A program made the translations under genes and the position numbers. The notes beneath the pieces are model-generated. The model ran no database searches, had not been told where the DNA came from, and saw only the letters and a list, made by a program, of their open reading frames with translations. A stretch of DNA of 64,000 nt from Bacteroidales bacterium (lineage in GTDB: Bacteria > Bacteroidota > Bacteroidia > Bacteroidales > UBA4181), in the NCBI GenBank assembly GCA_031275285.1, contig JAISOY010000189.1, positions 1 to 64,000 on the forward strand. Reading direction: 5' to 3'. Below are positions 1 through 64,000 of this stretch, piece by piece (positions within the stretch are counted from its first letter, which is position 1; every line of letters starts with the position of its first letter).

Positions 1-1112
1 TTTACAACCATTTCATTTTGAGTGGCATATATGGTAAGCCCTGTCGTATGTGCATTAATTAAAATAGGAAAATCATGTGTTTGATCCGGGTCAATATAAG
101 CATAGCGGTGGGTATGGCCACACAACATGGCTGTAATACCTGCATTATCCAGGATAGGAAGAAATTTCTTTTTCACATCGAGAGGTCCATGCCAATCCGA
201 TCCAAGCGGAGGGATATGGATCACCACAATCCGGTATTTAGCTGTTTTGAATAATTCGTTTTCCAATTCTTTTTTCAACCACTCTTGCTGTTCCGTACGA
301 TAGGCATCAAACTGGGCAAGGCCGGAATATTCAATATCCGAATCCGGTTTATCTTCCCCGGCATCCAGGACAATAAAATGAACAGGTCCCTGACGGAATG
401 AATAATACAGTTTTCCGGTATTGGTAGGAAAATATTCAGGGAAATAGACACTGAATTTTCCGCGCGTTTCATGGTTTCCACGTGCAAAAAAAACAGGAAC
501 TTCGCTTGCAAAGAGCTTTACAGCATCATCCATGAAGCCGGAAAAAAACTGTTGTTCATCATTCATGGATGACACCATATCTCCATTCAATATCACCATA
601 TCAGTTTTCCCGTACTTAACGTCTTTTGTCAATGCCTGCAGGTCATCTACACGACTGTGTATATCATTGATCACAACAAAAGATATATCTTGCTTGTTAT
701 GATCGAGCGTTGTAAAACAAAACGGCTTGCGTGAATAAACGTTCGAAGAGACGACATTGCCGTATAGTACCTTGTGTTGTCCTTCATAACTCAATACTTC
801 TTTCGAAAATATGCGGTAACGGTATTCAGTTCCTTTTTCCAACCCGGAAATGGTTATTTTGTGTAATTGTCCCACTACACGGTTACCATTACTTGTCTGA
901 TAATATGGAGAACGTTCTTCCGAATAAAAACTTTCACTTCCCGAAGGTGCCAGCTCAACCCATGATACAGCATTTTTATCAGTAGTCCATACAATCGTGA
1001 CCTCATTTTCCCCAACGGCCTGCAGGTAAGGACCATGAGTGATCTTTATACCTTGGGAAATAGCTGATATAGGAAGGACTACGAAAAGAATAATAAGAAA
1101 ACTATTTTTCAT
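1..1112 (-). CDS. purple acid phosphatase-like metallophosphoesterase, 3' end outside window
   Basis: The minus strand reads from an ATG at 1112 to the window edge without a stop, so the C-terminus is missing. The first 19 or so residues form a signal peptide ending SAISQ. A fibronectin/purple-acid-phosphatase N-terminal domain follows (VTIVWTTDKNAVSWVEL), then a calcineurin-like domain with all its metal motifs: NDIH, GDMV, GNHE, VIHIPP and CGHTH. The family hydrolyses phosphate esters at a dinuclear metal centre. The signal peptide implies a periplasmic or surface enzyme. The substrate cannot be told from sequence. It is upstream of nothing obviously related; the next gene toward higher coordinates is a separate peptidase on the same strand. 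Confidence 0.88.
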   Translation of the reverse strand, partial: MKNSFLIILFVVLPISAISQGIKITHGPYLQAVGENEVTIVWTTDKNAVSWVELAPSGSESFYSEERSPYYQTSNGNRVVGQLHKITISGLEKGTEYRYRIFSKEVLSYEGQHKVLYGNVVSSNVYSRKPFCFTTLDHNKQDISFVVINDIHSRVDDLQALTKDVKYGKTDMVILNGDMVSSMNDEQQFFSGFMDDAVKLFASEVPVFFARGNHETRGKFSVYFPEYFPTNTGKLYYSFRQGPVHFIVLDAGEDKPDSDIEYSGLAQFDAYRTEQQEWLKKELENELFKTAKYRIVVIHIPPLGSDWHGPLDVKKKFLPILDNAGITAMLCGHTHRYAYIDPDQTHDFPILINAHTTGLTIYATQNEMVV

Positions 1113-1181
1113 CTGTTAAAATTTTTAAAGTCGGATGTATTTTCACATCCAGATCTATTCATTAGTTGATTTTAAAGTATC

Positions 1182-2327
1182 TTATTTTAAAGATAACAAC
1201 CGGTCGGTAAATCTGCTTTGGAACACTTCATAAAAAAGACTTTCCAATCCGGATGACAAACCAATATTTTTGGCCTCTTCAACGACAACTCCCGATTCGT
1301 AAGCAATTTTATTGATATTTCCGTAAGTATCCATGTAATACCAGTTTCCTTGTTGTAACCTGTCATCCCAATGACCATACAGCTTTAACTGCCAGTTCTG
1401 ATAAGGATTCTGCTGATCTTCTTTTTTTTCTAGTAATTTCTTATCAATACCACATACCCAATTGGTAATCAAATCCAGACTCCCTACTGTTTTGTCACCC
1501 CTAAATCCTTTGATATCGTCTTTGGAAATCATTTCAAGATATTTGTCAAGCAAAGTACCTGCAATCGGTATATAGCTCCAATGCCATTTTTCTTCACAAT
1601 ATCCAACCGGCCTGTTCTCATCCTGAATCGTATAGGGTTGGTAAAAGCCATATAAATGAGCATTTTCTTTCAACCAATTATATACCATTTGTCCCTTTTC
1701 TGTCTCAAAATATTCAGTTTTGATACTGTTTAAATCGATATCCGTTCCCCAATGATGACGTGATGTCCCTGGCATAGACCTGTATTTCAGAACATGTTTG
1801 GCTCTTTCCAGATCATCACTGAACTTTTCTATATTTTCCTGGTTATTAAATTTTAACTCCCACTCGCATACCTGATCAACAAAAGATCGATGGCCTGATG
1901 TGATTAACAACTGTATCCCATCTTCCTGGGCAGCCTCAAACATTTTAATAAAAGATGCATAAACAGGACGTAAAAGATATATGTTTCGCTCCGTATGAAG
2001 CGTTGTTACCTTTATAAACATGGAATCTTTTGCAGGTCTTATTTTTCCCAATAAAAATTCTTTGGTGACACTATCGTTAAAAAAAGACAGAAACTTTTCT
2101 TCATCCGGATTTTGTTCTTTTTGATGAACAAACAAATTCTTTACTTTCTTAAAAAGAAAAGAAGCAGAAAAAGAATTCCGATCAGGTAATACCTGTGCAT
2201 TTTTTTCCGTTAAAGATAAATGTGGCGCCTTTGTATTTTGGAAGTACCGTACCTTAATAACCACTCCGGAAATGACAATGACTAACGCAAAAACTACAAA
2301 ACATAAAAAAAACAAATCCCTCTTCAT
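1182..2327 (-). CDS. VanY-like D-alanyl-D-alanine carboxypeptidase (peptidase M15)
   Basis: A 381-residue protein with one N-terminal membrane anchor (residues 4-24), a lysine-rich linker of about 70 residues and a C-terminal M15B domain. The zinc and catalytic signature is present: S189-R-H191-H-W-G-T-D-I-D198, then E246-K-W-H249. These residues bind zinc and activate water for trimming the terminal D-Ala of peptidoglycan stems. The anchor places the domain in the periplasm. The protein runs about 120 residues past the core, so it is longer than minimal VanY. No resistance genes (VanH/A/X) lie nearby, so wall remodelling is more likely than glycopeptide resistance. Confidence 0.85.
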   Translation of the reverse strand: MKRDLFFLCFVVFALVIVISGVVIKVRYFQNTKAPHLSLTEKNAQVLPDRNSFSASFLFKKVKNLFVHQKEQNPDEEKFLSFFNDSVTKEFLLGKIRPAKDSMFIKVTTLHTERNIYLLRPVYASFIKMFEAAQEDGIQLLITSGHRSFVDQVCEWELKFNNQENIEKFSDDLERAKHVLKYRSMPGTSRHHWGTDIDLNSIKTEYFETEKGQMVYNWLKENAHLYGFYQPYTIQDENRPVGYCEEKWHWSYIPIAGTLLDKYLEMISKDDIKGFRGDKTVGSLDLITNWVCGIDKKLLEKKEDQQNPYQNWQLKLYGHWDDRLQQGNWYYMDTYGNINKIAYESGVVVEEAKNIGLSSGLESLFYEVFQSRFTDRLLSLK

Positions 2328-2501
2328 AACACAAGACCCGAAAACATAAGTTGAACTTATATCCTCAAAGTAACAGAATTTTAAATAAAAAAAATACGAT
2401 TTTTTACATCCCTACTGAAATACAATATTCACCATTTTTTGTGACATAAACAAATGAAAACTTCAAAAATGAAGAAGCAAAAAGTTAAAAAAAGCTAAAA
2501 A

Positions 2502-3221
2502 CTATTTCCTGTGATTGATACCGGCCTTTCTTGCTTGTGAATGCTGAAGATGACGTTTTATATGATACAATGATCCGTCTTTCACAAGTTTTGATCCGGT
2601 CTGTTTGAACCAAAAAGAAATATCATGCTCCAAGCACAATTGCCGGATCTCCATTACCCAATCAAAGTCACATATCCGGGCTTCATTTCCCGATTCGCCC
2701 CCTACCACCACCTGTTCTATCCAGGGGCCAATATGAGGTCTTAAATTGATCCTTTCAAGGATAGGTTCACAGATGATTATTTTATGTTTTATGGGAGCTG
2801 TAACATACAGTGGAAGCCTGTAGTCTGCCATAGCCTGGTTCTCAACAGTACAGCAAATTGTTACATGCTCATAACCGGTTTCCCAATCTGCCGGTAATTC
2901 AACATGGAGACGATCGATCCGCTTGGTAATCATTGTAAATTTCAAGTCATTACGTTCCCGGATCATCTGCCATGCTTCTTTCCTCCACTGATCTGCATCC
3001 TCCACAAAAAAATCGGAAGTAAAACAGGTAAATACCTCTGTCCCTGATGTCAGCTTATAATCTCCGTTTTTCTTTTTCCTGACAGGCAAATCAAAATTCT
3101 TGGTCTGGGTAACTATGCGACTATCGATCCCCAGTTTCTGGTCTCCACGATAAACATAGCAATGTTTGCATCCTGCACTCAATTTATGGCAACCGTGCCA
3201 TGGATTCCAGATAGAGGCCAT
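2502..3221 (-). CDS. DUF5131 / phage Gp37-Gp68 family protein
   Basis: A 239-residue protein that begins SIWNPWHGCHKLSAGCKHCY. The three cysteines (C11, C18, C21; spacing CX6CX2C) and the conserved central VVGGESG motif identify the DUF5131 (phage Gp37/Gp68) family. The cysteine triad resembles a radical-SAM-type Fe-S ligand set with unusual spacing. Members occur in phages and in many bacterial chromosomes, and no reaction is established to my knowledge. There are no phage genes around it here; it stands alone between a wall peptidase and an exported hydrolase. Confidence 0.8.
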   Translation of the reverse strand: MASIWNPWHGCHKLSAGCKHCYVYRGDQKLGIDSRIVTQTKNFDLPVRKKKNGDYKLTSGTEVFTCFTSDFFVEDADQWRKEAWQMIRERNDLKFTMITKRIDRLHVELPADWETGYEHVTICCTVENQAMADYRLPLYVTAPIKHKIIICEPILERINLRPHIGPWIEQVVVGGESGNEARICDFDWVMEIRQLCLEHDISFWFKQTGSKLVKDGSLYHIKRHLQHSQARKAGINHRK

Positions 3222-3261
3222 TTATTACATCCAATTAATTACAAAATGACTTAGACTTTAT

Positions 3262-4263
3262 CTATTTCTTTCCCATATCGAACTCCACCATGATCGGAAG
3301 ATGATCCGACGGGTGCCAGAAGTTACTGAGTCCTTTTGAGTCACGGACAGGAGTAGTATATTCGTCCAGTAGCACGTTGGCCAGCACTATGCGGTCATAA
3401 AGCGGAACAGTGCAATAGACGAAGTCGATACGCGCTTTCCCATGGGTGGTGGTTTTGAACTCGCCTGGATACTTATCTGCAATAATATCCAAATAAGGTG
3501 TATTCTGCTTTATATAGTCATGAACCAGCAATCGGGTGTCGTTTTCCGGGTATTTATAGAACCAGTTGTCATGGCGCGAACGGGCATTAAAATCGCCTGC
3601 CATGAACCACATCTGATCTGCACTGGCGGAAACTGTCCCAATGGTATGTTTACAGATATATTCCATCTCCATACGACGGTAATGGTCACCTCCATTTCCG
3701 GCAATACTTGCATCCTTATCCTCCGCTCCATAAGCAAACCTCTGGGGCCACAAGTGCAGGCTCACCAGGTTGAGCATATGTCCGTTCACCTTGATACGGG
3801 CCCATCCTGCGCCGTGGGTGACGACACTGTCCGGTTCGGTACCTACGATGCGTTCGATATTCTCGATGGGATATTTAGACGTGATTACCTGCGGATAACT
3901 ATCGCGGTGTCCGCCCGTGTAGCAATACTGATGTCCGTAACGTGCCGCCAATTCACCCCAACCATCGACTAGATAACGATCCTTGTTCGGCATCCTGTCG
4001 GCTGTTCCGGATAAGAAAATAGACTGGGCCTCGCACCAAATACAGATGTCGGGTTGCTGTTCGCTGACCCATTTCACAAAAGCATCATAGTTATCATCTT
4101 GCCCTGACCACATACCATTCTGGATATTCCAGAACACTATACGCAGGCTGTTTGAGGAAGAACTGCCCGAGCATGATGAAAGGTTTACTGTAAGTATAAT
4201 GACACATATGGCAGACAGGTTCTGCAGACAGATGATGCTTCTTTTCAAAATTGCAGTTTTCAT
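3262..4263 (-). CDS. endonuclease/exonuclease/phosphatase-fold lipoprotein
   Basis: A 333-residue protein with a long N-region, a hydrophobic core and an SPII lipobox, LSSC at C31, followed by a serine-rich tether. The mature part has the EEP fold motifs: FWNIQNG (N46), CEAQS (E78), GDFNAR and a C-terminal HPSDHLPI (D320, H321). The family cleaves phosphodiesters or phosphomonoesters with Mg2+. Export to the envelope suggests scavenging of nucleic acid, inositol phosphate or phospholipid head groups rather than DNA repair; this is inference. No neighbour narrows the substrate. Confidence 0.85.
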   Translation of the reverse strand: MKTAILKRSIICLQNLSAICVIILTVNLSSCSGSSSSNSLRIVFWNIQNGMWSGQDDNYDAFVKWVSEQQPDICIWCEAQSIFLSGTADRMPNKDRYLVDGWGELAARYGHQYCYTGGHRDSYPQVITSKYPIENIERIVGTEPDSVVTHGAGWARIKVNGHMLNLVSLHLWPQRFAYGAEDKDASIAGNGGDHYRRMEMEYICKHTIGTVSASADQMWFMAGDFNARSRHDNWFYKYPENDTRLLVHDYIKQNTPYLDIIADKYPGEFKTTTHGKARIDFVYCTVPLYDRIVLANVLLDEYTTPVRDSKGLSNFWHPSDHLPIMVEFDMGKK

Positions 4264-4395
4264 TACAGACTTAAGAAATTTATGCTTTTAACCCTATCAA
4301 AGGTATACCATTTTTGTTATCACACAAACAAAAATATCTCTTTGATTTATTGAGATGCTTTGGAATTTTCACTCTCACATTGTTACAGATACAAA

Positions 4396-4422
4396 AAAAT
4401 GCCGGATACTGTCCGGCATTTT
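4396..4422 (-). terminator. rho-independent terminator after the HdeD-like gene
   Basis: Arms AAAATGCCGGA (4396-4406) and TCCGGCATTTT (4412-4422) are perfectly complementary around a 5-nt loop. On the minus strand the stem is followed by a run of T. It lies 20 bp past the stop codon of the HdeD-like gene. Confidence 0.85.
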
Positions 4423-4441
4423 CATTTCAATTATAATATCA

Positions 4442-5029
4442 TTATTTGTGATGGGTTATTTTTTCCACATCCTTATGTAAAGATCTTAATTTAATGGAGA
4501 GATATATCCTGAAGATCCCATAAGAAATAAAGGCTACAGAAACAAAAGCTACAATGAATACGCCGCCAAACATCGGACTGATCAGGAAGAAGAATGAAAA
4601 GATAATGCTTAAAATGGCAAAGGCCAACAGCCATCCCCAGCCTTTAACGCCAAAACGCTGCAATTGGACCGAATCACCTATCGCCCATATAGAACGGAAC
4701 AATATCCAAAAACCTACAAAATAGATCAGGATAGTAGTGATTAATGGTAATGGAAGCGCCAGAAGTAAAATACCGAACAACAGGTCAATAATTCCGCTAG
4801 CCAGCGTCCAGCCCCATCCGCTATGAATCTCCCTATTCGATATGGCAAATACAATTTCAAGAATACCACTGATAAAAAAAGCGAATATGAAAACATAAGT
4901 CAGGGCTACCAACGTAACATCCGGTGTGGCGATACTCCAGATACCCAATATCAATGCTAAAATACCGACCAGTAAGGAAACCCACCAGTATTTTACAGCT
5001 TGTTTCACTGAATGAATAAGATTTTCCAT
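4442..5029 (-). CDS. HdeD-like (DUF308) membrane protein
   Basis: A 195-residue protein made of six hydrophobic helices in three pairs, the DUF308 repeat pattern of HdeD-type acid-resistance membrane proteins (for example GIWSIATPDVTL and GIIDLLFGILLLALPLPL). It is inner-membrane. In enterobacteria HdeD is linked to acid tolerance; in Bacteroidota the role is untested. It has its own terminator and appears monocistronic. Confidence 0.85.
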   Translation of the reverse strand: MENLIHSVKQAVKYWWVSLLVGILALILGIWSIATPDVTLVALTYVFIFAFFISGILEIVFAISNREIHSGWGWTLASGIIDLLFGILLLALPLPLITTILIYFVGFWILFRSIWAIGDSVQLQRFGVKGWGWLLAFAILSIIFSFFFLISPMFGGVFIVAFVSVAFISYGIFRIYLSIKLRSLHKDVEKITHHK

Positions 5030-5389
5030 GATAAAAAATTTTAGTTAATTTATGATTAATTATACTGTGTTAAATTATTCTATGGCAAATATAACAATTT
5101 ATCTGTGTAAAGGTTTATAAAATGATTAGAACCTACTATTAATGATACTAATTCCGACAATACTAAAAACCAATCTTTTAAAAATTATAAAACAAAAATC
5201 CTGATGTTTGTTTCATCCAAAAAGGCATCGGAAAAGGTACGCTCATAATGAAATGTTATACCAAAACCTTCTTTTGATGTAATATTGATCTGTTGTTTAT
5301 ATCCAATATAAAAACCTCCTATGGATTTTTTTTGAACCGTTAATGATCTCTTTTCACCCGACCGTAAATCAGTATGCCTGATCAAATCT

Positions 5390-5417
5390 TTTGTGGAGCC
5401 TGAACAGGCTCCACAAA
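5390..5417. terminator. strong 13-bp perfect hairpin downstream of the efflux operon
   Basis: TTTGTGGAGCCTG (5390-5402) and CAGGCTCCACAAA (5405-5417) are perfect complements around AA. It lies about 85 bp past the stop of the last efflux gene (5501). It lacks a long T-run, so it could be a terminator, an mRNA-stabilising hairpin or a DNA-binding palindrome. A 78-codon reading frame (5185-5421, minus) starts inside it and I do not consider that frame a gene. Confidence 0.6.
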
Positions 5418-5500
5418 CCATAACCTACATGCATAAAATAACACGAAAAATACCTGTCTTTTTCAAGAACGATTCAAGTCCACAATGATTAGAAAGGCTA

Positions 5501-6703
5501 TTAATCAGCAATATTATGGGCCACCTTAAATTTTTCTGTACGAATAATTTGCTTACGATACAGCAAGAATGCCGTAATAAAATAAACAACAGCCTGAATG
5601 GATAGGATCAAGTATTCCATGCGAACCTGGGACAGATCAGCCCCCATTGAATTGATTTTTACGAAACCCTGCACACCATGAGTAGATGGAAAGATGAATG
5701 ATAAAAGGCGCCAGAAAAAAGGCATCTGATCTATTGGCCACGCAACACCCGATAAAAACAACAGGGGAACGGAAAGAAACAATAAAATTAAGATCGGTGT
5801 TTCCCGGTCACGGAAAAACACAGATATTGTCATCGCAAAGAAAATGGTAGCCAGCAGAAATGGCAGGAAAAAGAGGTATAGATCTAAAGGCCTTCCGATG
5901 TGCGGCAGTCCGAACCAACGGGGTACAATCATCAATACATAAAATACCAATACAATATAAATGGAAAAATAAGCCAATGCCTTTCCTCCGACAATACGCA
6001 GTGTCCCATGGTATCGTTCACTCATTGGGATAAGCAACCGGAAACCATTTTTTTCCCGGTTGATACCAGCAAGGATGCAAATACCCAATAATAATGTCTG
6101 ATGAATGACCAACAGCAATACAGCAGGGATCAGGAAACCCGCATAACCGCCACCTATGTTGTATAAGGGAATAAAATAAGAGGAAATAGGTGTAACGGTA
6201 GCCATAGCCTCTGTTTCTGTAGCTCCTGCAGCCATGAGCCTTTTTGCCTGAATCCCCCCTCCCATTGTCTGGCTTACATAATTATTTGCTGCCAGTAATG
6301 CTTTATAATACAAGAAACTGCTCATATCTGCATATACAGAAACTGTAGTTTGTTGCTGCCGCATAATATCATCGCCAAATTTAGAAGGCACCAAGACAAC
6401 TCCATGGATCTTCTTATCTTCCAGAAGATGCTTGGCTTCAGTCATTGAAGCACAACGATGTGTGACAGCTGTTTCCTGGGTAGCATCCAGCATACGGATA
6501 AATTCCCGGCTTTGTGCGCTATGGTCCATATCGACAACAGCAACAGGCATATCATGTATATTTTCATTGTTGTATATCCAACTGTATATCAAAGGATATA
6601 TCAATGTTCCGGCAAAAAACAACACGATCACCGTAGCATCGGAAAAAATATGACGGAGCTCATCCCGATAGACCAGGAACAAATCAAAAATTGCACGCTT
6701 CAT
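5501..6703 (-). CDS. ABC-2 type efflux permease (YbhR/YhhJ type), second of pair
   Basis: I start this at the ATG at 6703 (MKRAIFDLF), giving 400 residues; the upstream stop and this start share ATGA, a 4-bp overlap typical of coupled genes. One N-terminal helix precedes a large periplasmic loop containing MPVAVVDMDHSAQSREFIRML, then five C-terminal helices: the ABC2_membrane_3 layout. It pairs with the next permease as a half-transporter. With the HlyD-type adaptor and TolC-like channel it should form a tripartite exporter. No ATPase subunit is encoded in this operon, so the pair must borrow one or the ATPase gene lies elsewhere. Confidence 0.9.
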   Translation of the reverse strand: MKRAIFDLFLVYRDELRHIFSDATVIVLFFAGTLIYPLIYSWIYNNENIHDMPVAVVDMDHSAQSREFIRMLDATQETAVTHRCASMTEAKHLLEDKKIHGVVLVPSKFGDDIMRQQQTTVSVYADMSSFLYYKALLAANNYVSQTMGGGIQAKRLMAAGATETEAMATVTPISSYFIPLYNIGGGYAGFLIPAVLLLVIHQTLLLGICILAGINREKNGFRLLIPMSERYHGTLRIVGGKALAYFSIYIVLVFYVLMIVPRWFGLPHIGRPLDLYLFFLPFLLATIFFAMTISVFFRDRETPILILLFLSVPLLFLSGVAWPIDQMPFFWRLLSFIFPSTHGVQGFVKINSMGADLSQVRMEYLILSIQAVVYFITAFLLYRKQIIRTEKFKVAHNIAD

Positions 6704-7956
6704 GATATGGATGATGTATGATGATGAACTAAATCTTCTACATTGTCGGGCTTCACAATACACTCTGATGTTAAAACGAATCTCTTCAACCGATGATATA
6801 ATGCCAACGGGAAAATCAAGAAAACAAGCAATGTGGCAAAATAAGGCAGTGTTTGTACAACAGGTAATCCCCGTATGGCCAGATCTACGTATATGTGAAA
6901 ATAATGACGTATAGGAAATAAATAAGAGAACCCTTGTAATGGAGCATCCATGATCTCTATCGGGAAAGTCAATCCGGATAAAGAAATTCCAAGAACCCCA
7001 TAAACTCCGGCTATGGTAAGTGCTACCCTGAAATCAAACAATAACGAGAGTATGAATAGTGCCATAGATTGATAAGCAATGACCAGTAATATTACAGCCA
7101 CCAGAATAGCGAAAAAATTACCCTCATAGGTAAAATGAAGATACTTGAAAAATAAGGTATTCCCAAAGACCGTCACCAGTGAAAACAATATGGTATAAGG
7201 TAATAATTTGCCTATCAGGGCGGTAAAAAACGATCCGTTGGCTGCTGCCAGCCAATCACAGATAGTACCATGCTTTATTTCATGCCCGACAATAAAAACC
7301 GTGATCAACAGGATCAGTATTTGTACCAATCCGTGAGACAGTATAGTGGACAAATACATGGAATAATTGGTCCAGGGATTACCCAAAGCATGAAAATCCA
7401 GTGCGATAGGCTGAACATTAGCCATAATGGTTTGCATGGGTTCTCCTTTTTGGGTACGTATACCTACATTGACTGCTGCCGAGGATAAAGCAGTGATGGT
7501 GGAAAAATCACGCATCAGCAATGATCCGGTAATCAGGTAACTATTATTGGTATAAAAAACGATCTGCGGTTGTTTTCCCGACATAGCATCGATTTGCAGG
7601 TTCGAAGGTAATACGATGAATCCGAGTATATCGCCTTTCTGCATGGCGCTTTTTCCTTCATGGAAGCTGGTCAGATGAGCCACGACCCTGGTTTGTGGCG
7701 AAGCATCCAGATTACGGGTAAAAGTTCGGGATAGATTACTGTTATCCATATCAACCACAGCCACAGGTAATTCTTTAGGCATTCCTTCCGACATCATCGA
7801 AGCAAAGAACACATAACAAAATAAAGGCATGATCAGGGTAACGATCAGGTATATCGGACGGCTGAGCATCCTGCTGCATTCGCGTCTGATGACCTTCATC
7901 AAAGGTTTATCCTGCTTTCGGGACGGTTGATTATCTAGTGAAGAATGATCCATCAA
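6700..7956 (-). CDS. ABC-2 type efflux permease, first of pair
   Basis: A 418-residue paralogue of the following permease with the same layout: a cytoplasmic N-terminus, one helix (about residues 35-55), a periplasmic loop with LPVAVVDMDNSNLSRTF, and five C-terminal helices. The shared AVVDMDxS block shows that the two permeases arose by duplication. It is translated upstream of its partner with a 4-bp overlap. The first two codons are both ATG, and a later Met at the start of the basic MKVIRREC segment is also possible. Confidence 0.9.
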   Translation of the reverse strand: MMDHSSLDNQPSRKQDKPLMKVIRRECSRMLSRPIYLIVTLIMPLFCYVFFASMMSEGMPKELPVAVVDMDNSNLSRTFTRNLDASPQTRVVAHLTSFHEGKSAMQKGDILGFIVLPSNLQIDAMSGKQPQIVFYTNNSYLITGSLLMRDFSTITALSSAAVNVGIRTQKGEPMQTIMANVQPIALDFHALGNPWTNYSMYLSTILSHGLVQILILLITVFIVGHEIKHGTICDWLAAANGSFFTALIGKLLPYTILFSLVTVFGNTLFFKYLHFTYEGNFFAILVAVILLVIAYQSMALFILSLLFDFRVALTIAGVYGVLGISLSGLTFPIEIMDAPLQGFSYLFPIRHYFHIYVDLAIRGLPVVQTLPYFATLLVFLIFPLALYHRLKRFVLTSECIVKPDNVEDLVHHHTSSIS

Positions 7957-7995
7957 TGATGCTTTAAAGATAGAGAATTGTATACCGGTTCCGGT

Positions 7996-8988
7996 TTATT
8001 TGCTGTTTGATTTGTATTTTAAAAGTGCGGACATCCCCGGACGTAGTCCTTCTATTTTTTGTGTAGGTTGAGCCCTCACTTCAAAAGTTTTGGCATCAAA
8101 CTCACCGGTTACCTTGGTTGCTTTCCAGGTAGCATAAGTTCCCAGTGCTTTGATATAATTTACCTTAGCGGTAACTTCCTGATTACCTAAAGCCGGAATG
8201 TTTATTTTCAGCTCTTTACCCATTTCAATACCTTGCAGAAGGTCTTCACGGATATTGAAAGTGATCCACATATCATTGAGGTCAGCAATGCTCATTAACG
8301 GGGATCCGGTACCGACCAGTTCGCCGACATTGGGGTAGACTTCAGTGATTTCCCCGGACAAAGGAGCGGTAAGCGTGGTTTCTTTCACATAAGATTTTAC
8401 TTCATCTACAGCACCTTTTGCCTGGTTGACCAGTGCCATTGCAGCTTGTTTGTCTTCTGCCTGAGCACCATTCATGGCCATATCATATTGTGATTTTGCA
8501 GCTTTGGCGGTAGCCACGGCAGCTTTGTATTGAGCTTCGGCCTCATCCCGTTGCTGGGCTGTGACTACTTCTTTGTCATAAAGTGCTTTTATACGATCAT
8601 AGGTTTTCTTCGCAATGTCAACTCCGGCTTCCGCTTTCTGCCACATTTCATAAGCAGAAGCGATCTGTTCACTGCGTGTTCCCCGTATGGCTTTCTGATT
8701 TTGTGCTTCGGCAGCAGCAACAGCAGCCTGGGCCTGTTCCATTTTAGCTGCTACTTCCGGACTATCCAGCAATAACAAGGTATCTCCTTTATTAACCTGA
8801 CTGCCCTCCTTTACATAAAGTTCGCTGATCCGTCCCGGTACTTTTCCCGACACTCTTACTTCGGTTACTTCCACTTCACCCTGTAAAACTAGCGGTCCGG
8901 GACGTAAAGCAATCCATCCTATGATAAACAGTGCGGCGATCAATACGATCAGGCCTATAAATCCGACTAAAAGATTGTACTTTTTCAT
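7996..8988 (-). CDS. HlyD-family periplasmic adaptor (membrane fusion protein)
   Basis: A 330-residue protein with an N-terminal membrane anchor (about residues 8-28), a split lipoyl/barrel-sandwich domain (VRVSGKVPGRISELYVKEGS and later LTAPLSGEITEVYPNVGE) and a central alanine-rich alpha-hairpin (about residues 75-200). This is the adaptor that links inner-membrane permeases to the TolC channel. It sits 36 bp after the TolC gene and 40 bp before the permeases, in operon order. Confidence 0.93.
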   Translation of the reverse strand: MKKYNLLVGFIGLIVLIAALFIIGWIALRPGPLVLQGEVEVTEVRVSGKVPGRISELYVKEGSQVNKGDTLLLLDSPEVAAKMEQAQAAVAAAEAQNQKAIRGTRSEQIASAYEMWQKAEAGVDIAKKTYDRIKALYDKEVVTAQQRDEAEAQYKAAVATAKAAKSQYDMAMNGAQAEDKQAAMALVNQAKGAVDEVKSYVKETTLTAPLSGEITEVYPNVGELVGTGSPLMSIADLNDMWITFNIREDLLQGIEMGKELKINIPALGNQEVTAKVNYIKALGTYATWKATKVTGEFDAKTFEVRAQPTQKIEGLRPGMSALLKYKSNSK

Positions 8989-9024
8989 ATTGTTTTCTAT
9001 TTGATATTTTTTCCGACGTGAATG

Positions 9025-10539
9025 TTATTTTTTATCCTGATTTTCCGATAGTTCTGCATGTAATTGTCCACTGACTTTATCCAGGTACACTTTACTCAAC
9101 TTAACGTCAATATGTGCATCTATAGCTTCGGAATAAGCAGAATACCAGGCAGCCTGAGCTTCCATAACTCCTGTTACAGGTACTACCCCTTCTTCAAATC
9201 CCATATTGGCAAAACGCATGTTTTCTTTGGCCTGTTCCATATGTTTCTGGGCACTTTCCATCCGTTTATTGGCTTCTTCAATACGCAAATGAGCCTGAGT
9301 GTACTGTAACTCTATCATTTCAGCCGCTTCCTGCCGTTTTATTTCAGCAATCCGGCGTTCACTTTTTGCTACATTAACTGTCTGGCGTTTTTCTCCCCAA
9401 TGAAATATGGGTACTTTCATGGCAATACCCACAGTGAAATTTCCTGCAAAGTCATGCTTAAAACCATTGTATGGATTAGGATTAGACAGCAGATAACCTG
9501 CCGTAAGTCCAATCGTAGGCATATATTCACTTCTTGCAATGGATACTTTAGAGTCGGCTATCTTTGAAAGAAAATCCAGGCTTTTTAATTCCGACCGATT
9601 TTTCCACACATCGGTAGTTTCCGGTACCTCATTGGTTTCACTGTTCTCCGCTTCGATTTCTTCCGCGAGCACAATATCACTATCCAAAGGTAATCCGATA
9701 AGGCGGCACAAAGCCATTTTTGATAACCTCAGGCCGTTATTGGCCTTGGTCAATGTCATATCTACTTCATTCAACCTGACTTTTACTTTCAGCATATCAT
9801 TTTTGGTAGCCATCCCTTCATCATGCATGGCGGTGAGATTTGCGTCCAGCTTACTCATCAGTGCTTTATATTCTTCAGCAATTTTTACTTTATGACCTAA
9901 TGATATTACCTGCCAATATGTCTCTTCCGTACTATAAATAGCATCAGCCTGTCCGCTTGTCAATTGTGTCCTGGCAATAGAGTCGGCAAAATGAGCCATC
10001 CGGTTGTAGCCTCTGATCTTCCCTCCCATGAAAATAGGCTGGGTAAGCCCCACCATTCCGAAAAGTATATGGTTAGCGTCGATCTTGAATTCGTCTTTGG
10101 GGATATATGCATAATTTTTCCATTGGATCAGCTCCGGATTCGCCTTCGGGTCGAACGGCTGTCCGTTGGCATCCAAGGGCGCCGGTTGTCCGTTGACCAA
10201 TGTCCATTGATTATTTACCTGTTCCTGTGTAAAGGAAAAACTTCCATCGGCAGCCCTTGATCCGACAGGAATGAATTTATCTTCCGATAAGAGGGAAATA
10301 TTTTTGTAACTGTACATATACCCTGCATTAGCATCCAGTTTTGGGAAGTATGCACTACGTGCTACTTTTCGTTGTGCTTCTGCCTGGGTAATTTGTTCGT
10401 TGGCTATGGCGAGCGATTTATCGTGATCCAATGCCATCTGGCGACATTGTTCCAGCGTCAGACGGGTTTGAGCCGATACGCTAAGCCCATACAACAAGAG
10501 CATAAAACAAAATTTTGCTTTCATATTTTCTGGTTTCAT
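9025..10539 (-). CDS. TolC-family outer membrane efflux protein
   Basis: A 504-residue protein with a cleavable signal (MLLLYGLSVSAQ) followed by TLEQCRQMALDHDKSLAIANEQI, the hallmark start of OEP repeats. Two long coiled-coil OEP halves follow, the second ending near SKVYLDKVSGQL. It provides the outer-membrane channel for the exporter encoded downstream. The start at 10539 (MKPENMKAK) gives a slightly long N-region; the Met five codons in (10524) is equally credible. Confidence 0.93.
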   Translation of the reverse strand: MKPENMKAKFCFMLLLYGLSVSAQTRLTLEQCRQMALDHDKSLAIANEQITQAEAQRKVARSAYFPKLDANAGYMYSYKNISLLSEDKFIPVGSRAADGSFSFTQEQVNNQWTLVNGQPAPLDANGQPFDPKANPELIQWKNYAYIPKDEFKIDANHILFGMVGLTQPIFMGGKIRGYNRMAHFADSIARTQLTSGQADAIYSTEETYWQVISLGHKVKIAEEYKALMSKLDANLTAMHDEGMATKNDMLKVKVRLNEVDMTLTKANNGLRLSKMALCRLIGLPLDSDIVLAEEIEAENSETNEVPETTDVWKNRSELKSLDFLSKIADSKVSIARSEYMPTIGLTAGYLLSNPNPYNGFKHDFAGNFTVGIAMKVPIFHWGEKRQTVNVAKSERRIAEIKRQEAAEMIELQYTQAHLRIEEANKRMESAQKHMEQAKENMRFANMGFEEGVVPVTGVMEAQAAWYSAYSEAIDAHIDVKLSKVYLDKVSGQLHAELSENQDKK

Positions 10540-10561
10540 CTGATAATGATTTTTTTCATGG

Positions 10562-11146
10562 TTATTTCCTCACTATTTTTAAACAGGTAGTGGCCACCAT
10601 TGAAGCACTCTCCTTATCAAGTTTTACTTTACCGAAAAAACCTTTCAGGTAAAGACTGAAGACCTGTAAGGGAATGATCACAATGACCGTATATATATCT
10701 ATGATAGTACATGAATCGGATATTTCATGTTTTTTTTTGCCTAACTTTAATAAGGTATTACAGATACTGAATACTTGTTTTTTTGTTTTATCTGATACTT
10801 CAAAAGTGAAATCGTTGATCAATTGTACAAAAAACTTTGTTTTGTCGGGACTCCTGTTGATCAGTTCCACCAGTCCTAAAATATATTTCCGGAGAAAAGA
10901 TTCAAAATTGATGTATTCATCCATTACTTTCCGTACATGCTCAATAAACACATGAATATTTTCATTAAATAGCTGATGTACCAATTCATTTTTTCCGGTA
11001 TAGTGCCGGTATAAATACCCTTCAGCAACCCCTGCTTTCGCAGCAATAGCAGATACGGATGCTCCTCCGTATCCTTTTTCCACAATCAATGATATGGTTG
11101 CTTCTTTAATTTTTTCCAGTTTGCTGGGGTCGGTGATTCTTGCCAT
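10562..11146 (-). CDS. TetR-family regulator of the efflux operon
   Basis: I choose the ATG at 11146 (MARITDPSKLEKI), giving 194 residues. The N-terminal TetR helix-turn-helix is intact: VSAIAAKAGVAEGYLYRHY. The variable C-terminal domain is the ligand and dimer module. An earlier in-frame ATG at 11170 would put the start codon inside a palindrome that looks like the operator, so the later start is preferred. It is the first gene of the exporter operon (22 bp before TolC), so it likely represses itself and the pump until a substrate binds. Confidence 0.9.
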   Translation of the reverse strand: MARITDPSKLEKIKEATISLIVEKGYGGASVSAIAAKAGVAEGYLYRHYTGKNELVHQLFNENIHVFIEHVRKVMDEYINFESFLRKYILGLVELINRSPDKTKFFVQLINDFTFEVSDKTKKQVFSICNTLLKLGKKKHEISDSCTIIDIYTVIVIIPLQVFSLYLKGFFGKVKLDKESASMVATTCLKIVRK

Positions 11147-11154
11147 TATTATTA

Positions 11155-11176
11155 ATGAGTGAATATTCATTTATTT
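11155..11176. promoter_or_regulatory. palindromic TetR operator candidate
   Basis: A perfect 10-bp palindrome TGAATATTCA (11160-11169) is extended by partly matching AATRAR-type flanks to 22 bp. It ends 9 bp before the chosen start codon of the TetR gene. TetR proteins bind such dyads as dimers, so occupancy here would block the promoter or ribosome access of the whole efflux operon. Confidence 0.65.
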
Positions 11177-11286
11177 AATGGTTATCAAAAATTATTCCAA
11201 ACATCAATCAAAGTCTTCTTTTTACTCTGTTTTCACAAAAGAAAAACACATCCATTTGAGAATAAAAATATTAGAATTAAAAAAAT

Positions 11287-11378
11287 AAGCACACAGTGCT
11301 ATCTATTGTTTTCTTAAATCGCATTGATCAAATTAATTACGATTATAAAATATGTCATTATTTTATTAGTATTACTTA
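11287..11378 (+). repeat. 92-bp dispersed intergenic repeat, copy A
   Basis: It begins AAGCACACAGTGCT and ends ATATTACTTA-like (GTATTACTTA) with TTGATCAA inside. It lies between the divergent TetR and dehydrogenase genes. It belongs to the family with copies at 33774, 39604, 43602, 47062 and (partial) 53826. Confidence 0.85.
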
Positions 11379-11503
11379 ATTTAGTTACTCCTCTGTTATT
11401 ATTTTCTGTTCCTGATAGTGCTGCAAATATATGATTTTTTCATAAAAGCCAAACTGTTTAGACCTTTAAATGTTTAGATAAATGATTGTCATGAAACTGT
11501 TTT

Positions 11504-11549
11504 TATTCCTGTTGAAAATATCAATGTTCAAGATATTTCAGCAGGAATA
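11504..11549. other. imperfect long hairpin upstream of the dehydrogenase gene
   Basis: Arms 11504-11522 (TATTCCTGTTGAAAATATC) and 11532-11549 (GATATTTCAGCAGGAATA) pair with one mismatch and one bulged A around a 9-nt loop. It sits 82 bp before the TTG start of the dehydrogenase. It could be a leader hairpin or operator; no other part of 11171-11631 looks genic. Confidence 0.5.
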
Positions 11550-11631
11550 CAATATATAGCCATAATTCGTTTTAGGTAAGACAGAAATTTCAAAAATATT
11601 TTTACCTTGCGACAAGTATAAATCTTTCAAG

Positions 11632-14544
11632 TTGTCTTTTTCTTTTTCCGATATATTATCTTCCGGGTTTCAGGGTGATATACAATGCGATCATAGCAGT
11701 ATCACCGCCTATGCGACTGATGCTTCCGCATATCGTGAGAAACCTTTGGCAGTTGCATTTCCAAAAAATTCTTCGGATGTTCGTATACTTATTGATCATG
11801 CACGGGAGAATAAAATCGGATTGATTCCCCGTGCGGGAGGGACTTCCCTTGCCGGACAGGTTGTAGGAAATGGTTTGGTCGTAGATGTGTCCAGATATAT
11901 GACCCGCATACTGGAATTAAATCTAAAAGAAGGCTGGGTTATGGTAGAACCGGGTGTTATTCCGGATGAACTGAACCGGTACCTGTTTCCCCATGGTGTA
12001 TTTTTTGCCCCTGAAACATCCACTTCTAACCGTTGTACCATCGGCGGCATGGTTGGCAATAACTCCTGCGGTTCCCATTCCTTGATCTATGGAAGCACAA
12101 GAGACCATATCCTGGCTATTACAGCATTATTAAGCGATGGCAATGAAATTACCTTTTCCGGACTCGATCCGGAAGAACTAAACATAAAAACCGAAGGGGG
12201 ATTATTAGAAAACCGTATCTATCAAAATTTAAAAACGCTTCTCTCCCACCCTGGGAATCAAAGTGAAATCCGTAAACAGTTTCCCAAACCCACTATAAAA
12301 AGGCGAAATAATGGATATGCCCTTGATTCTTTATTGAATACACAACCGTTTGGTGGCAGTGCTCCGTTCAATATTTGTTCGCTTATTGCCGGTTCCGAGG
12401 GTACATTGGTTTTTATAACTTCAGTTAAACTGCGTATTGAACCTCTTCCCCCTCCTGTAAAAGCACTTTTATGTATTCATCTCACTTCGGTTGAGGAAGC
12501 TTTATATGCCAATCTTATCGCATTACATCATGCCCCTACCGCTGTGGAGTTAATGGATCATGTCATACTGGAACTAACCAGGGATAACCTGTTACAACAA
12601 AGGAACCGTTTTTTTGTAAAGGGGGATCCCGGAGCAATACTGATTGTCGAATTAGCTGATCACAGCGAAGAAAATATCCGGTCCCGGGCGGGGAAACTGG
12701 AGCAGGACATGAAAAATTCCGGATATGGTTACCATTATCCCTTGATCACCGGTGCTGATATCGGTAAAGTATGGGCTTTGCGTAAGGCCGGATTAGGTAT
12801 CCTGTCTAACATGAAAGGCGATGCGAAACCTGTATCGGTCATAGAGGATACTGCAATTTCACCGGAAGACCTACCCGGATTCATTAGGGATTTCAAACAA
12901 ATATTAGGCAAATATCATCTTAACTGTGTTTACCATGCACATATCGCAACAGGGGAATTACATCTTCGGCCAGTTCTTAATTTAAAGGAAAAAGATGGTG
13001 TGCGTTTATTCAGGATCATCGCTGAAGAAATGGCCGTACTGGTCAAAAAGTACAAAGGATCACTCAGTGGAGAACATGGTGACGGACGATTACGCGGTGA
13101 GTTCATTCCCTTAATGTACGGAGAAGTAATTTATGGTTTATTTAAAGAAATAAAGCATTGTTTTGACCCATACCAGCTTTTTAATCCTGGAAAAATAGTC
13201 GATACACCACCGATGGACACATCACTAAGGTATGTGCCCGGCAGAATTGCTAAAGACATAAAAACCCTCTTTGACTTTTCATCTACTTTGGGTATCATAA
13301 GAGCTATTGAAAACTGCAACGGGTCAGCAGACTGCCGGAAACGTCATACATCGGGTGGGATCATGTGTCCCAGTTATATGGCAACCCTCGATGAACGAAT
13401 GAGTACCCGTGCAAGGGCCAATATCATGCGGGAAAGCTTTTATGCTGCGGGAGAGTTCTTTGGAAATAAAGAAATATTCGATATTCTTGACGATTGCCTG
13501 TCTTGTAAAGGTTGTAAAAGTGAATGTCCTTCTAATGTAGATATGGCCAAAATAAAGGCAGAATTTTTGCAACATTATTATGATAAAAAAGGAATTCCCT
13601 TTCGTGCGATGTTAATATCAAATTTAGAATCAATAAACAGAATTGGTATTCTTTGGCCAAAAATATACAACACTATGTTGAATTGGCCGGTGATCAAAAA
13701 AATCATGCATTTTGATATAAGAAGACCCATACCAAACATTTTTAGACATACTCTTCGCAAATGGGTAAAAACATATTTATCATCATCAAAAATATCACAT
13801 ATTCAACCTATTAAAAAAGTAATATTGTTCATTGATGAGTTTACCAATTACTATGATGTAAAGATTGGGATAAAAACTGTCATTTTGCTCAATCATCTGG
13901 GTTATATAGTAGAGGTAATAACACATAGTGAAAGCGGACGAGCCAGTATTTCAAAAGGGCTACTGAGAAAGGCCAGAAAAATTGCAGAAAAAAACATTCA
14001 TTCTATTAGTCAGCATGTTAGCGACAATATTCCTTTGGTTGGTATAGAGCCTTCCTGTATCCTTTCATTCAAAGATGAGTATCCTGAACTGGTTTCGGAA
14101 AGCTTACGTGAAAAAGCCCGGAAATTAGCTGAAAATACTTTTACAATTGAAGAATTTATTGTTAGTGAATTTAAACAAGGTAAAATATCCCCTCTTTCTT
14201 TTACCGATGCTTCTGTACAAATTTCTTTCCATGGGCATTGTCAGCAAAAATCATTGATCACTACCCAGGCTACCAAAGATATGTTAAGCATCCCCATCAA
14301 CTATTCGGTCCATGAAATGAATACCGGATGTTGCGGAATGGCCGGATCATTCGGGTATGAGAAAAAACATTATGACCTGTCGATGAAAATAGGTGAAATG
14401 CTTCTTTTTCCGATGGTGAGAGAAACACCGGAATCAACACTGATTGCTGCTCCGGGGACAAGTTGCCGCCAGCACATTGAACATGGAACAGGACGGAAAG
14501 CACTTCATCCGATAGAAATACTATATGATGCAATAATAAAGTAG
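11632..14544 (+). CDS. fused FAD-binding / Fe-S / CCG-domain dehydrogenase (GlcD-GlcF or D-lactate dehydrogenase type)
   Basis: A 970-residue protein. Residues about 30-250 form an FAD_binding_4 domain (IPRAGGTSLAGQVVGNGLV), residues 250-540 an FAD-oxidase C-terminal domain ending in HGDGRLRGEF, then two ferredoxin-like cysteine sets (one ending GGIMCPSY, and CLSCKGCKSECP), and a CCG domain with NTGCCGMAGSFG. This architecture oxidises 2-hydroxyacids such as D-lactate or glycolate and passes electrons through Fe-S clusters to quinone. The only plausible start is TTG at 11632; no in-frame ATG precedes the FAD motif. It appears monocistronic. Confidence 0.88.
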   Translation: MSFSFSDILSSGFQGDIQCDHSSITAYATDASAYREKPLAVAFPKNSSDVRILIDHARENKIGLIPRAGGTSLAGQVVGNGLVVDVSRYMTRILELNLKEGWVMVEPGVIPDELNRYLFPHGVFFAPETSTSNRCTIGGMVGNNSCGSHSLIYGSTRDHILAITALLSDGNEITFSGLDPEELNIKTEGGLLENRIYQNLKTLLSHPGNQSEIRKQFPKPTIKRRNNGYALDSLLNTQPFGGSAPFNICSLIAGSEGTLVFITSVKLRIEPLPPPVKALLCIHLTSVEEALYANLIALHHAPTAVELMDHVILELTRDNLLQQRNRFFVKGDPGAILIVELADHSEENIRSRAGKLEQDMKNSGYGYHYPLITGADIGKVWALRKAGLGILSNMKGDAKPVSVIEDTAISPEDLPGFIRDFKQILGKYHLNCVYHAHIATGELHLRPVLNLKEKDGVRLFRIIAEEMAVLVKKYKGSLSGEHGDGRLRGEFIPLMYGEVIYGLFKEIKHCFDPYQLFNPGKIVDTPPMDTSLRYVPGRIAKDIKTLFDFSSTLGIIRAIENCNGSADCRKRHTSGGIMCPSYMATLDERMSTRARANIMRESFYAAGEFFGNKEIFDILDDCLSCKGCKSECPSNVDMAKIKAEFLQHYYDKKGIPFRAMLISNLESINRIGILWPKIYNTMLNWPVIKKIMHFDIRRPIPNIFRHTLRKWVKTYLSSSKISHIQPIKKVILFIDEFTNYYDVKIGIKTVILLNHLGYIVEVITHSESGRASISKGLLRKARKIAEKNIHSISQHVSDNIPLVGIEPSCILSFKDEYPELVSESLREKARKLAENTFTIEEFIVSEFKQGKISPLSFTDASVQISFHGHCQQKSLITTQATKDMLSIPINYSVHEMNTGCCGMAGSFGYEKKHYDLSMKIGEMLLFPMVRETPESTLIAAPGTSCRQHIEHGTGRKALHPIEILYDAIIK

Positions 14545-14630
14545 TTGTTGTATTTTTATAAAACCCGGATAAATACTATTTCTTAGCCTGCTAATGATAT
14601 AATCATGATAAACAAGTAAATATCCCTCTT

Positions 14631-15835
14631 ATGGCCAGAATAATAGTTACATTGCTGTTTTTTACGATCTTTTTCAATTCGTATGCTCAGGATAAAATCA
14701 AATCTACCGGACAAATACCCATATTGGCATGGCATGGTATTCCTTGCCAGGAAATGACTGTGGAAAGATTTAAGGAACAGAAAGCGGCAGGATTCAACCT
14801 CAATTTTAGTGTTTGCCGGAGCAACAACGAATTACCGAAAGTTCTTGATGCTGCTCATAAAGCAGGGATCCAATTGATTATATCTACACCCGAATTACGT
14901 AATGAACCTGAAAAAACCGTCAAACGTTTTATGAACCATCCTGCAGTAGCCGGTTATTTTTTAAAAGACGAACCAACCGCTTCTGAATTTGCCGAACTTG
15001 GAGCATGGGCAAGAAGGATTCAGGCAGTAGACAACCAAAAATTCTGTTATCTTAATCTTTTTCCTACAGGTGAACAGGGACATATCAATGCACTTGGGGT
15101 AAAAGACTACAGAGAGTATATATCACGATTTGACAAGGAAGTACCCCTGCCTTTCCTTTCATTTGACCACTATCCAATCATCAACGATACGCTTAAAGCC
15201 GAATGGTATGAAAACCTGGAAGAATTCTCCGACGAAGCCAGAAAGGTTGGTAAAAAGTTCTGGGCCTTCGCCCTTGCTACCGAACATAAGGTACCGAATG
15301 GAAAATATCCCGTTCCTACCTTAGCGATGCTCCGACTTCAGATGTATAGTAATCTCGCTTATGGAGCACAGGGACTACAATATTTTACTTACTGGACCCC
15401 GCGGAATAACACTTACTGGGATTTCCAACATGGTCCTATCGGATTGGACGGAAAACGTACGGAGGTATATGACCTGGTAAAAGAAATGAATGAGGAATTA
15501 AACCGTATATCAGGAGTATTCCTGGGCGCTAAGGTATTATCTGTACAACATACGGGAAATATTATCCCTAGAAAACGAAAAGGCTTACCATACTTCCCGA
15601 AAAAGTAAAAGTATTGGATACGCATGGATCCGGAGCTATCATATCGATATTGGAAAATGAAGGGAGTAAATATATCGTCATAGTCAACAGGGACTATAAA
15701 CACAATATGAGGTTCACATTTGCCGCCCACGACAGTATGAAGCAGGTGCTCAAGGATGGTTCTATTGTTCCGGCAGATAGCTATACGGGAACAATAACCA
15801 TATTACCCGGAGATATTATGATCTTTATGTATTAA
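14631..15835 (+). pseudogene. exported TIM-barrel glycosidase-like protein, frameshifted near its C-terminus
   Basis: A signal peptide (ending FNSYAQ) leads a TIM-barrel protein resembling beta-galactosidase/GH42-like enzymes: ILAWHGIP, GYFLKDEPTASEF with a candidate catalytic Glu, FLSFDHYPI, and LQYFTYWTPRNNTYW. The first frame stops at 15608 after an out-of-place basic tail. The next frame continues the homologous C-terminal beta domain (TKRLTILPEKVKVLDTHGSG onward to 15835). A single-base indel at the A-run near 15572-15577 explains this. Either the gene is newly broken, losing about 85 residues, or the read has an error there. The barrel itself is intact. Confidence 0.75.
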
Positions 15836-16534
15836 ATAGATAAAAAATGGTTTAGAGAATATTTCATCGTTGACAAATGCATTTGAATATCAATAAATAA
15901 AAATCATTAATTAATTGTATTTAAAGTATTTATACCTGATCATATAATACGATACTTTATGCAGCTTACCTCTACTGATAGTCCGGTTGCCCCATAGTCA
16001 ATTACACTTCCTGACTTATAGTAAGACAAATAACATATTGGAATTGAAACAATCGTTCTCATATTCATTGTATTATTTGAAGTGTTTATATAAACCATTT
16101 CAGAACATTTTATGGATAAAACTTGTTATCATATAATTCGATCTATATCCCAATATGGTACTGGTATTTCACTTTTTATGAAAATATTGAAAGATAGGAA
16201 AATTCACAAAAAATCCTCTTCGCATTGTCTGCAATAATAAAGAAGCAAAGTTTTTATAAAACTGTTCTCGTTTTTCCATGGTGAACAATAAAAGGTCCTG
16301 ACAATGAAGACGATTTTGCCCCTATATATGAAGGCATTTACCAATGGCTACTATAAAAGATAAAACAATGAATTCCTTACAGTTACCTATAAAGTAATTG
16401 ATCAGAAAGACAGGATAAATCATTGCTATACGAATGCCTGGAAAGTATAACGAGCTGTTTTTTCTATATCTTTGTTATTTCCAAAGTCAAGTGAAACATT
16501 GATACTTATCTTTATTTCAACTTAAATTGAAAAG
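15836..16534. other. gene-poor, probably decayed stretch
   Basis: About 700 bases with no convincing gene. Short stop-bounded pieces look protein-like but unassignable: one on the plus strand near 16290-16355 (reading GPDNEDDFAPIYEGIYQWLL) and one on the minus strand near 15940-16075 (reading IDYGATGLSVEVSCIKYR). They suggest remnants of lost genes. No promoter or terminator stands out. Confidence 0.35.
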
Positions 16535-17266
16535 ATGGCAAACCGTAATCAAACACTTTCTATTATCATTCCCGCTTATAATGAAGCTGCAACTATTCAT
16601 TCAATGCTTGATAAAATTGAAAAGGTAGAATTATCTGAAAATATCAATAAAGAGATTGTTATTATAAACGATTGTTCAAAAGATAAAACAAAAGAAGTTA
16701 TTGAAGAATATATTATTAATCATCCCTCCTTTAACATAACATTATATAATCAGCCGGTTAATAAAGGTAAAGGTGCTGCACTGCACAAAGGAATAGAATT
16801 AGCACAAGGCGATTTTATTATTATACAGGATGCTGATCTGGAATACAACCCTTTTGAATACAATCTGCTTTTGGAGCCTTTACTTGAAGGCATTGCAGAT
16901 GTGGTTTACGGTTCGCGGTTTATAGGCGGAAAACCTCACCGCATTTTATTTTTCTGGCATACAATCGGAAATAAGATGCTCACCTTTTTCTCTAATTTGT
17001 TTACCAATCTCAATTTAAGCGATATGGAAACGTGTTATAAAATGTTTCGGGCCGATATAATAAAGGGAATACATTTATATGAAAACCGCTTTGGTTTTGA
17101 GCCTGAAGTTACTGCAAAAATATCGCGGGTGAAAGGTGTCAGGATATATGAAGTGGGAATATCTTATTACGGACGAACTTATGCCGAGGGTAAAAAAATA
17201 AACTGGAAAGACGGTTTACGTGCAATTTACTGCATAGTCAAATACAATATCTTTAAAAGAAAATAG
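16535..17266 (+). CDS. family 2 glycosyltransferase, polyprenyl-phosphate sugar synthase type
   Basis: A 243-residue GT-A protein with [14 protein letters not shown] at the N-terminus, [11 protein letters not shown], the nucleotide-sugar/metal motif QDADLEYNP, and GSRFIGG. The length and lack of membrane helices match the soluble DPM1-like group that transfers a hexose from a nucleotide sugar to polyprenyl phosphate at the cytoplasmic face. The methyltransferase 18 bp downstream is the likely operon partner. Confidence 0.88.
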
Positions 17267-17284
17267 GATTGCTAAAAAATATCA

Positions 17285-17977
17285 ATGGAGAATTTTAATT
17301 ATACGGGGACAGATACATTGGAAATTATGGCTAATGCTGTAAAATACAACAGGTATCTAGAATCCCTTATAATAAAATATGTGCCCAAAGATGCTAAGGT
17401 ATTGGATATTGGAGCAGGAATCGGAACTTTTGCAAAAAAAATTGCATCAAAAGGATATAGTGTCCATTGTATAGAGCCCGATCCAAAACAAGCCGGAGAA
17501 ATTCAGAAAGGAGGGTTATCTGCAAGCTTATCTGTAAGTGATATTGAAGATAACTCTGTAGATTTTATCTATTCTTTAAATGTATTGGAACATATAGAAA
17601 ATGATGATGAAATATTAGTTGAATGGGCAAAAAAGTTAAAGCCGGGTGGTTTAATTCTGATTTATGTACCCGCATTTAATGTGCTTTATTCATCGTTTGA
17701 TAAAGCGGTAGGACACTTCAGAAGATACCGGAAAAAAATGCTTAAAAATAAAGTTAGTAATGCCGGTTTACAGATAGTAAAGGCAAAATATGCCGATAGT
17801 ATAGGTTTTTTTACTTCGTTAGTTTATAAATGGATTGATAACGGAGAAGGCAAAATTGGAAGAAACTCACTCTCTTTTTATGATAGATTTATATTTCCGA
17901 TAAGCCGGTTCGGAGACTTATTTTGTTCAGGTTGCTTTGGTAAAAATGTTTATGTGATTGGATGTAAAGAAACATAA
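17285..17977 (+). CDS. SAM-dependent class I methyltransferase
   Basis: A 230-residue protein with the SAM-binding Rossmann motif VLDIGAGIGTFAKKI, the acidic post-strand-2 residue in CIEPDP, and a YSLNVLEHIENDDEIL motif typical of Methyltransf_11/23 proteins. The C-terminal third is hydrophobic enough for membrane association (KYADSIGFFTSLVYKWI). Pairing with a GT2 enzyme is common in cell-surface glycan and lipid-linked sugar loci. The acceptor is unknown. Confidence 0.85.
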   Translation: MENFNYTGTDTLEIMANAVKYNRYLESLIIKYVPKDAKVLDIGAGIGTFAKKIASKGYSVHCIEPDPKQAGEIQKGGLSASLSVSDIEDNSVDFIYSLNVLEHIENDDEILVEWAKKLKPGGLILIYVPAFNVLYSSFDKAVGHFRRYRKKMLKNKVSNAGLQIVKAKYADSIGFFTSLVYKWIDNGEGKIGRNSLSFYDRFIFPISRFGDLFCSGCFGKNVYVIGCKET

Positions 17978-18062
17978 CACAAACTATTAAGAAGAATAAG
18001 ACTAATCGGTTTTATACTGTAAATAATCCTAAGTAGATTTTGGTTTTGCCTGGTGACGGGTT

Positions 18063-18200
18063 TCAAATAATAAATAACATTCCTAAGGTTAATATGGTAA
18101 GAATGAAATATCTGCCGTAGCGAATACTTAGAATACCATCCAGTGGAACATACTCATCATGCAATGGAAAACGGTAATAAAAGCTTCTTTTATTGATCAT
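18063..18200 (-). CDS. possible small single-pass membrane protein
   Basis: A 45-residue frame starting MINKRSFYYRFPLHDEY and ending in a clean 15-18-residue hydrophobic helix (FILTILTLGMLFII). The composition is protein-like, but the short length and position next to a pseudogene mean it could be the front of a lost membrane protein. I do not recognise it. Confidence 0.3.
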   Translation of the reverse strand: MINKRSFYYRFPLHDEYVPLDGILSIRYGRYFILTILTLGMLFII

Positions 18201-18249
18201 ATTTTTTAAGTTTTGTGCAAAACACACCATCAACAAAATAGATTATATT

Positions 18250-19138
18250 ATGAAACATTCTTTTCTCATGCTTCTATTCATGTATTCCAACCTATTGCTG
18301 GCACAAACAAATTTTTGGGAAAATCCGGAAATCGTGGATAAAAGGAAAGAAACTCCTCAGGAATGCTTTCCCCCATATTAAAATGAATATCAATTGATTG
18401 AAGATTACAAATTCGCATCTCCTTATGTAGACCCTCTGGACGGTACCGGGAAGTTTAACTTTGTGGATAAAGTAGGACCGTCCAATATATGGCGCACACC
18501 AGGCGACGATTATTCTGTAACTAAAGTAGATATCAAGTATTCGGAAGAGAGTACAGAGGTGACACCTGAAATTCATTAATGTTCCTTATACGACTATTTA
18601 TGTACTTCGTAAAGATGGATCTGTTATTGTATCCGGTAAAATCGGTTTTACCGGGAATGAACATCCGGAACTTTTCCGCTTCGGTATGAAAATGCAGCTT
18701 CCTGTTACTTTTAGGAATGTAGAATACTACGGAAGGGGACCCTGGGAAAACTAAAATGACTGCAACCGTTCTTCTTTTATCGGACTATATAAATGCCATG
18801 TGGAAGACCTAAAATTTGACTATATCCGTCCTCAGGAAAACGGCTACCGGACGGATATCAGAAGGGTTTCATTTACCGATGACAACGGGTTCGAAGGCTA
18901 TCAGGAACCTGTATTTTTTAATGCGCGGTACAATACAGATGAAGATTTAGATCCCGGACTTACCAAAAAGCAACAACACCCTGTCGATATAGATCCGCGT
19001 AATTTACTTTATGTGAATATTGATTTGAAGCAGTTGGGATTAGGAGGTGATAAGAGTTGGGGAGCAAGACCACTGAAACAATACCGGATGCTGGATGACA
19101 GTTACTCCTACGCTTACATAATCAGGCCTGTGCAGTAA
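18250..19138 (+). pseudogene. GH2 beta-galactosidase remnant with most of the protein deleted
   Basis: The start encodes a signal peptide (ending LLLAQ) and the LacZ-type N-terminus: NFWENPEIVDKRKETPQ, then after a stop ASPYVDPLDGTGKFNFVDK. The sequence then jumps directly (after GPSN, near 18485) to the C-terminal Bgal_small domain: IWRTPGDDYSV, later RFGMKMQLP, YYGRGPWEN, YIRPQENGYRTDIR and SWGARP. About 700 residues, including the sugar-binding and catalytic domains, are absent. Further stops occur at 18379, 18577 and 18752. The last open piece is 18800-19138. It cannot make an active enzyme. Confidence 0.9.
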
Positions 19139-19196
19139 AAATTCCAATATCAGGCGGTACTTAATAGAAACGATCTCAGATTTTTTAAGGTTGTTT

Positions 19197-19796
19197 TTAT
19201 TTTGATAATAGAAAAGCCAGGGTAAATATGTAGAAAAAAATATTGAGTAAACCTACAGTAACCAGTAAATCTTCACTCGCCCATCCTTTATTGGTCAATA
19301 CTATCAAAGAGCAGATCAAAGTAAGGACCACAGTTATAATAGGCCATCCATATATACTCATTGGTTTACAAATGTAAATTACAGTATCTTTTTGATGTTG
19401 GATTTTTTTAAGTGTGTCAAATATGGGAGCATAAAAAAATGCCACTTGGTCACCCGGGTCTGTATGTATGTAAAACTCCTCATTGGCTTCAAAACGCTTT
19501 GTTTCTGTTTTAAAATAGTATTCATAAGTTCCAATATATTGCCTTCTGTTTTTATATGTAACTACATCATACTCTATATATGGCCTTAAAAAGAAGTCTG
19601 TTATGATTAAAACAGAAAATATGGTTCCCAGATATGCAAAAGTCGTCAGGAACTTTATGACATGTTTGGTAAAAGAAGCACTACGCCGCTGATCTTCTTC
19701 TATTTTGATCTTGCGCCTTATACCGGAAATAAGCATATTCTTGTATCTCATATTATACACAAAAGAGATTGGAGCAAATACAATGTAATAATACAA
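19197..19796 (-). CDS. uncharacterised membrane protein
   Basis: A 199-residue protein with three predicted helices, near residues 48-70, 148-168 and 174-196, and a roughly 75-residue soluble loop between the first two containing YIGTYEYYFKTETKRFEANEEFYIHTD. A basic stretch (RRKIKIEEDQRRSASFTK) precedes helix one. I do not recognise a family. A later start at MRYKNML (19751) is possible. It stands convergent to the beta-galactosidase remnant. Confidence 0.6.
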   Translation of the reverse strand: MYYYIVFAPISFVYNMRYKNMLISGIRRKIKIEEDQRRSASFTKHVIKFLTTFAYLGTIFSVLIITDFFLRPYIEYDVVTYKNRRQYIGTYEYYFKTETKRFEANEEFYIHTDPGDQVAFFYAPIFDTLKKIQHQKDTVIYICKPMSIYGWPIITVVLTLICSLIVLTNKGWASEDLLVTVGLLNIFFYIFTLAFLLSK

Positions 19797-20198
19797 TTTT
19801 TACCTCAATAAGTAAAATCGTTTTCGTACACTATCAGCTTGTTACTTTTGTAATAATTACGAACATGATACATGTGTAACATAAAGATATGATCAATAAT
19901 GTAGTTAGATATTGAATTTATTTACAATATTTTAAACTACACTTATTGCAATAGATTAAAATTTTGCATATCAGTTGATTAGTGCCAATTGCATAAAGTA
20001 TTGGTTTAATTCTTTTCATCCATTGTTGCCACATTTGTAAAATCAATTAAAATTAAGTCGTAAAATAGATCTTATCTATCTAATATTCTGTATTTTATGT
20101 ATTATCAATTAAACAAATAATTTAAATACTTTTAAAATATTTAAATTATTTATTATCAACATCTTTATTGTCATCAGTGTATTCTTTATGGAATTTAC

Positions 20199-20241
20199 AG
20201 CATTACAAATGTAACTCGAAAATCGTTACATTTGTAATGCT
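20199..20241. promoter_or_regulatory. 17-bp perfect inverted repeat, likely operator of the XRE regulator
   Basis: AGCATTACAAATGTAAC (20199-20215) is repeated inverted as GTTACATTTGTAATGCT (20225-20241) with a 9-bp spacer. Each arm contains its own small dyad TTACA-N2-TGTAA. The core ACATTTGTA also occurs at 20031-20039 and 20274-20282. All four sites lie upstream of the XRE gene at 20303. Confidence 0.7.
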
Positions 20242-20259
20242 ATGTTTTTGTGATTTGTT

Positions 20260-20267
20260 TACCTTTG
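20260..20267 (+). promoter_or_regulatory. Bacteroidota -7 box (TACCTTTG) for the XRE gene
   Basis: TACCTTTG matches the Bacteroidota -7 consensus TAnnTTTG and lies 36 bp before the ATG. Transcription would begin around 20274, inside the last ACATTTGTA copy, so a repressor there would block initiation. Confidence 0.55.
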
Positions 20268-20302
20268 TGTATCACATTTGTATCACCATATAAAACTGAA
20301 TA

Positions 20303-20746
20303 ATGAAAGACCGGTTAAATAAAGTAATCTCATCGGAAGGACTCACCCCTTCTCTACTAGCAGACGAAATGGGTATACAAAGATCTGGTATATCCCATAT
20401 CTTATCCGGACGAAATAATCCCAGTTTTGATTTTATACAAAAAATTCTTACTCGTTTTCCCAAACTAAATGCAGAATGGTTGATTTTAGGGAAAGGAGCC
20501 ATGTATAAAAACATGCCGGAAGAAGTACCGGATCTATTTTCTTCCATTTCCGGAAACGATAAAACTCCCCTATCTCCCACTCCTCCAATTCAAAACAAGG
20601 AATCATCTTCCGGAGAAGGCGACGAAAGTACCTCAGCCGAGAATAAGGTCGAAATATCTCCCTTAAAAGAATTAAAAGAAAAAAGGATTGAACGCATTGT
20701 TGTATTCTATACTGATCATACATTTTCGGCCTATTCATCTGAGTAA
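20303..20746 (+). CDS. XRE-family (Cro/CI-type) DNA-binding regulator
   Basis: A 147-residue protein. Residues about 5-65 form an HTH_3 domain: LADEMGIQRSGISHILSGRNNPSFDFIQKIL followed by the Bacteroidota-typical PKLNAEWLILGKGAMYK. A disordered Ser/Pro-rich linker (70-115) leads to a short C-terminal segment ending KRIERIVVFYTDHTFSAYSSE, which may serve dimerisation. The region upstream carries four ACATTTGTA-type motifs, which suggests autoregulation. It precedes lpoB by 67 bp, but the functional link is unproven. Confidence 0.88.
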   Translation: MKDRLNKVISSEGLTPSLLADEMGIQRSGISHILSGRNNPSFDFIQKILTRFPKLNAEWLILGKGAMYKNMPEEVPDLFSSISGNDKTPLSPTPPIQNKESSSGEGDESTSAENKVEISPLKELKEKRIERIVVFYTDHTFSAYSSE

Positions 20747-20813
20747 AATACTCAATTTTGTTGGCATAGTTTTTGAATTCCCGTAAGAAGGTTCACCAAT
20801 TATTAATAACCAT

Positions 20814-21401
20814 ATGAAAAGTATTGCAAGATTTAGTACGATAGCTTTAGTTGCTGTTTTGATTTTAGGAGGTTGTTCCCGTTCAATCAAACGTGTTGAT
20901 CCAAGTACCCAGTCCGATCTTAGTGGCCGGTGGAATGATACAGATTCCCGAGTTACTGCGGAAGCATTAATTGAAGAAATGTTTGGTAATTCATGGGCAG
21001 TTGCTTTCGAACAGCAACATAAACGTAAACCTGTCATCGTAGTGGGACTGGTTAATAACAAAACCCATGAACATATCAGTACGGAAACATATATCAAAGA
21101 TCTGGAAAAAGCCATTGTAAAAAACGGATCGATACGTCTGGTCCAGGCTGGAGAAAAGCGTGAAGAATTACGTCGTGAACGTGCAGGGCAGCAGGAATTT
21201 GCATCTCCGGAAACCACTAAGAAATGGGGTCGCGAATTAGGTGCCGACTTTATGTTGCAGGGAGTGGTCAATGCTATTGTTGATAGCTATAAAAAAGACC
21301 AGTCTGTTTATTATCAAACCGATTTAGAATTAACCAACATAGAAACAACGGAAATTGTTTGGATGGGCGATCATAAAATCAAAAAGATGATTCGCAATTA
21401 A
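20814..21401 (+). CDS. lpoB: LpoB-like penicillin-binding protein activator lipoprotein
   Basis: A 195-residue lipoprotein with lipobox LGGC at C21. The mature part fits the LpoB/CsgG-like fold family: SDLSGRWNDTDSRVTAEALIEEM, KPVIVVGLVNNKTHEHI, a central charged helix (EKREELRRERAG) and GADFMLQGVVNAIVD. In proteobacteria LpoB sits in the outer membrane and activates PBP1b; in Bacteroidota the partner is unknown. It is followed by a COG3014-type lipoprotein, a recurrent neighbour of LpoB-like genes. Confidence 0.82.
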   Translation: MKSIARFSTIALVAVLILGGCSRSIKRVDPSTQSDLSGRWNDTDSRVTAEALIEEMFGNSWAVAFEQQHKRKPVIVVGLVNNKTHEHISTETYIKDLEKAIVKNGSIRLVQAGEKREELRRERAGQQEFASPETTKKWGRELGADFMLQGVVNAIVDSYKKDQSVYYQTDLELTNIETTEIVWMGDHKIKKMIRN

Positions 21402-21429
21402 GCATACGTATTCTAATTAGATATAACGA

Positions 21430-21471
21430 AACCGGATAATTTTGATCTTATCAGTTTGAAATTATCCGGTT
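21430..21471 (+). terminator. hairpin between lpoB and the COG3014-type gene
   Basis: AACCGGATAATTT (21430-21442) pairs perfectly with AAATTATCCGGTT (21459-21471) around a 16-nt loop. The T-run after it is interrupted, so it may attenuate rather than fully stop transcription into the downstream lipoprotein gene. Confidence 0.6.
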
Positions 21472-21513
21472 CATTTGTATTAATTTTACGGATCTTTATT
21501 TTGAAATGATATC

Positions 21514-22896
21514 ATGTTGAGACGTTGGAATGGTTGGATATTGTATTTGCTCTTGATCGTATTTTTGGTCGGTTGTGCCACATACCGGATGAAAAACCAA
21601 AAGTTGTATGATGCCATTGATACCGGACAATTTGAGAAAGCGGATAAAATCCTGGAAAAAGATACCAAAAGCCCCACTAATAGGAACCGGTTACTTTATT
21701 ATCTGAACAGGGGATATGTATCATGGATGTTAAATGATCAGAAAAAATCCGTCGATTTTTTTAATACGGCAGAAAATGTCATAGATGATTATAGTGTCCA
21801 GATCGCATCCGAAGCATTGGCACTGATTTCTAATCCTATGATGAAACCTTATAAAGCTGAAGATTTCGAGGTAGTAATGGTTAATTGTTTTAAAGCCATT
21901 AATTATATGCAGTTGGATAATTCAGAAGATGCCATGGTGGAATGTCGGCGAATCAACCTTAAGCTCAATAATTTAAACGATAAATACAAAGACCATAAGA
22001 ACCGTTATCAAAGGGATGCTTTTGCAACCAATATGATGGGATTACTGTATGAATCAGATAAAGATTATAATAATGCTTTTATTGCATACCGCAATGCATT
22101 AGAGATATATGAAAATGATTATATACAAAATTTTGATGTACCTGTTCCCAGGCAATTAAAAATAGATCTTCTTCGTACGGCTTATATTATGGGATTTCAT
22201 GAAGAACTGGATTTTTATGAACGTAAATTCGGAATGAAACACCAACCACAACCGAAGTCCCATGCAGAATTAATATTTATCTGGATGAATGGTTTCGGAC
22301 CTTATAAGGATGAGTGGAGTGTCAATTTTTCTATCATCAAAGGAAGTGGAGGGATGGTCACCTTTGCAAATGATGAGTTAGGTTTTTCTTTCCCTTTCTT
22401 TTTAGGTTCTTCAAATGATGAAAGTTCTTTATCCGACCTAAAATTCGTACGCGTAGCGTTCCCTAAGTATGTTGAACGTCCCCCACTCTCCCTCTCAGCG
22501 TCTCTATCCCTGAATAGTAATGATTACCCATTGGAATTAGCTGAAAATATTAATGCAATAGCCTTTAAAACTCTGCATGACCGTTTTTTACGGGAAATGG
22601 GATCGTCGTTGTTAAGGGTTGCCACCAAGCAAGCTGTGGAAGAGGTTACCAGGGAACAAAATAAAGGTGTCGGAGCTGTGGTTAGTCTTGTTAATGCTGC
22701 TACAGAAAAAGCCGATACACGTAACTGGCAAACGCTTCCTTACGGCATTTCATACGCACGTATTCCATTAAAAAAAGGGGATAATCAGTTATTTTTAAAT
22801 GTACGGATGAGAGACGGGCGAATTCTTAAACATGAATTGCCTATTACAGCAAATGAAGGACAGACATATTTTCATGCCTTCCACTCTCTGAATTAA
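21514..22896 (+). CDS. COG3014-type TPR lipoprotein
   Basis: A 460-residue protein with lipobox LVGC at C21. The N-terminal half has TPR-like helical repeats (LYDAIDTGQFEKADKILEKD, YLNRGYVSWMLNDQKKSVDFF, LLYESDKDYNNAFIAYRNAL). The C-terminal half is beta-rich and ends in an exported-domain-like segment (LPYGISYARIPLKKGDNQLF). It follows lpoB in the same direction, as is usual for this family, and is probably an outer-membrane-associated partner in wall synthesis. The molecular role is not established. Confidence 0.8.
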   Translation: MLRRWNGWILYLLLIVFLVGCATYRMKNQKLYDAIDTGQFEKADKILEKDTKSPTNRNRLLYYLNRGYVSWMLNDQKKSVDFFNTAENVIDDYSVQIASEALALISNPMMKPYKAEDFEVVMVNCFKAINYMQLDNSEDAMVECRRINLKLNNLNDKYKDHKNRYQRDAFATNMMGLLYESDKDYNNAFIAYRNALEIYENDYIQNFDVPVPRQLKIDLLRTAYIMGFHEELDFYERKFGMKHQPQPKSHAELIFIWMNGFGPYKDEWSVNFSIIKGSGGMVTFANDELGFSFPFFLGSSNDESSLSDLKFVRVAFPKYVERPPLSLSASLSLNSNDYPLELAENINAIAFKTLHDRFLREMGSSLLRVATKQAVEEVTREQNKGVGAVVSLVNAATEKADTRNWQTLPYGISYARIPLKKGDNQLFLNVRMRDGRILKHELPITANEGQTYFHAFHSLN

Positions 22897-23268
22897 TACA
22901 TTATCCAGGTCATCACTGATAAACTTGATCAATTTTTGTTTAAAAATTAAATTTAATTTTATAAACAAAATGGCTTAAAAAATATTTAAGGCGAAAGAAT
23001 AGCTTAACACATCTTTCAGGAAGTTTACCTGATAAAATAATAAACATTTATACGCCAAGTTTTTATGTTTAACATCTTGAAAAACAGAGACATATAAAAA
23101 GTTCAAAAAAAATGAAAAAATAATCTGCTGACTTTAAATCGGATAGTATGATTTTTAAAAAACCAAGCTTTTTTTATTTTTTTTATTGATTTTTTTGTCC
23201 CATATTGCTAAGGTTTTTCGATCCGTATTTTTCTCATTAACACATTAATTTACAAAACGATTAGGAGA
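22897..23268. other. AT-rich dnaA upstream region
   Basis: About 370 bases, very AT-rich, without a gene. It contains a perfect 18-bp palindrome of A and T at 22943-22960, flanked by TTTGTTTA and TAAACAAA in a slightly offset inverted arrangement. I found no exact TTATCCACA DnaA boxes, so an origin here is not supported. It most likely holds the dnaA promoter and leader. Confidence 0.4.
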
Positions 23269-24675
23269 ATGCACCAACAAATTTGGAACAATTGTCTACG
23301 AGTTTTTAAAGACAATCTTGAAGTAAGTAAATATAAAACATTTTTTGAGCCAATAATTCCCATTGGCGTTAAACAAAATGTTTTAACTATTCAGGTACCC
23401 AGCCAATTCTATTATGAGTATCTTGAAGAACATTATATTGACCTGTTAAGAAAAACCATCAGACGGGAATTAGGTCCCGGAGCAAGACTGGAATATAGCA
23501 TACCGGTTGGAAATACTATATCTTCCAATAACCGGACCATCATACCTGGAAACAGCGGTCAACGAAATTTTTCAAATCCCCCCGCTCCTATTCCTGTTTC
23601 CGAAAAACATAATCCGTTTATACTTCCCGGGTTAAAAAACATAAAGATTGACCCGCAACTCAATGCCGAGTATTCTTTTACAAATTTTGTTGAAGGCGAC
23701 TGTAATCGTCTGGCACGGTCAGCAGGATTAGCTATTGCCGAAAAACCGGGAGGTACCGCATTCAATCCTTTTTTTATTTATGGTGATTCCGGATTGGGAA
23801 AAACCCATCTGGCACAAGCAATCGGGATCAAGGTAAAGGAAGAGATGCCGGAAAAGACCGTATTATACGTTAATGCCACCAAATTTAAAACTCAATTTGT
23901 TGATGCCAGATTGAAGAATGATATCAACAATTTCCTTCACTTTTACCAATGTATTGATGTATTGATCATTGACGATGTACAGGAATTCGGGAATAAAGAA
24001 GGTACCCAACGAACTTTTTTCGATATCTTCAATCATCTGCATCAGAGAGGAAAACAATTGATCCTTACATCAGACAGGGCTCCGGTAGATCTTCAGGGAT
24101 TGATAGATAAACGTTTGTTGTCCCGGTTTAAATGGGGTTTATCTACCGAATTACAGGTACCGGGCTATCAGACCCGATTGGCCATACTAAAACAGCGTGC
24201 ATACCGGGATGGAATCGAATTGCCGGAAGAAGTACTTGAATATGTCGCCAAAAACATTGTAAATAATGTTCGTGAACTGGAAGGAGTACTGGTCGGATTG
24301 CTGGCACAGGCAACGCTTAATAAGAAAGCCATTACGCTAGATCTGGCACAATCCACCATCAATAAATTAATCAAGCATACCCGCCCTGAAATATCCATTG
24401 ATTATATTCTCCAGGTAGTATCTGATTATTTCCACCTTGATGAAGAAAATATCCTGTCTAATACCCGGAAAAGAGAAATAGTACAGGCGCGGCAAGTAGC
24501 CATGTACCTGTCCAAACAATTTACTAAAACATCCCTGAAAAGCATTGGGGCACAATTGGGTAATAAGGATCATGCTACTGTCTTGCATGCATGTCGCACG
24601 GTAAATAACCTGATAGAAACCGACCGGCGCTTCAAAACACAGATCGAAGAATTAGAAGGAAAATTCAGCAATTGA
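23269..24675 (+). CDS. dnaA: chromosomal replication initiator DnaA
   Basis: A 468-residue protein of normal length. Domain I spans residues 1-70, a short linker II follows to about 125, and the AAA+ domain III carries Walker A G172DSGLGKTH and Walker B VLIIDDVQEF (D235, D236). Domain IV ends with the DNA-binding signature KDHATVLHACRTVNN. The protein binds DnaA boxes and melts the origin. It is flanked upstream by envelope lipoprotein genes and downstream by a terminator shared with a convergent gene; dnaN and recF are not adjacent, as is common in Bacteroidota. Confidence 0.97.
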   Translation: MHQQIWNNCLRVFKDNLEVSKYKTFFEPIIPIGVKQNVLTIQVPSQFYYEYLEEHYIDLLRKTIRRELGPGARLEYSIPVGNTISSNNRTIIPGNSGQRNFSNPPAPIPVSEKHNPFILPGLKNIKIDPQLNAEYSFTNFVEGDCNRLARSAGLAIAEKPGGTAFNPFFIYGDSGLGKTHLAQAIGIKVKEEMPEKTVLYVNATKFKTQFVDARLKNDINNFLHFYQCIDVLIIDDVQEFGNKEGTQRTFFDIFNHLHQRGKQLILTSDRAPVDLQGLIDKRLLSRFKWGLSTELQVPGYQTRLAILKQRAYRDGIELPEEVLEYVAKNIVNNVRELEGVLVGLLAQATLNKKAITLDLAQSTINKLIKHTRPEISIDYILQVVSDYFHLDEENILSNTRKREIVQARQVAMYLSKQFTKTSLKSIGAQLGNKDHATVLHACRTVNNLIETDRRFKTQIEELEGKFSN

Positions 24676-24697
24676 TTTAATTCTCTTTGAATTCCTT

Positions 24698-24730
24698 AAA
24701 AAACTACAAGTCAAAAGCTTGTAGTTTTTT
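24698..24730. terminator. bidirectional terminator shared by dnaA and the convergent lipoprotein gene
   Basis: AAAAAACTACAAG (24698-24710) pairs perfectly with CTTGTAGTTTTTT (24718-24730) around a 7-nt loop, giving T-runs on both strands. The minus-strand gene's last six codons and its TAG stop lie inside the hairpin. Confidence 0.9.
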
Positions 24731-25159
24731 TTGTGAGCTATTGTTCAGCCAAAGCTGTATGGTTTTATGCACTCCCCCATGGACATCCAAATCATTATGC
24801 CCTTTTAACCGGACATCTTTCTGCAAAGCATTGTATAGATGAACCGACCAAAAATTAGAGCGATACAATAATTTTTCAATCACCAATGGAATAATTGTAT
24901 CTCCCATAGCTACTAATTCCGGATATTCTTTCATTTTCATCACATCGTATGTGTTGCTGCTGAATATCAAAATACCGTTTTTCCAATGTTTGCTCCATTG
25001 ATCAAACAGTACCTGAAATCTTAACTGAGTGGTGTCAGGAATTTTCCCGATCGCTTCACACAAGATCTTTTCTTCCCTGGAAGTAATTTTATATTTTTCT
25101 TCCTTATCCTTCGATATACAGCCTAGACAAATTAAAACAGAAAAAAACAGATATTTCAT
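24704..25159 (-). CDS. small uncharacterised lipoprotein
   Basis: Starting at the ATG at 25159 gives 151 residues with a short signal and a lipobox-like LGC before ISKDKEEK (MKYLFFSVLICLGC). An upstream in-frame ATG (25195) would add a polar N-terminal extension and is less likely. The mature part is helical with W and charged residues (LFDQWSKHWKNGILIFSSN, IIPLVIEKLL, and a terminal HGGVHKTIQLWLN). I recognise no family. Its C-terminus is encoded inside the shared terminator. Confidence 0.6.
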   Translation of the reverse strand: MKYLFFSVLICLGCISKDKEEKYKITSREEKILCEAIGKIPDTTQLRFQVLFDQWSKHWKNGILIFSSNTYDVMKMKEYPELVAMGDTIIPLVIEKLLYRSNFWSVHLYNALQKDVRLKGHNDLDVHGGVHKTIQLWLNNSSQKKLQAFDL

Positions 25160-25275
25160 ATGGCTTCTAACTTTAGTATTATTTTTATTGATCAATATTA
25201 ACTCTTATCAAGGAATAGATCCACCATCAATAGGTAAACAACCTTGTTCAACGGGTAAAAGATATATCCGGGTAT

Positions 25276-25440
25276 TTCTGTATATTTGAACAATACAGGA
25301 CGCGACTAGGGTAAGCTCAAGCAAGCTCGGCTTACCTTCTCAGCTTTCACTATATTTGAAGAATATAGGATGCGGATCGGCAATTTTTTGAAAGCAAGCT
25401 TTCTACAATTGCTCTCACCTTTCACTATATTTGAATGATT
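25276..25440. repeat. tandem degenerate hairpin repeats upstream of the ECF sigma gene
   Basis: TATATTTGAA occurs at 25281, 25351 and 25426 (spacing 70 and 75 bp). Units 1 and 2 share an order: a small hairpin (CTATATT-TGAAG-AATATAG in unit 2), then RGGAYGCG-like sequence, then a second stem around a shared AAGCAAGCT loop. The second stem differs in sequence but still pairs: GGTAAGC/GCTTACC in unit 1 and GCAATT/AATTGC plus GAAAGC/GCTTTC in unit 2. Unit 3 is only the first part. TATATTTG also matches the -7 promoter consensus. Confidence 0.65.
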
Positions 25441-25522
25441 TATAAAATATCTTCATTTTTATAAATGAGATCATGCAGCAAAAATAAAAATGCCTCGTTA
25501 TTATAAGTAGAACAAAAATCTC

Positions 25523-26053
25523 ATGGGCATTGTTTCTTTATTTCGAGTAGATAAAAAATCCCCTTCTTATCAACGGGAATTATATCGCCTTCATTATAAA
25601 AGGATTTATAACTCCTGTCTCCGGATAATCGGGGATACAATGGAAGCGGAAGAAGCTATGCACGACGCGTTCTTAAAAATATTTGACCATATTGATGATC
25701 TCCACGATGAAAAAGCTTTCTTCTCATGGAGCCAGCGTATAGCAGTTCGTACTTCAATAGATAAAATCCGGAAGAAACGGATAATTTTTGAACAGATAGA
25801 CGAACAAACGGCATACGAGGAAGAAAACGAGGAAGAAGTCACATTTTCTGCAGAGATCATCAAAAAAGAATTGAACCTCCTACCGGATGGTTATCGTATG
25901 GTACTATCCATGCGTTTATTTGAAAATTACGATTTCGAAGAGATCGCACAAATGTTACATATCAAGGAATCAACCGTGCGTTCCCAATACATCAGGGGAC
26001 GCGATAAGCTGGCCCGGAATGTAAAGGCCGCCGTAAATTCAAATTATTCGTGA
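25523..26053 (+). CDS. ECF-type RNA polymerase sigma factor
   Basis: A 176-residue sigma-70 protein with region 2 (GDTMEAEEAMHDAFLKIFDHI, then AFFSWSQRIAVRTSIDKIRKKR) and region 4 (LPDGYRMVLSMRLFENYDFEEIAQMLHI, followed by STVRSQYIRGRDKL). It directs polymerase to a small regulon. It lies 3 bp before a single-pass membrane protein that is the probable anti-sigma factor, and two exported adhesin-like genes follow, so it likely drives its own operon. Confidence 0.92.
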   Translation: MGIVSLFRVDKKSPSYQRELYRLHYKRIYNSCLRIIGDTMEAEEAMHDAFLKIFDHIDDLHDEKAFFSWSQRIAVRTSIDKIRKKRIIFEQIDEQTAYEEENEEEVTFSAEIIKKELNLLPDGYRMVLSMRLFENYDFEEIAQMLHIKESTVRSQYIRGRDKLARNVKAAVNSNYS

Positions 26054-26056
26054 ATC

Positions 26057-26560
26057 ATGAAAAAGTTAGAGCAATATATCCGAAACCATAAAAACCTGTT
26101 TGAAGAAGAGCCTGCTTCAGGACACTTTGAACGTCTGCAGCAGAAAATACAGGCAAAACAACATCCAGTCTCATTATCCCGGCTTATCGTTGGTATTGCC
26201 GCGTCGGTTACATTAGTGCTTTCTGCAGGGTTACTATGGTGGTATACCCACCAGCCATCCAATACCCTGGCTATCTGTGACAATGCAGATGATATGAAGC
26301 TTTGTTACCTGGACAAGATGAATGATGTTGCAGAAAAAATATTCGAACTTTCTAAAGACCAATGGGATCAGGAACTGGTCATGGAAGATGTAAAAGGCAT
26401 CATTGAAGCCAACCAGAATTTTGAAAAAGAAATCCCGGAAGATCTTCCTGATGAAGCTGTAAAATCTATTCTATCAGACTATTATCAGCACAATCTGGAA
26501 AGTTTATACACCATAGCTAATGTTTTGAAAGAAAAGGAAGCCATTATACCATCAAAATAA
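26057..26560 (+). CDS. putative anti-sigma factor, single-pass membrane protein
   Basis: A 167-residue protein with an N-terminal cytoplasmic segment (MKKLEQYIRNHKNLFEEEPASGHFERLQQKI), one helix (about residues 43-64, LIVGIAASVTLVLSAGLLWWY) and an acidic helical periplasmic domain. The FEEEPASGHFERL segment is typical of Bacteroidota anti-sigma-like proteins. There is no zinc-binding ZAS motif. The position directly after the sigma gene supports the role; biochemical function is inferred. Confidence 0.7.
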   Translation: MKKLEQYIRNHKNLFEEEPASGHFERLQQKIQAKQHPVSLSRLIVGIAASVTLVLSAGLLWWYTHQPSNTLAICDNADDMKLCYLDKMNDVAEKIFELSKDQWDQELVMEDVKGIIEANQNFEKEIPEDLPDEAVKSILSDYYQHNLESLYTIANVLKEKEAIIPSK

Positions 26561-26572
26561 ATTTTTATTACC

Positions 26573-27373
26573 ATGAAAAAGATATGCCTATTATTATTGA
26601 GCATCTATATCCTTTGCACAGTATCCGGCCAGCAGAAAGAAATACGCACAGTATCGGACTTTACCGGTATTGAAGCATCCGGTGCTTTCGATATTTCCAT
26701 TACAAAAGGGAACCGGACAACATTGAGTATAGAAGCTGATGAAAAAATTATGCCCTATATCGTCAGTGAAGTAAGAGGTAATGTATTGCATTTATACATT
26801 GCTGATAATGATATCAAGAATATAAAAGCACCGAGAGCTTATATTGTCATGAAAAACCTGGATGCAGTGAACCTGTCGGGTGCATGTAAAATATCATCCA
26901 ATGACCGATTTGCCCCTGATCGCTTTAATGCTGATCTCAGTGGCGCCTCAGGATTGAATTTACAGATAAATACCAAGCAATTGGAAATCAATGCAAGTGG
27001 CGCCAGTAATATCAACTTAAATACGAAAGCGAGCGAACAAGCCAATATAGATATCTCCGGAGCATCAAAACTGAAAATACAATTGAATACTCCCAAAAGT
27101 ACTTTCCATATCAGTGGAGCAAGTAATACGGAATTGACCGGATCTGCCGATAATGTAGAGATTGATATTTCAGGAACATCTAATGTCGATGCACCGGATT
27201 TTATGGTTAAATCAATGGTGGTGGAAGCTTCCGGCGTAAGCAAGGCTACGATTTACAGCTCCAATTCACTGAAAGTCAATTCATCCGGGTTTTCCAAAAT
27301 CAATTATAAAGGTTCGCCTTCTATCACCGAATTCAATACCGGTAATTCTTCCAAGATAAAAAAAATAAACTAA
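26573..27373 (+). CDS. DUF2807 (GIN-domain) exported protein
   Basis: A 266-residue protein with a signal peptide (ending CTVSGQ). It starts with the family hallmark IRTVSDFTGIEASGAFDISITKGN, and continues as a beta-helix-like series of SGAS motifs (LSGACKIS, LSGASGLN, ASGASNIN, ISGASKLK, ISGASNTE, ISGTSNVD, ASGVSKAT). The family is abundant in Bacteroidota envelopes and has no firmly known function. It sits in the sigma/anti-sigma operon. Confidence 0.88.
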   Translation: MKKICLLLLSIYILCTVSGQQKEIRTVSDFTGIEASGAFDISITKGNRTTLSIEADEKIMPYIVSEVRGNVLHLYIADNDIKNIKAPRAYIVMKNLDAVNLSGACKISSNDRFAPDRFNADLSGASGLNLQINTKQLEINASGASNINLNTKASEQANIDISGASKLKIQLNTPKSTFHISGASNTELTGSADNVEIDISGTSNVDAPDFMVKSMVVEASGVSKATIYSSNSLKVNSSGFSKINYKGSPSITEFNTGNSSKIKKIN

Positions 27374-27392
27374 TCCATTAAATCAATCCATC

Positions 27393-28412
27393 ATGAAAAG
27401 AATATATATTGTTCTGATAAGTATCCTGTTGAGTGCAAATGTCTCCGCTACATCGGATATTGAACAGAAAGACCCATACCTGACCCGTACCTTTCCGGCC
27501 TCAAGTATTAAAAATGTAGAAGCATCCACAGCAGGGGGAAGTATCACCGTAGATGGTAATGCTTCCGGCGAAGCTGTCGTTGATGTATTTGTCACCCATA
27601 GTAACTGGTCGGAAGAGAAAATAAAGGACGAATTTGAAAAAAATCACACTTTGGAACTGGAGGTAAAAAACGGAAAATTATATGTTATCGCCAAAAGAAA
27701 AGGCCCGTCATTTGGCTCTTCATTGAGTATTTCGTTTAGAATCAAGGTTCCCGGAAATACAAATTGTGAATTAAGCACCAGTGGAGGAAGTATCCGGATC
27801 AGCGATTTATCAGGAACTCAAAATTTCAGAACCAGCGGAGGCTCTTTGAATATCAAGAATCTGTCGGGTACTACATCAGGAAGAACATCAGGAGGAAGCA
27901 TCCAGGTTTCAGGATCAAGTGATAAAATTGATCTCTCGACCAGTGGAGGAAGCATTACAGCTACCGATTGTACAGGTGATATATCCCTGAATACCTCAGG
28001 AGGCAGTCTCAACTTAAAAAACCTTAATGGAAAAATCAATGCGGCTACCAGCGGAGGAAGCGTTACGGCAAATGATATTACCGGGACTTTAAAAGCCGGG
28101 ACATCCGGCGGAAGCATGAACCTGAAAAGTATATCCGGCAATCTGGATGCCCGTACATCAGGAGGGAGTATGACGGTAGAAATGTCGTTGGTCAGCGAAT
28201 ATGTACAACTATCAAACAGTGGAAGAATAGAAGTTTCTCTTCCTTCGGGTACAGGGTATCAGTTAAAAATAAGAGGATCAAAAATTGAAACGAATAATCT
28301 TAGGAATTTCAACGGCAGTATGGAAACAAAAAGCCTTGAAGGAACCGTCCTCGACGGTGGACCAAGCATCAATGTCAGCACTTCGCAGAGAGTCTCTTTA
28401 TCATTTAAATAA
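27393..28412 (+). CDS. DUF4097-like exported beta-ladder protein with TSGGS repeats
   Basis: A 339-residue protein with a signal peptide (ending ANVSAT). The central third is a ladder of at least seven TSGGS motifs at about 18-19-residue spacing (TSGGSIRI, TSGGSLNI, TSGGSIQV, TSGGSITA, TSGGSLNL, TSGGSVTA, TSGGSMNL, TSGGSMTV), as expected for one strand-turn per coil of a right-handed beta-helix. It follows the DUF2807 gene by 19 bp and closes the operon before a terminator. It is probably an envelope-stress-induced surface or periplasmic protein; the role is unknown. Confidence 0.85.
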   Translation: MKRIYIVLISILLSANVSATSDIEQKDPYLTRTFPASSIKNVEASTAGGSITVDGNASGEAVVDVFVTHSNWSEEKIKDEFEKNHTLELEVKNGKLYVIAKRKGPSFGSSLSISFRIKVPGNTNCELSTSGGSIRISDLSGTQNFRTSGGSLNIKNLSGTTSGRTSGGSIQVSGSSDKIDLSTSGGSITATDCTGDISLNTSGGSLNLKNLNGKINAATSGGSVTANDITGTLKAGTSGGSMNLKSISGNLDARTSGGSMTVEMSLVSEYVQLSNSGRIEVSLPSGTGYQLKIRGSKIETNNLRNFNGSMETKSLEGTVLDGGPSINVSTSQRVSLSFK

Positions 28413-28423
28413 ATTTAGGTAGA

Positions 28424-28452
28424 AAAGACATCCGGCCTTGCCGGATGTCTTT
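28424..28452 (+). terminator. rho-independent terminator of the sigma/DUF4097 operon
   Basis: AAAGACATCCGGC (28424-28436) pairs perfectly with GCCGGATGTCTTT (28440-28452) around a 3-nt loop, 12 bp past the stop codon. Confidence 0.9.
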
Positions 28453-28489
28453 GAATTATATCAAATTACTATACAACTAACCTACACTA

Positions 28490-28897
28490 TTAAGGCAACA
28501 TTACGGACAATAATCCTATCCCAAAAACAATCCCGATACGAATAAGATTTTCCTTTGTAAAATTGGGTATTTTATTACGTTTACGCCATAAAAGAGCCAA
28601 GGCAAGTAACATGAATACTAATCCTCCAAAAAAGATATTCCATCCGCTCACTCCGTAATGCAATGCTATAAATACCACACCTATTATGTAAGTGGTTATA
28701 GCCATTCCTATACCTATAGCTGCAAGTGCTGTTGCCCATCCTGTACGTTTTACCTTCAATAATGGGTATAGTATGTATATGATGAATAATCCTGTTATCA
28801 CTGCTAACTGTAAAAGAGCATAACCAGGAATACTACAAATCTGAAATATCCTGGCCAAAACAAATATACATCCTAAAGCTATCTCAATTTTCTTCAT
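28490..28897 (-). CDS. small four-helix membrane protein, unknown
   Basis: A 135-residue protein with four to five hydrophobic helices, including LLQLAVITGLFIIYILYPLL and GWNIFFGGLVFMLLALALLW, and basic connecting loops. I recognise no family. It is transcribed toward the terminator of the neighbouring operon. Confidence 0.6.
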   Translation of the reverse strand: MKKIEIALGCIFVLARIFQICSIPGYALLQLAVITGLFIIYILYPLLKVKRTGWATALAAIGIGMAITTYIIGVVFIALHYGVSGWNIFFGGLVFMLLALALLWRKRNKIPNFTKENLIRIGIVFGIGLLSVMLP

Positions 28898-29131
28898 TTC
28901 TTACCAACATTTATTTTTTACGAATATTTTTCCACATCTGCTGTGGCACATACATATCATTTGCTATAACAGCAACTTACTTTAGGTGACATCCCAAAAA
29001 GCAACCCTTTTAACCCCGCTACTTACCAAATAATTACAGGTATAATTCGAATGAATGAGCCTTTCCGGTCACATCCTTCCTGATCAGGGATATAAATCCA
29101 AACACAGCTGATCCGTAACAAAAATATAAAT

Positions 29132-29139
29132 TAACTTTG
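29132..29139 (+). promoter_or_regulatory. -7 box (TAACTTTG) upstream of menG
   Basis: TAACTTTG matches the Bacteroidota -7 consensus TAnnTTTG and ends 28 bp before the menG ATG. No clear -33 TTTG is visible at the usual distance. Confidence 0.5.
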
Positions 29140-29167
29140 TATCCTTAAAGTTAATTACATAAACAAT

Positions 29168-29857
29168 ATGGCTGATAAGGAAGATGTCAGGGACTTATTC
29201 GACGATATAGCCCCCAATTATGATAAATTAAACCACCTGCTTTCGTTTAATATCGATAAGACATGGCGGAAAAAAGCGATAAAACAACTTGATAAACATA
29301 CTAAAAAGGTTCTTGATGTTGCCTGCGGCACAGGTGATCTGGCTATCGCAGCTGTAAAAAGGGGAATATCTGAAGTATATGGCATTGACATTTCTGAAAA
29401 GATGCTGGAAATCGGAAAAGAAAAAATAATAAAATCAGGCTGGCAGGAAAAAATACATTTACAAAAAGGAGATAGTGAAAATATAAGCTTCGATGATAAC
29501 ATATTTGATGCGGTAACTGTCGCTTTCGGCGTCCGTAATTTCGAACATCTGGAAACAGGACTTAAAGAAATGAACCGGGTACTAAAAAAGGAGGGAAAAG
29601 TTGTCATCCTTGAATTTTCGACACCTTCTACTTTTCCTATGAAACAGTTATACGCTTTCTATTTCAAACATATCCTTCCGGTAATAGGGGGCACCGTATC
29701 AAAAAACAAGCAGGCATATCAATATTTACCCGATTCGGTAGCACATTTTCCACAGGGAAAAGATTTTCTTCAGATCATGCACAGGTGCGGTTATAACAAC
29801 ACATCTATGAAAAGCCTTACATTCGGTATTGCCAGGATATATACCGGTTTTAAATAA
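29168..29857 (+). CDS. menG: demethylmenaquinone methyltransferase (UbiE/MenG)
   Basis: A 229-residue protein with SAM motif VLDVACGTGDLAIAAVKRG and the UbiE/MenG signatures VAFGVRNFEHLETGLKEMNRVL, and the C-terminal YQYLPDSVAHFPQG. It methylates demethylmenaquinone in the last step of menaquinone synthesis. The menA gene lies convergent and overlaps it by 8 bp at the stop codons, so two steps of one pathway are encoded tail to tail. Confidence 0.95.
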   Translation: MADKEDVRDLFDDIAPNYDKLNHLLSFNIDKTWRKKAIKQLDKHTKKVLDVACGTGDLAIAAVKRGISEVYGIDISEKMLEIGKEKIIKSGWQEKIHLQKGDSENISFDDNIFDAVTVAFGVRNFEHLETGLKEMNRVLKKEGKVVILEFSTPSTFPMKQLYAFYFKHILPVIGGTVSKNKQAYQYLPDSVAHFPQGKDFLQIMHRCGYNNTSMKSLTFGIARIYTGFK

Positions 29858-30752
29858 TCAGGGATATTCCGAAAAGGACGGTTAATAGCAGGGTCATCAG
29901 AGACAGATTACGTAGTTGTACATCCAGCTTACGTCCGGATGAACGATACACAGCAATCAAATGAAACACAAACATAGGTAGTACCAGTAAATAAATCCAA
30001 CTGGTAACACCCTTATTGTGTAGTAATGAATACAAAAACAGAAGACACCAGGCTCCTGATATGAGAAAAAGGTGATAGATTTTGGCTTTATGTTCACCCA
30101 TTTTTACAACCAATGTGTTCTTCCCGTATTCTTTATCATTTTCCCTGTCCCGGATATTATTCACATTTAGTACCCCCATACTTAACATGCCTATCGCTGA
30201 GGCAGGCAGAAATACACTCAATACCAATGTATGGGTCGCCAAATAATAGACTCCGGCTGTACTTACCCAACCAAAAAAGATAAAAACAGCGATATCACCC
30301 AACCCTTTATACCCGTAGTTATTCTTTCCAACCGTATATTTGACGGCGGCGATGATGGCCAAAATACCAAGTGCCAGCATGGTCCATCCTCCAACACAAA
30401 ACAATGTACCAAAGGACGATATGATCAAACAGATACCGGATACCAGAGACAATATTATGAATAATATGATCATCTGTTTCAGGTTTTTCAGCGTCAATCC
30501 CCCAGGCTGCAGTGCCCTTACCGGACCGATGCGGGAATCATTATCCACCCCATTCATACTATCCCCGTATTCATTGGACACATTGGACAATATTTGTAAA
30601 CAAAGAGTTGTTGTAATGGCTGTTACAAAGATCCATATATTGAAATTACCTGAAGCAGAAGCCAGGAAAATACCAGTCAGAATACCTGAAACAGAGAGCG
30701 GTAAAGTCCTTAACCGGAAACTTTTAATATAATATTTTAATTTACTCATCAA
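29850..30752 (-). CDS. menA: 1,4-dihydroxy-2-naphthoate polyprenyltransferase MenA
   Basis: A 300-residue UbiA-family membrane protein with about eight helices. The polyprenyl-diphosphate site is NVSNEYGDSMNGVDND, with GPVRALQPGGLT after it, and the second Asp-rich motif is NNIRDRENDKEYGKNTLVVKMG. It attaches the prenyl chain to dihydroxynaphthoate, the step before MenG. It starts inside the last codons of the upstream transporter gene (11-bp overlap), suggesting coupled translation. Confidence 0.93.
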   Translation of the reverse strand: MMSKLKYYIKSFRLRTLPLSVSGILTGIFLASASGNFNIWIFVTAITTTLCLQILSNVSNEYGDSMNGVDNDSRIGPVRALQPGGLTLKNLKQMIILFIILSLVSGICLIISSFGTLFCVGGWTMLALGILAIIAAVKYTVGKNNYGYKGLGDIAVFIFFGWVSTAGVYYLATHTLVLSVFLPASAIGMLSMGVLNVNNIRDRENDKEYGKNTLVVKMGEHKAKIYHLFLISGAWCLLFLYSLLHNKGVTSWIYLLVLPMFVFHLIAVYRSSGRKLDVQLRNLSLMTLLLTVLFGISLII

Positions 30753-31605
30753 TCACATCTTTTTTTCCTTTTATCTTTATATAAACCAACAGGATGACAT
30801 TCATCAGAAGCGCATAAATAATAGCCGGAATAGCCATTACATCGTTATTGAATATAAAAGGCCCGGAAGCGACAGCAATTGCCTGGGCTGCATTTTGCAT
30901 GCCTACTTCGATAACAATCGTTCTTTTCTTTTTCTCACGCAGCTTTAATAACATTGACAACAAGTATCCTCCCAGAAGAGCAGTGATAATGAGCAGGAGA
31001 ATGCATAACCCCAGCTTTCCGATATAACGGAAAATGGTGGCATAATGTTGAATGAAAAAGATCGACACCAAGAGTATCAACGCTGGAAAGGCTATTTTTC
31101 CCAAAATTCTTTTTAGTTTCCCGGCTTGTTCCGGATATCTGAATTTAAAGAGCTGGCCCAACAAAATAGGTACAAGCATCAACAAAACATTCTGAATAAT
31201 CAGTGCACCGACCGGTAGATTGATTGTACCATCACCTCCTCCGAATAATCCTACTGTAAAAGACATAATAAAAGGAATCGTAAAAAGAGTCAGGATACTA
31301 CTGATGGTAGTTAAGCCGACAGAGAGCGCTACGTCACCTTTTGCCAGTAATGAGAATATGTTGGACGAACTTCCTCCAGGTGAACAGGTGATCAGTATCA
31401 AACCGATAAAAAACAATTCGTCTAACTGAAAAACCCAGGCCCATAAAAACCCTAAAGCAGGCAATAACAGCATCTGTCCGGTCAACCCCGCTATTAACGG
31501 TTTAGGACGTTTAATAAGCTGCCGGAAATCGTTCAGCCGAAGTTCCAGACCTAACTGGAACATCAATACCGTAAGAATCGGAAGAACAATGAAAATAGCA
31601 TTCAT
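30742..31605 (-). CDS. BASS-type bile acid:sodium symporter family transporter
   Basis: A 287-residue membrane protein with nine to ten helices and the SBF signature ITCSPGGSSSNIFSLLAKGDVALSV near residue 75 and EVGMQNAAQAIAVA near residue 228. The family moves organic anions with Na+. Physical coupling to menA is suggestive (naphthoate or a precursor could be the cargo), but that is only inference. Confidence 0.9.
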   Translation of the reverse strand: MNAIFIVLPILTVLMFQLGLELRLNDFRQLIKRPKPLIAGLTGQMLLLPALGFLWAWVFQLDELFFIGLILITCSPGGSSSNIFSLLAKGDVALSVGLTTISSILTLFTIPFIMSFTVGLFGGGDGTINLPVGALIIQNVLLMLVPILLGQLFKFRYPEQAGKLKRILGKIAFPALILLVSIFFIQHYATIFRYIGKLGLCILLLIITALLGGYLLSMLLKLREKKKRTIVIEVGMQNAAQAIAVASGPFIFNNDVMAIPAIIYALLMNVILLVYIKIKGKKDVIDE

Positions 31606-31715
31606 TAGGTTTTTCTGTAAAAAAGAACTGCAAATATAAAACTTTGTCAGGTTCTTTCCATCCAGAAAAGAATCAACAGCAAATAGTTTAGCCTATATAT
31701 TTATTTAAATCCCTG

Positions 31716-32597
31716 TTATTTCATAGGTATAAACCTGTAACCTCCTGATTTTTCCTTTCTCACTTCTCCCATGCCGGGAAAAGCGATATGCATTCCTGCA
31801 ATAGGAATTTTATTTTTGGTTACATATTCCAAAACTTCCTTCCTGCTGGTAACTGCTGTTTCAGGGTCCACATCATAAGTGACCGCTACCTGCGGATAAG
31901 GCATTTGTATAGCCATAGCATGTGTCAGATCTCCCCACACCAACATTTTTTTCTTTCCCGACTCCAAGAGGAACATCGTATGTCCCGGTGTATGCCCAAA
32001 TGCCGCGATTCCCCGGATACCCGGAAGTATCTCTTTGGATGCGTCTTTCAAATCCGGAGCAGGGAACAGATGTATCTTATCCTTATATGCCGCGATCACC
32101 TTGCGTGGAGCATGGAAACCTCCCCGACGGTTTTCCGGTAATCGATTCATGGCGTCATCGCTCATCCAGTAATCATATTCCTGTTGGGCAATGTAAATGT
32201 CTGCATTCGGGAAGTTGATCTGCTTGTCTTTCATCATACCCCCAATATGATCGCCATGCATATGTGTGAGCAGTACGATGTCTATCTGTTCCGCAGTAAC
32301 ATTGAAAGCCTCGAGGTTATCAAACAATTTGTTGCCAAATCCTGCATCGATCAACACATTTTTTCCCGGCATCTTTACTAAAAAAGCATTCACTGCATTG
32401 GAAAAATTCCCATCAGGCAATGTTTTCCGAATCATTTCCGGCGTAGCCCCGATCAAAATACCGGGCTTACCTTCAGACTGATTTTCCGATAGTAAGATCA
32501 CTTCCATATCTCCAACCTTGTATTTATAGGTATTTTGAGCAAAAATACTCCCTCCTATCGAAGAAAATACAACTAAAAAGATCCATAAGTTTTTCAT
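31716..32597 (-). CDS. exported MBL-fold metallo-hydrolase
   Basis: A 293-residue protein with a signal peptide (ending GGSIFAQ) and the metallo-beta-lactamase motif THMHGDHIGG, a GHTPGHT motif and a late IAGMHIAFPGMG. The arrangement resembles lactonase/quorum-quenching-like and general MBL hydrolases with a periplasmic location. The substrate is unknown. It is followed, on the same strand, by a phosphoesterase gene beyond 129 bp. Confidence 0.88.
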   Translation of the reverse strand: MKNLWIFLVVFSSIGGSIFAQNTYKYKVGDMEVILLSENQSEGKPGILIGATPEMIRKTLPDGNFSNAVNAFLVKMPGKNVLIDAGFGNKLFDNLEAFNVTAEQIDIVLLTHMHGDHIGGMMKDKQINFPNADIYIAQQEYDYWMSDDAMNRLPENRRGGFHAPRKVIAAYKDKIHLFPAPDLKDASKEILPGIRGIAAFGHTPGHTMFLLESGKKKMLVWGDLTHAMAIQMPYPQVAVTYDVDPETAVTSRKEVLEYVTKNKIPIAGMHIAFPGMGEVRKEKSGGYRFIPMK

Positions 32598-32726
32598 CTG
32601 TATAAAATTATTATTAATGGTTAGATGAACCCCGAAGGGCTCAGTGAAACTAAATGTCCAATTTTGTTCATTACGGTGTGTATACCGCTATGTTCATGGA
32701 CATTTCATAATAAGTTTATTTTTATT

Positions 32727-33638
32727 CTATTTATTGTTAGCATAATCCATCTTCTGGTCCTTACAATTATAAAAACCCCGGATATGAATATTCAACCCTT
32801 TATCTACCTCCACAATGGCGAAACTGTTGTTATCCGGCAAACTACCTTCTATCATACCTTTCATCGTATAGTAATGAATACCATTACGGAAACTGTGGTG
32901 TCCTGCATGATGATGTCCCTGAAATACAGCAATGACCTTTTTACTCTGCTCAAGAATATCTACTATCTCACCAGCATTGCCTACACACACATTCTTATTG
33001 ATCCCTGAAAAAGAATCCAACAGCTGATGCAGAAAGATGATCACCGGATAGGTATGGCCTGATAATTCTTTTTGCAACCAATCCTTTTGTTCTGCAGGAA
33101 TAAAAGCTTTGGTCCAGTTGAATTTTCCGGAATCATAATCTGATCCGTCTTCATTATAGTTGGCATCCAGTACAATAAATTTCAGATGATTCCGGATAAA
33201 AGAATAATATGTTTTGTTCCTGGCTTTACCATGATTCCGGGTATGCTGAAGAAAATCCTTTTTAGAAATGCTGTCCATATCGTGGTTTCCAAGCACATGA
33301 TATAAAGGTCCTTTATATTTCTTCAGGGTGCTTTCTATTTCATCCAGGAATGACAATGTTTCCGTTTTAACCGGATCGATCCCCTGATCTTTCAGATCGC
33401 CCAGTTCAATAAGGAAATCCATATGTTCCCTGTTATATACCTGAATAGCTTCTGTCAGTTTAGTGATGGATTGGTCAAAATAACGGGTTCCGTTCACCTT
33501 CCTGCGGGCAAAATGAATATCCGTAAGCAGGCCGAAACGGGTATTTTCTTCAGGTACACTGCCGGAGAAATCTAAACCGGCCAATAGGATCATCCCGCCA
33601 CATGACTTTTTAATGAAAGATCTGCGATTCATATTCAT
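32727..33638 (-). CDS. exported calcineurin-like metallophosphoesterase
   Basis: A 303-residue protein that opens with a Tat-like signal (NRRSFIKKSC) and then the metal motifs LLTDIHF, IELGDLKD, VLGNHDMD, IFLHQLL and GHHHAGHH. The start could be the first or third codon (both ATG). The family cleaves phosphoesters, including nucleotides and lipid phosphates. No neighbour specifies a substrate. It lacks the FnIII domain seen in the phosphoesterase at the left edge. Confidence 0.88.
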   Translation of the reverse strand: MNMNRRSFIKKSCGGMILLAGLDFSGSVPEENTRFGLLTDIHFARRKVNGTRYFDQSITKLTEAIQVYNREHMDFLIELGDLKDQGIDPVKTETLSFLDEIESTLKKYKGPLYHVLGNHDMDSISKKDFLQHTRNHGKARNKTYYSFIRNHLKFIVLDANYNEDGSDYDSGKFNWTKAFIPAEQKDWLQKELSGHTYPVIIFLHQLLDSFSGINKNVCVGNAGEIVDILEQSKKVIAVFQGHHHAGHHSFRNGIHYYTMKGMIEGSLPDNNSFAIVEVDKGLNIHIRGFYNCKDQKMDYANNK

Positions 33639-33773
33639 AATTGATGATCGTATTCGTATTTTTATCCAGACAAAAATAGATTTTTCTCCCTCAATTTATG
33701 CCATTTAAGACAAATAAAAATCGTAATATTTATGAACAATATACATGGATTAAACCGCCATGTCAGTCGCATT

Positions 33774-33865
33774 AAGCATTCAGTGCTATTTATTATTTTA
33801 TTAAGTCTCATTGATTAAGCGAATTACGATCAGAAAATATAACATTAATTGTTTAATATTACTTA
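33774..33865 (+). repeat. 92-bp dispersed intergenic repeat, copy B
   Basis: It begins AAGCATTCAGTGCT and ends ATATTACTTA. It lies between the phosphoesterase gene and the end of the xylose operon, in direct orientation relative to copy E on the far side of the locus (about 88% identical by hand alignment). Confidence 0.9.
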
Positions 33866-34010
33866 CCTTCCTACGTATAACAGACTTAATACTACAAATC
33901 GCCACTATTCTTTTCATAATCATATCAATAAAAAAAGCATACCTGACAATGATCCCTACTATTTTCCAGATAAAATATCTTAAAGACCAACTCCCAATTC
34001 ATCATCCAAC

Positions 34011-34055
34011 ACAAAAATTGAGAATGGGGCATTAAAAATGACTCCATTCTCAATT
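34011..34055 (-). terminator. rho-independent terminator of the xylose operon
   Basis: AATTGAGAATGG (34016-34027) pairs perfectly with CCATTCTCAATT (34044-34055). On the minus strand the stem is followed by TTTTTG. It lies 9 bp past the xylE stop codon. Confidence 0.85.
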
Positions 34056-34063
34056 CTCCATTT

Positions 34064-35446
34064 TCAATTTTTCTTCCATACTTTTTCCATCTCTTCCAAT
34101 GACTTTCCTTTCGTTTCGGGAATCATCTTCCAGACAAATAATGCTGAAAGTACCGCCATGGATCCGTAGAAAGCGTAGGTCATTCCTCCACTGAATTCCA
34201 TCATAGGCGGATAAGTGGATGAAATGAGGTAATTGGCAAACCATTGTGCTGCAACAGCAATAGCCACGGCTTGTCCACGAATTTTGTTCGGGAATATTTC
34301 AGCGATCAGTACCCAGCAGATCGGCCCCCATGACATCATAAACGAGGCTGTATATATAATAATGAAAACCAATGTACTGATACCGATAACATCATTAAAG
34401 GCCAGGGCCGATATGGCAAACATTCCTATCGCCATTCCTATCGATCCTGTGATAAGTAATGGCTTGCGCCCCCACTTATCAACAGTTATGATGGCTATCA
34501 CTGTAAAAATAACATTGACCAGTCCCATGATGATGGTCTGTAACATAGATGCATCTTTTGCCGCTCCCATACTTTCGAAAATGCGGGGTGCATAATACAA
34601 GGCTACATTTATGCCGACAAATTGCTGAAATACGGAAAGTAAAATTCCAATAACGATCACCTTCTTTCCATAAGAGAATAGCCTGGCCGATGATTGTTTT
34701 ACAGAAGCGGATATCTCTTCCATGATCTTCCCCGCTCTTTCTTTTCCGTTGATCTTCGACAATACCTGTAATGCCTTTTCGGATCTGTTGGACAAAGCAA
34801 GGTAACGCGGTGTTTCAGGCACCAGAAACAATAGTATACCGAATAATGCTGCAGGAATGGCTTCGGAAGCAAACATATAACGCCAACCTGTTGAGTTGAC
34901 CCATTCTATGGATTGTCCGCGGGCAATACCCCAGTTTACAAAATAAACCACCAGCATACCAAAGATGATCGCGAACTGGTTGAATGAGACCAAACGTCCA
35001 CGGATCTCTGCCGGAGCAATTTCCCCGATATACATAGGACAGATAGCTGAAGCCAGCCCCACTCCTACTCCTCCTATTATACGGTAAATATTGAATGTGA
35101 TCAGCAATGATATGGACGGCTCTCCTTTTGTAAAGAAAAAAGTTTCCGGAAAAGCCGATCCCAACGCCGAAAGAAAAAACAACAGGGCTGCAATGGAGAG
35201 TGAATTCTTTCTTCCCAGTCTTGAAGAAAAGAAGCCGGATAATGCCCCACCGATGATGCAGCCGATCAATGCACTCGACACGGTAGCACCATGAATAAAT
35301 GTACTTAATTCCAAAGGTTTGATCAGGAATTCCTGAATGGATTTTTCCGCACCGGAGATTACAGCAGTATCATATCCGAAAAGTAATCCGCCAATGGTAG
35401 CTACCAAGGTGATGCCGAAAACATAAGCTGAATTGTATTGCTTCAT
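34064..35446 (-). CDS. xylE: MFS sugar porter, xylose:H+ symporter
   Basis: A 460-residue, twelve-helix member of the sugar porter family with LLFGYDTAVISGAEKSIQEF, RLGRKNSL, the conserved PETPRYL (near residue 210) and PETKGKSLEEME at the C-terminus, plus QQFVGINVALYYAPRIF in helix 7. It ends the operon regulator-xylB-Gfo/Idh-Gfo/Idh-xylA-xylE, which fixes xylose as the most likely substrate. Confidence 0.93.
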   Translation of the reverse strand: MKQYNSAYVFGITLVATIGGLLFGYDTAVISGAEKSIQEFLIKPLELSTFIHGATVSSALIGCIIGGALSGFFSSRLGRKNSLSIAALLFFLSALGSAFPETFFFTKGEPSISLLITFNIYRIIGGVGVGLASAICPMYIGEIAPAEIRGRLVSFNQFAIIFGMLVVYFVNWGIARGQSIEWVNSTGWRYMFASEAIPAALFGILLFLVPETPRYLALSNRSEKALQVLSKINGKERAGKIMEEISASVKQSSARLFSYGKKVIVIGILLSVFQQFVGINVALYYAPRIFESMGAAKDASMLQTIIMGLVNVIFTVIAIITVDKWGRKPLLITGSIGMAIGMFAISALAFNDVIGISTLVFIIIYTASFMMSWGPICWVLIAEIFPNKIRGQAVAIAVAAQWFANYLISSTYPPMMEFSGGMTYAFYGSMAVLSALFVWKMIPETKGKSLEEMEKVWKKN

Positions 35447-35499
35447 AATTAATAGGTAAGAAGGGTCGGTAATAGCTGATATACCGACCCTTATGAATA

Positions 35500-36828
35500 T
35501 TAAATATATAAATTAATAATGGATTCGTATAACTCCTGTTTCCCGCTGATCTGTGCAGGTTCACCGTTCCTGGAAGCAATATCCCGCAAATCTTCAAGTG
35601 TCAGCTTGCCGTCTTCAAACTTTTTACCATCTCCATTATCAAAGGATGCATAACGGGCAGCACGCATTTTCTTGTAATCCGACTTTTCAAGTACATCGGC
35701 AGCAACCAGCAAAGCTCTTGCAAATACATCCATTCCCGAAATATGTGCGATGAAAATATCCTCCAGATCCGTAGAATTACGACGGGTCTTCGCATCGAAA
35801 TTGGTACCTCCGGTACCTAAGCCTCCGGCTTCCACAATTACCAGCATTGCCTGGACCAGTTCATAGATATCGATCGGAAACTGGTCGGTATCCCATCCAT
35901 TCTGGTAATCGCCACGGTTTGCATCAATAGATCCCAATAAACCGGCATCGGCAGCTGTCTGCAATTCATGCTCGAAAGTATGGCCGGCCAATGTGGCATG
36001 GTTCACTTCGATATTGATCTTGAAATCCTTATCCAGACCGAAATGACGAAGGAAGCCGATAACCGTTTCAGTGTCCGCATCATATTGATGTTTGGTCGGT
36101 TCCATGGGTTTAGGCTCGATCAGAAAAGTACCTTTAAATCCTTGTTTACGCGCATAATCGCGGGCTATGGATAACATCATGGCCAGATGTTCTTTTTCCC
36201 GCTTCATATTGGTATTGAGCAAAGTCATATATCCTTCACGGCCACCCCAGAATACATAATTGGCTCCACCTAATGCGATCGTCGCATCAATGGCATTTTT
36301 GATCTGTGCACCGGCATAGGCTACCGATTCGAAATTCGGATTGGTGGCAGCTCCGTTCATATAACGGGTATGACCGAATACATTTGCTGTGCCCCAAAGC
36401 AGTTTGATCCCCGAAGCTGCTTGTTTTTCCCTGGCATAATCCACTATTTTCGAAAGATTGCTTTCATATTCCATAACAGAATTTCCTTCATCAATCAGAT
36501 CCACATCGTGAAAACAATAGAACGGGATACCGATTTTGGTCATGAATTCAAAAGCTGCATCCATCTTGTATTTAGCACGACTGATGGCATCATTTCCGGC
36601 ATTCCATGGGAATGTTTTGGTTCCTCCACCAAACGGGTCACCTCCTTCGGCGCACAACGTATGCCAGTATGCCATGGAAAAGCGGAACCAGTCTTTCATA
36701 CTCTTACCCATTACCTTTTGGTTTTCATCATACCAACGGAAAGCTAAGGGATTCTTGTTTTCCTTCCCTTCAAATTTAATTTTTCCTATACCCGGAAAAA
36801 ATTCCTTGTTGCCTAATGTGATACTCAT
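35500..36828 (-). CDS. xylA: xylose isomerase
   Basis: A 442-residue enzyme of the long (class II) type. The active-site segments are visible: [10 protein letters not shown] (catalytic His), [27 protein letters not shown] (metal-binding Glu/Lys) and a late [13 protein letters not shown]. It interconverts D-xylose and D-xylulose in the cytoplasm. The next gene in the pathway, xylB, lies two genes upstream. Confidence 0.97.
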
Positions 36829-36885
36829 AATATTTCTTTTTTTAATTTATAATTTCTGATAATATATTTGTCTTTGTAGTTTCAT

Positions 36886-38175
36886 TTAAATTTTCATGGT
36901 CCATGGCTTACGCAGATAACCCGAACGCAACTTATTGGCCTCGCTGTCATTCACAAATTCTTCCTTTACCGGATCCCATTTCAGGGGACGTTGTAATTCA
37001 TAACATATATTGGTCAGGAAACAAACTGTTGCGGTACGATGCCCGATTTCTGCCGTACTGATAGGCTGTTGCCTTGATTTGATACAATCCAGCCAGTTTT
37101 GGTAATGATCATTACTTTCATAAAGTTTGACAGGATCACTTCCAAAATCATGGCTGATCAATTTTGCAGGCAACGCTTCAAAGAATCCCCTGCTTATATC
37201 GATGATCCCTTTGGTTCCGATGAACCGTACCGCATAACCGCGTCCGAAGTCTTCATGGGTCATCAATACCCCGTTGTCATATTCAAAGGTCAGGTATTTG
37301 TGGTCCTTCCCCGGAGGATAAACAGCTACCGGGCCACTGTCGTCTTTTCCAAGACCCCACTGGGCTATATCGTACATATGCGCCCCCCAGTCGGCAGTCA
37401 TACCGTTTCCGTATTCCTTATAATCCCGCCAGTTAGGGTAGATATCCTTTTCAAGCGGCGGTGAAAGTTCAGCATTGAATCCATGATATTCAGCCGGTCC
37501 TATCCACATTTCCCAATCAATATGATCGGGTTTGGGCTCAGTGGGAAGATCATATTTTTTAGGAGGTGGCCCGCAACTCACCTTCACTTCTATGACGTCC
37601 CCGATATGACCGTTTCTTACAAGCTGACAGGCATTCCTGAAATTTTTCCACGACCGTTGCATATTTCCTGTCTGATTTACACGATTATATTTGTTGATCG
37701 CCTCAACCATTAACCGTCCTTCTTCGATACTGTGCGAATATGGCTTCTCACAAAAAACATCTTTCCCGGCTTTTGCTGCTTCAATTACGTTAATGGCGTG
37801 CCAATGGTCGGGTGTAGCGATAACTACCGCATCAATATCTTTATTGGCCAGTAATTTCCTGAAATCCTTATAGGTTTTAAAGCCTTTCGCTGAAGAACCG
37901 GCTTTGGAATACAGGTCTTCCGTAATAGCCTTGAAGCGCTCCAGTTTACGGGATTCGACGTCGCAGCCGGCAATTACCCTTGCCCGTTTGGCAAACTCGG
38001 TAATCAGGTACCTCGATTGCTTTCCCGTACCTATAAACCCTAGTGTAATCTGATCGCTCGGGGCTGTAAAACCGGCTCCGCCCAATACATGGCGGGGAAT
38101 AATGGTAAATGCGGTTGCGGCAACCAGGCCTGTTCCCAGAAACCTGCGCCTGGATATATTATTTTTCTTTTCCAT
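36886..38175 (-). CDS. exported Gfo/Idh/MocA oxidoreductase (first)
   Basis: A 429-residue protein with a twin-arginine signal (SRRRFLGTGLVAATAFTI) and an NAD(P)-binding Rossmann fold (TLGFIGTGKQSRYLI), the family motif DAVVIATPDHWHAINVIEAAKAGKDVFCEKPYSHS, and a C-terminal dimer/substrate domain. Such Tat-exported, cofactor-carrying dehydrogenase-like proteins are common in Bacteroidota polysaccharide loci. Location between xylA and the second paralogue suggests oxidation of a pentose or its derivative outside the cytoplasm, which is unproven. Confidence 0.92.
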   Translation of the reverse strand: MEKKNNISRRRFLGTGLVAATAFTIIPRHVLGGAGFTAPSDQITLGFIGTGKQSRYLITEFAKRARVIAGCDVESRKLERFKAITEDLYSKAGSSAKGFKTYKDFRKLLANKDIDAVVIATPDHWHAINVIEAAKAGKDVFCEKPYSHSIEEGRLMVEAINKYNRVNQTGNMQRSWKNFRNACQLVRNGHIGDVIEVKVSCGPPPKKYDLPTEPKPDHIDWEMWIGPAEYHGFNAELSPPLEKDIYPNWRDYKEYGNGMTADWGAHMYDIAQWGLGKDDSGPVAVYPPGKDHKYLTFEYDNGVLMTHEDFGRGYAVRFIGTKGIIDISRGFFEALPAKLISHDFGSDPVKLYESNDHYQNWLDCIKSRQQPISTAEIGHRTATVCFLTNICYELQRPLKWDPVKEEFVNDSEANKLRSGYLRKPWTMKI

Positions 38176-38199
38176 GATCCAAAAAATTAAGTGATTTAT

Positions 38200-39570
38200 T
38201 TAAGCTTTTACAGGTGTCCCGGGAAGAGGAATAGCTTCATACTTTTTCATATCTACATTTCCCAGAGTCAATTGTTCCGGCATCAGATTAAGATCCGAAT
38301 TGGTCATTTCATCCCATGTGATCGCTTTGCCGGAATATGCCGACTCGCGGGCCATAATACCTGTCATAGACGAAATAGCCGTAATTTCCGCAATGTTGAT
38401 CACTTTACCGCTTCTGATATGGTTAACCAGGTTAAGATGTTCCAGCACATAGTCATTGTGTTGTTTGTATTTCTCTTTCGCAGCTTCGTTATCATATTGC
38501 CATATGACATTTCCGTCCAGATCGCGGATGCTCATATCCGAACTGTGCCATGAGCCTTTCGTTCCCTGGATGATCTCCCCGACAAAATTGGCGCAATTGT
38601 CTATCTGACGGGCCATGGCATGGAGATGAACCCCGCCTTCGAATTCAATATCCGCACTAAAATTATCATAAATATCTCCCGTGGTCCTGCGGAGTCGCGA
38701 ACCCATACAAACGACCCTCTTGGGTTTCAGGTGCGAAAACCATACGAACACATCTATATTATGGACGCCCTGGTCGATGATATGATCGCCGCAAAGCCAG
38801 TTCCAGCTGAAAAAATCCCGGAACATATACTCCATATCGGTCCACTCCGGACGACGGCGTGCAAAATTCATATGCCCCTGATTCCAGTATACATTACCGG
38901 AAGTAATGCGCCCGATATATCCTTCCTGTACTTTCCGGTACGATTCGACATATGCCCTGTTATGGTGACGTTGTGTGCCGGTAACGATGTTTAACCCTTT
39001 TGCTTTCGCCTGCTTTAAGGCAACCATAAATGTCCGGTAACCTACCGCATCAATAGCAGCAGCTTTCTCTACGAAGACATGTTTTCCCTGATCGATGGCA
39101 TATTTCAACTGATCCGGGTGAAACAAGGAAGGAGTAGCTATGATGACCATATCCACCGGCGCTTCGCAAGCCTTTTTATAAGCATCGAACCCCAGGAAAC
39201 ACATATCGTCTGCTACCTCATTATTTTTTTCTTTCAACCGGTTCCGGCATCCGGTCATCCTATCCGCAAAAATATCGGCAAGAGCTACGATAGAAAGCCC
39301 ATCACCTGCATCAAGGAAATTAAAGGCTGCCCCGGTTCCCCTTGAACCGCACCCGATAAGCGCTGCCTTTATAGGCTTCCCATCGATTGCTTTATCGGGA
39401 AGATCGGGAATATACACTTCACTTGCCGGACGTAGCGGTATCAATTTATTTTCCTGACTTCCTGAACAGGAAGCCAGGATAGCACCTGTTCCTAATGCAC
39501 CGGAGGCACCTATCACAGCAGCATTAGATAAAAATGCACGTCTGCTGCGGTTGAACTGTTTTCTTTTCAT
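38200..39570 (-). CDS. exported Gfo/Idh/MocA oxidoreductase (second), lipoprotein-like
   Basis: A 456-residue protein with a twin-arginine motif (SRRAFLSNAAV) and a lipobox-like ILASC in the same signal, so it may be both Tat-exported and lipidated. The Rossmann motif AALIGCGSRGTG and the family block DMVIIATPSLFHPDQLKYAIDQGKHVFVEKAAAID are intact. It differs clearly from the neighbouring paralogue. Substrate unknown; context suggests a pentose-linked role. Confidence 0.9.
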   Translation of the reverse strand: MKRKQFNRSRRAFLSNAAVIGASGALGTGAILASCSGSQENKLIPLRPASEVYIPDLPDKAIDGKPIKAALIGCGSRGTGAAFNFLDAGDGLSIVALADIFADRMTGCRNRLKEKNNEVADDMCFLGFDAYKKACEAPVDMVIIATPSLFHPDQLKYAIDQGKHVFVEKAAAIDAVGYRTFMVALKQAKAKGLNIVTGTQRHHNRAYVESYRKVQEGYIGRITSGNVYWNQGHMNFARRRPEWTDMEYMFRDFFSWNWLCGDHIIDQGVHNIDVFVWFSHLKPKRVVCMGSRLRRTTGDIYDNFSADIEFEGGVHLHAMARQIDNCANFVGEIIQGTKGSWHSSDMSIRDLDGNVIWQYDNEAAKEKYKQHNDYVLEHLNLVNHIRSGKVINIAEITAISSMTGIMARESAYSGKAITWDEMTNSDLNLMPEQLTLGNVDMKKYEAIPLPGTPVKA

Positions 39571-39603
39571 GGTATAATTGATTTGGAATATTATGAATCA
39601 TAT

Positions 39604-39695
39604 AAGCACTCAGTGCTATTTATTGTTTTCTTAAGTCGCATTGATCAAATGGATTATGTTCATAAAACATGGCATTAATTGTTTTATATTACTTA
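39604..39695 (+). repeat. 92-bp dispersed intergenic repeat, copy C
   Basis: It begins AAGCACTCAGTGCT and ends ATATTACTTA. Its last three bases form the TAA stop codon of xylB on the minus strand. It differs from copy E at about five positions. Confidence 0.92.
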
Positions 39696-41186
39696 TGGGA
39701 TATACTTACGCAAGATATTTTTCCATCTCAAATATGCCTCCCCATATGCTCCTGTCTGTGATACGTCCGGATCAATGGTCCGGATCTTTTTCAGGCTTGA
39801 CATCGCTTCTTCAGGATTTGAATATATCCCTGCACCAATCCCTGCACCTTTAGCAGCCCCCGCGGCACCGTCCGTATCATATAATTCGATAACTGCACCA
39901 CTTACATCGGCTAGTGCCTGCCGGAATAACGGACTTAAGAACATATTGGCGTTCCCTGCACGAATTACCCTGATATCCATTCCCATACCCTTCATAATCT
40001 CCATACCGTACTGGAAAGAATATACAATCCCCTCCTGTGCTGCCCTTACCAGATCCTGCTGATCATGAATATTAAAATTGATCCCATGGACAGAACATCC
40101 GGGTTCCCTGTTTTCAAGAATACGTTCGGCGCCGTTTCCGAAAGGAATGATGGAGATCCCCCTGGCCCCGACCGGTGATTTTCCGGCCAGAACATTCATA
40201 TCTTCATAAGAGATATTTTCCGGCATGATATTTTTTCGCACCCATGAATTAAGGATGCCGGTACCGTTGATACACAACAATACACCCAGCCTTGTCTGTT
40301 CTGCTGTATGGTTCACATGGGCAAAAGTGTTGACACGCGACAGCGGATCATAGTTTACATTTCCCAATACACCGTAAACGACTCCCGATGTTCCTGCTGT
40401 GGATGCTATTTCCCCGGGGTTAAAGACATTCAGGGAAAGTGCATTATTCGGCTGGTCTCCTGCACGGTAAGCAACAGGAATACCGGCTTTTAACCCCAAT
40501 TCTTTCGCTGCCGCCGCCGACACAATCCCTTGAATACCGAAAGTAGGTTTTACCTGGGGTATAAATGACCTGTCAAACCCGAAATAATTCATCACATCAT
40601 CCGATATACTATTGGTTTTGAAATCCCAGAATATTCCTTCCGACAGTCCTTCAACAGTAACCACGGCATCACCGGTCAGCTTCATCCCGATATAGTCTCC
40701 GGGAAGCATCAGCTTATCGATCTTTTCATAGATATGCGGTTCGTTCTCTTTCACCCATGCCAGCTTTGCTGCAGTAAAATTTCCTGGAGAATTCAATAAG
40801 TGCGACAAACATCTTTCCTTTCCGATAGCCTCGAAGGCCTTTTCCCCATACGGAACAGCGCGACTATCGCACCATATAATGGCGGGACGAAGGACCTGCC
40901 GGTCTTTATCTACCAATACCAGACCATGCATCTGCCATGAAATACCGATTGCTTTAATGTCTTCGTTCGATACACCCGATTGTTTCATTACCGAAAGATG
41001 GGCCAGTTTCAGGTTGCTCCACCACCAATCAGGGTCCTGTTCCGCCCATCCCGGTTTTTCTGCAAAAATGGGCATCTCTGTCTTCGGGAAAAAATCCGAT
41101 GCTATGATCTGTCCGGTATCAGCTTCTACCAGGCATGCTTTTACCGAAGAACTACCTATATCATATCCTAATAAATACATCATCAA
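39693..41186 (-). CDS. xylB: xylulokinase
   Basis: A 497-residue FGGY kinase with an N-terminal YLLGYDIGSSSVKACLVEADTG, KAIGISWQMHGLVLVDKD, GDYIGMKLTGD, and STAGTSGVVYGVLG in the second lobe. It phosphorylates D-xylulose to xylulose 5-phosphate. Codon 498, the stop, is supplied by repeat copy C. It is 6 bp downstream of the regulator gene. Confidence 0.96.
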   Translation of the reverse strand: MMMYLLGYDIGSSSVKACLVEADTGQIIASDFFPKTEMPIFAEKPGWAEQDPDWWWSNLKLAHLSVMKQSGVSNEDIKAIGISWQMHGLVLVDKDRQVLRPAIIWCDSRAVPYGEKAFEAIGKERCLSHLLNSPGNFTAAKLAWVKENEPHIYEKIDKLMLPGDYIGMKLTGDAVVTVEGLSEGIFWDFKTNSISDDVMNYFGFDRSFIPQVKPTFGIQGIVSAAAAKELGLKAGIPVAYRAGDQPNNALSLNVFNPGEIASTAGTSGVVYGVLGNVNYDPLSRVNTFAHVNHTAEQTRLGVLLCINGTGILNSWVRKNIMPENISYEDMNVLAGKSPVGARGISIIPFGNGAERILENREPGCSVHGINFNIHDQQDLVRAAQEGIVYSFQYGMEIMKGMGMDIRVIRAGNANMFLSPLFRQALADVSGAVIELYDTDGAAGAAKGAGIGAGIYSNPEEAMSSLKKIRTIDPDVSQTGAYGEAYLRWKNILRKYIP

Positions 41187-41191
41187 TTATT

Positions 41192-41923
41192 TTAAATAGT
41201 GGCTATTTTTTTCTTATACAAAGCTTTATCAAATTTATATAAACGTGCGGCGCGATGAGGCACACCTTCCTGCATCTCATCCAGTGAAATGAGGTATTCC
41301 ATACCTGCTATTTTCTTACGGAAATTCCGTACATCATACTTTTTCCGATGAATGGCTTCATACAGTCGTTGTAATTCGGAAGCGGTAAATTTTGAAGGAA
41401 GCAATTCAAAAAAGACAGCCTGGTCATAACCTACCCATCTTGTTATTTCCCTCAATGATTCTTCAACGATCTGGTTATGATCAAATGGCATTTCGGGCAA
41501 ACTATTTACCGGACACCATTCAACAGTCTTGTATTTTGAGACAACATTGAATCTCCGGTTTATCTTACATAATGAAAGGTAAGAAATCGTGATCAGGCGA
41601 TCGACCTGTTTTTTATATTCAAATTCGAGCCATTTTACATCATTGGGGTCTGCGGCCCTCTTCGGAGAAGTAAAACTTTTATATTGCCTCAAAGTCATTT
41701 TCCGGATACCTGTCAGCTCATGTAAGACACGATGTGCCGCCAGGTCTGCATCTTCTCCCTGGAAGATCAGGCTTCCAGGTAATTTCAAGCCATTATTCTT
41801 TTTTGTAGGATCCTGACGTTGTACCAACAAGACATTCAACTGATTCCCATCGAACCCGTAAATAACACAATCCACGGAAACGAAGGTTCGCATGAATTGT
41901 TCTTTATGATAGTGTACAGCCAT
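41192..41923 (-). CDS. NrtR-family (Nudix-fold) regulator of the xylose operon
   Basis: A 243-residue protein with an N-terminal Nudix fold and a C-terminal winged-helix (AIHRKKYDVRNFRKKIAGM). The Nudix box is degenerate: LHELTGI keeps one Glu, while the paired catalytic Glu of the REUxEE signature is replaced (V and L), so catalytic hydrolysis is unlikely. In Bacteroides such proteins control arabinose and xylose genes by sensing a sugar. It heads the xylose operon and likely controls it. An alternative start is the Met 10 codons in (41893). Confidence 0.88.
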   Translation of the reverse strand: MAVHYHKEQFMRTFVSVDCVIYGFDGNQLNVLLVQRQDPTKKNNGLKLPGSLIFQGEDADLAAHRVLHELTGIRKMTLRQYKSFTSPKRAADPNDVKWLEFEYKKQVDRLITISYLSLCKINRRFNVVSKYKTVEWCPVNSLPEMPFDHNQIVEESLREITRWVGYDQAVFFELLPSKFTASELQRLYEAIHRKKYDVRNFRKKIAGMEYLISLDEMQEGVPHRAARLYKFDKALYKKKIATI

Positions 41924-41987
41924 TAATTGTTATCTTTATGTAAATCAGACCTATGATCAGATATTTTTTAAATCAGGCCAATAAATT

Positions 41988-42009
41988 ATAGTTATATTAA
42001 TATAATTAT
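41988..42009. promoter_or_regulatory. 22-bp AT-rich palindrome upstream of the xylose regulator
   Basis: A perfect 14-bp core TTATATTAATATAA (41992-42005) extends to 22 bp with one mismatched pair. It lies 65 bp upstream of the regulator gene. AT-rich palindromes also arise by chance, so confidence is limited. Confidence 0.4.
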
Positions 42010-42105
42010 GACGTTTCTCGTAAAAACCGCAGGCAAGTTAATTTATTTTTTCAAAAAACCCACAACTATTTAACATAATTTATTAATTAACAATTAATTA
42101 CAAGA

Positions 42106-42151
42106 TGTACTTTATACAATAAGTATATGCCTGCTTATTGTATAAAGTACA
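42106..42151. promoter_or_regulatory. 18-bp perfect inverted repeat, candidate regulator operator
   Basis: TGTACTTTATACAATAAG (42106-42123) is repeated inverted at 42134-42151 across a 10-bp spacer. Each arm contains TGTA-N5-TACA (42106-42118 and 42139-42151), centre to centre 33 bp, about three helical turns. It lies between the regulator and the opposite-strand esterase/GH43 genes, so it could serve both directions. Confidence 0.6.
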
Positions 42152-42226
42152 AATATGTCAATCACTTAAAACGTCACTCAATAAAAAAACCACTCTTAAA
42201 AAATACAATAAGGGTATTATTTACTT

Positions 42227-42604
42227 TCACCACAACAAATGGCCATCTGTATTTACAATGATATGCCGTTTTCTTCTTTTTACCTTCTTATGGCCTTCAT
42301 AACCTTTCTTTTGGCCCTGTTGGCGGATCTAACAGATTGACTGTCGATAATACATGTTTTGGAAAGGCTGCTATTTAAATTGTTCATTATCAAATCTAAT
42401 GTCCCATCTATTTTTCTATTTGTTTAAGTAATAATAGACCAAATTCCATTAAGGATAACATATGGTCAACATCCGCCACTAACAACAGATCTTTGCCAGA
42501 TACATCAGGATAGTGAAAATCAATCTCAAATTATGTTTGCGTTTGCGTCTGTCAGGAATTATGTTTACTATTGCGTTCCACTGATTGCCTGTAAAAATTT
42601 TCAT
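42227..42604 (-). pseudogene. degraded IS5-family transposase
   Basis: The minus strand opens MKIFTGNQWNAIVNIIPDRR, the typical start of IS5-group DDE transposases, then runs through stops and frameshifts. Later pieces give CIIDSQSVRSAN and, in another frame, GYEGHKKVKRRKRHIIVNTDGHL, the DDE core with its HIIVNTDG motif. Only about 120 of roughly 250-270 residues remain. It is inactive and marks a past insertion in the xylose/xylan locus. Confidence 0.85.
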
Positions 42605-42713
42605 GATTTATATGATTGGCAACCATAAAGATATGAAAACAGGCCCATTAATCAACTGATAGTCACCGTAATCCCTTTATTGAAATCTTATTTTTAGACA
42701 ACTTCTAAAAGAT

Positions 42714-43589
42714 ATGAAAAAAATATTTTTTCTTCTGCTTTTGACACCATGTTTACTTATGGCTTGTAAGAGCTCTAAGATGAAGAAATTCGTAGATAAT
42801 GAATACGTGACGCCTGCGAATTTTGATTCGAAAAAAAATGGCGTATCATATGGCGAAATTCAAGATATAAACTATTATTCGACAACGACGGAGAATGATA
42901 GAAATGCGAAAATCATTTTACCTCCCAACTATAATAAAGGTAAAAAGTATCCGTTACTCTTTCTTCTTCATGGGATAGGAGGCAATGAATCGGAATGGCT
43001 GGGAGGAAACCCAAACGAAGTCATCTATAATCTGGTTGCAGAGGGTAAAGCGAAAGAGATGGTTATAGTTATTCCTAATATACGGGCAAGACATAAAAAT
43101 GTGACGACTGCTCCCGAATTTTATTCGGTGGAACATTTTCGTGAATTCGATAATTTTCTGAATGATTTGCGAGTCGATCTTATTCCTTATATAGAAAAGA
43201 ACTATTCCGTATTTTCCGACCGGGACAACAGGGCAGTTGCAGGTCTTTCCATGGGTGGAAGGTCGGCCCTTCATGTCGGCATCAACATGATTGAGGATTT
43301 TGCTTACATCGGAGCATTTACACCTGCAGTAGGTATTTTACCTTACAATTTAGAAGACGGGCTGTTCACCGAGAAAACCTTAACCCTTCCAAACAAATAC
43401 AGGAAAAATACAATAATAATGATACTGAAAGGGAATAGTGACGGTGTAGTCGAAGACTGGCCTTTGAAATATAGCAGGACATTAAGACAGAACGGAGTGG
43501 AACACATCTATTATACGATAGACGGCGGGCATGATTTTATTGTGTGGAAAAACGGATTGTATAATTTTGCCAGAAGAATCTTTCAATAA
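42714..43589 (+). CDS. exported CE1-like esterase lipoprotein (acetyl- or feruloyl-xylan esterase type)
   Basis: A 291-residue lipoprotein with lipobox LMAC at C18. The alpha/beta-hydrolase fold has LLFLLHGIGGNESEW, the nucleophile elbow GLSMGGRSAL, and a C-terminal catalytic His in DGGHDF. This combination is typical of CE1 family and EstD-like esterases that remove acetyl or feruloyl groups from arabinoxylan. The two downstream GH43 genes strengthen that reading. Confidence 0.87.
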   Translation: MKKIFFLLLLTPCLLMACKSSKMKKFVDNEYVTPANFDSKKNGVSYGEIQDINYYSTTTENDRNAKIILPPNYNKGKKYPLLFLLHGIGGNESEWLGGNPNEVIYNLVAEGKAKEMVIVIPNIRARHKNVTTAPEFYSVEHFREFDNFLNDLRVDLIPYIEKNYSVFSDRDNRAVAGLSMGGRSALHVGINMIEDFAYIGAFTPAVGILPYNLEDGLFTEKTLTLPNKYRKNTIIMILKGNSDGVVEDWPLKYSRTLRQNGVEHIYYTIDGGHDFIVWKNGLYNFARRIFQ

Positions 43590-43601
43590 CCTGGCAGGAT
43601 A

Positions 43602-43693
43602 TAAGTAATATAAAACAGTAAATGTTACACTTTCTGAACGTAATCAACCTGATCGATGCGACTTAAGAAAACGACTAATAGCACTGAGTGCTT
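43602..43693 (-). repeat. 92-bp dispersed intergenic repeat, copy D
   Basis: On the plus strand it begins TAAGTAATAT and ends GCACTGAGTGCTT, so it is inverted relative to copies A, B, C and E. It starts 12 bp after the esterase stop codon and ends 22 bp before the GH43 start codon. Confidence 0.9.
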
Positions 43694-43715
43694 AAAAAAA
43701 TAAAATCTATCCATC

Positions 43716-45458
43716 ATGAAAATTATTAAACCTTATTCAGCTTTGCGACGAATGTCTTCCGTACTGGCATTAACTGTTCTCTTTTCCTTATTTTTCGATA
43801 CTCATGTTACAGCAGGTAATAAAACATCCGGGAACGGACCGATTTTTAGCGGATTTATCTATCAGGGTAATGATAAGGTATATAAAGAAAATCCCTTAGA
43901 ACCAAATGAGTTTTATAATCCGATACTACAGGGCTGTTATCCCGATCCTGCTATCACACGCAAGGGGAATGACTATTATCTGGTATGTTCATCATTCGCT
44001 TTTTTTCCCGGAGTACCTATTTTCCATTCCAATGATCTAGTAAACTGGAAGCAGATAGGGCATGTCCTGAATCGCAGTTCGCAACTTAAAGTGCATGACG
44101 CGGGTATGTCCGCAGGTGTATATGCGCCCGATATACGCTACAACCCTCATAACGACACCTTTTATATGATTACAACCCAGTTTGCAGGAGGATTCGGAAA
44201 TATAGCCGTAAAGACAAAAGATCCCGCAAAAGGATGGAGCGACCCGTACAAGTTGAATTTTGGAGGAATAGATCCTGCGTTTTTTTTCGATGATGATGGG
44301 AAGGCCTATGTTGTACACAACGACGCCCCCGACACAGGAAAGGAACTTTACAACGGGCATAGGGTGATCAAAATCTGGGAATATGATTTATATAAAGACC
44401 AGGTAATTGCGGGAACTGATAAGATAATAGTAAATGGAGGTGTGGATATAACACAAAAGCCTATATGGATCGAAGCTCCCCATATCTATAAGAAAAACGA
44501 ACGTTATTATCTGATGTGTGCCGAAGGCGGTACAGGGGGATGGCACAGCGAGGTAATATTTGTAAGCGATAATCCCAAAGGACCTTATATGCCCGCACCA
44601 AACAACCCGATACTTACTCAAAGATACTTTTCGTCAAACAGGAAGAATAAAGTGGATTGGGCGGGGCATGCTGATCTTATTGAAGGACCTGACGGCAAGT
44701 ACTATGGAGTATTTTTAGCCATCCGGCCAAATGAAAAAGACAGGGTGAATACGGGTAGAGAGACTTTTATTTTGCCTGTGGACTGGAGCGGAGAATTTCC
44801 TGTATTCGAAAATGGACTTATTCCGATATCTCCCAAGTTGATAATGCCTAAAGGAATAGAAAATAAAAATGGTAAAGAGGGATTTATTCCAAATGGAAAT
44901 TTCACATATACCGACAATTTCAACAATAAACAGTTAGATTACAGATGGATTGGTATAAGAGGTCCTCGCGAAGACTTTGTCGACTTAACGAAAAACGGGT
45001 TGAAAATAAAACCGTTTGATACGAATATAAAAGAGATAAAACCCACATCGACACTTTTTTTCCGCCAACAGCACAATATATTCTCCGCCACAGTGACCAT
45101 GGACTATACACCTGTGTCGGAAAAAGATTTAGCAGGCATTGTATGTTATCAAAAAGAAAGCTTCAATTATTTGTTTGGGGTAACGAAAAAGGATAAGGAT
45201 TATTATTTAGTTTTACAAAGAACTGAAAATGGTAAATCTATAATATTGGCAAAACAAAAGATAGATACGAATAAGCCGATACAACTACAGGTTGAAGCAA
45301 ATGGTGACGATTACAAATTCAATTATTCTATCAATAACCCGGATTTTAAAAACTTAGGGACAGTATCAGGAGACATTCTTTCAACGAATGTTGCAGGAGG
45401 ATTCACCGGTAATCTGATAGGTCTACATACAACTTCGTCAAATGATATTGAGCTATGA
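43716..45458 (+). CDS. GH43 beta-xylosidase/alpha-L-arabinofuranosidase with C-terminal concanavalin-like domain
   Basis: A 580-residue exported protein. The five-bladed GH43 catalytic domain has its base D77 (GCYPDPAI), pKa modulator D186 (GGIDPAFFFDDDG) and acid E253 (WIEAPHIYK). Residues about 390-580 form the GH43 C2 beta-sandwich (RWIGIRGPREDFVDL, then TLFFRQQHNIFSATVTM). It cleaves xylo-oligosaccharides or arabinose side chains. It overlaps the next gene by 4 bp (ATGA). Confidence 0.92.
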   Translation: MKIIKPYSALRRMSSVLALTVLFSLFFDTHVTAGNKTSGNGPIFSGFIYQGNDKVYKENPLEPNEFYNPILQGCYPDPAITRKGNDYYLVCSSFAFFPGVPIFHSNDLVNWKQIGHVLNRSSQLKVHDAGMSAGVYAPDIRYNPHNDTFYMITTQFAGGFGNIAVKTKDPAKGWSDPYKLNFGGIDPAFFFDDDGKAYVVHNDAPDTGKELYNGHRVIKIWEYDLYKDQVIAGTDKIIVNGGVDITQKPIWIEAPHIYKKNERYYLMCAEGGTGGWHSEVIFVSDNPKGPYMPAPNNPILTQRYFSSNRKNKVDWAGHADLIEGPDGKYYGVFLAIRPNEKDRVNTGRETFILPVDWSGEFPVFENGLIPISPKLIMPKGIENKNGKEGFIPNGNFTYTDNFNNKQLDYRWIGIRGPREDFVDLTKNGLKIKPFDTNIKEIKPTSTLFFRQQHNIFSATVTMDYTPVSEKDLAGIVCYQKESFNYLFGVTKKDKDYYLVLQRTENGKSIILAKQKIDTNKPIQLQVEANGDDYKFNYSINNPDFKNLGTVSGDILSTNVAGGFTGNLIGLHTTSSNDIEL

Positions 45459-47044
45459 AAACAAAAAAATCCATAAAAACAGCAAGCATATTATTTACTA
45501 TAAGTGCCTTAGCAATAAATATGTATGCCCAAAAGGCCCATAATCCTATTATATGGGCAGATGTTCCCGATATGTCGATGATAAGGGTAGGTGATACCTA
45601 TTATATGAGCAGTACAACAATGCATATGAATCCCGGTACTCCCTTTATGAAGTCGAAGAATTTAGTGGATTGGGAGATGGCAAGTTATACATACGAAACT
45701 CTTGGAACATTAGATGCATATGAGTTAGAAAACAGTAAAAATGCCTATGCCGGAGGTACATGGGCAAGCAGTTTGCGTTATCACAACGGAAAGTTTTATG
45801 TCTCTACGTTTTCCAATAACAGTGGGATGAATTATATTTTTTCAACAAAGGACCCGGACAAAACACCATGGGAAGTACGATCATTCAGGCCTATGGTGCA
45901 TGACCATTCACTTTTTTTCGATGATGATGGAAGAATTTATATTGTCAGTTGTGGAGGTAATATTGGAATCCGTGAAATGAAAAGCGATTTAAGCGGAATC
46001 AAAGACTATGAAAATACAATAGTCGTTGAGAATGCTGATGCAGTTACCGGAAAAGAGCGGGGCCTTCCGGCTGAAGGAGCTCAAATGTTTAAAGTAAACG
46101 GGAAATATTTTATTTTTCTTATAACCTGGCCGAAAGGGGGCATGCGTACAGTACTGCTCTACCGTGCCGATCATATTATGGGGCCTTACGAAGGTAAAGT
46201 GGTTCTTGAAGATAAAGGTGTTGCCCAGGGAGGTTTCATCGATACGCCAGATGGCAAATGGTATGGTTATTTCTTTAGGGATTACGGCTCAGTGGGACGT
46301 ATACCATATCTTGTACCAATGAAATGGGTAGATGACTGGCCTGCATTTGGAGATAACGGCATCGTTCCTGAATATTTGGATATTAATGCGAAACAGCCTG
46401 CAATACCAGCTATCATCGCTTCTGACGATTTCGCACGAAAAACGGGAGAACCTGATTTGCCACTGGTGTGGCAATGGAATCATCATCCTAATAATGACTA
46501 TTGGTCTGTAAAAAAACGCCCGGGATTCCTTCGGCTTACCACATTCAGAATAGACGAAAGTTTCTTGAATGCTAAAAACACATTGACCCAAAGGACTTTT
46601 GGTCCCGAATGTTCAGGAATAGTAGCTATGGATGTCAGCAAAATGAAAGATGGGGATTTAGCCGGGTTAAGCCTCTTTCAAAGGAAATACGGACTGGTTG
46701 GTGTGAAAATGATAAATGGGAAAAAGTATATCTTTGCAGGAAATTCGCAGGAAGCCGATAAGGAAAACGAAAATTACAATGAAGTAGCATCTATACCTTT
46801 TCAAGGGAAAACAATTTACCTTAAGGTGGAAGCCGATTTTAAAGAAATGGCAGACATCGGGTATTTCTATTACAGCCTTGATGGGAAGAATTGGAGATCG
46901 ATCGGGAAGCCTTTAAAAATGGCTTATAGTATGCCTCATTTTATGGGATACCGCTTTGCTCTGTTCAATTATGCGACAAAAAAGATGGGTGGATATGTTG
47001 ATTTCGATTATTTCAAGGTAGATAGTAAAATATCGGTTAAATAA
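45455..47044 (+). CDS. second GH43 glycosidase with C-terminal beta-sandwich
   Basis: A 529-residue exported protein with a signal peptide (ending NMYAQ). The catalytic triad region reads IIWADVPDMSMIR (base at D39), VHDHSLFFDDDG, and LPAEGAQMFK (Glu acid). The C-terminal domain (QWNHHPNNDYWSVKKRPG onward) resembles the GH43 C2 module. It pairs with the preceding GH43, coupled by an ATGA overlap, for stepwise release of pentoses from arabinoxylan-type chains. Confidence 0.92.
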   Translation: MKTKKSIKTASILFTISALAINMYAQKAHNPIIWADVPDMSMIRVGDTYYMSSTTMHMNPGTPFMKSKNLVDWEMASYTYETLGTLDAYELENSKNAYAGGTWASSLRYHNGKFYVSTFSNNSGMNYIFSTKDPDKTPWEVRSFRPMVHDHSLFFDDDGRIYIVSCGGNIGIREMKSDLSGIKDYENTIVVENADAVTGKERGLPAEGAQMFKVNGKYFIFLITWPKGGMRTVLLYRADHIMGPYEGKVVLEDKGVAQGGFIDTPDGKWYGYFFRDYGSVGRIPYLVPMKWVDDWPAFGDNGIVPEYLDINAKQPAIPAIIASDDFARKTGEPDLPLVWQWNHHPNNDYWSVKKRPGFLRLTTFRIDESFLNAKNTLTQRTFGPECSGIVAMDVSKMKDGDLAGLSLFQRKYGLVGVKMINGKKYIFAGNSQEADKENENYNEVASIPFQGKTIYLKVEADFKEMADIGYFYYSLDGKNWRSIGKPLKMAYSMPHFMGYRFALFNYATKKMGGYVDFDYFKVDSKISVK

Positions 47045-47061
47045 TATTTCGGTAGTTATTT

Positions 47062-47153
47062 AAGCACTCAGTGCTATTTATTGTTTTCTTAAGTCACATT
47101 GATCAAATGGATTACGTTCAGAAAATATGACATTAATTGTTTTATATTACTTA
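47062..47153 (+). repeat. 92-bp dispersed intergenic repeat, copy E
   Basis: It begins AAGCACTCAGTGCT and ends ATATTACTTA, 17 bp after the second GH43 stop codon. It closes the xylan locus on this side, in direct orientation to copy B on the other side. Confidence 0.92.
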
Positions 47154-47169
47154 AATCTGATAATGATAC

Positions 47170-47328
47170 ATGATTTGGGAAGGATTAGGATCAATCAAAT
47201 TACCCGTCCGACCGATACAGGAATTGCAAAATATAACCGAAGGATGGGCGAATTTCCTTGCCTGCCTGAAAGCATGGATGGAATACGGTATCAATCTCTG
47301 CAAAGGAGCGTTCGACTTTATGAAATAA
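47170..47328 (+). CDS. possible 52-residue protein upstream of the MmcQ-like gene
   Basis: A short frame beginning MIWEGLGSIKLPVRPIQELQ and ending with an amphipathic, Trp/Phe-rich segment (WMEYGINLCKGAFDFMK). It stops 3 bp before the next start codon. It may be a small gene or the tail of a lost one. I do not recognise it. Confidence 0.35.
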   Translation: MIWEGLGSIKLPVRPIQELQNITEGWANFLACLKAWMEYGINLCKGAFDFMK

Positions 47329-47331
47329 AGT

Positions 47332-47694
47332 ATGAATATTGAAGAATTCAGGGAATATTGTTTATCCATAAAGGGCAGTACAGAATCGCTTCCCTTCCGG
47401 GCAGATAATATCTTAGCCCTTAAGGTAATGGATAAAATGTTTGCTTATATTACATTGGAACCTAAAGACGGCGTATTCAGAGTGAATCTCAAGTGTGATC
47501 CTGAAAAGTCGATGGAACTACGGGAAAGGTTTTGGGGAATAACTGAAACTGATTTTAAAACCCCATCATGGAACCTGGTTACTTTGGAAAGCGATGTACC
47601 GGATGATCTGATCAAAGAATTAATCCAACATTCGGTAGATGAGGTGATAAAAAAACTATCCAAGCGTAAGCAGGATGAATACCTGAATCAGTGA
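47332..47694 (+). CDS. MmcQ/YjbR-family protein
   Basis: A 120-residue protein with the YjbR fold: a start NIEEFREYCLSIKGSTESLPF, a central DKMFAYITLE, KCDPEKSMELRERFWGI, and a closing helix. The family has a CyaY-like or double-wing fold with proposed DNA binding, and no firm function. Length is normal for the family. Confidence 0.88.
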   Translation: MNIEEFREYCLSIKGSTESLPFRADNILALKVMDKMFAYITLEPKDGVFRVNLKCDPEKSMELRERFWGITETDFKTPSWNLVTLESDVPDDLIKELIQHSVDEVIKKLSKRKQDEYLNQ

Positions 47695-47755
47695 AAAACG
47701 GACTGTCCGAAAAGCTATTTTTAGAGCATTATTTTCTTTTACCCACAATAAATAA

Positions 47756-47987
47756 CCAAAAGCACTGGACACTATACAACAAGCCTTCAGAAATCGGAAT
47801 CCACGCCTGAATGGCGAAAAATTCCTATCAAACCGTGATGTTTGCCGAATACTTCATATCTCGTCCCGTACTTTACAGGATTGGCGGGTTACGAAAAAAT
47901 CCTTTTATTCAGATTAAGGGAAAGATTTTGTATAAGGAATCGGAAATGTTGAAGTTTTCAGAAATAAACTTGATGCATTTGTTCTAA
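47756..47987 (+). pseudogene. frameshifted excisionase-like HTH (mobile element) remnant
   Basis: One frame reads LNGEKFLSNRDVCRILHIS then SRTLQDWRVTKKSFYSD and stops at about 47914; the next frame continues IKGKILYKESEMLKF to 47987. Joined, this is the HTH_17 protein found beside integrases of Bacteroidota integrative elements. The frameshift and lost N-terminus make it non-functional. Confidence 0.75.
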
Positions 47988-48033
47988 ATTTGTATAATGA
48001 TAACAAAAATAACAATAAATATTTATTGATGCT

Positions 48034-49014
48034 TTACCAAGACAAAAAGCCAGTATCTACTTTTTGAGATTTACATTCCGTGTAATTAATTTGTCTAAAT
48101 GCTATTTTATTGATTGGCTTGTAAATAATCATAGGAAAAGTCTTAAAATCACCACAAGAATTACATATTTTTTTTATATGTAATAATAATTGCATATAAA
48201 CTTGTGCAACTTCATAGTTTTTTGAGATAACAGGCTTTCCATCAATTTCTTCTCCATCCAATTCTAATATTATCGACTGCGAGTGAGATTCTTTCTTCTC
48301 TTTTTCTATTTCTATTTTATAGGAAGTCGATAAAGAGTCTTCCAACACTATGTTAATTCCACTGAGAAGTTTATCATTAGTTCCAAATTTAGTTTTTGAC
48401 TTAGAATAAGCTTCTTCTGATATGATAGATTTTTCAATTGTTTGAAGCTCAATAGTTGTAGTTTTACTTTCTCCTTTATTTATTTTTTCTTTTGTTTTCC
48501 AAGAACTTTCAAAAACAAAATTTTCATTAATCACTTTGTAATCAATAAGAATATATTCTGTTTTTATAACTTTAAATAAAGTATAATCTTTCTTTGAAAA
48601 AATGATTTTATCTACAGGGATTGTTTTGTTTTGAGTTAATCCTGCTTCATATTCTGTATATAATGTAAAAATACGTTCCGGCAACTCTTTTATATCTTTT
48701 TTGTGTAAAAAATCCATATAACCTAGTTTTTGAGCCTTGATCGAATCTTGAAATGTGGCTTCACCGCTGACCATAATGGCTTTCAAATATGGATTTAGTT
48801 TCTTCAACCTCTCAAACATATCAGTTCCCGGTATAGGCATTACTTGATCAATTACTATCACTTTAATAGGGCATTTAGTAACATAACTTATTGCTTCCTC
48901 AATATTTGAAACTGCTTTTGATGATAATTGGCATTTTATTTCTATCAAATCAGCATATGCTTTAGCTGTTTCAATATGATCGTCTATTATTAGAATCTCA
49001 ATATTATTTATCAT
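48034..49014 (-). CDS. response regulator with an unrecognised output domain
   Basis: A 326-residue protein. Residues 1-125 are an intact receiver: D11-D12, phospho-acceptor D56 (VIVIDQVMP), S83 in place of Thr (IMVSGEA) and K105. Residues about 130-326 match no output domain I know: there is no HTH, GGDEF, AAA+ or enzyme motif, but a beta-rich, Ser/Thr/Lys-rich region (KTTTIELQTIEKSIISEEAYSK) and a late CNSCGDFKTFPMIIYKPINK. It overlaps the kinase gene by 11 bp. Its AT content is much higher than the neighbours, and decayed integrase genes flank the pair, so it looks acquired. Confidence 0.82.
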   Translation of the reverse strand: MINNIEILIIDDHIETAKAYADLIEIKCQLSSKAVSNIEEAISYVTKCPIKVIVIDQVMPIPGTDMFERLKKLNPYLKAIMVSGEATFQDSIKAQKLGYMDFLHKKDIKELPERIFTLYTEYEAGLTQNKTIPVDKIIFSKKDYTLFKVIKTEYILIDYKVINENFVFESSWKTKEKINKGESKTTTIELQTIEKSIISEEAYSKSKTKFGTNDKLLSGINIVLEDSLSTSYKIEIEKEKKESHSQSIILELDGEEIDGKPVISKNYEVAQVYMQLLLHIKKICNSCGDFKTFPMIIYKPINKIAFRQINYTECKSQKVDTGFLSW

Positions 49015-50623
49015 TTTTGGGAATTATTAAAGTTGTTATTACTAAACCTTCAATCACATCAAAGTTCACAGAAGAGTTTTCAATATTTGCAATCAAATTT
49101 CTTACAATTGAAAGTCCAGTTCCTGTATGACCTGCTTTAGATGAATAGCCTACTTTATATAAATTTTCTTTATTAATTGAAATGGCAGTAGAATTTGTGA
49201 TTTTTAATAGCCACTCATTACTGTCCTCAATAAACTGTATCTTTAAAACGCTTTTATCTTTTGCTGCACAAATAGCGTTTTCAATTAATGGTAAAAGAAT
49301 CGCAAGAATAAAATTACTACTATACCCATCAATAGTTTTTGGTATATTTATATGCTCATACTCAACTTCTTTTTTGTTAACTTCTTGATATAATAATTCT
49401 GCTGAGTTTATACCATCCACAATATTTATACGATCTTCATCTTGATTGTTATATGCGAAAAACGCCAACTGTCTGTAAGCAACCAAAAAAGATTTTGACA
49501 ACTCTATTCCTGCTTTTATTGATTTAAGATTCCGCTCAACTATAGGCTCTTTAATCAAAATGGATGCTTCAACATTCATTAAAGCAGCATCCATTTGAGA
49601 AATAGGGGTCATTAAGCAATGAAAAATTTCTCTGATAAAATTTTGTTGATGTGAATAACTCTGGGGTTGATGGTTATCTAATGAATCTCTAATCTTACTC
49701 AATCCATCTATAACGTCCTTTAAATCAGCGGTATTCCCCTTGTTTGAGACTCTAAGCTCTTGTTTTATGATACTTTGAATTCGTTCTGTTATATTCTCCA
49801 TCAAATATTCAGAATTATCAATTCTAGATGTATAAATATCATTACTATCATTATTGTAACCATATAATAATATATCTCGGAAAGTTTCTCTTGATATATT
49901 TTTACTATTTATTTTACGATTTTCTAACTTGCGAATATTTTTAATTATCCGATATTTCAATTCATCATCTATTTTTGAAAATTGCAATAAAGACTCGGCT
50001 TCATCCATAAACATATACCATGAATCATTATTCTTTCTATAAGAATAATATTCTCGAAACATAAAATATAACCTTTCAAGTATTTCTTCCATCATATTAT
50101 CATGATGTACTTTAGACTCGACAATGATCTGTTTTTCTTTTCTATTCTTAAACTTCCAATAGAAAAACAATAATATAAATAATGGGATCCAAAAGACAAG
50201 TATGATATCAAAAATAGGGAGAACCGATTTATATCCATTGAATACGATCTCAGAACCCACCACTGTGTGATTTGTATTAATATTAAACGAAGTATAAATA
50301 CAAAATCCTAGAATAGCATTTAAAAGGATACTAACAGATATATTAGACCATTCTTTATCATCTCGAGTGAAACATTTGTAGGTCACATATAAAGAAAGTG
50401 CTAATGTAATTCCTAGAAGGATCCAAAATATTATCAAAACAATTTTTTCATTGAATAAATTTGCTGTTGAATAGAAAATCAACCCTACACTCAAAAAAGT
50501 AAAGATATTAAGCCCCAAACCTTGTCCATCATCGTCATCACTAACATTTACCAAACATCCAATTATAGAAAAGATGCATCCCAAAGATGCAGAAATAAAA
50601 AATACCCAATTAAGAACTTCCAT
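49004..50623 (-). CDS. membrane sensor histidine kinase paired with the novel regulator
   Basis: A 539-residue kinase with about five N-terminal helices (residues 5-25, 38-56, 62-83, 95-113, 134-156), a coiled/helical linker, an H-box F-H335-C-L-M-T-P and a HATPase domain with N449 (LLPLIENAICAA) and G-box GTGLS (501-505). Cys replaces the usual Glu/Asp after the phospho-accepting His, which is atypical. There is no large periplasmic sensor domain, so the stimulus is probably in the membrane. It overlaps the regulator gene by 11 bp. Confidence 0.85.
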   Translation of the reverse strand: MEVLNWVFFISASLGCIFSIIGCLVNVSDDDDGQGLGLNIFTFLSVGLIFYSTANLFNEKIVLIIFWILLGITLALSLYVTYKCFTRDDKEWSNISVSILLNAILGFCIYTSFNINTNHTVVGSEIVFNGYKSVLPIFDIILVFWIPLFILLFFYWKFKNRKEKQIIVESKVHHDNMMEEILERLYFMFREYYSYRKNNDSWYMFMDEAESLLQFSKIDDELKYRIIKNIRKLENRKINSKNISRETFRDILLYGYNNDSNDIYTSRIDNSEYLMENITERIQSIIKQELRVSNKGNTADLKDVIDGLSKIRDSLDNHQPQSYSHQQNFIREIFHCLMTPISQMDAALMNVEASILIKEPIVERNLKSIKAGIELSKSFLVAYRQLAFFAYNNQDEDRINIVDGINSAELLYQEVNKKEVEYEHINIPKTIDGYSSNFILAILLPLIENAICAAKDKSVLKIQFIEDSNEWLLKITNSTAISINKENLYKVGYSSKAGHTGTGLSIVRNLIANIENSSVNFDVIEGLVITTLIIPKNDK

Positions 50624-50755
50624 ACCTTATTTAAAATTTTATATTATCAGCAGTCTATTTACAGAAAGACACATTTTTACAAAGATACTAAAGAATTTGG
50701 CTGTTAGACAAAAAACACATATAAGTTCATGTCGTTGACCCCTTTTAATTTATTA

Positions 50756-50995
50756 TTAATTATGACAAGACTCTGGCATATCATCCTTTAGTAACTCATA
50801 CTTGTTTTTAATACGGGACGACAACAATTTCATATCCTCATTCACCTTTTGGTTATTAATTTTGGCGTAATATCATGTGATTTTAGTGAAATGATAACCC
50901 CATCCATTTTGTACAGCATTTCAATTGCCCCCCTGTTAGATGAAGACTTTAGCTACATATGTGTGGCGTCCGCAATGATACGTGAGATTAGCTAC
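50756..50995 (-). pseudogene. C-terminal remnant of a tyrosine recombinase (integrase)
   Basis: One continuous minus-strand frame gives LTYHCGRHTYVAKVFI, the HxxR-H box of tyrosine recombinases, then stops, then HFTKIT and YYAKINNQKVNEDMKLLSSRI, which holds the tyrosine nucleophile region. Three stops interrupt it and the N-terminal two thirds are gone. It lies just beyond the kinase gene, opposite the excisionase-like remnant on the other side of the pair. Confidence 0.85.
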
Positions 50996-51141
50996 TTTTA
51001 ATGGAGTTATTTTAATCTATTCCAAGGGATGATCATCTAATTAAAAAAATATAACTGTAAGAGATGAACAATATGTTGGGGGCGTTTTATCGGAAAAAGA
51101 TAAGGGAATTATTTGCTCCGTTTGATTGATATATTAGAAAT

Positions 51142-51753
51142 TTAAATCAATTTCTTTTCGATAGCCATTTTTACCAGAATCATGGAGTTTTTAGCTCCAA
51201 GTTTCTGAATAAGGTTTTTACGGTACGTTTTTATCGTTTCGATACCTAAAAAAAGTTTCTCCGCCATTTCCTGATTACTATACCCATCCACAATAAGTTT
51301 AAGTAGTTCCTGCTCTCTGGAAGATAACCAGACCGGTTTATCCGTATGTTCTTCCAGAAGGATATCCACTTCGTCACAAAGAAAGATCTCGTTATTCATT
51401 ACAGTTTCAATACCGGCAATCACCTCTTCCGACAAAGAATTTTTAAGGATATAGCCCGATGCTCCATTCGCCATCACACGTTTGACAATAGAATACTCAT
51501 CGTGGGAAGTAAGAACTAAAATTTTCATATCAGGATATTCCTGATGAATCTCCACACAAAAATCAATACCATTTCCGTCCGGTAAACTAATATCAAGAAG
51601 TAATACATCTGCTGTTTCGGGTGACAACAGCCTGCGGCACTCTTCGAGCGAGTAAGAAACACCTGTTACCTGGGCAATGCCGGATCCATTGATAGAAGCA
51701 GTTAAACCTTCTACAAACATTCTATGGTCGTCAGTTATATGTACCTTTATCAT
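51142..51753 (-). CDS. LuxR/NarL-type response regulator
   Basis: A 203-residue protein with a receiver (D8-D9, D54 in LLLDISLPDG, K in GYILKNSL) and a C-terminal GerE-type HTH (LSSREQELLKLIVDGYSNQEMAEKLFL, then IKTYRKNLIQKLG). It overlaps the kinase gene by 4 bp. The most likely target is the divergent InlB-repeat lipoprotein gene, whose promoter carries an inverted repeat. Confidence 0.93.
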   Translation of the reverse strand: MIKVHITDDHRMFVEGLTASINGSGIAQVTGVSYSLEECRRLLSPETADVLLLDISLPDGNGIDFCVEIHQEYPDMKILVLTSHDEYSIVKRVMANGASGYILKNSLSEEVIAGIETVMNNEIFLCDEVDILLEEHTDKPVWLSSREQELLKLIVDGYSNQEMAEKLFLGIETIKTYRKNLIQKLGAKNSMILVKMAIEKKLI

Positions 51754-53678
51754 ATCGATTCTATTTCTAAGATGATTTCTGTTCCTTCTCCTGAGGCCGA
51801 ACGGACAGTCATTTTACCATGATAAGTCAGTACCCGTGCCCGTATATTTTCCAAACCTGTACCTGTGATCACCTTATCCGGGTCGAAACCTATCCCGTCA
51901 TCATCTACAGTCAAAGCTATTATTTTTTTTTCTATCAGCAACTGGACATTTATATTAGAGGCATTAGCATATTTAACAGCGTTGTTGATCAGTTCATACG
52001 CACAACGGTATAGCACCACTTCCAAACGTGGATCTAAACGGGAGTCTTCTCCTATAAACTGGAAATGAGCATTGGGAATGGACCGGCAAAAATCTTCAAG
52101 CGATACTTTCAGACCGGAATGCATCAGGGATTCCGGCATCATATGATGGGCTATACGGCGGAGCTCAACGATTGATTCGTCTAACATTTTCATAGCCTTA
52201 CCATATTGATCCGGGGTTTGTTCACTTATAGCAACAGGATCAAGTTCTTTTTCTAAATTAAGTTTTACCACAGATAACATCCCGCCCAGTCCATCGTGCA
52301 GGTCACGGGCAAGCCTGGAACGTTCAGCGGTTTCTCCATCCAGGATAGCCTGGGTAGCAACGAGTTGCTTTTCCTGTTCCAATCGTTCTACCTTTTGACG
52401 GGCAATCTCACGTTCCTGTTCCATTGTTTTTTGTTTCTGGATATCCAATCTTTTCCGGTAGAATAATACCCCCAAAGACATGAGTATAGCAAGGCCTCCC
52501 GCTATACTCAACCAAGTATAAAGCTGTTTCTCTTTTTCCAAACTCAGGATACGTATCTCTTTCTTTTCGGTTTCATATTTTATTTCCATATCAGCTAAGC
52601 TGTTGTGGAGACTTTTATCACTTAGCCGATCACGTATTAACTTATATTGCCTTAAAAAGTAATCGGCTTTTTCATGATTGCCTAAAAATATATTGGATTG
52701 GCATAATAAAATACTTGCATTTCCGGCTTGTTGCAGGTCTGTCGAATCAGCCATCCATGCTTTGTAAGCGTATGTATCTGCTTCTTTATAGCGCTTCATA
52801 TCCATGTTTGCTTTTGCCATTACCACCCATGCCACACGCAATTTCTGTTGATCTCCATATATAATTGCATTATCCAGACATTCGTTGGCAAATTTCCCGG
52901 CATTTTCCAGATCATTCATATCGCCGTACAGTCCTGCGAGCATTTGTGTAGAAATAATTATATCTCCTTTATCGTTTATCTCTTTGCTGATCTCATAGGA
53001 TTTCAATATACTGATGATGGCACTATCCTGTTGTCCTCTTTCGTTGTATATACCGCCTATGGATGAGTAAATCGAATTCATTGCTCCGATTATGTTGTGT
53101 TTTTCAGCTATTGTCCGGGCTTTTTTTAAGTAATTGAATGCACGTTCGTCGTTGTTATAATGAAGATTTGCTACATTAATGAGTGCGTATGCCTGTAGGT
53201 CATATTGTTGTGCACTTTCAAGTGCCGGTAGTATATCAATATACGACTTCAACGCCATTTCCCTGTTTCCGGCAGTCATATATGTATTCGCAATTTCCAG
53301 ATAAGCGGCATTTTCCTCTTTCTTATTTCCCGCTTTCACAGCATATTTGACCGCTTTTTCACCTGCTTGCAATGCCAGGTCGAATTGGTCTTTACGGTAG
53401 TAAGATATACATATTGCACGGTAGAATCTGGCTGCCCACGGGTTATTGTTGTTTTTCTCAGCAAATTGTATGGCCTCTTCGGCATATAAAATATTTTTAT
53501 CCAGATCCGTACTCCAGTAACAAAGTAGTATATCCCAATATAATTGCATTCTTTTTTCAGAAGTCAACTCCTGCCCTTGTGTATTCAATACATGAAGCAG
53601 AGAGTCAACATCCTGTGTCTGACTAAAAAGACTATTAGAAAACAGACATATAAAACAGATGAGAAATATTACGTACAT
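51750..53678 (-). CDS. TPR-containing sensor histidine kinase (HisKA_3 type)
   Basis: A 642-residue protein with a signal peptide (ending SLFSQ), about eight TPR-like repeats in the periplasm (residues 60-350), a transmembrane helix (387-406), a coiled coil, and a HisKA_3 domain with the phospho-accepting H461 in ERSRLARDLHDGLGGML. The HATPase domain ends with DDDGIGF and GTGLENIRARV. This Bacteroidota architecture senses periplasmic or envelope signals and phosphorylates a NarL-type regulator, here the next gene. Confidence 0.93.
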   Translation of the reverse strand: MYVIFLICFICLFSNSLFSQTQDVDSLLHVLNTQGQELTSEKRMQLYWDILLCYWSTDLDKNILYAEEAIQFAEKNNNNPWAARFYRAICISYYRKDQFDLALQAGEKAVKYAVKAGNKKEENAAYLEIANTYMTAGNREMALKSYIDILPALESAQQYDLQAYALINVANLHYNNDERAFNYLKKARTIAEKHNIIGAMNSIYSSIGGIYNERGQQDSAIISILKSYEISKEINDKGDIIISTQMLAGLYGDMNDLENAGKFANECLDNAIIYGDQQKLRVAWVVMAKANMDMKRYKEADTYAYKAWMADSTDLQQAGNASILLCQSNIFLGNHEKADYFLRQYKLIRDRLSDKSLHNSLADMEIKYETEKKEIRILSLEKEKQLYTWLSIAGGLAILMSLGVLFYRKRLDIQKQKTMEQEREIARQKVERLEQEKQLVATQAILDGETAERSRLARDLHDGLGGMLSVVKLNLEKELDPVAISEQTPDQYGKAMKMLDESIVELRRIAHHMMPESLMHSGLKVSLEDFCRSIPNAHFQFIGEDSRLDPRLEVVLYRCAYELINNAVKYANASNINVQLLIEKKIIALTVDDDGIGFDPDKVITGTGLENIRARVLTYHGKMTVRSASGEGTEIILEIESI

Positions 53679-53825
53679 ATGTAATTGATAATTGATAATT
53701 GAATATTTTTAAGTCACTCATTTTATGAACTTAGCGTAAGTGATCTCATGAGCATCAGCTAATAATTATGTAAATGAAATATTTTTTTGGAATCCATATA
53801 AATAATGTACCGATAAATTAATAAA

Positions 53826-53879
53826 CGTAATCATCTTGATCAATGCAACTTAAAAAAGAATAAATAGCACAAAGTGCTT
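53826..53879 (-). repeat. 92-bp dispersed intergenic repeat, partial copy F
   Basis: On the minus strand it begins AAGCACTTTGTGCT and is clearly similar for about 54 bp, through TTGATCAA and GATTACGT. Beyond that the usual 3' half is not recognisable. Confidence 0.75.
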
Positions 53880-53910
53880 GCAAACTTATATATTGATATA
53901 TATATTTTAA

Positions 53911-53965
53911 TACCCCATAAGTGGGATTTTTTATTTCCTCACACAAATACCCCACTTATAGGGTA
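53911..53965. promoter_or_regulatory. 15-bp inverted repeat, candidate LuxR-type operator
   Basis: TACCCCATAAGTGGG (53911-53925) and CCCACTTATAGGGTA (53951-53965) are inverted copies matching at 14 of 15 positions, 40 bp centre to centre. The pair ends 22 bp before the -7 box of the InlB-repeat gene and lies between it and the divergent kinase/regulator genes. Confidence 0.7.
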
Positions 53966-53987
53966 ATCCTCAAAGTTAAACTCTGGT

Positions 53988-53995
53988 TAGATTTG
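53988..53995 (+). promoter_or_regulatory. -7 box (TAGATTTG) of the InlB-repeat lipoprotein gene
   Basis: TAGATTTG matches TAnnTTTG and lies 57 bp before the ATG at 54053, downstream of the inverted repeat. Confidence 0.6.
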
Positions 53996-54052
53996 TAAGG
54001 TAACAAAACTAAAAAAATGACCCAATAAATCTAATAACTTAAATTATTGATT

Positions 54053-55216
54053 ATGAAGAATATTTGGTTGATTACTTTGATAAGCATTGCATTAGGTATC
54101 ACATCCTGTTCAAAAGATGACAATAAGGAAACTACTGTTTATACTGTTACTTTCGATACTGATGGAGGAGATCCTGTTCCTGCTATCCAAAAGATAAAAT
54201 CCGGAAGTACAGTGACTGCACCCGCTACTAATCCCACTAAAACCGGTTATGCTTTTATGTATTGGTACCTGAAGGGTGCAAGCTCTGCCTATAACTTTCA
54301 GTCGCCTGTAAATAACGACATCACACTGTTTGCCAGATGGCAGGACGAAACAACTGTTGAATACTGGCAGGTGTCGTGGAATCTGAACGAAGGATCATGG
54401 CCCTCAGACGACAACCACGCTACACAAGTCGTAAAAGGTGGAACACTTGCCGAACCTGCCGCACCGACAAAAAGCAGTTATACGTTTGATGGTTGGTATA
54501 AGGAATCAGTTTTAACCAACAAAGTAACCTTCCCCTACAATGTAAACAACCTTACAGAAAATTTCACACTGTATGCCAGGTGGATCACAGAGACAGACCC
54601 GGGTGATCCTGACGAGCCACATAAAACCGACAATGATCTGAGGCTTGCTGGTTATTATCTGGCATATACCATAAATATAACTGAACAGTACAAAAAAGGT
54701 CTAAAACCATCGTACATTGAAAATGAAGAGGGAGAAACAATAGTGAGGGTTAATTATAATCCTAATGGAACTATGGATTATCTTTACTTTTACCTTTACG
54801 TTTATAAAGTTATTTATTACTACGATCGACCTATGTTAACTTTCAGGGCGGGAGATATTGATTATGGACGGCAGGCATTGTCAGCGCTTATGAATAATAC
54901 GTATAATTATGATAATGACCCGGGTATCATCATGTCTTATTTCGGAAGCTTTTCGGGTTCGAGCGTATTTACATCCTTAAGTAATCTAAGAGCTCTGGCA
55001 AACAACGACGGAATCACCGAAGAAGTATACAAAAAAATAGCTTTCCCGGATGGTAGCTACAAATTGATTGTGTTCGTCAGGAAAAATGAAAAAACATTTG
55101 GCAAATACGTAGGCTACTCCACTTCCACAGGAAAAAGTTTTCGTTATTGGTGTATTGACCCCGATGATCCATCTTTTGGAAAGTCATTCACTATGTCAAT
55201 TCCATTTGATATTTGA
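54053..55216 (+). CDS. InlB B-repeat surface lipoprotein
   Basis: I start at the ATG at 54053 (MKNIWLITLISIALGITSC), giving 387 residues with lipobox ITSC; a TTG two codons earlier is possible but unneeded. Two Listeria-Bacteroides (Flg_new) repeats follow: VTFDTDGGDPVPAIQKIKSG to ITLFARW, and VSWNLNEGSWPSDDN to FTLYARW. The last 190 residues form an unrecognised domain rich in Tyr. It is likely anchored at the cell surface, for adhesion. The adjacent TPR kinase/LuxR pair probably controls it. Confidence 0.88.
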   Translation: MKNIWLITLISIALGITSCSKDDNKETTVYTVTFDTDGGDPVPAIQKIKSGSTVTAPATNPTKTGYAFMYWYLKGASSAYNFQSPVNNDITLFARWQDETTVEYWQVSWNLNEGSWPSDDNHATQVVKGGTLAEPAAPTKSSYTFDGWYKESVLTNKVTFPYNVNNLTENFTLYARWITETDPGDPDEPHKTDNDLRLAGYYLAYTINITEQYKKGLKPSYIENEEGETIVRVNYNPNGTMDYLYFYLYVYKVIYYYDRPMLTFRAGDIDYGRQALSALMNNTYNYDNDPGIIMSYFGSFSGSSVFTSLSNLRALANNDGITEEVYKKIAFPDGSYKLIVFVRKNEKTFGKYVGYSTSTGKSFRYWCIDPDDPSFGKSFTMSIPFDI

Positions 55217-55223
55217 TCATAAG

Positions 55224-55276
55224 AAAGGAGATTATCAGGAAGGAGGTTACCCGGTTTTACGGGATAATCTCCTTTT
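55224..55276 (+). terminator. terminator after the InlB-repeat lipoprotein gene
   Basis: AAAGGAGATTATC (55224-55236) pairs perfectly with GATAATCTCCTTT (55263-55275), followed by T-rich sequence, 8 bp past the stop codon. Confidence 0.8.
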
Positions 55277-55559
55277 GCTTTTTCAAGCCATTAAAACATG
55301 GATAAACAGGTTTTCCAAAAACCGTATATTTTACTCATTTTTTAGAACATTAATATATCACACATCAAGTAATCATCAGAAACCATACTGACATAAAATT
55401 GCCCCATTCGAGCTTAGGTCTACTGATCCTATTTTGAGTGCTTTACTAATTTAAAAAGAGTCTAAATTATCTTTCATTTTTTTACACAAGAAACTAGAAA
55501 TAAATATATTGTATTTTTATTTCAATATTTTATGTGTTTTTATTTTGTTTTTATAATTT

Positions 55560-55600
55560 TTTGCGTATTTTTGCGTTTATAAAATATTCAAATACGCAAA
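55560..55600. promoter_or_regulatory. candidate DeoR operator, three TTTGCG half-sites
   Basis: TTTGCGTATTT (55560-55570) is perfectly inverted as AAATACGCAAA (55590-55600), 30 bp centre to centre. A third direct half-site, TTTGCGTTTA, starts at 55570, one helical turn after the first. The rest of 55284-55560 is AT-rich and shows no gene. Confidence 0.6.
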
Positions 55601-55602
55601 TA

Positions 55603-55764
55603 ATGGAATCGGATAGTAGAAATTATGAATCATTGCCCACTAAGGATACTATTTCAGTTTACTGTTTAGCGTGTTCATATAAAAGTTATTTTGATGTAGT
55701 TGAAGATATGCTGAATGTTTTATTCATAAAACAACAGGCTATTGGTTATAAATTAAGCTGCTAA
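55603..55764 (+). CDS. possible 53-residue leader protein before the DeoR gene
   Basis: A short frame beginning MESDSRNYESLPTKDTISVY and ending in an amphipathic helix (YFDVVEDMLNVLFIKQQAIGYKLSC). It starts just after the three half-sites and ends 10 bp before the DeoR start codon. It is plausible but unrecognised and short. Confidence 0.3.
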   Translation: MESDSRNYESLPTKDTISVYCLACSYKSYFDVVEDMLNVLFIKQQAIGYKLSC

Positions 55765-55774
55765 TTATTATATT

Positions 55775-56530
55775 ATGTTAAAAGAAGAACGTTTTAAAAT
55801 AATAATGAGACAGATAAATCTTCACAATAAGGTTTTATCTGTTGATCTTAGCACATTGCTTAATGTATCGGAGGATACCATCAGAAGGGATTTAAAAGAG
55901 TTAGCTGATGCCCAGTTAATAAAGCGAGTCCATGGCGGTGCAGTAAATAAGTCAATGGTCAGGCCGTTTATTGCAGATCAAAATATTTACTCGCTGGAAG
56001 AAAAAATAAAGATCGCTTCAAAAGCTATAAAACTTTTAAAAAACGATATGGTTCTGCTCTTTGAAGGGGGGACAACTATGTTTGAAGTGGCAAAAAGTAT
56101 TCCGGATAACCTTAACCTCACTGTTTTTACTATCAGTCCTCAAATAGCAATTGCCTTATCGGAGCATAAAAACATTGATGTGTATACCATTGGTGGAAAA
56201 CTGAATAGAAATAGCAACATTCACGTAGGTACCCGTACCATCAATGTGCTTCGCAGAGTGCAATATGACATGTGTTTTATGGGCGTAAATGCATTATCTG
56301 TTGACCGGGGACTTACAGATATCGATATTGATGTTGTTGAAGTAAATAGAGCTATGCTCGACGCTTCCAATAAAACAGTTTTTATTTCGATCTCTGAAAA
56401 ACTAAATGTGGAAAAAAGATACCAGGTTGCAGAATTATCGTCAGTGGATTTTTTGGTGACCGAGTTGTCTCCTGATGATCAATTATTAAAACCATTCAAA
56501 GATAATTTTAACAATTTGAATATCTTATAG
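55775..56530 (+). CDS. DeoR/GlpR-family sugar-metabolism regulator
   Basis: A 251-residue protein with the DeoR HTH (LSVDLSTLLNVSEDTIRRDLKEL then AQLIKRVHGGAV) and a C-terminal DeoRC sensor domain of the phosphosugar isomerase fold (VLLFEGGTTMFEVAK, IYTIGGKLN-like DVYTIGGKLN). These repressors usually sense a phosphorylated sugar. It precedes the MurQ-led cluster and likely controls it; the half-sites upstream suggest autoregulation. Confidence 0.9.
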   Translation: MLKEERFKIIMRQINLHNKVLSVDLSTLLNVSEDTIRRDLKELADAQLIKRVHGGAVNKSMVRPFIADQNIYSLEEKIKIASKAIKLLKNDMVLLFEGGTTMFEVAKSIPDNLNLTVFTISPQIAIALSEHKNIDVYTIGGKLNRNSNIHVGTRTINVLRRVQYDMCFMGVNALSVDRGLTDIDIDVVEVNRAMLDASNKTVFISISEKLNVEKRYQVAELSSVDFLVTELSPDDQLLKPFKDNFNNLNIL

Positions 56531-56636
56531 TGTCAACCTATAAATTACTGAGTCTTATTTTTCAACATAAAAATATGTAATAAGAAGAACAATAAACTTA
56601 AACGCCTATGGAAAAGGTACAGTAGTAATCAAAAGA

Positions 56637-56669
56637 AAGCTGCCCGATACCGTTAATATCGGACAGCTT
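56637..56669 (+). terminator. hairpin after the DeoR gene
   Basis: AAGCTGCCCGATA (56637-56649) pairs with TATCGGACAGCTT (56657-56669), one mismatch, loop of 7. There is no long T-run, so termination is uncertain. It separates DeoR from the MurQ cluster by some 700 bp. Confidence 0.55.
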
Positions 56670-56707
56670 AAATTAAATTAAGAAATCTTAACTTAAAAGC
56701 ATCGCAA

Positions 56708-57340
56708 ATGTACTATAAAAATAGCAATAATAAACGGGGTTTATTATCAATAGGATTGATATATTATTTCCTGAGTTGGAAAATTAATATTAGTTACGCT
56801 AAAAGCTATTCGCACTCAAGGGCTTCAATAATTTCAACTAAAAACGAAGCCATAAACGACATTTTTACAGAACCGGAAAAGAACATCGGATTTTCCAGTG
56901 CAAAAGACGAAAAGAAAAATACGGAGAAGTCTATACGGCTAAATACTGTAAAAAAAACAGTCTTTGATGTATTCAACAAGCTTATGTCTGAAATGAATGT
57001 AGTGATTCGGGAACGCGACCAAAAAATTGCTACAAGCATGAATGATGGGCTTTCAACTTTTGTAGCCAACGAAAAGTCGATTTCAGCATTTTTTATTATT
57101 TGATTGTAATCAACAGGAAACCTTTATCAGAGGATGTAGAGAGCTTTGGGATACGGTGGATAGGGATATTCAGTCCGTCCAAAACAAGTCTCATCAATTA
57201 GAACTGAAAAGCCGAAAGAAGAGAGTCCTCGTAAGGCAGAGGTGATTAAAATAGATTTTTCGTCGATTCCGATTTATAATGCTTTAGATGTCAATGGTGA
57301 TTTATGAAAATACGTTCAATCCGAATAAGTTATGAAATCT
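56708..57340 (+). other. open but unrecognised stretch, probably a decayed gene
   Basis: A frame of 131 codons (56708-57103) encodes a short hydrophobic start then lysine- and serine-rich sequence (VKKTVFDVFNKLMSEMNVVI). Stops follow, and another frame briefly reads protein-like near 57210-57306 (EKPKEESPRKAEVIKIDFSS). I recognise no family. The pattern of frames suggests decay, but a species-specific gene at 56708-57103 is not excluded. Confidence 0.3.
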
Positions 57341-57371
57341 AAAATAAAAGTAAAACAAGTTAATTCCAAGT

Positions 57372-58193
57372 ATGAATAAAATTACCGAACAACCATCTTT
57401 ATATCGTCATTTAGAGAATATGACGGTGGACGAATTGATTACCAATATCAATCATGAAGACCAGAAAGTAGCCCTGGCTATTGAAAAAGAGCTGCCTCAG
57501 ATCAGTAAGCTTATTACTGCCATTGAAGAACAATTACGATCGGGCGGACGCCTGTTTTATCTTGGTGCAGGCAGCGGCGGTCGTCTTTCTGTTCTCGATA
57601 AGGTTGAACTTCCCAACACTTATGGCATTGAAAAAGGAGTCATCAATTGTCTGCTGGCAGGTGGAGAAGAAAACCTGTTGTTGGTTCTCGAAGAAAAAGA
57701 AGACGATACCGAAGATGCCTGGAGGCAGATGCAAAAATACCAGGTAGACAACAGGGATTTTGTATTGGGCATTTCAGCCAGCGGCACTACTCCCTATGTG
57801 TTAGCAGGACTTAAGAAATGTAAAGAATTGGGTATTCGCTGCGGATGTATCGTGAACAATCCCGATTCACCTATCGCAGCCATGTCCGACTTTCCGGTTG
57901 AAGTGATCACCGGTCCCGAGTTTGTTACCGGAAGTACCCGTATGAAGTGCGGTACGGCGCAAAAAATGCTTTTTGACATGATCAGCACCACTGTATTAAT
58001 ACGCCTGGGTCGTGTTGAAGACAACAGGATGGTTAATGTTCGTTTAATCAACAACAAGGTTGTAGACCGGTCGGTAAAAATGCTTATGGAAGAACGTGGC
58101 ATCACAGATTATGAGGAAGCCAAAACATTGATCCTACAATTCGGAAATGTAAAAAAAGCCATGAATTATTTAGATTCCAAACAATACATATAA
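57372..58193 (+). CDS. murQ: N-acetylmuramic acid 6-phosphate etherase (MurQ)
   Basis: A 273-residue SIS-domain enzyme, slightly shorter than the usual 300. The active-site segment LFYLGAGSGGRLSVLDKVELPNTYG is the family signature with its catalytic Glu in VELP. The second SIS part reads LGISASGTTPYVLAGLK, and the pattern GPEFVTGSTRMKCGTAQKMLFD is diagnostic. It removes lactate from MurNAc-6-phosphate to give GlcNAc-6-phosphate. The BadF-type kinase two genes downstream could supply MurNAc-6-phosphate. Confidence 0.93.
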   Translation: MNKITEQPSLYRHLENMTVDELITNINHEDQKVALAIEKELPQISKLITAIEEQLRSGGRLFYLGAGSGGRLSVLDKVELPNTYGIEKGVINCLLAGGEENLLLVLEEKEDDTEDAWRQMQKYQVDNRDFVLGISASGTTPYVLAGLKKCKELGIRCGCIVNNPDSPIAAMSDFPVEVITGPEFVTGSTRMKCGTAQKMLFDMISTTVLIRLGRVEDNRMVNVRLINNKVVDRSVKMLMEERGITDYEEAKTLILQFGNVKKAMNYLDSKQYI

Positions 58194-58210
58194 ATTAAAT
58201 AGATAGAAAA

Positions 58211-59572
58211 ATGAAAACAGTTAACAGAAGAACTTTTATCGGAGCTGCAGCTGCAGCATCAGCAGGAATTGCTTTCAGGACGGATTCAATACTTGCAAAT
58301 AGTAATAACCGCAGTTTCAGCAATGTGAAGCCTGCTATTCTGGGAGGTCCCAGGGCACAAACAGGAGGATTTTCAGGTTGGCCTATCTACGACAATACAG
58401 AGGCCAAAGGCCTACTGGACGTACTATACAGCAGCCAATGGGGCCGTCTGGGAGGTCCGGTAACTCCCCGCTTTGAAGAAGCGCATTCAAAACTGTACGG
58501 TTCCAAGCATTCCCTTGGGGTAACGAGTGGAACAAGCGCATTGTATACCATGTTGGGAGCGCTGGGCATAGGTCCGGGAGACGAAGTCATCATTCCCGTA
58601 TACACCTTTATAGCCACATATAATGTTGTAGTTCTCCATTATGCATTACCTGTGCTTGTCGATATTGATCCTGAAAGCCTCCAGATCGATCCCGGTAAAA
58701 TAGAAGCTGCCATCACCAAAAACACAAAGGCCATTATGCCGGTACATATTGGCGGTACTCCCTGTAATCTGGATGCTATCATAGCCATTGGTAAAAAATA
58801 TAACATCCCGGTCATCGAAGATGCTTGTCAGGCACATCTGGCAGAATGGAGAGGAAAGAAAGTAGGTAACTGGGGATTGGGCGGCGGATTCAGCTTCCAG
58901 GCATCCAAAAACCTCAATAGTGGAGAGGGCGGAGCCATCATTACCAACGATACTGATTTTCATAAAGGTTGTTTTGCGTTCCACCATCAGGGACAGTCAA
59001 GTGCGACTGCTTCGGTAGTAGCTGCCGGTGCTGGAACCAGAGGTACCAATCTGCGTATTACTGAATTTCAATCCAGTATCTTACTCTCTCAAATGACCCG
59101 CCTTGAGGAACAGGCAAAGATCCGGAATGAGAATGCATTATACCTGAGCAGTATGTTCAGGGAGATTCCCGGACTGGCTCCTGCCAAGCTTTATGAAGGT
59201 ACTACTAATGGAGCTTATCATCTGTATATGTTTAATTATGACAAGGAAGGGTTTTCAGGTATGAGTCGCGACCTGTTTATTAAAGCGATGGCAGCTGAAG
59301 GTGCTTCGCCCGTACTAGGATACGGTCAGATGGATAAAGACCCGTACATAACAGGGTTGACGAAAAGCAAATATTACCAAAAGATATACGGCGAAAAAGA
59401 GATGAAACGTTGGCTGGATCGCATTGATTGTCCGGTTAATGCCCGTGTAACCGATGAAAATGCACTATGGTTCTTACAGACCCAAATGTTGGGAACCAGG
59501 ACCCAGATGGAGCAAATAGCTGAAGCAGCCAGAAAGATCCAAAAATATTCAAACGAGATCAAGAATAAATAA
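58211..59572 (+). CDS. exported DegT/DnrJ/EryC1-type PLP aminotransferase
   Basis: A 453-residue protein that starts with a twin-arginine-like signal (VNRRTFIGAAAAASAGI). The fold-type I aminotransferase core is intact: HSLGVTSGTSALYTMLGALGIGPGDEVIIP, ED of VIEDACQAH and the PLP Lys K233 in FSFQASKNLNSGEGG. DegT enzymes aminate keto-sugars, so an exported folded PLP enzyme is unusual. It is embedded between MurQ and the sugar kinase, 17 bp after MurQ. Confidence 0.88.
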   Translation: MKTVNRRTFIGAAAAASAGIAFRTDSILANSNNRSFSNVKPAILGGPRAQTGGFSGWPIYDNTEAKGLLDVLYSSQWGRLGGPVTPRFEEAHSKLYGSKHSLGVTSGTSALYTMLGALGIGPGDEVIIPVYTFIATYNVVVLHYALPVLVDIDPESLQIDPGKIEAAITKNTKAIMPVHIGGTPCNLDAIIAIGKKYNIPVIEDACQAHLAEWRGKKVGNWGLGGGFSFQASKNLNSGEGGAIITNDTDFHKGCFAFHHQGQSSATASVVAAGAGTRGTNLRITEFQSSILLSQMTRLEEQAKIRNENALYLSSMFREIPGLAPAKLYEGTTNGAYHLYMFNYDKEGFSGMSRDLFIKAMAAEGASPVLGYGQMDKDPYITGLTKSKYYQKIYGEKEMKRWLDRIDCPVNARVTDENALWFLQTQMLGTRTQMEQIAEAARKIQKYSNEIKNK

Positions 59573-59591
59573 TTGGTTGTTTTTGAGCAGA

Positions 59592-59626
59592 AAAGGTTTG
59601 GTAGGCCACTGTTCTATCAAACCTTT
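59592..59626 (+). terminator. hairpin between the aminotransferase and kinase genes
   Basis: AAAGGTTTGGTAG (59592-59604) pairs with CTATCAAACCTTT (59614-59626) with one G-T wobble around a 9-nt loop. It may be an internal attenuator that sets different levels for the two halves of the cluster. Confidence 0.55.
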
Positions 59627-59718
59627 CTTAAGCAACTTGATGTTATGCCATGCAAGGGAAATGGACACAACACGCTTCATGATAATCCGGCAATTATAAA
59701 AAAATCAATGTAAAGCCC

Positions 59719-60660
59719 ATGAGTCAGAATATGCTTTTTTGTGGAATAGATGGGGGTGGTACCACTACCTCGACAGTTGTTTGTAATGAACACGGTGAGA
59801 TATTAGGTAGTATTAAAACTGGTTCGATCAATCATTACGGAGTAGGTATAGAAAAAGCCCGTGAAAACATCACATACATTAAAAATCAACTAACCACCTT
59901 GTTAGGCTGTGAACCTGACATCACCTACATTGGAAATTCAGCGCTGGACGGTGAAGCAGCTGATGAATTTGTCCGACAACTTGTCGGAGGTATTTTCGAT
60001 AAACAGGTGGTCATGCATTCCGATGTATATATTGCCCTGTTGGGATTTACCCAGGGTGATCCCGGAGCTTTACTCATATCAGGAACAGGCTCGATGGCCT
60101 GTGCTGTTGATCATGAAGGGAATTATCACACAAGCGGTGGATGGGGACAAATACTTGGAGACGAGGGAAGCGGTTACCATTTGGGACTAATGGGGATACA
60201 AGCTGCTTTACAGTATCATGACCAGATGTCTCCTCCTACCATTTTGCTTAAGTATATGGAGGATTTTTACCAGCTAAGCCGGTTGAGCGACATCATAGAA
60301 ATTGTATATAATTCACCCATTGAAAAAGGCCGGATTGCCGCATTTGCTATTGAGGTTGAGAAAGCAGCCCTGCTTAACGACAAAGTTTCAATTCACTTAA
60401 TTGATAACGAGATAGAATGGCTTTTCCGGCTTTCACAGTCAATTCTAAGGAAAAGCGGCGTGAAGCGCCTGGGACTTTATGGAAGTATGCTGGTTAAAAG
60501 TCAGATGATCGGACAGCGATTGATATCAAAATATTCAAACTCCGGCGTGGATATTTCATATCCCCGTTTCAAGCCGGAGATAGGCGCCTTGTTTGGGGCT
60601 TTTTCCAGCGGGAATTTCTCCATCAATGAAGAAATCATTGCCAATCTATCTAAATATTGA
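59719..60660 (+). CDS. BadF/BadG-family sugar kinase (N-acetylglucosamine or N-acetylmuramate kinase type)
   Basis: A 313-residue ASKHA-fold protein with the phosphate-binding loop FCGIDGGGTTTSTVVCNEHGE, HSDVYIALLG, and the adenosine-binding ISGTGSMACAVD and GGWGQILGDEGSGYHLG motifs. Related kinases phosphorylate GlcNAc or MurNAc at O-6. With MurQ in the same cluster, MurNAc is a natural substrate guess. It appears cytoplasmic. Confidence 0.87.
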   Translation: MSQNMLFCGIDGGGTTTSTVVCNEHGEILGSIKTGSINHYGVGIEKARENITYIKNQLTTLLGCEPDITYIGNSALDGEAADEFVRQLVGGIFDKQVVMHSDVYIALLGFTQGDPGALLISGTGSMACAVDHEGNYHTSGGWGQILGDEGSGYHLGLMGIQAALQYHDQMSPPTILLKYMEDFYQLSRLSDIIEIVYNSPIEKGRIAAFAIEVEKAALLNDKVSIHLIDNEIEWLFRLSQSILRKSGVKRLGLYGSMLVKSQMIGQRLISKYSNSGVDISYPRFKPEIGALFGAFSSGNFSINEEIIANLSKY

Positions 60661-60689
60661 CAATTCTTTCAACTTAAAAACAATTCTAA

Positions 60690-62618
60690 ATGAAATCATA
60701 TTTTTTATTCATCATTTTCTTTTGCGTTGTCTCCTGTAAACAAAATGTTTATGAGGTAGGCAGTTCGGTCGTAAGTATAGAACCGGGTGAAGAAACTGTT
60801 TCCCTTAGCCTGGCCGGATATGCGGGTCCTTCTTTAGGCAGGTTTACCATTACATGGGATGATAAAGGCAAACTGGAAGCAACAGCCATGTGCCACGCAG
60901 ATAACACCACTTATATTGCAACCGCCAATGGAGATATATATTTAATCGAACCGGAAAATTTACAAAATAATAAAAAGGTGGGAACACTTCAACATGTAAA
61001 GTTCCTGGCGGGATTAAACGGGCTGCTTTTTGCCATTGACAACAGGGATAATCTATTGGTAGGCAATCCGAAAAGTGAACTTCAATGGAAACAGGCCGGC
61101 ATGGTTCAAGGCGTAACTGCTTTTACCGGATCTAATGAAAACCTGTATGTAGCTACCAAAAAAGGTGAGTTGCTTATGGGTACGGTCAATGGAGAAAATA
61201 TCCGGTGGATACCAATAGGTAAAGCCGAAAATATCATCTCCCTTGCCGCCGACCATCAAAGAATATATGCCGTAACCGAAGATAATTATCTGTTACAACG
61301 CCATGTTAAGAGAAAAGATGAAAACTGGCAGCGTATAGGGTATAACAATGGTGATACATATACCATTGATGTAAAACAGATTATACGCACCAGGGACCGG
61401 TTATATGCTATGGCATCAGGTCATCTGTATGCCAGTCGCCATCAAACAGAAGGCAAGCTGTCAGCCAGAAGTATGGCCATTAAAAAGAACGGTGATGTAG
61501 CCATTATCGTCAGCCTGGATGTTTGCGGTATCGACCATTCATTTACCCGGAGTATCAGAAAAGAAATGTCGCAACGCCGGGGCATCCCTGAATCATCGAT
61601 CATGATCAACTCCACCCATACCCATTTTGCACCGACAACCCAGACCTGGATTACCTGGGGTATCCAAAACCATTATCCCGACAGCCTGTACCTGAATAAT
61701 GTAGTCAAAAAAGCCGTTATCCGCTCTATAGAGGAAGCATTAGACCAGACAAAACCATGTTACCTTAGTTTTGGACGTGATACAACAGACATAGGCTTCA
61801 ACCGGAGCATCAGGAAAGAATCGTATGTATATGACAATTCTGTAGATGTAATACAGGTAGTATCTACCGATGGAAAAGACAAAAGTGTTATGTTTTTAAC
61901 AGGTTGCCATCCTGTTATTAGCGACCATGGTTCCGGACATTATAGCGTTTCTCCCAACTTCCCTGGCCATGCCCGGGAAATCCTGGAAGAAACGGGTTTT
62001 AACAATACTATTTTTCTTCAGGGATGCGCAGGTGATATTAACCCTAAAAATCCTTTCAAGACATCCGGAGTTGACCTGGCGGCAGATATTACCCGTGTAT
62101 TGGGCAAAGATATGCACCCTATCCATGGCAAAATAACCCATTATATCGATTCGATAGGAATTCCCGCTCATCCGTTGAGTAAAGAGCAAATTCAGGCAAT
62201 CAGGAATGAAAATATCAATAATGTCCGCCAAAATATACCGGGAGGATGTGAAAGCAGCCTGCCCAACAGGGAGGTCCGCTGGGCAGATATCATGCTCCAT
62301 CACTACGAAAACGGGACAATGCCTAAAGAAATGCCGGTTTACATCCAAACACTCAACATCGGGGATTGGAAACTTATCGGACTGTCCCGTGAAGTAACCA
62401 CCGAATTCGGGATAGCTATCAAAAAACTCTGGCCGGAAGAAAAGGTAAGCGTAGCGGCATATAGCAATGATGTGGCAAGTTACCTCGCTACCGATCCGCA
62501 TATAGAAGCCGGTGACTATGAAGGACACGATTCTTTCTTCTGGTACGGACAACCCTCTCCTTTCCCGCTAGGCGTCTTCAACACTGTTGTTGAAACAGTT
62601 AAATCCAATAACAGATAA
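60690..62618 (+). CDS. neutral ceramidase-like lipoprotein with an inserted beta-propeller-like domain
   Basis: A 642-residue lipoprotein (lipobox VVSC at C16). The ceramidase N-terminal core begins with VGSSVVSIEPGEETVSLSLAGYAG (about residues 23-46) and resumes at GHLYASRHQTEGKLSARSMAI with LDVCGIDH and the zinc site NSTHTHFAP (H310, H312), GCHPVISDHGS and QGCAGDINP. Between residues about 50 and 245 lies an insertion of short beta blades (TYIATANGDIYLI, NGLLFAIDNRDNLL, ENLYVATKKGELLM, QRIYAVTEDNYLL). Ceramidases are zinc amidases; the amide substrate here is unknown. Confidence 0.85.
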   Translation: MKSYFLFIIFFCVVSCKQNVYEVGSSVVSIEPGEETVSLSLAGYAGPSLGRFTITWDDKGKLEATAMCHADNTTYIATANGDIYLIEPENLQNNKKVGTLQHVKFLAGLNGLLFAIDNRDNLLVGNPKSELQWKQAGMVQGVTAFTGSNENLYVATKKGELLMGTVNGENIRWIPIGKAENIISLAADHQRIYAVTEDNYLLQRHVKRKDENWQRIGYNNGDTYTIDVKQIIRTRDRLYAMASGHLYASRHQTEGKLSARSMAIKKNGDVAIIVSLDVCGIDHSFTRSIRKEMSQRRGIPESSIMINSTHTHFAPTTQTWITWGIQNHYPDSLYLNNVVKKAVIRSIEEALDQTKPCYLSFGRDTTDIGFNRSIRKESYVYDNSVDVIQVVSTDGKDKSVMFLTGCHPVISDHGSGHYSVSPNFPGHAREILEETGFNNTIFLQGCAGDINPKNPFKTSGVDLAADITRVLGKDMHPIHGKITHYIDSIGIPAHPLSKEQIQAIRNENINNVRQNIPGGCESSLPNREVRWADIMLHHYENGTMPKEMPVYIQTLNIGDWKLIGLSREVTTEFGIAIKKLWPEEKVSVAAYSNDVASYLATDPHIEAGDYEGHDSFFWYGQPSPFPLGVFNTVVETVKSNNR

Positions 62619-62649
62619 AATACCCCACATTAAAAACCATCATACGAAT

Positions 62650-63909
62650 ATGAAACTTAGTAATAAATATTTTTTCCCTTTAGTGATTATTGCTTTTGCC
62701 TTTTTTATCATAGGCTTCGGCGTTGGGATCAACGGAATCATGGTGCCTATTCTGGAAGAAACTTTTTCTTTAAGCAAAGGCATGTCATATCTGGTTTTGA
62801 CGGCAACATTTTCGGCATTTCTAATATTTGGAGGACCATCAGGATGGGTGATAAAAAAGATAGGTTATAAAAAATCACTGATCCTTGCCTTGTTCATTAT
62901 GAGTTTAGGTATGTTTTTGTTTATTCCATCGGCAAAAATAAGTCCCTCCATGTCCGGATTTTATCTTTTTCTTATCGCATCGTTCATCGGAGGGATCGGC
63001 AATACATTGTTACAAACCACCATTAACCCTTATGTCACTATTTGCGGCCCCATCGAAAAAGCAGCCCAACGTTTGTGTTGTATGGGGATCATGAACCAGT
63101 CCGCCTGGTTTCTCGGCCCCATCTTCTTGAGTCTTTTCATCGATGTGAAAAATCCGGTTTTGGCCAACGCTGCTATTCCGTTTGGTATGGCCGCCGCCAT
63201 TATAGCGTTATTTGCACTGGCAATGATCTTTATTTCGCTTCCTGAGATTACAGCAGAAGGAGAAGATGAACTCAGTGAGAATAAATCGGAAGACGAGATA
63301 ATAATAGCTGCCAACCGGAAAAAAAGTATCTGGCAATTTCCACACCTGCTACTCGGAGCGCTTGCACTTTTTTTATATGTAGGGGTTGAAACCTTGCCGA
63401 TGGCTTCAGTCATAGATTTTGCCAAATCCATCGGATCAGATTCTCCGGCAAGGTATTCCATGATTGGACCGGTGGGTATGATCATAGGTTACATCATCAG
63501 TATTTTTATTCTGCAATGGCTTCCCCAGAATAAGGCACTGGCATTGTTCGCCACAATTGCACTCGTGTCATCCATCCTTTTAATCACACTTCCTTCCCAT
63601 ATAGCCATCTATTTTCTATCGGGTTTAGGGTTCTCTCATTCCATTATGTGGGGTTGCCTCTGGGGACTGACCATTGCAGGTCTGGGAAAGTATACCAAAT
63701 CGGGAGCTTCGATGTTGGTAGTAGCTTTAGTTGGTGGTGCAGCAATTCCATTGGTATTCGGATTTTTACTGGATTTTATCAAAACAAGCGACATAGCTTC
63801 GCCAACTAATTTCCAGACTGCTTACCGGATATTCATCCCATGCTACTTATATATCCTCTTCTATGCATTAATCGGATATAAGATAGGAAGGAAAGCACCA
63901 AAAGTATAA
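62650..63909 (+). CDS. MFS transporter of the FucP/NagP type
   Basis: Starting at the ATG at 62650 (MKLSNKYFFPLV) gives 419 residues with twelve helices; an upstream TTG start inside the ceramidase gene adds a polar tail and is rejected. The FucP/NagP-like sequence GNTLLQTTINPYVTICGP with AAQR after it marks the fucose-galactose-glucose:H+ symporter family, which includes GlcNAc porters. It is the uptake system of the cluster, likely for a hexosamine-type sugar. Confidence 0.85.
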   Translation: MKLSNKYFFPLVIIAFAFFIIGFGVGINGIMVPILEETFSLSKGMSYLVLTATFSAFLIFGGPSGWVIKKIGYKKSLILALFIMSLGMFLFIPSAKISPSMSGFYLFLIASFIGGIGNTLLQTTINPYVTICGPIEKAAQRLCCMGIMNQSAWFLGPIFLSLFIDVKNPVLANAAIPFGMAAAIIALFALAMIFISLPEITAEGEDELSENKSEDEIIIAANRKKSIWQFPHLLLGALALFLYVGVETLPMASVIDFAKSIGSDSPARYSMIGPVGMIIGYIISIFILQWLPQNKALALFATIALVSSILLITLPSHIAIYFLSGLGFSHSIMWGCLWGLTIAGLGKYTKSGASMLVVALVGGAAIPLVFGFLLDFIKTSDIASPTNFQTAYRIFIPCYLYILFYALIGYKIGRKAPKV

Positions 63910-64000
63910 TTGTGAATTTGACCTAACAATGTATTTAAATCATAATGCCTATGATAGATCCCTTCCTATAATAAAAGTATACGTAAATCTGAAATTGTAA
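63910..64000. other. right window edge, no feature seen
   Basis: The last 91 bases show no start codon with a credible frame, hairpin or repeat. Confidence 0.4.

Follow-up and report, generated by a model that had tools for sequence, protein, structure and literature searches.

Two-component systems usually end in a recognizable DNA-binding or enzyme domain. RteB, the regulator of the RteA/RteB pair of CTnDOT, is of the NtrC type. Detocs also follows a two-component logic, with a possible nontranscriptional output, and integrative elements of the CTnDOT kind often carry defense genes. The two-component proteins RteA and RteB are encoded by a Bacteroides conjugative transposon, whose excision and transfer genes they control (PMC1976400). 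In the intact Bacteroidales elements that we examined, an HTH gene and an integrase gene (int) converge, with their 3' ends 88 to ~450 bp apart. The gap is 94 bp in a B. ovatus element (L068), 88 bp at the second integrase (intB) of a P. distasonis element (L066), and about 450 bp in two further elements (L064 and L065), where a single small gene separates the HTH gene from the integrase gene. None of them has the two-component pair described below in the HTH/int junction.

The stretch of DNA analyzed here (the window; 64 kb) is part of contig 189 of a 5.5-Mb Bacteroidales genome. A chromosomal TPR-kinase/LuxR regulator pair (51142 to 53678) forms one edge of the region of interest. At the opposite edge, beyond a gene of the MmcQ/YjbR family, are two genes that we label as candidate GH43-like glycosidases from reading the sequence alone.

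To identify remnants of mobility genes, proteins from intact elements were searched against the raw DNA of the window. Real proteins matched both of the pseudogenes that the original prediction placed on either side of the pair. A C-terminal remnant of a tyrosine recombinase (50759 to 50989, minus strand) corresponds to residues 340 to 416 of a 417-residue Bacteroides fragilis integrase (E of 7.6e-12 when a 4.8-kb region was searched and 1.9e-10 against the entire window). The match is in a single frame with three in-frame stops in 77 codons, and the first ~340 integrase residues have no match anywhere in the window. On the other side of the pair, the remnant of an excisionase-like HTH_17 gene (47759 to 47981, plus strand) has lost its N terminus and carries one frameshift. 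Positions 47765 to 47981 match residues 25 to 94 of the 105-residue HTH protein of a Bacteroides ovatus element (E of 4.4e-13), spread over two frames, and the translation with the break bridged by X scores 28.9 bits against Pfam HTH_17 (cutoff, 27).

The nearest intact relative of the integrase remnant is found in B. fragilis (NZ_OR675140.1; 13357 to 17126 of locus L062). There, a protein annotated as phage abortive infection and BfmA/BtgA-type mobilization genes come after two tandem integrases, and the integrase cluster is an insertion within a transfer-gene region.

The two remnants have the same convergent HTH/int order as the intact elements (3' ends at 47981 and 50759), with a gap of 2.8 kb that the pair occupies. 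Because this geometry is that of intact elements, the simplest reading is that both remnants come from one decayed element, with the pair inserted in its HTH/int junction. This argument falls short of proof because the element type that best matches the HTH remnant differs from the one that best matches the integrase remnant. A search for att-like repeats around 47.7 and 51.0 kb, as the original prediction had proposed, returned none above the level of shuffled sequence: the boundary zones shared at most 10 nt, a length that 18 of 30 shuffles also reached. The geometry speaks for a single element; the differing best matches and the lack of att repeats count against it. The window contains no tRNA, tmRNA, or Rfam RNA that could serve as an RNA target. 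Searches for an empty site with the YjbR and TPR-kinase flanks in eight genomes of the same genus recovered only paralogues on short contigs.

The ends of the element were probably lost along with the N-terminal part of the integrase. As the ends may be deleted, what is left in the window is taken to be a decayed scar rather than an element. No topB, DUF1896, mobilization, or transfer genes were seen among the open reading frames between 44 and 55 kb, which fits a scar. The locus resembles CTnDOT-like integrative conjugative elements (ICEs) in its integrase C terminus and HTH_17 gene, both of which survive as remnants and converge, and in its YjbR gene, since one ICE within the genus carries a YjbR gene as well. 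It differs in that only scraps remain and in that a two-component pair sits in the junction.

The MmcQ/YjbR gene is intact (47332 to 47694, plus strand; Pfam YjbR E of 7.4e-19). Its closest ortholog in the genus (63%; L055, contig 86 of genome G006) belongs to an ICE, in which topB and DUF1896 flank it, both antiparallel to it, and the relative orientation in the window matches that in this ICE. The remaining genomes of the genus yielded only one distant match. The window gene may thus possibly be a leftover of the element. Directly before it is a putative C-terminal remnant of an SRPBCC-type protein (47239 to 47328, plus strand), an assignment that is tentative with one short match to annotated SRPBCC proteins (tblastn E of 1e-3; 64% over 25 amino acids). 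This fragment is possibly a further decayed gene of the scar.

The genes of the pair, a histidine kinase (49004 to 50623) and a response regulator (48034 to 49014), are both on the minus strand, overlap by 11 nt, and are intact over 539 and 326 codons, respectively. The chance of open frames this long at this base composition is 5e-23 for the kinase and 3e-14 for the regulator. The GC contents of the kinase gene (28.6%) and the regulator gene (27.7%) contrast with 39 to 40% in neighboring genes, and the GC at third codon positions is 21 to 23% in the pair versus 36 to 40% in the neighbors. These results agree with the original prediction of an intact, AT-rich pair between the remnants, and by both measures the pair is foreign to its surroundings.

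The anatomy of the two proteins gives good support to a predicted phosphorelay. The 539-amino-acid kinase begins with about four to five predicted transmembrane helices, followed by a cytoplasmic linker. A motif, QNFIREIFHCLMTPISQ, resembles an H-box of the form H-x-L-x-T-P at H335, and a GHKL ATPase domain spans residues 440 to 535 (HATPase_c_5, 30.0 bits versus the Pfam cutoff of 22). There is no HisKA family match in the kinase, and H335 is assigned as the phosphoacceptor histidine by this motif only. The 326-amino-acid regulator has a receiver domain at residues 7 to 115 (Response_reg, 54.8 bits versus a cutoff of 30.2) with a phosphoacceptor aspartate, D56, and then an output domain of 200 amino acids. 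The membrane-embedded kinase would sense an envelope or membrane signal and autophosphorylate on H335, from which the phosphate would pass to D56 of the regulator. The phosphorylated regulator would then act through its C-terminal domain. The multi-transmembrane N terminus and the HATPase_c_5 domain, which is above the Pfam cutoff in this pair and in its only relative (see below), recall the AgrC-like GHKL kinases. However, the partner regulator lacks a LytTR domain that Pfam recognizes and the H-box differs in its form; no peptide-signal gene was recognized beside the pair.

The output domain had no useful match in Pfam, NCBIfam, PHROGs, or PDB sequences, and Pfam detected only the receiver in the regulator, with nothing usable in the C-terminal 200 amino acids up to an E of 10. 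Because the domain is of no recognized DNA-binding type, the regulator might bind DNA in a novel way or act directly at the protein level, and a domain that matches nothing may represent a new type of output domain. It is basic (pI 8.5 to 9.0) and has a conserved CxxCG motif and a C-terminal DTG motif. No transmembrane segment was predicted in the regulator. A beta-pore-forming output domain was considered and rejected, as its beta-amphipathic signal does not exceed that of shuffled sequences (z of 0.0 and 0.2) and Pfam gave no match. Single-sequence AlphaFold2 models were too poor for use (mean pLDDT of 33.6 for the regulator and 30.7 for the C-terminal domain).

The pair is patchy and rare: of about 1,100 Bacteroidota genomes, two carry it. 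None of the eight same-genus genomes (57 to 93% complete) has the kinase, and they show only weak matches to its ATPase domain. A search for the C-terminal domain of the regulator in about 1,100 genomes sampled from the family, order, class, and phylum recovered it in just one further genome, G883 (E of 1.6e-15). Weak matches to this domain also appeared in G1025, G029, and G860; those in G1025 and G029 were dismissed as noise, the proteins being alpha-2-macroglobulin-like and outer membrane (TonB receptor-like), respectively. A kinase match in G417 was rejected as a relative because it is an NtrY-like kinase. A phylum search with the whole regulator was swamped by receiver domains and gave only the top candidates per genome; it was not used to establish absence. 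There was no match to the pair in 72,556 plasmids, in 50,697 phages, or, by pattern scan, in IMG/VR, and where the G883 regulator matched plasmids, it did so only through receiver domains. Pattern scans of genome contigs, which reach close relatives only, also found nothing.

The G883 pair keeps the order of kinase and then regulator, with 30% and 35% identity, respectively, over the full lengths. The kinase retains H335, N449, and the GTGL sequence, and the regulator retains D11, D12, D56, and K105, so that both pairs share the phosphoacceptor residues and N449. The GC content of the G883 pair is 31% versus 44 to 51% for the neighboring genes. The pair alone fills an AT-rich unit of 2.9 kb (7424 to 10347 of locus L040, contig 9) that has no transfer genes and is bounded by perfect 20-nt repeats (7424 to 7443 and 10328 to 10347). 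The right repeat overlies the 3' end of a tmRNA gene that ARAGORN and Rfam identify as complete, and the 3' end of tmRNA is a classic integration target. No integrase or HTH remnant was recognized between the repeats. Judged by these boundaries, the putative unit is the footprint of another integrative element, independent of the first and located at a site of a different kind. That the only relative pair found also lies in an att-bounded unit is the best evidence for the pair being cargo. The proposal that the pair is cargo of integrative elements is thus supported at two loci, the scar in the window and the unit at the G883 tmRNA gene, although two cases of element association are few. If so, the pair, which occurs in two Bacteroidota far apart and in both is flanked by traces of an integrative element, is a small example of cargo outliving its carrier.

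Elsewhere in G883 (L040 1 to 4600 and L069) is a cluster that we named from reading its sequence as a contractile-injection or phage-tail-like cluster. It has sheath, tube, baseplate-like, and AAA ATPase genes, and several of the proteins have long serine tracts.

The remnants, their geometry, the YjbR ortholog in a same-genus ICE, the foreign composition, the patchiness, and the G883 unit lead us to regard it as somewhat probable that the stretch is the scar of a Bacteroidales int/HTH (CTnDOT-like) element in which a foreign two-component pair has survived as cargo with a phosphorelay function. We infer that all of the pieces in the window come from one element and that phosphotransfer occurs. 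Because the GC content of the pair (28%) differs from that of the remnants (36 to 37%, nearer to the host), the pair may have arrived later, as a horizontally acquired two-component system inserted into neutral DNA of an already decayed element to which it has no functional tie. Such an insertion would also account for a pair with no disabling change beside an integrase remnant with its three stops. However, the position of the pair coincides with the HTH/int junction, and its one known relative is in an att-bounded unit as well, which makes later insertion an unlikely, if credible, explanation. Open genes beside broken ones, together with catalytic residues conserved in a distant relative, suggest selection for the pair. 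The suggestion is weakened because it assumes that the pair was present while the element decayed. The selection that the original prediction proposed is plausible, and the open frames and conserved phosphorelay residues fit it, but the case is weak given possible arrival after decay and a nearest relative that is only 30 to 35% identical.

More specific functions for the pair appear less probable than its survival as cargo. It could regulate transfer of the element that carries it, the role that RteA/RteB, likewise a kinase/regulator pair tied to a Bacteroidales mobile element, has for CTnDOT (PMC1976400). That precedent notwithstanding, the window regulator has no transcription factor output domain that Pfam can recognize, no transfer genes for it to regulate were seen between 44 and 55 kb, the G883 copy is in a 2.9-kb unit without any, and the pair is in none of the plasmid-borne elements searched, so we consider this role very unlikely. 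By analogy with Detocs, the pair might instead be an anti-phage system in which phosphorylation releases the C-terminal domain of the regulator as a toxic effector. A kinase and regulator with a nonstandard output domain, their rare and patchy occurrence on mobile elements, and the annotated abortive infection protein that adjoins the closest integrase on the B. fragilis element would be consistent with this idea. However, the comparison with Detocs was by description and PADLOC only, and the window pair has two genes rather than three and a membrane kinase. The defense role raised in the original prediction gained no backing from PADLOC (2023 library), which had no specific match for either protein and no defense-family match outside the shared receiver and ATPase domains; the relative matches SduA weakly (E of 0.0014), within the receiver domain. 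Neither copy has recognized defense genes beside it, and the regulator has no known toxic or enzymatic domain and no transmembrane segment. An anti-phage function of this type therefore seems quite improbable. A broader proposal, which we consider distinctly unlikely, is that the pair is a rare, compact element-borne module of Bacteroidota, spread as minimal att-bounded cargo of which the 2.9-kb G883 unit would be an example, and in which the membrane kinase would switch on a regulator whose C-terminal domain is a direct effector in defense or carrier survival.

Upstream of the kinase gene is a Bacteroides-type promoter-like site, TTTG-N21-TANNTTTG (50680 to 50712, minus strand). It is one of two matches in the 64-kb window, in which about 2 are expected by chance, and by its position alone it is weakly suggestive of expression of the pair.
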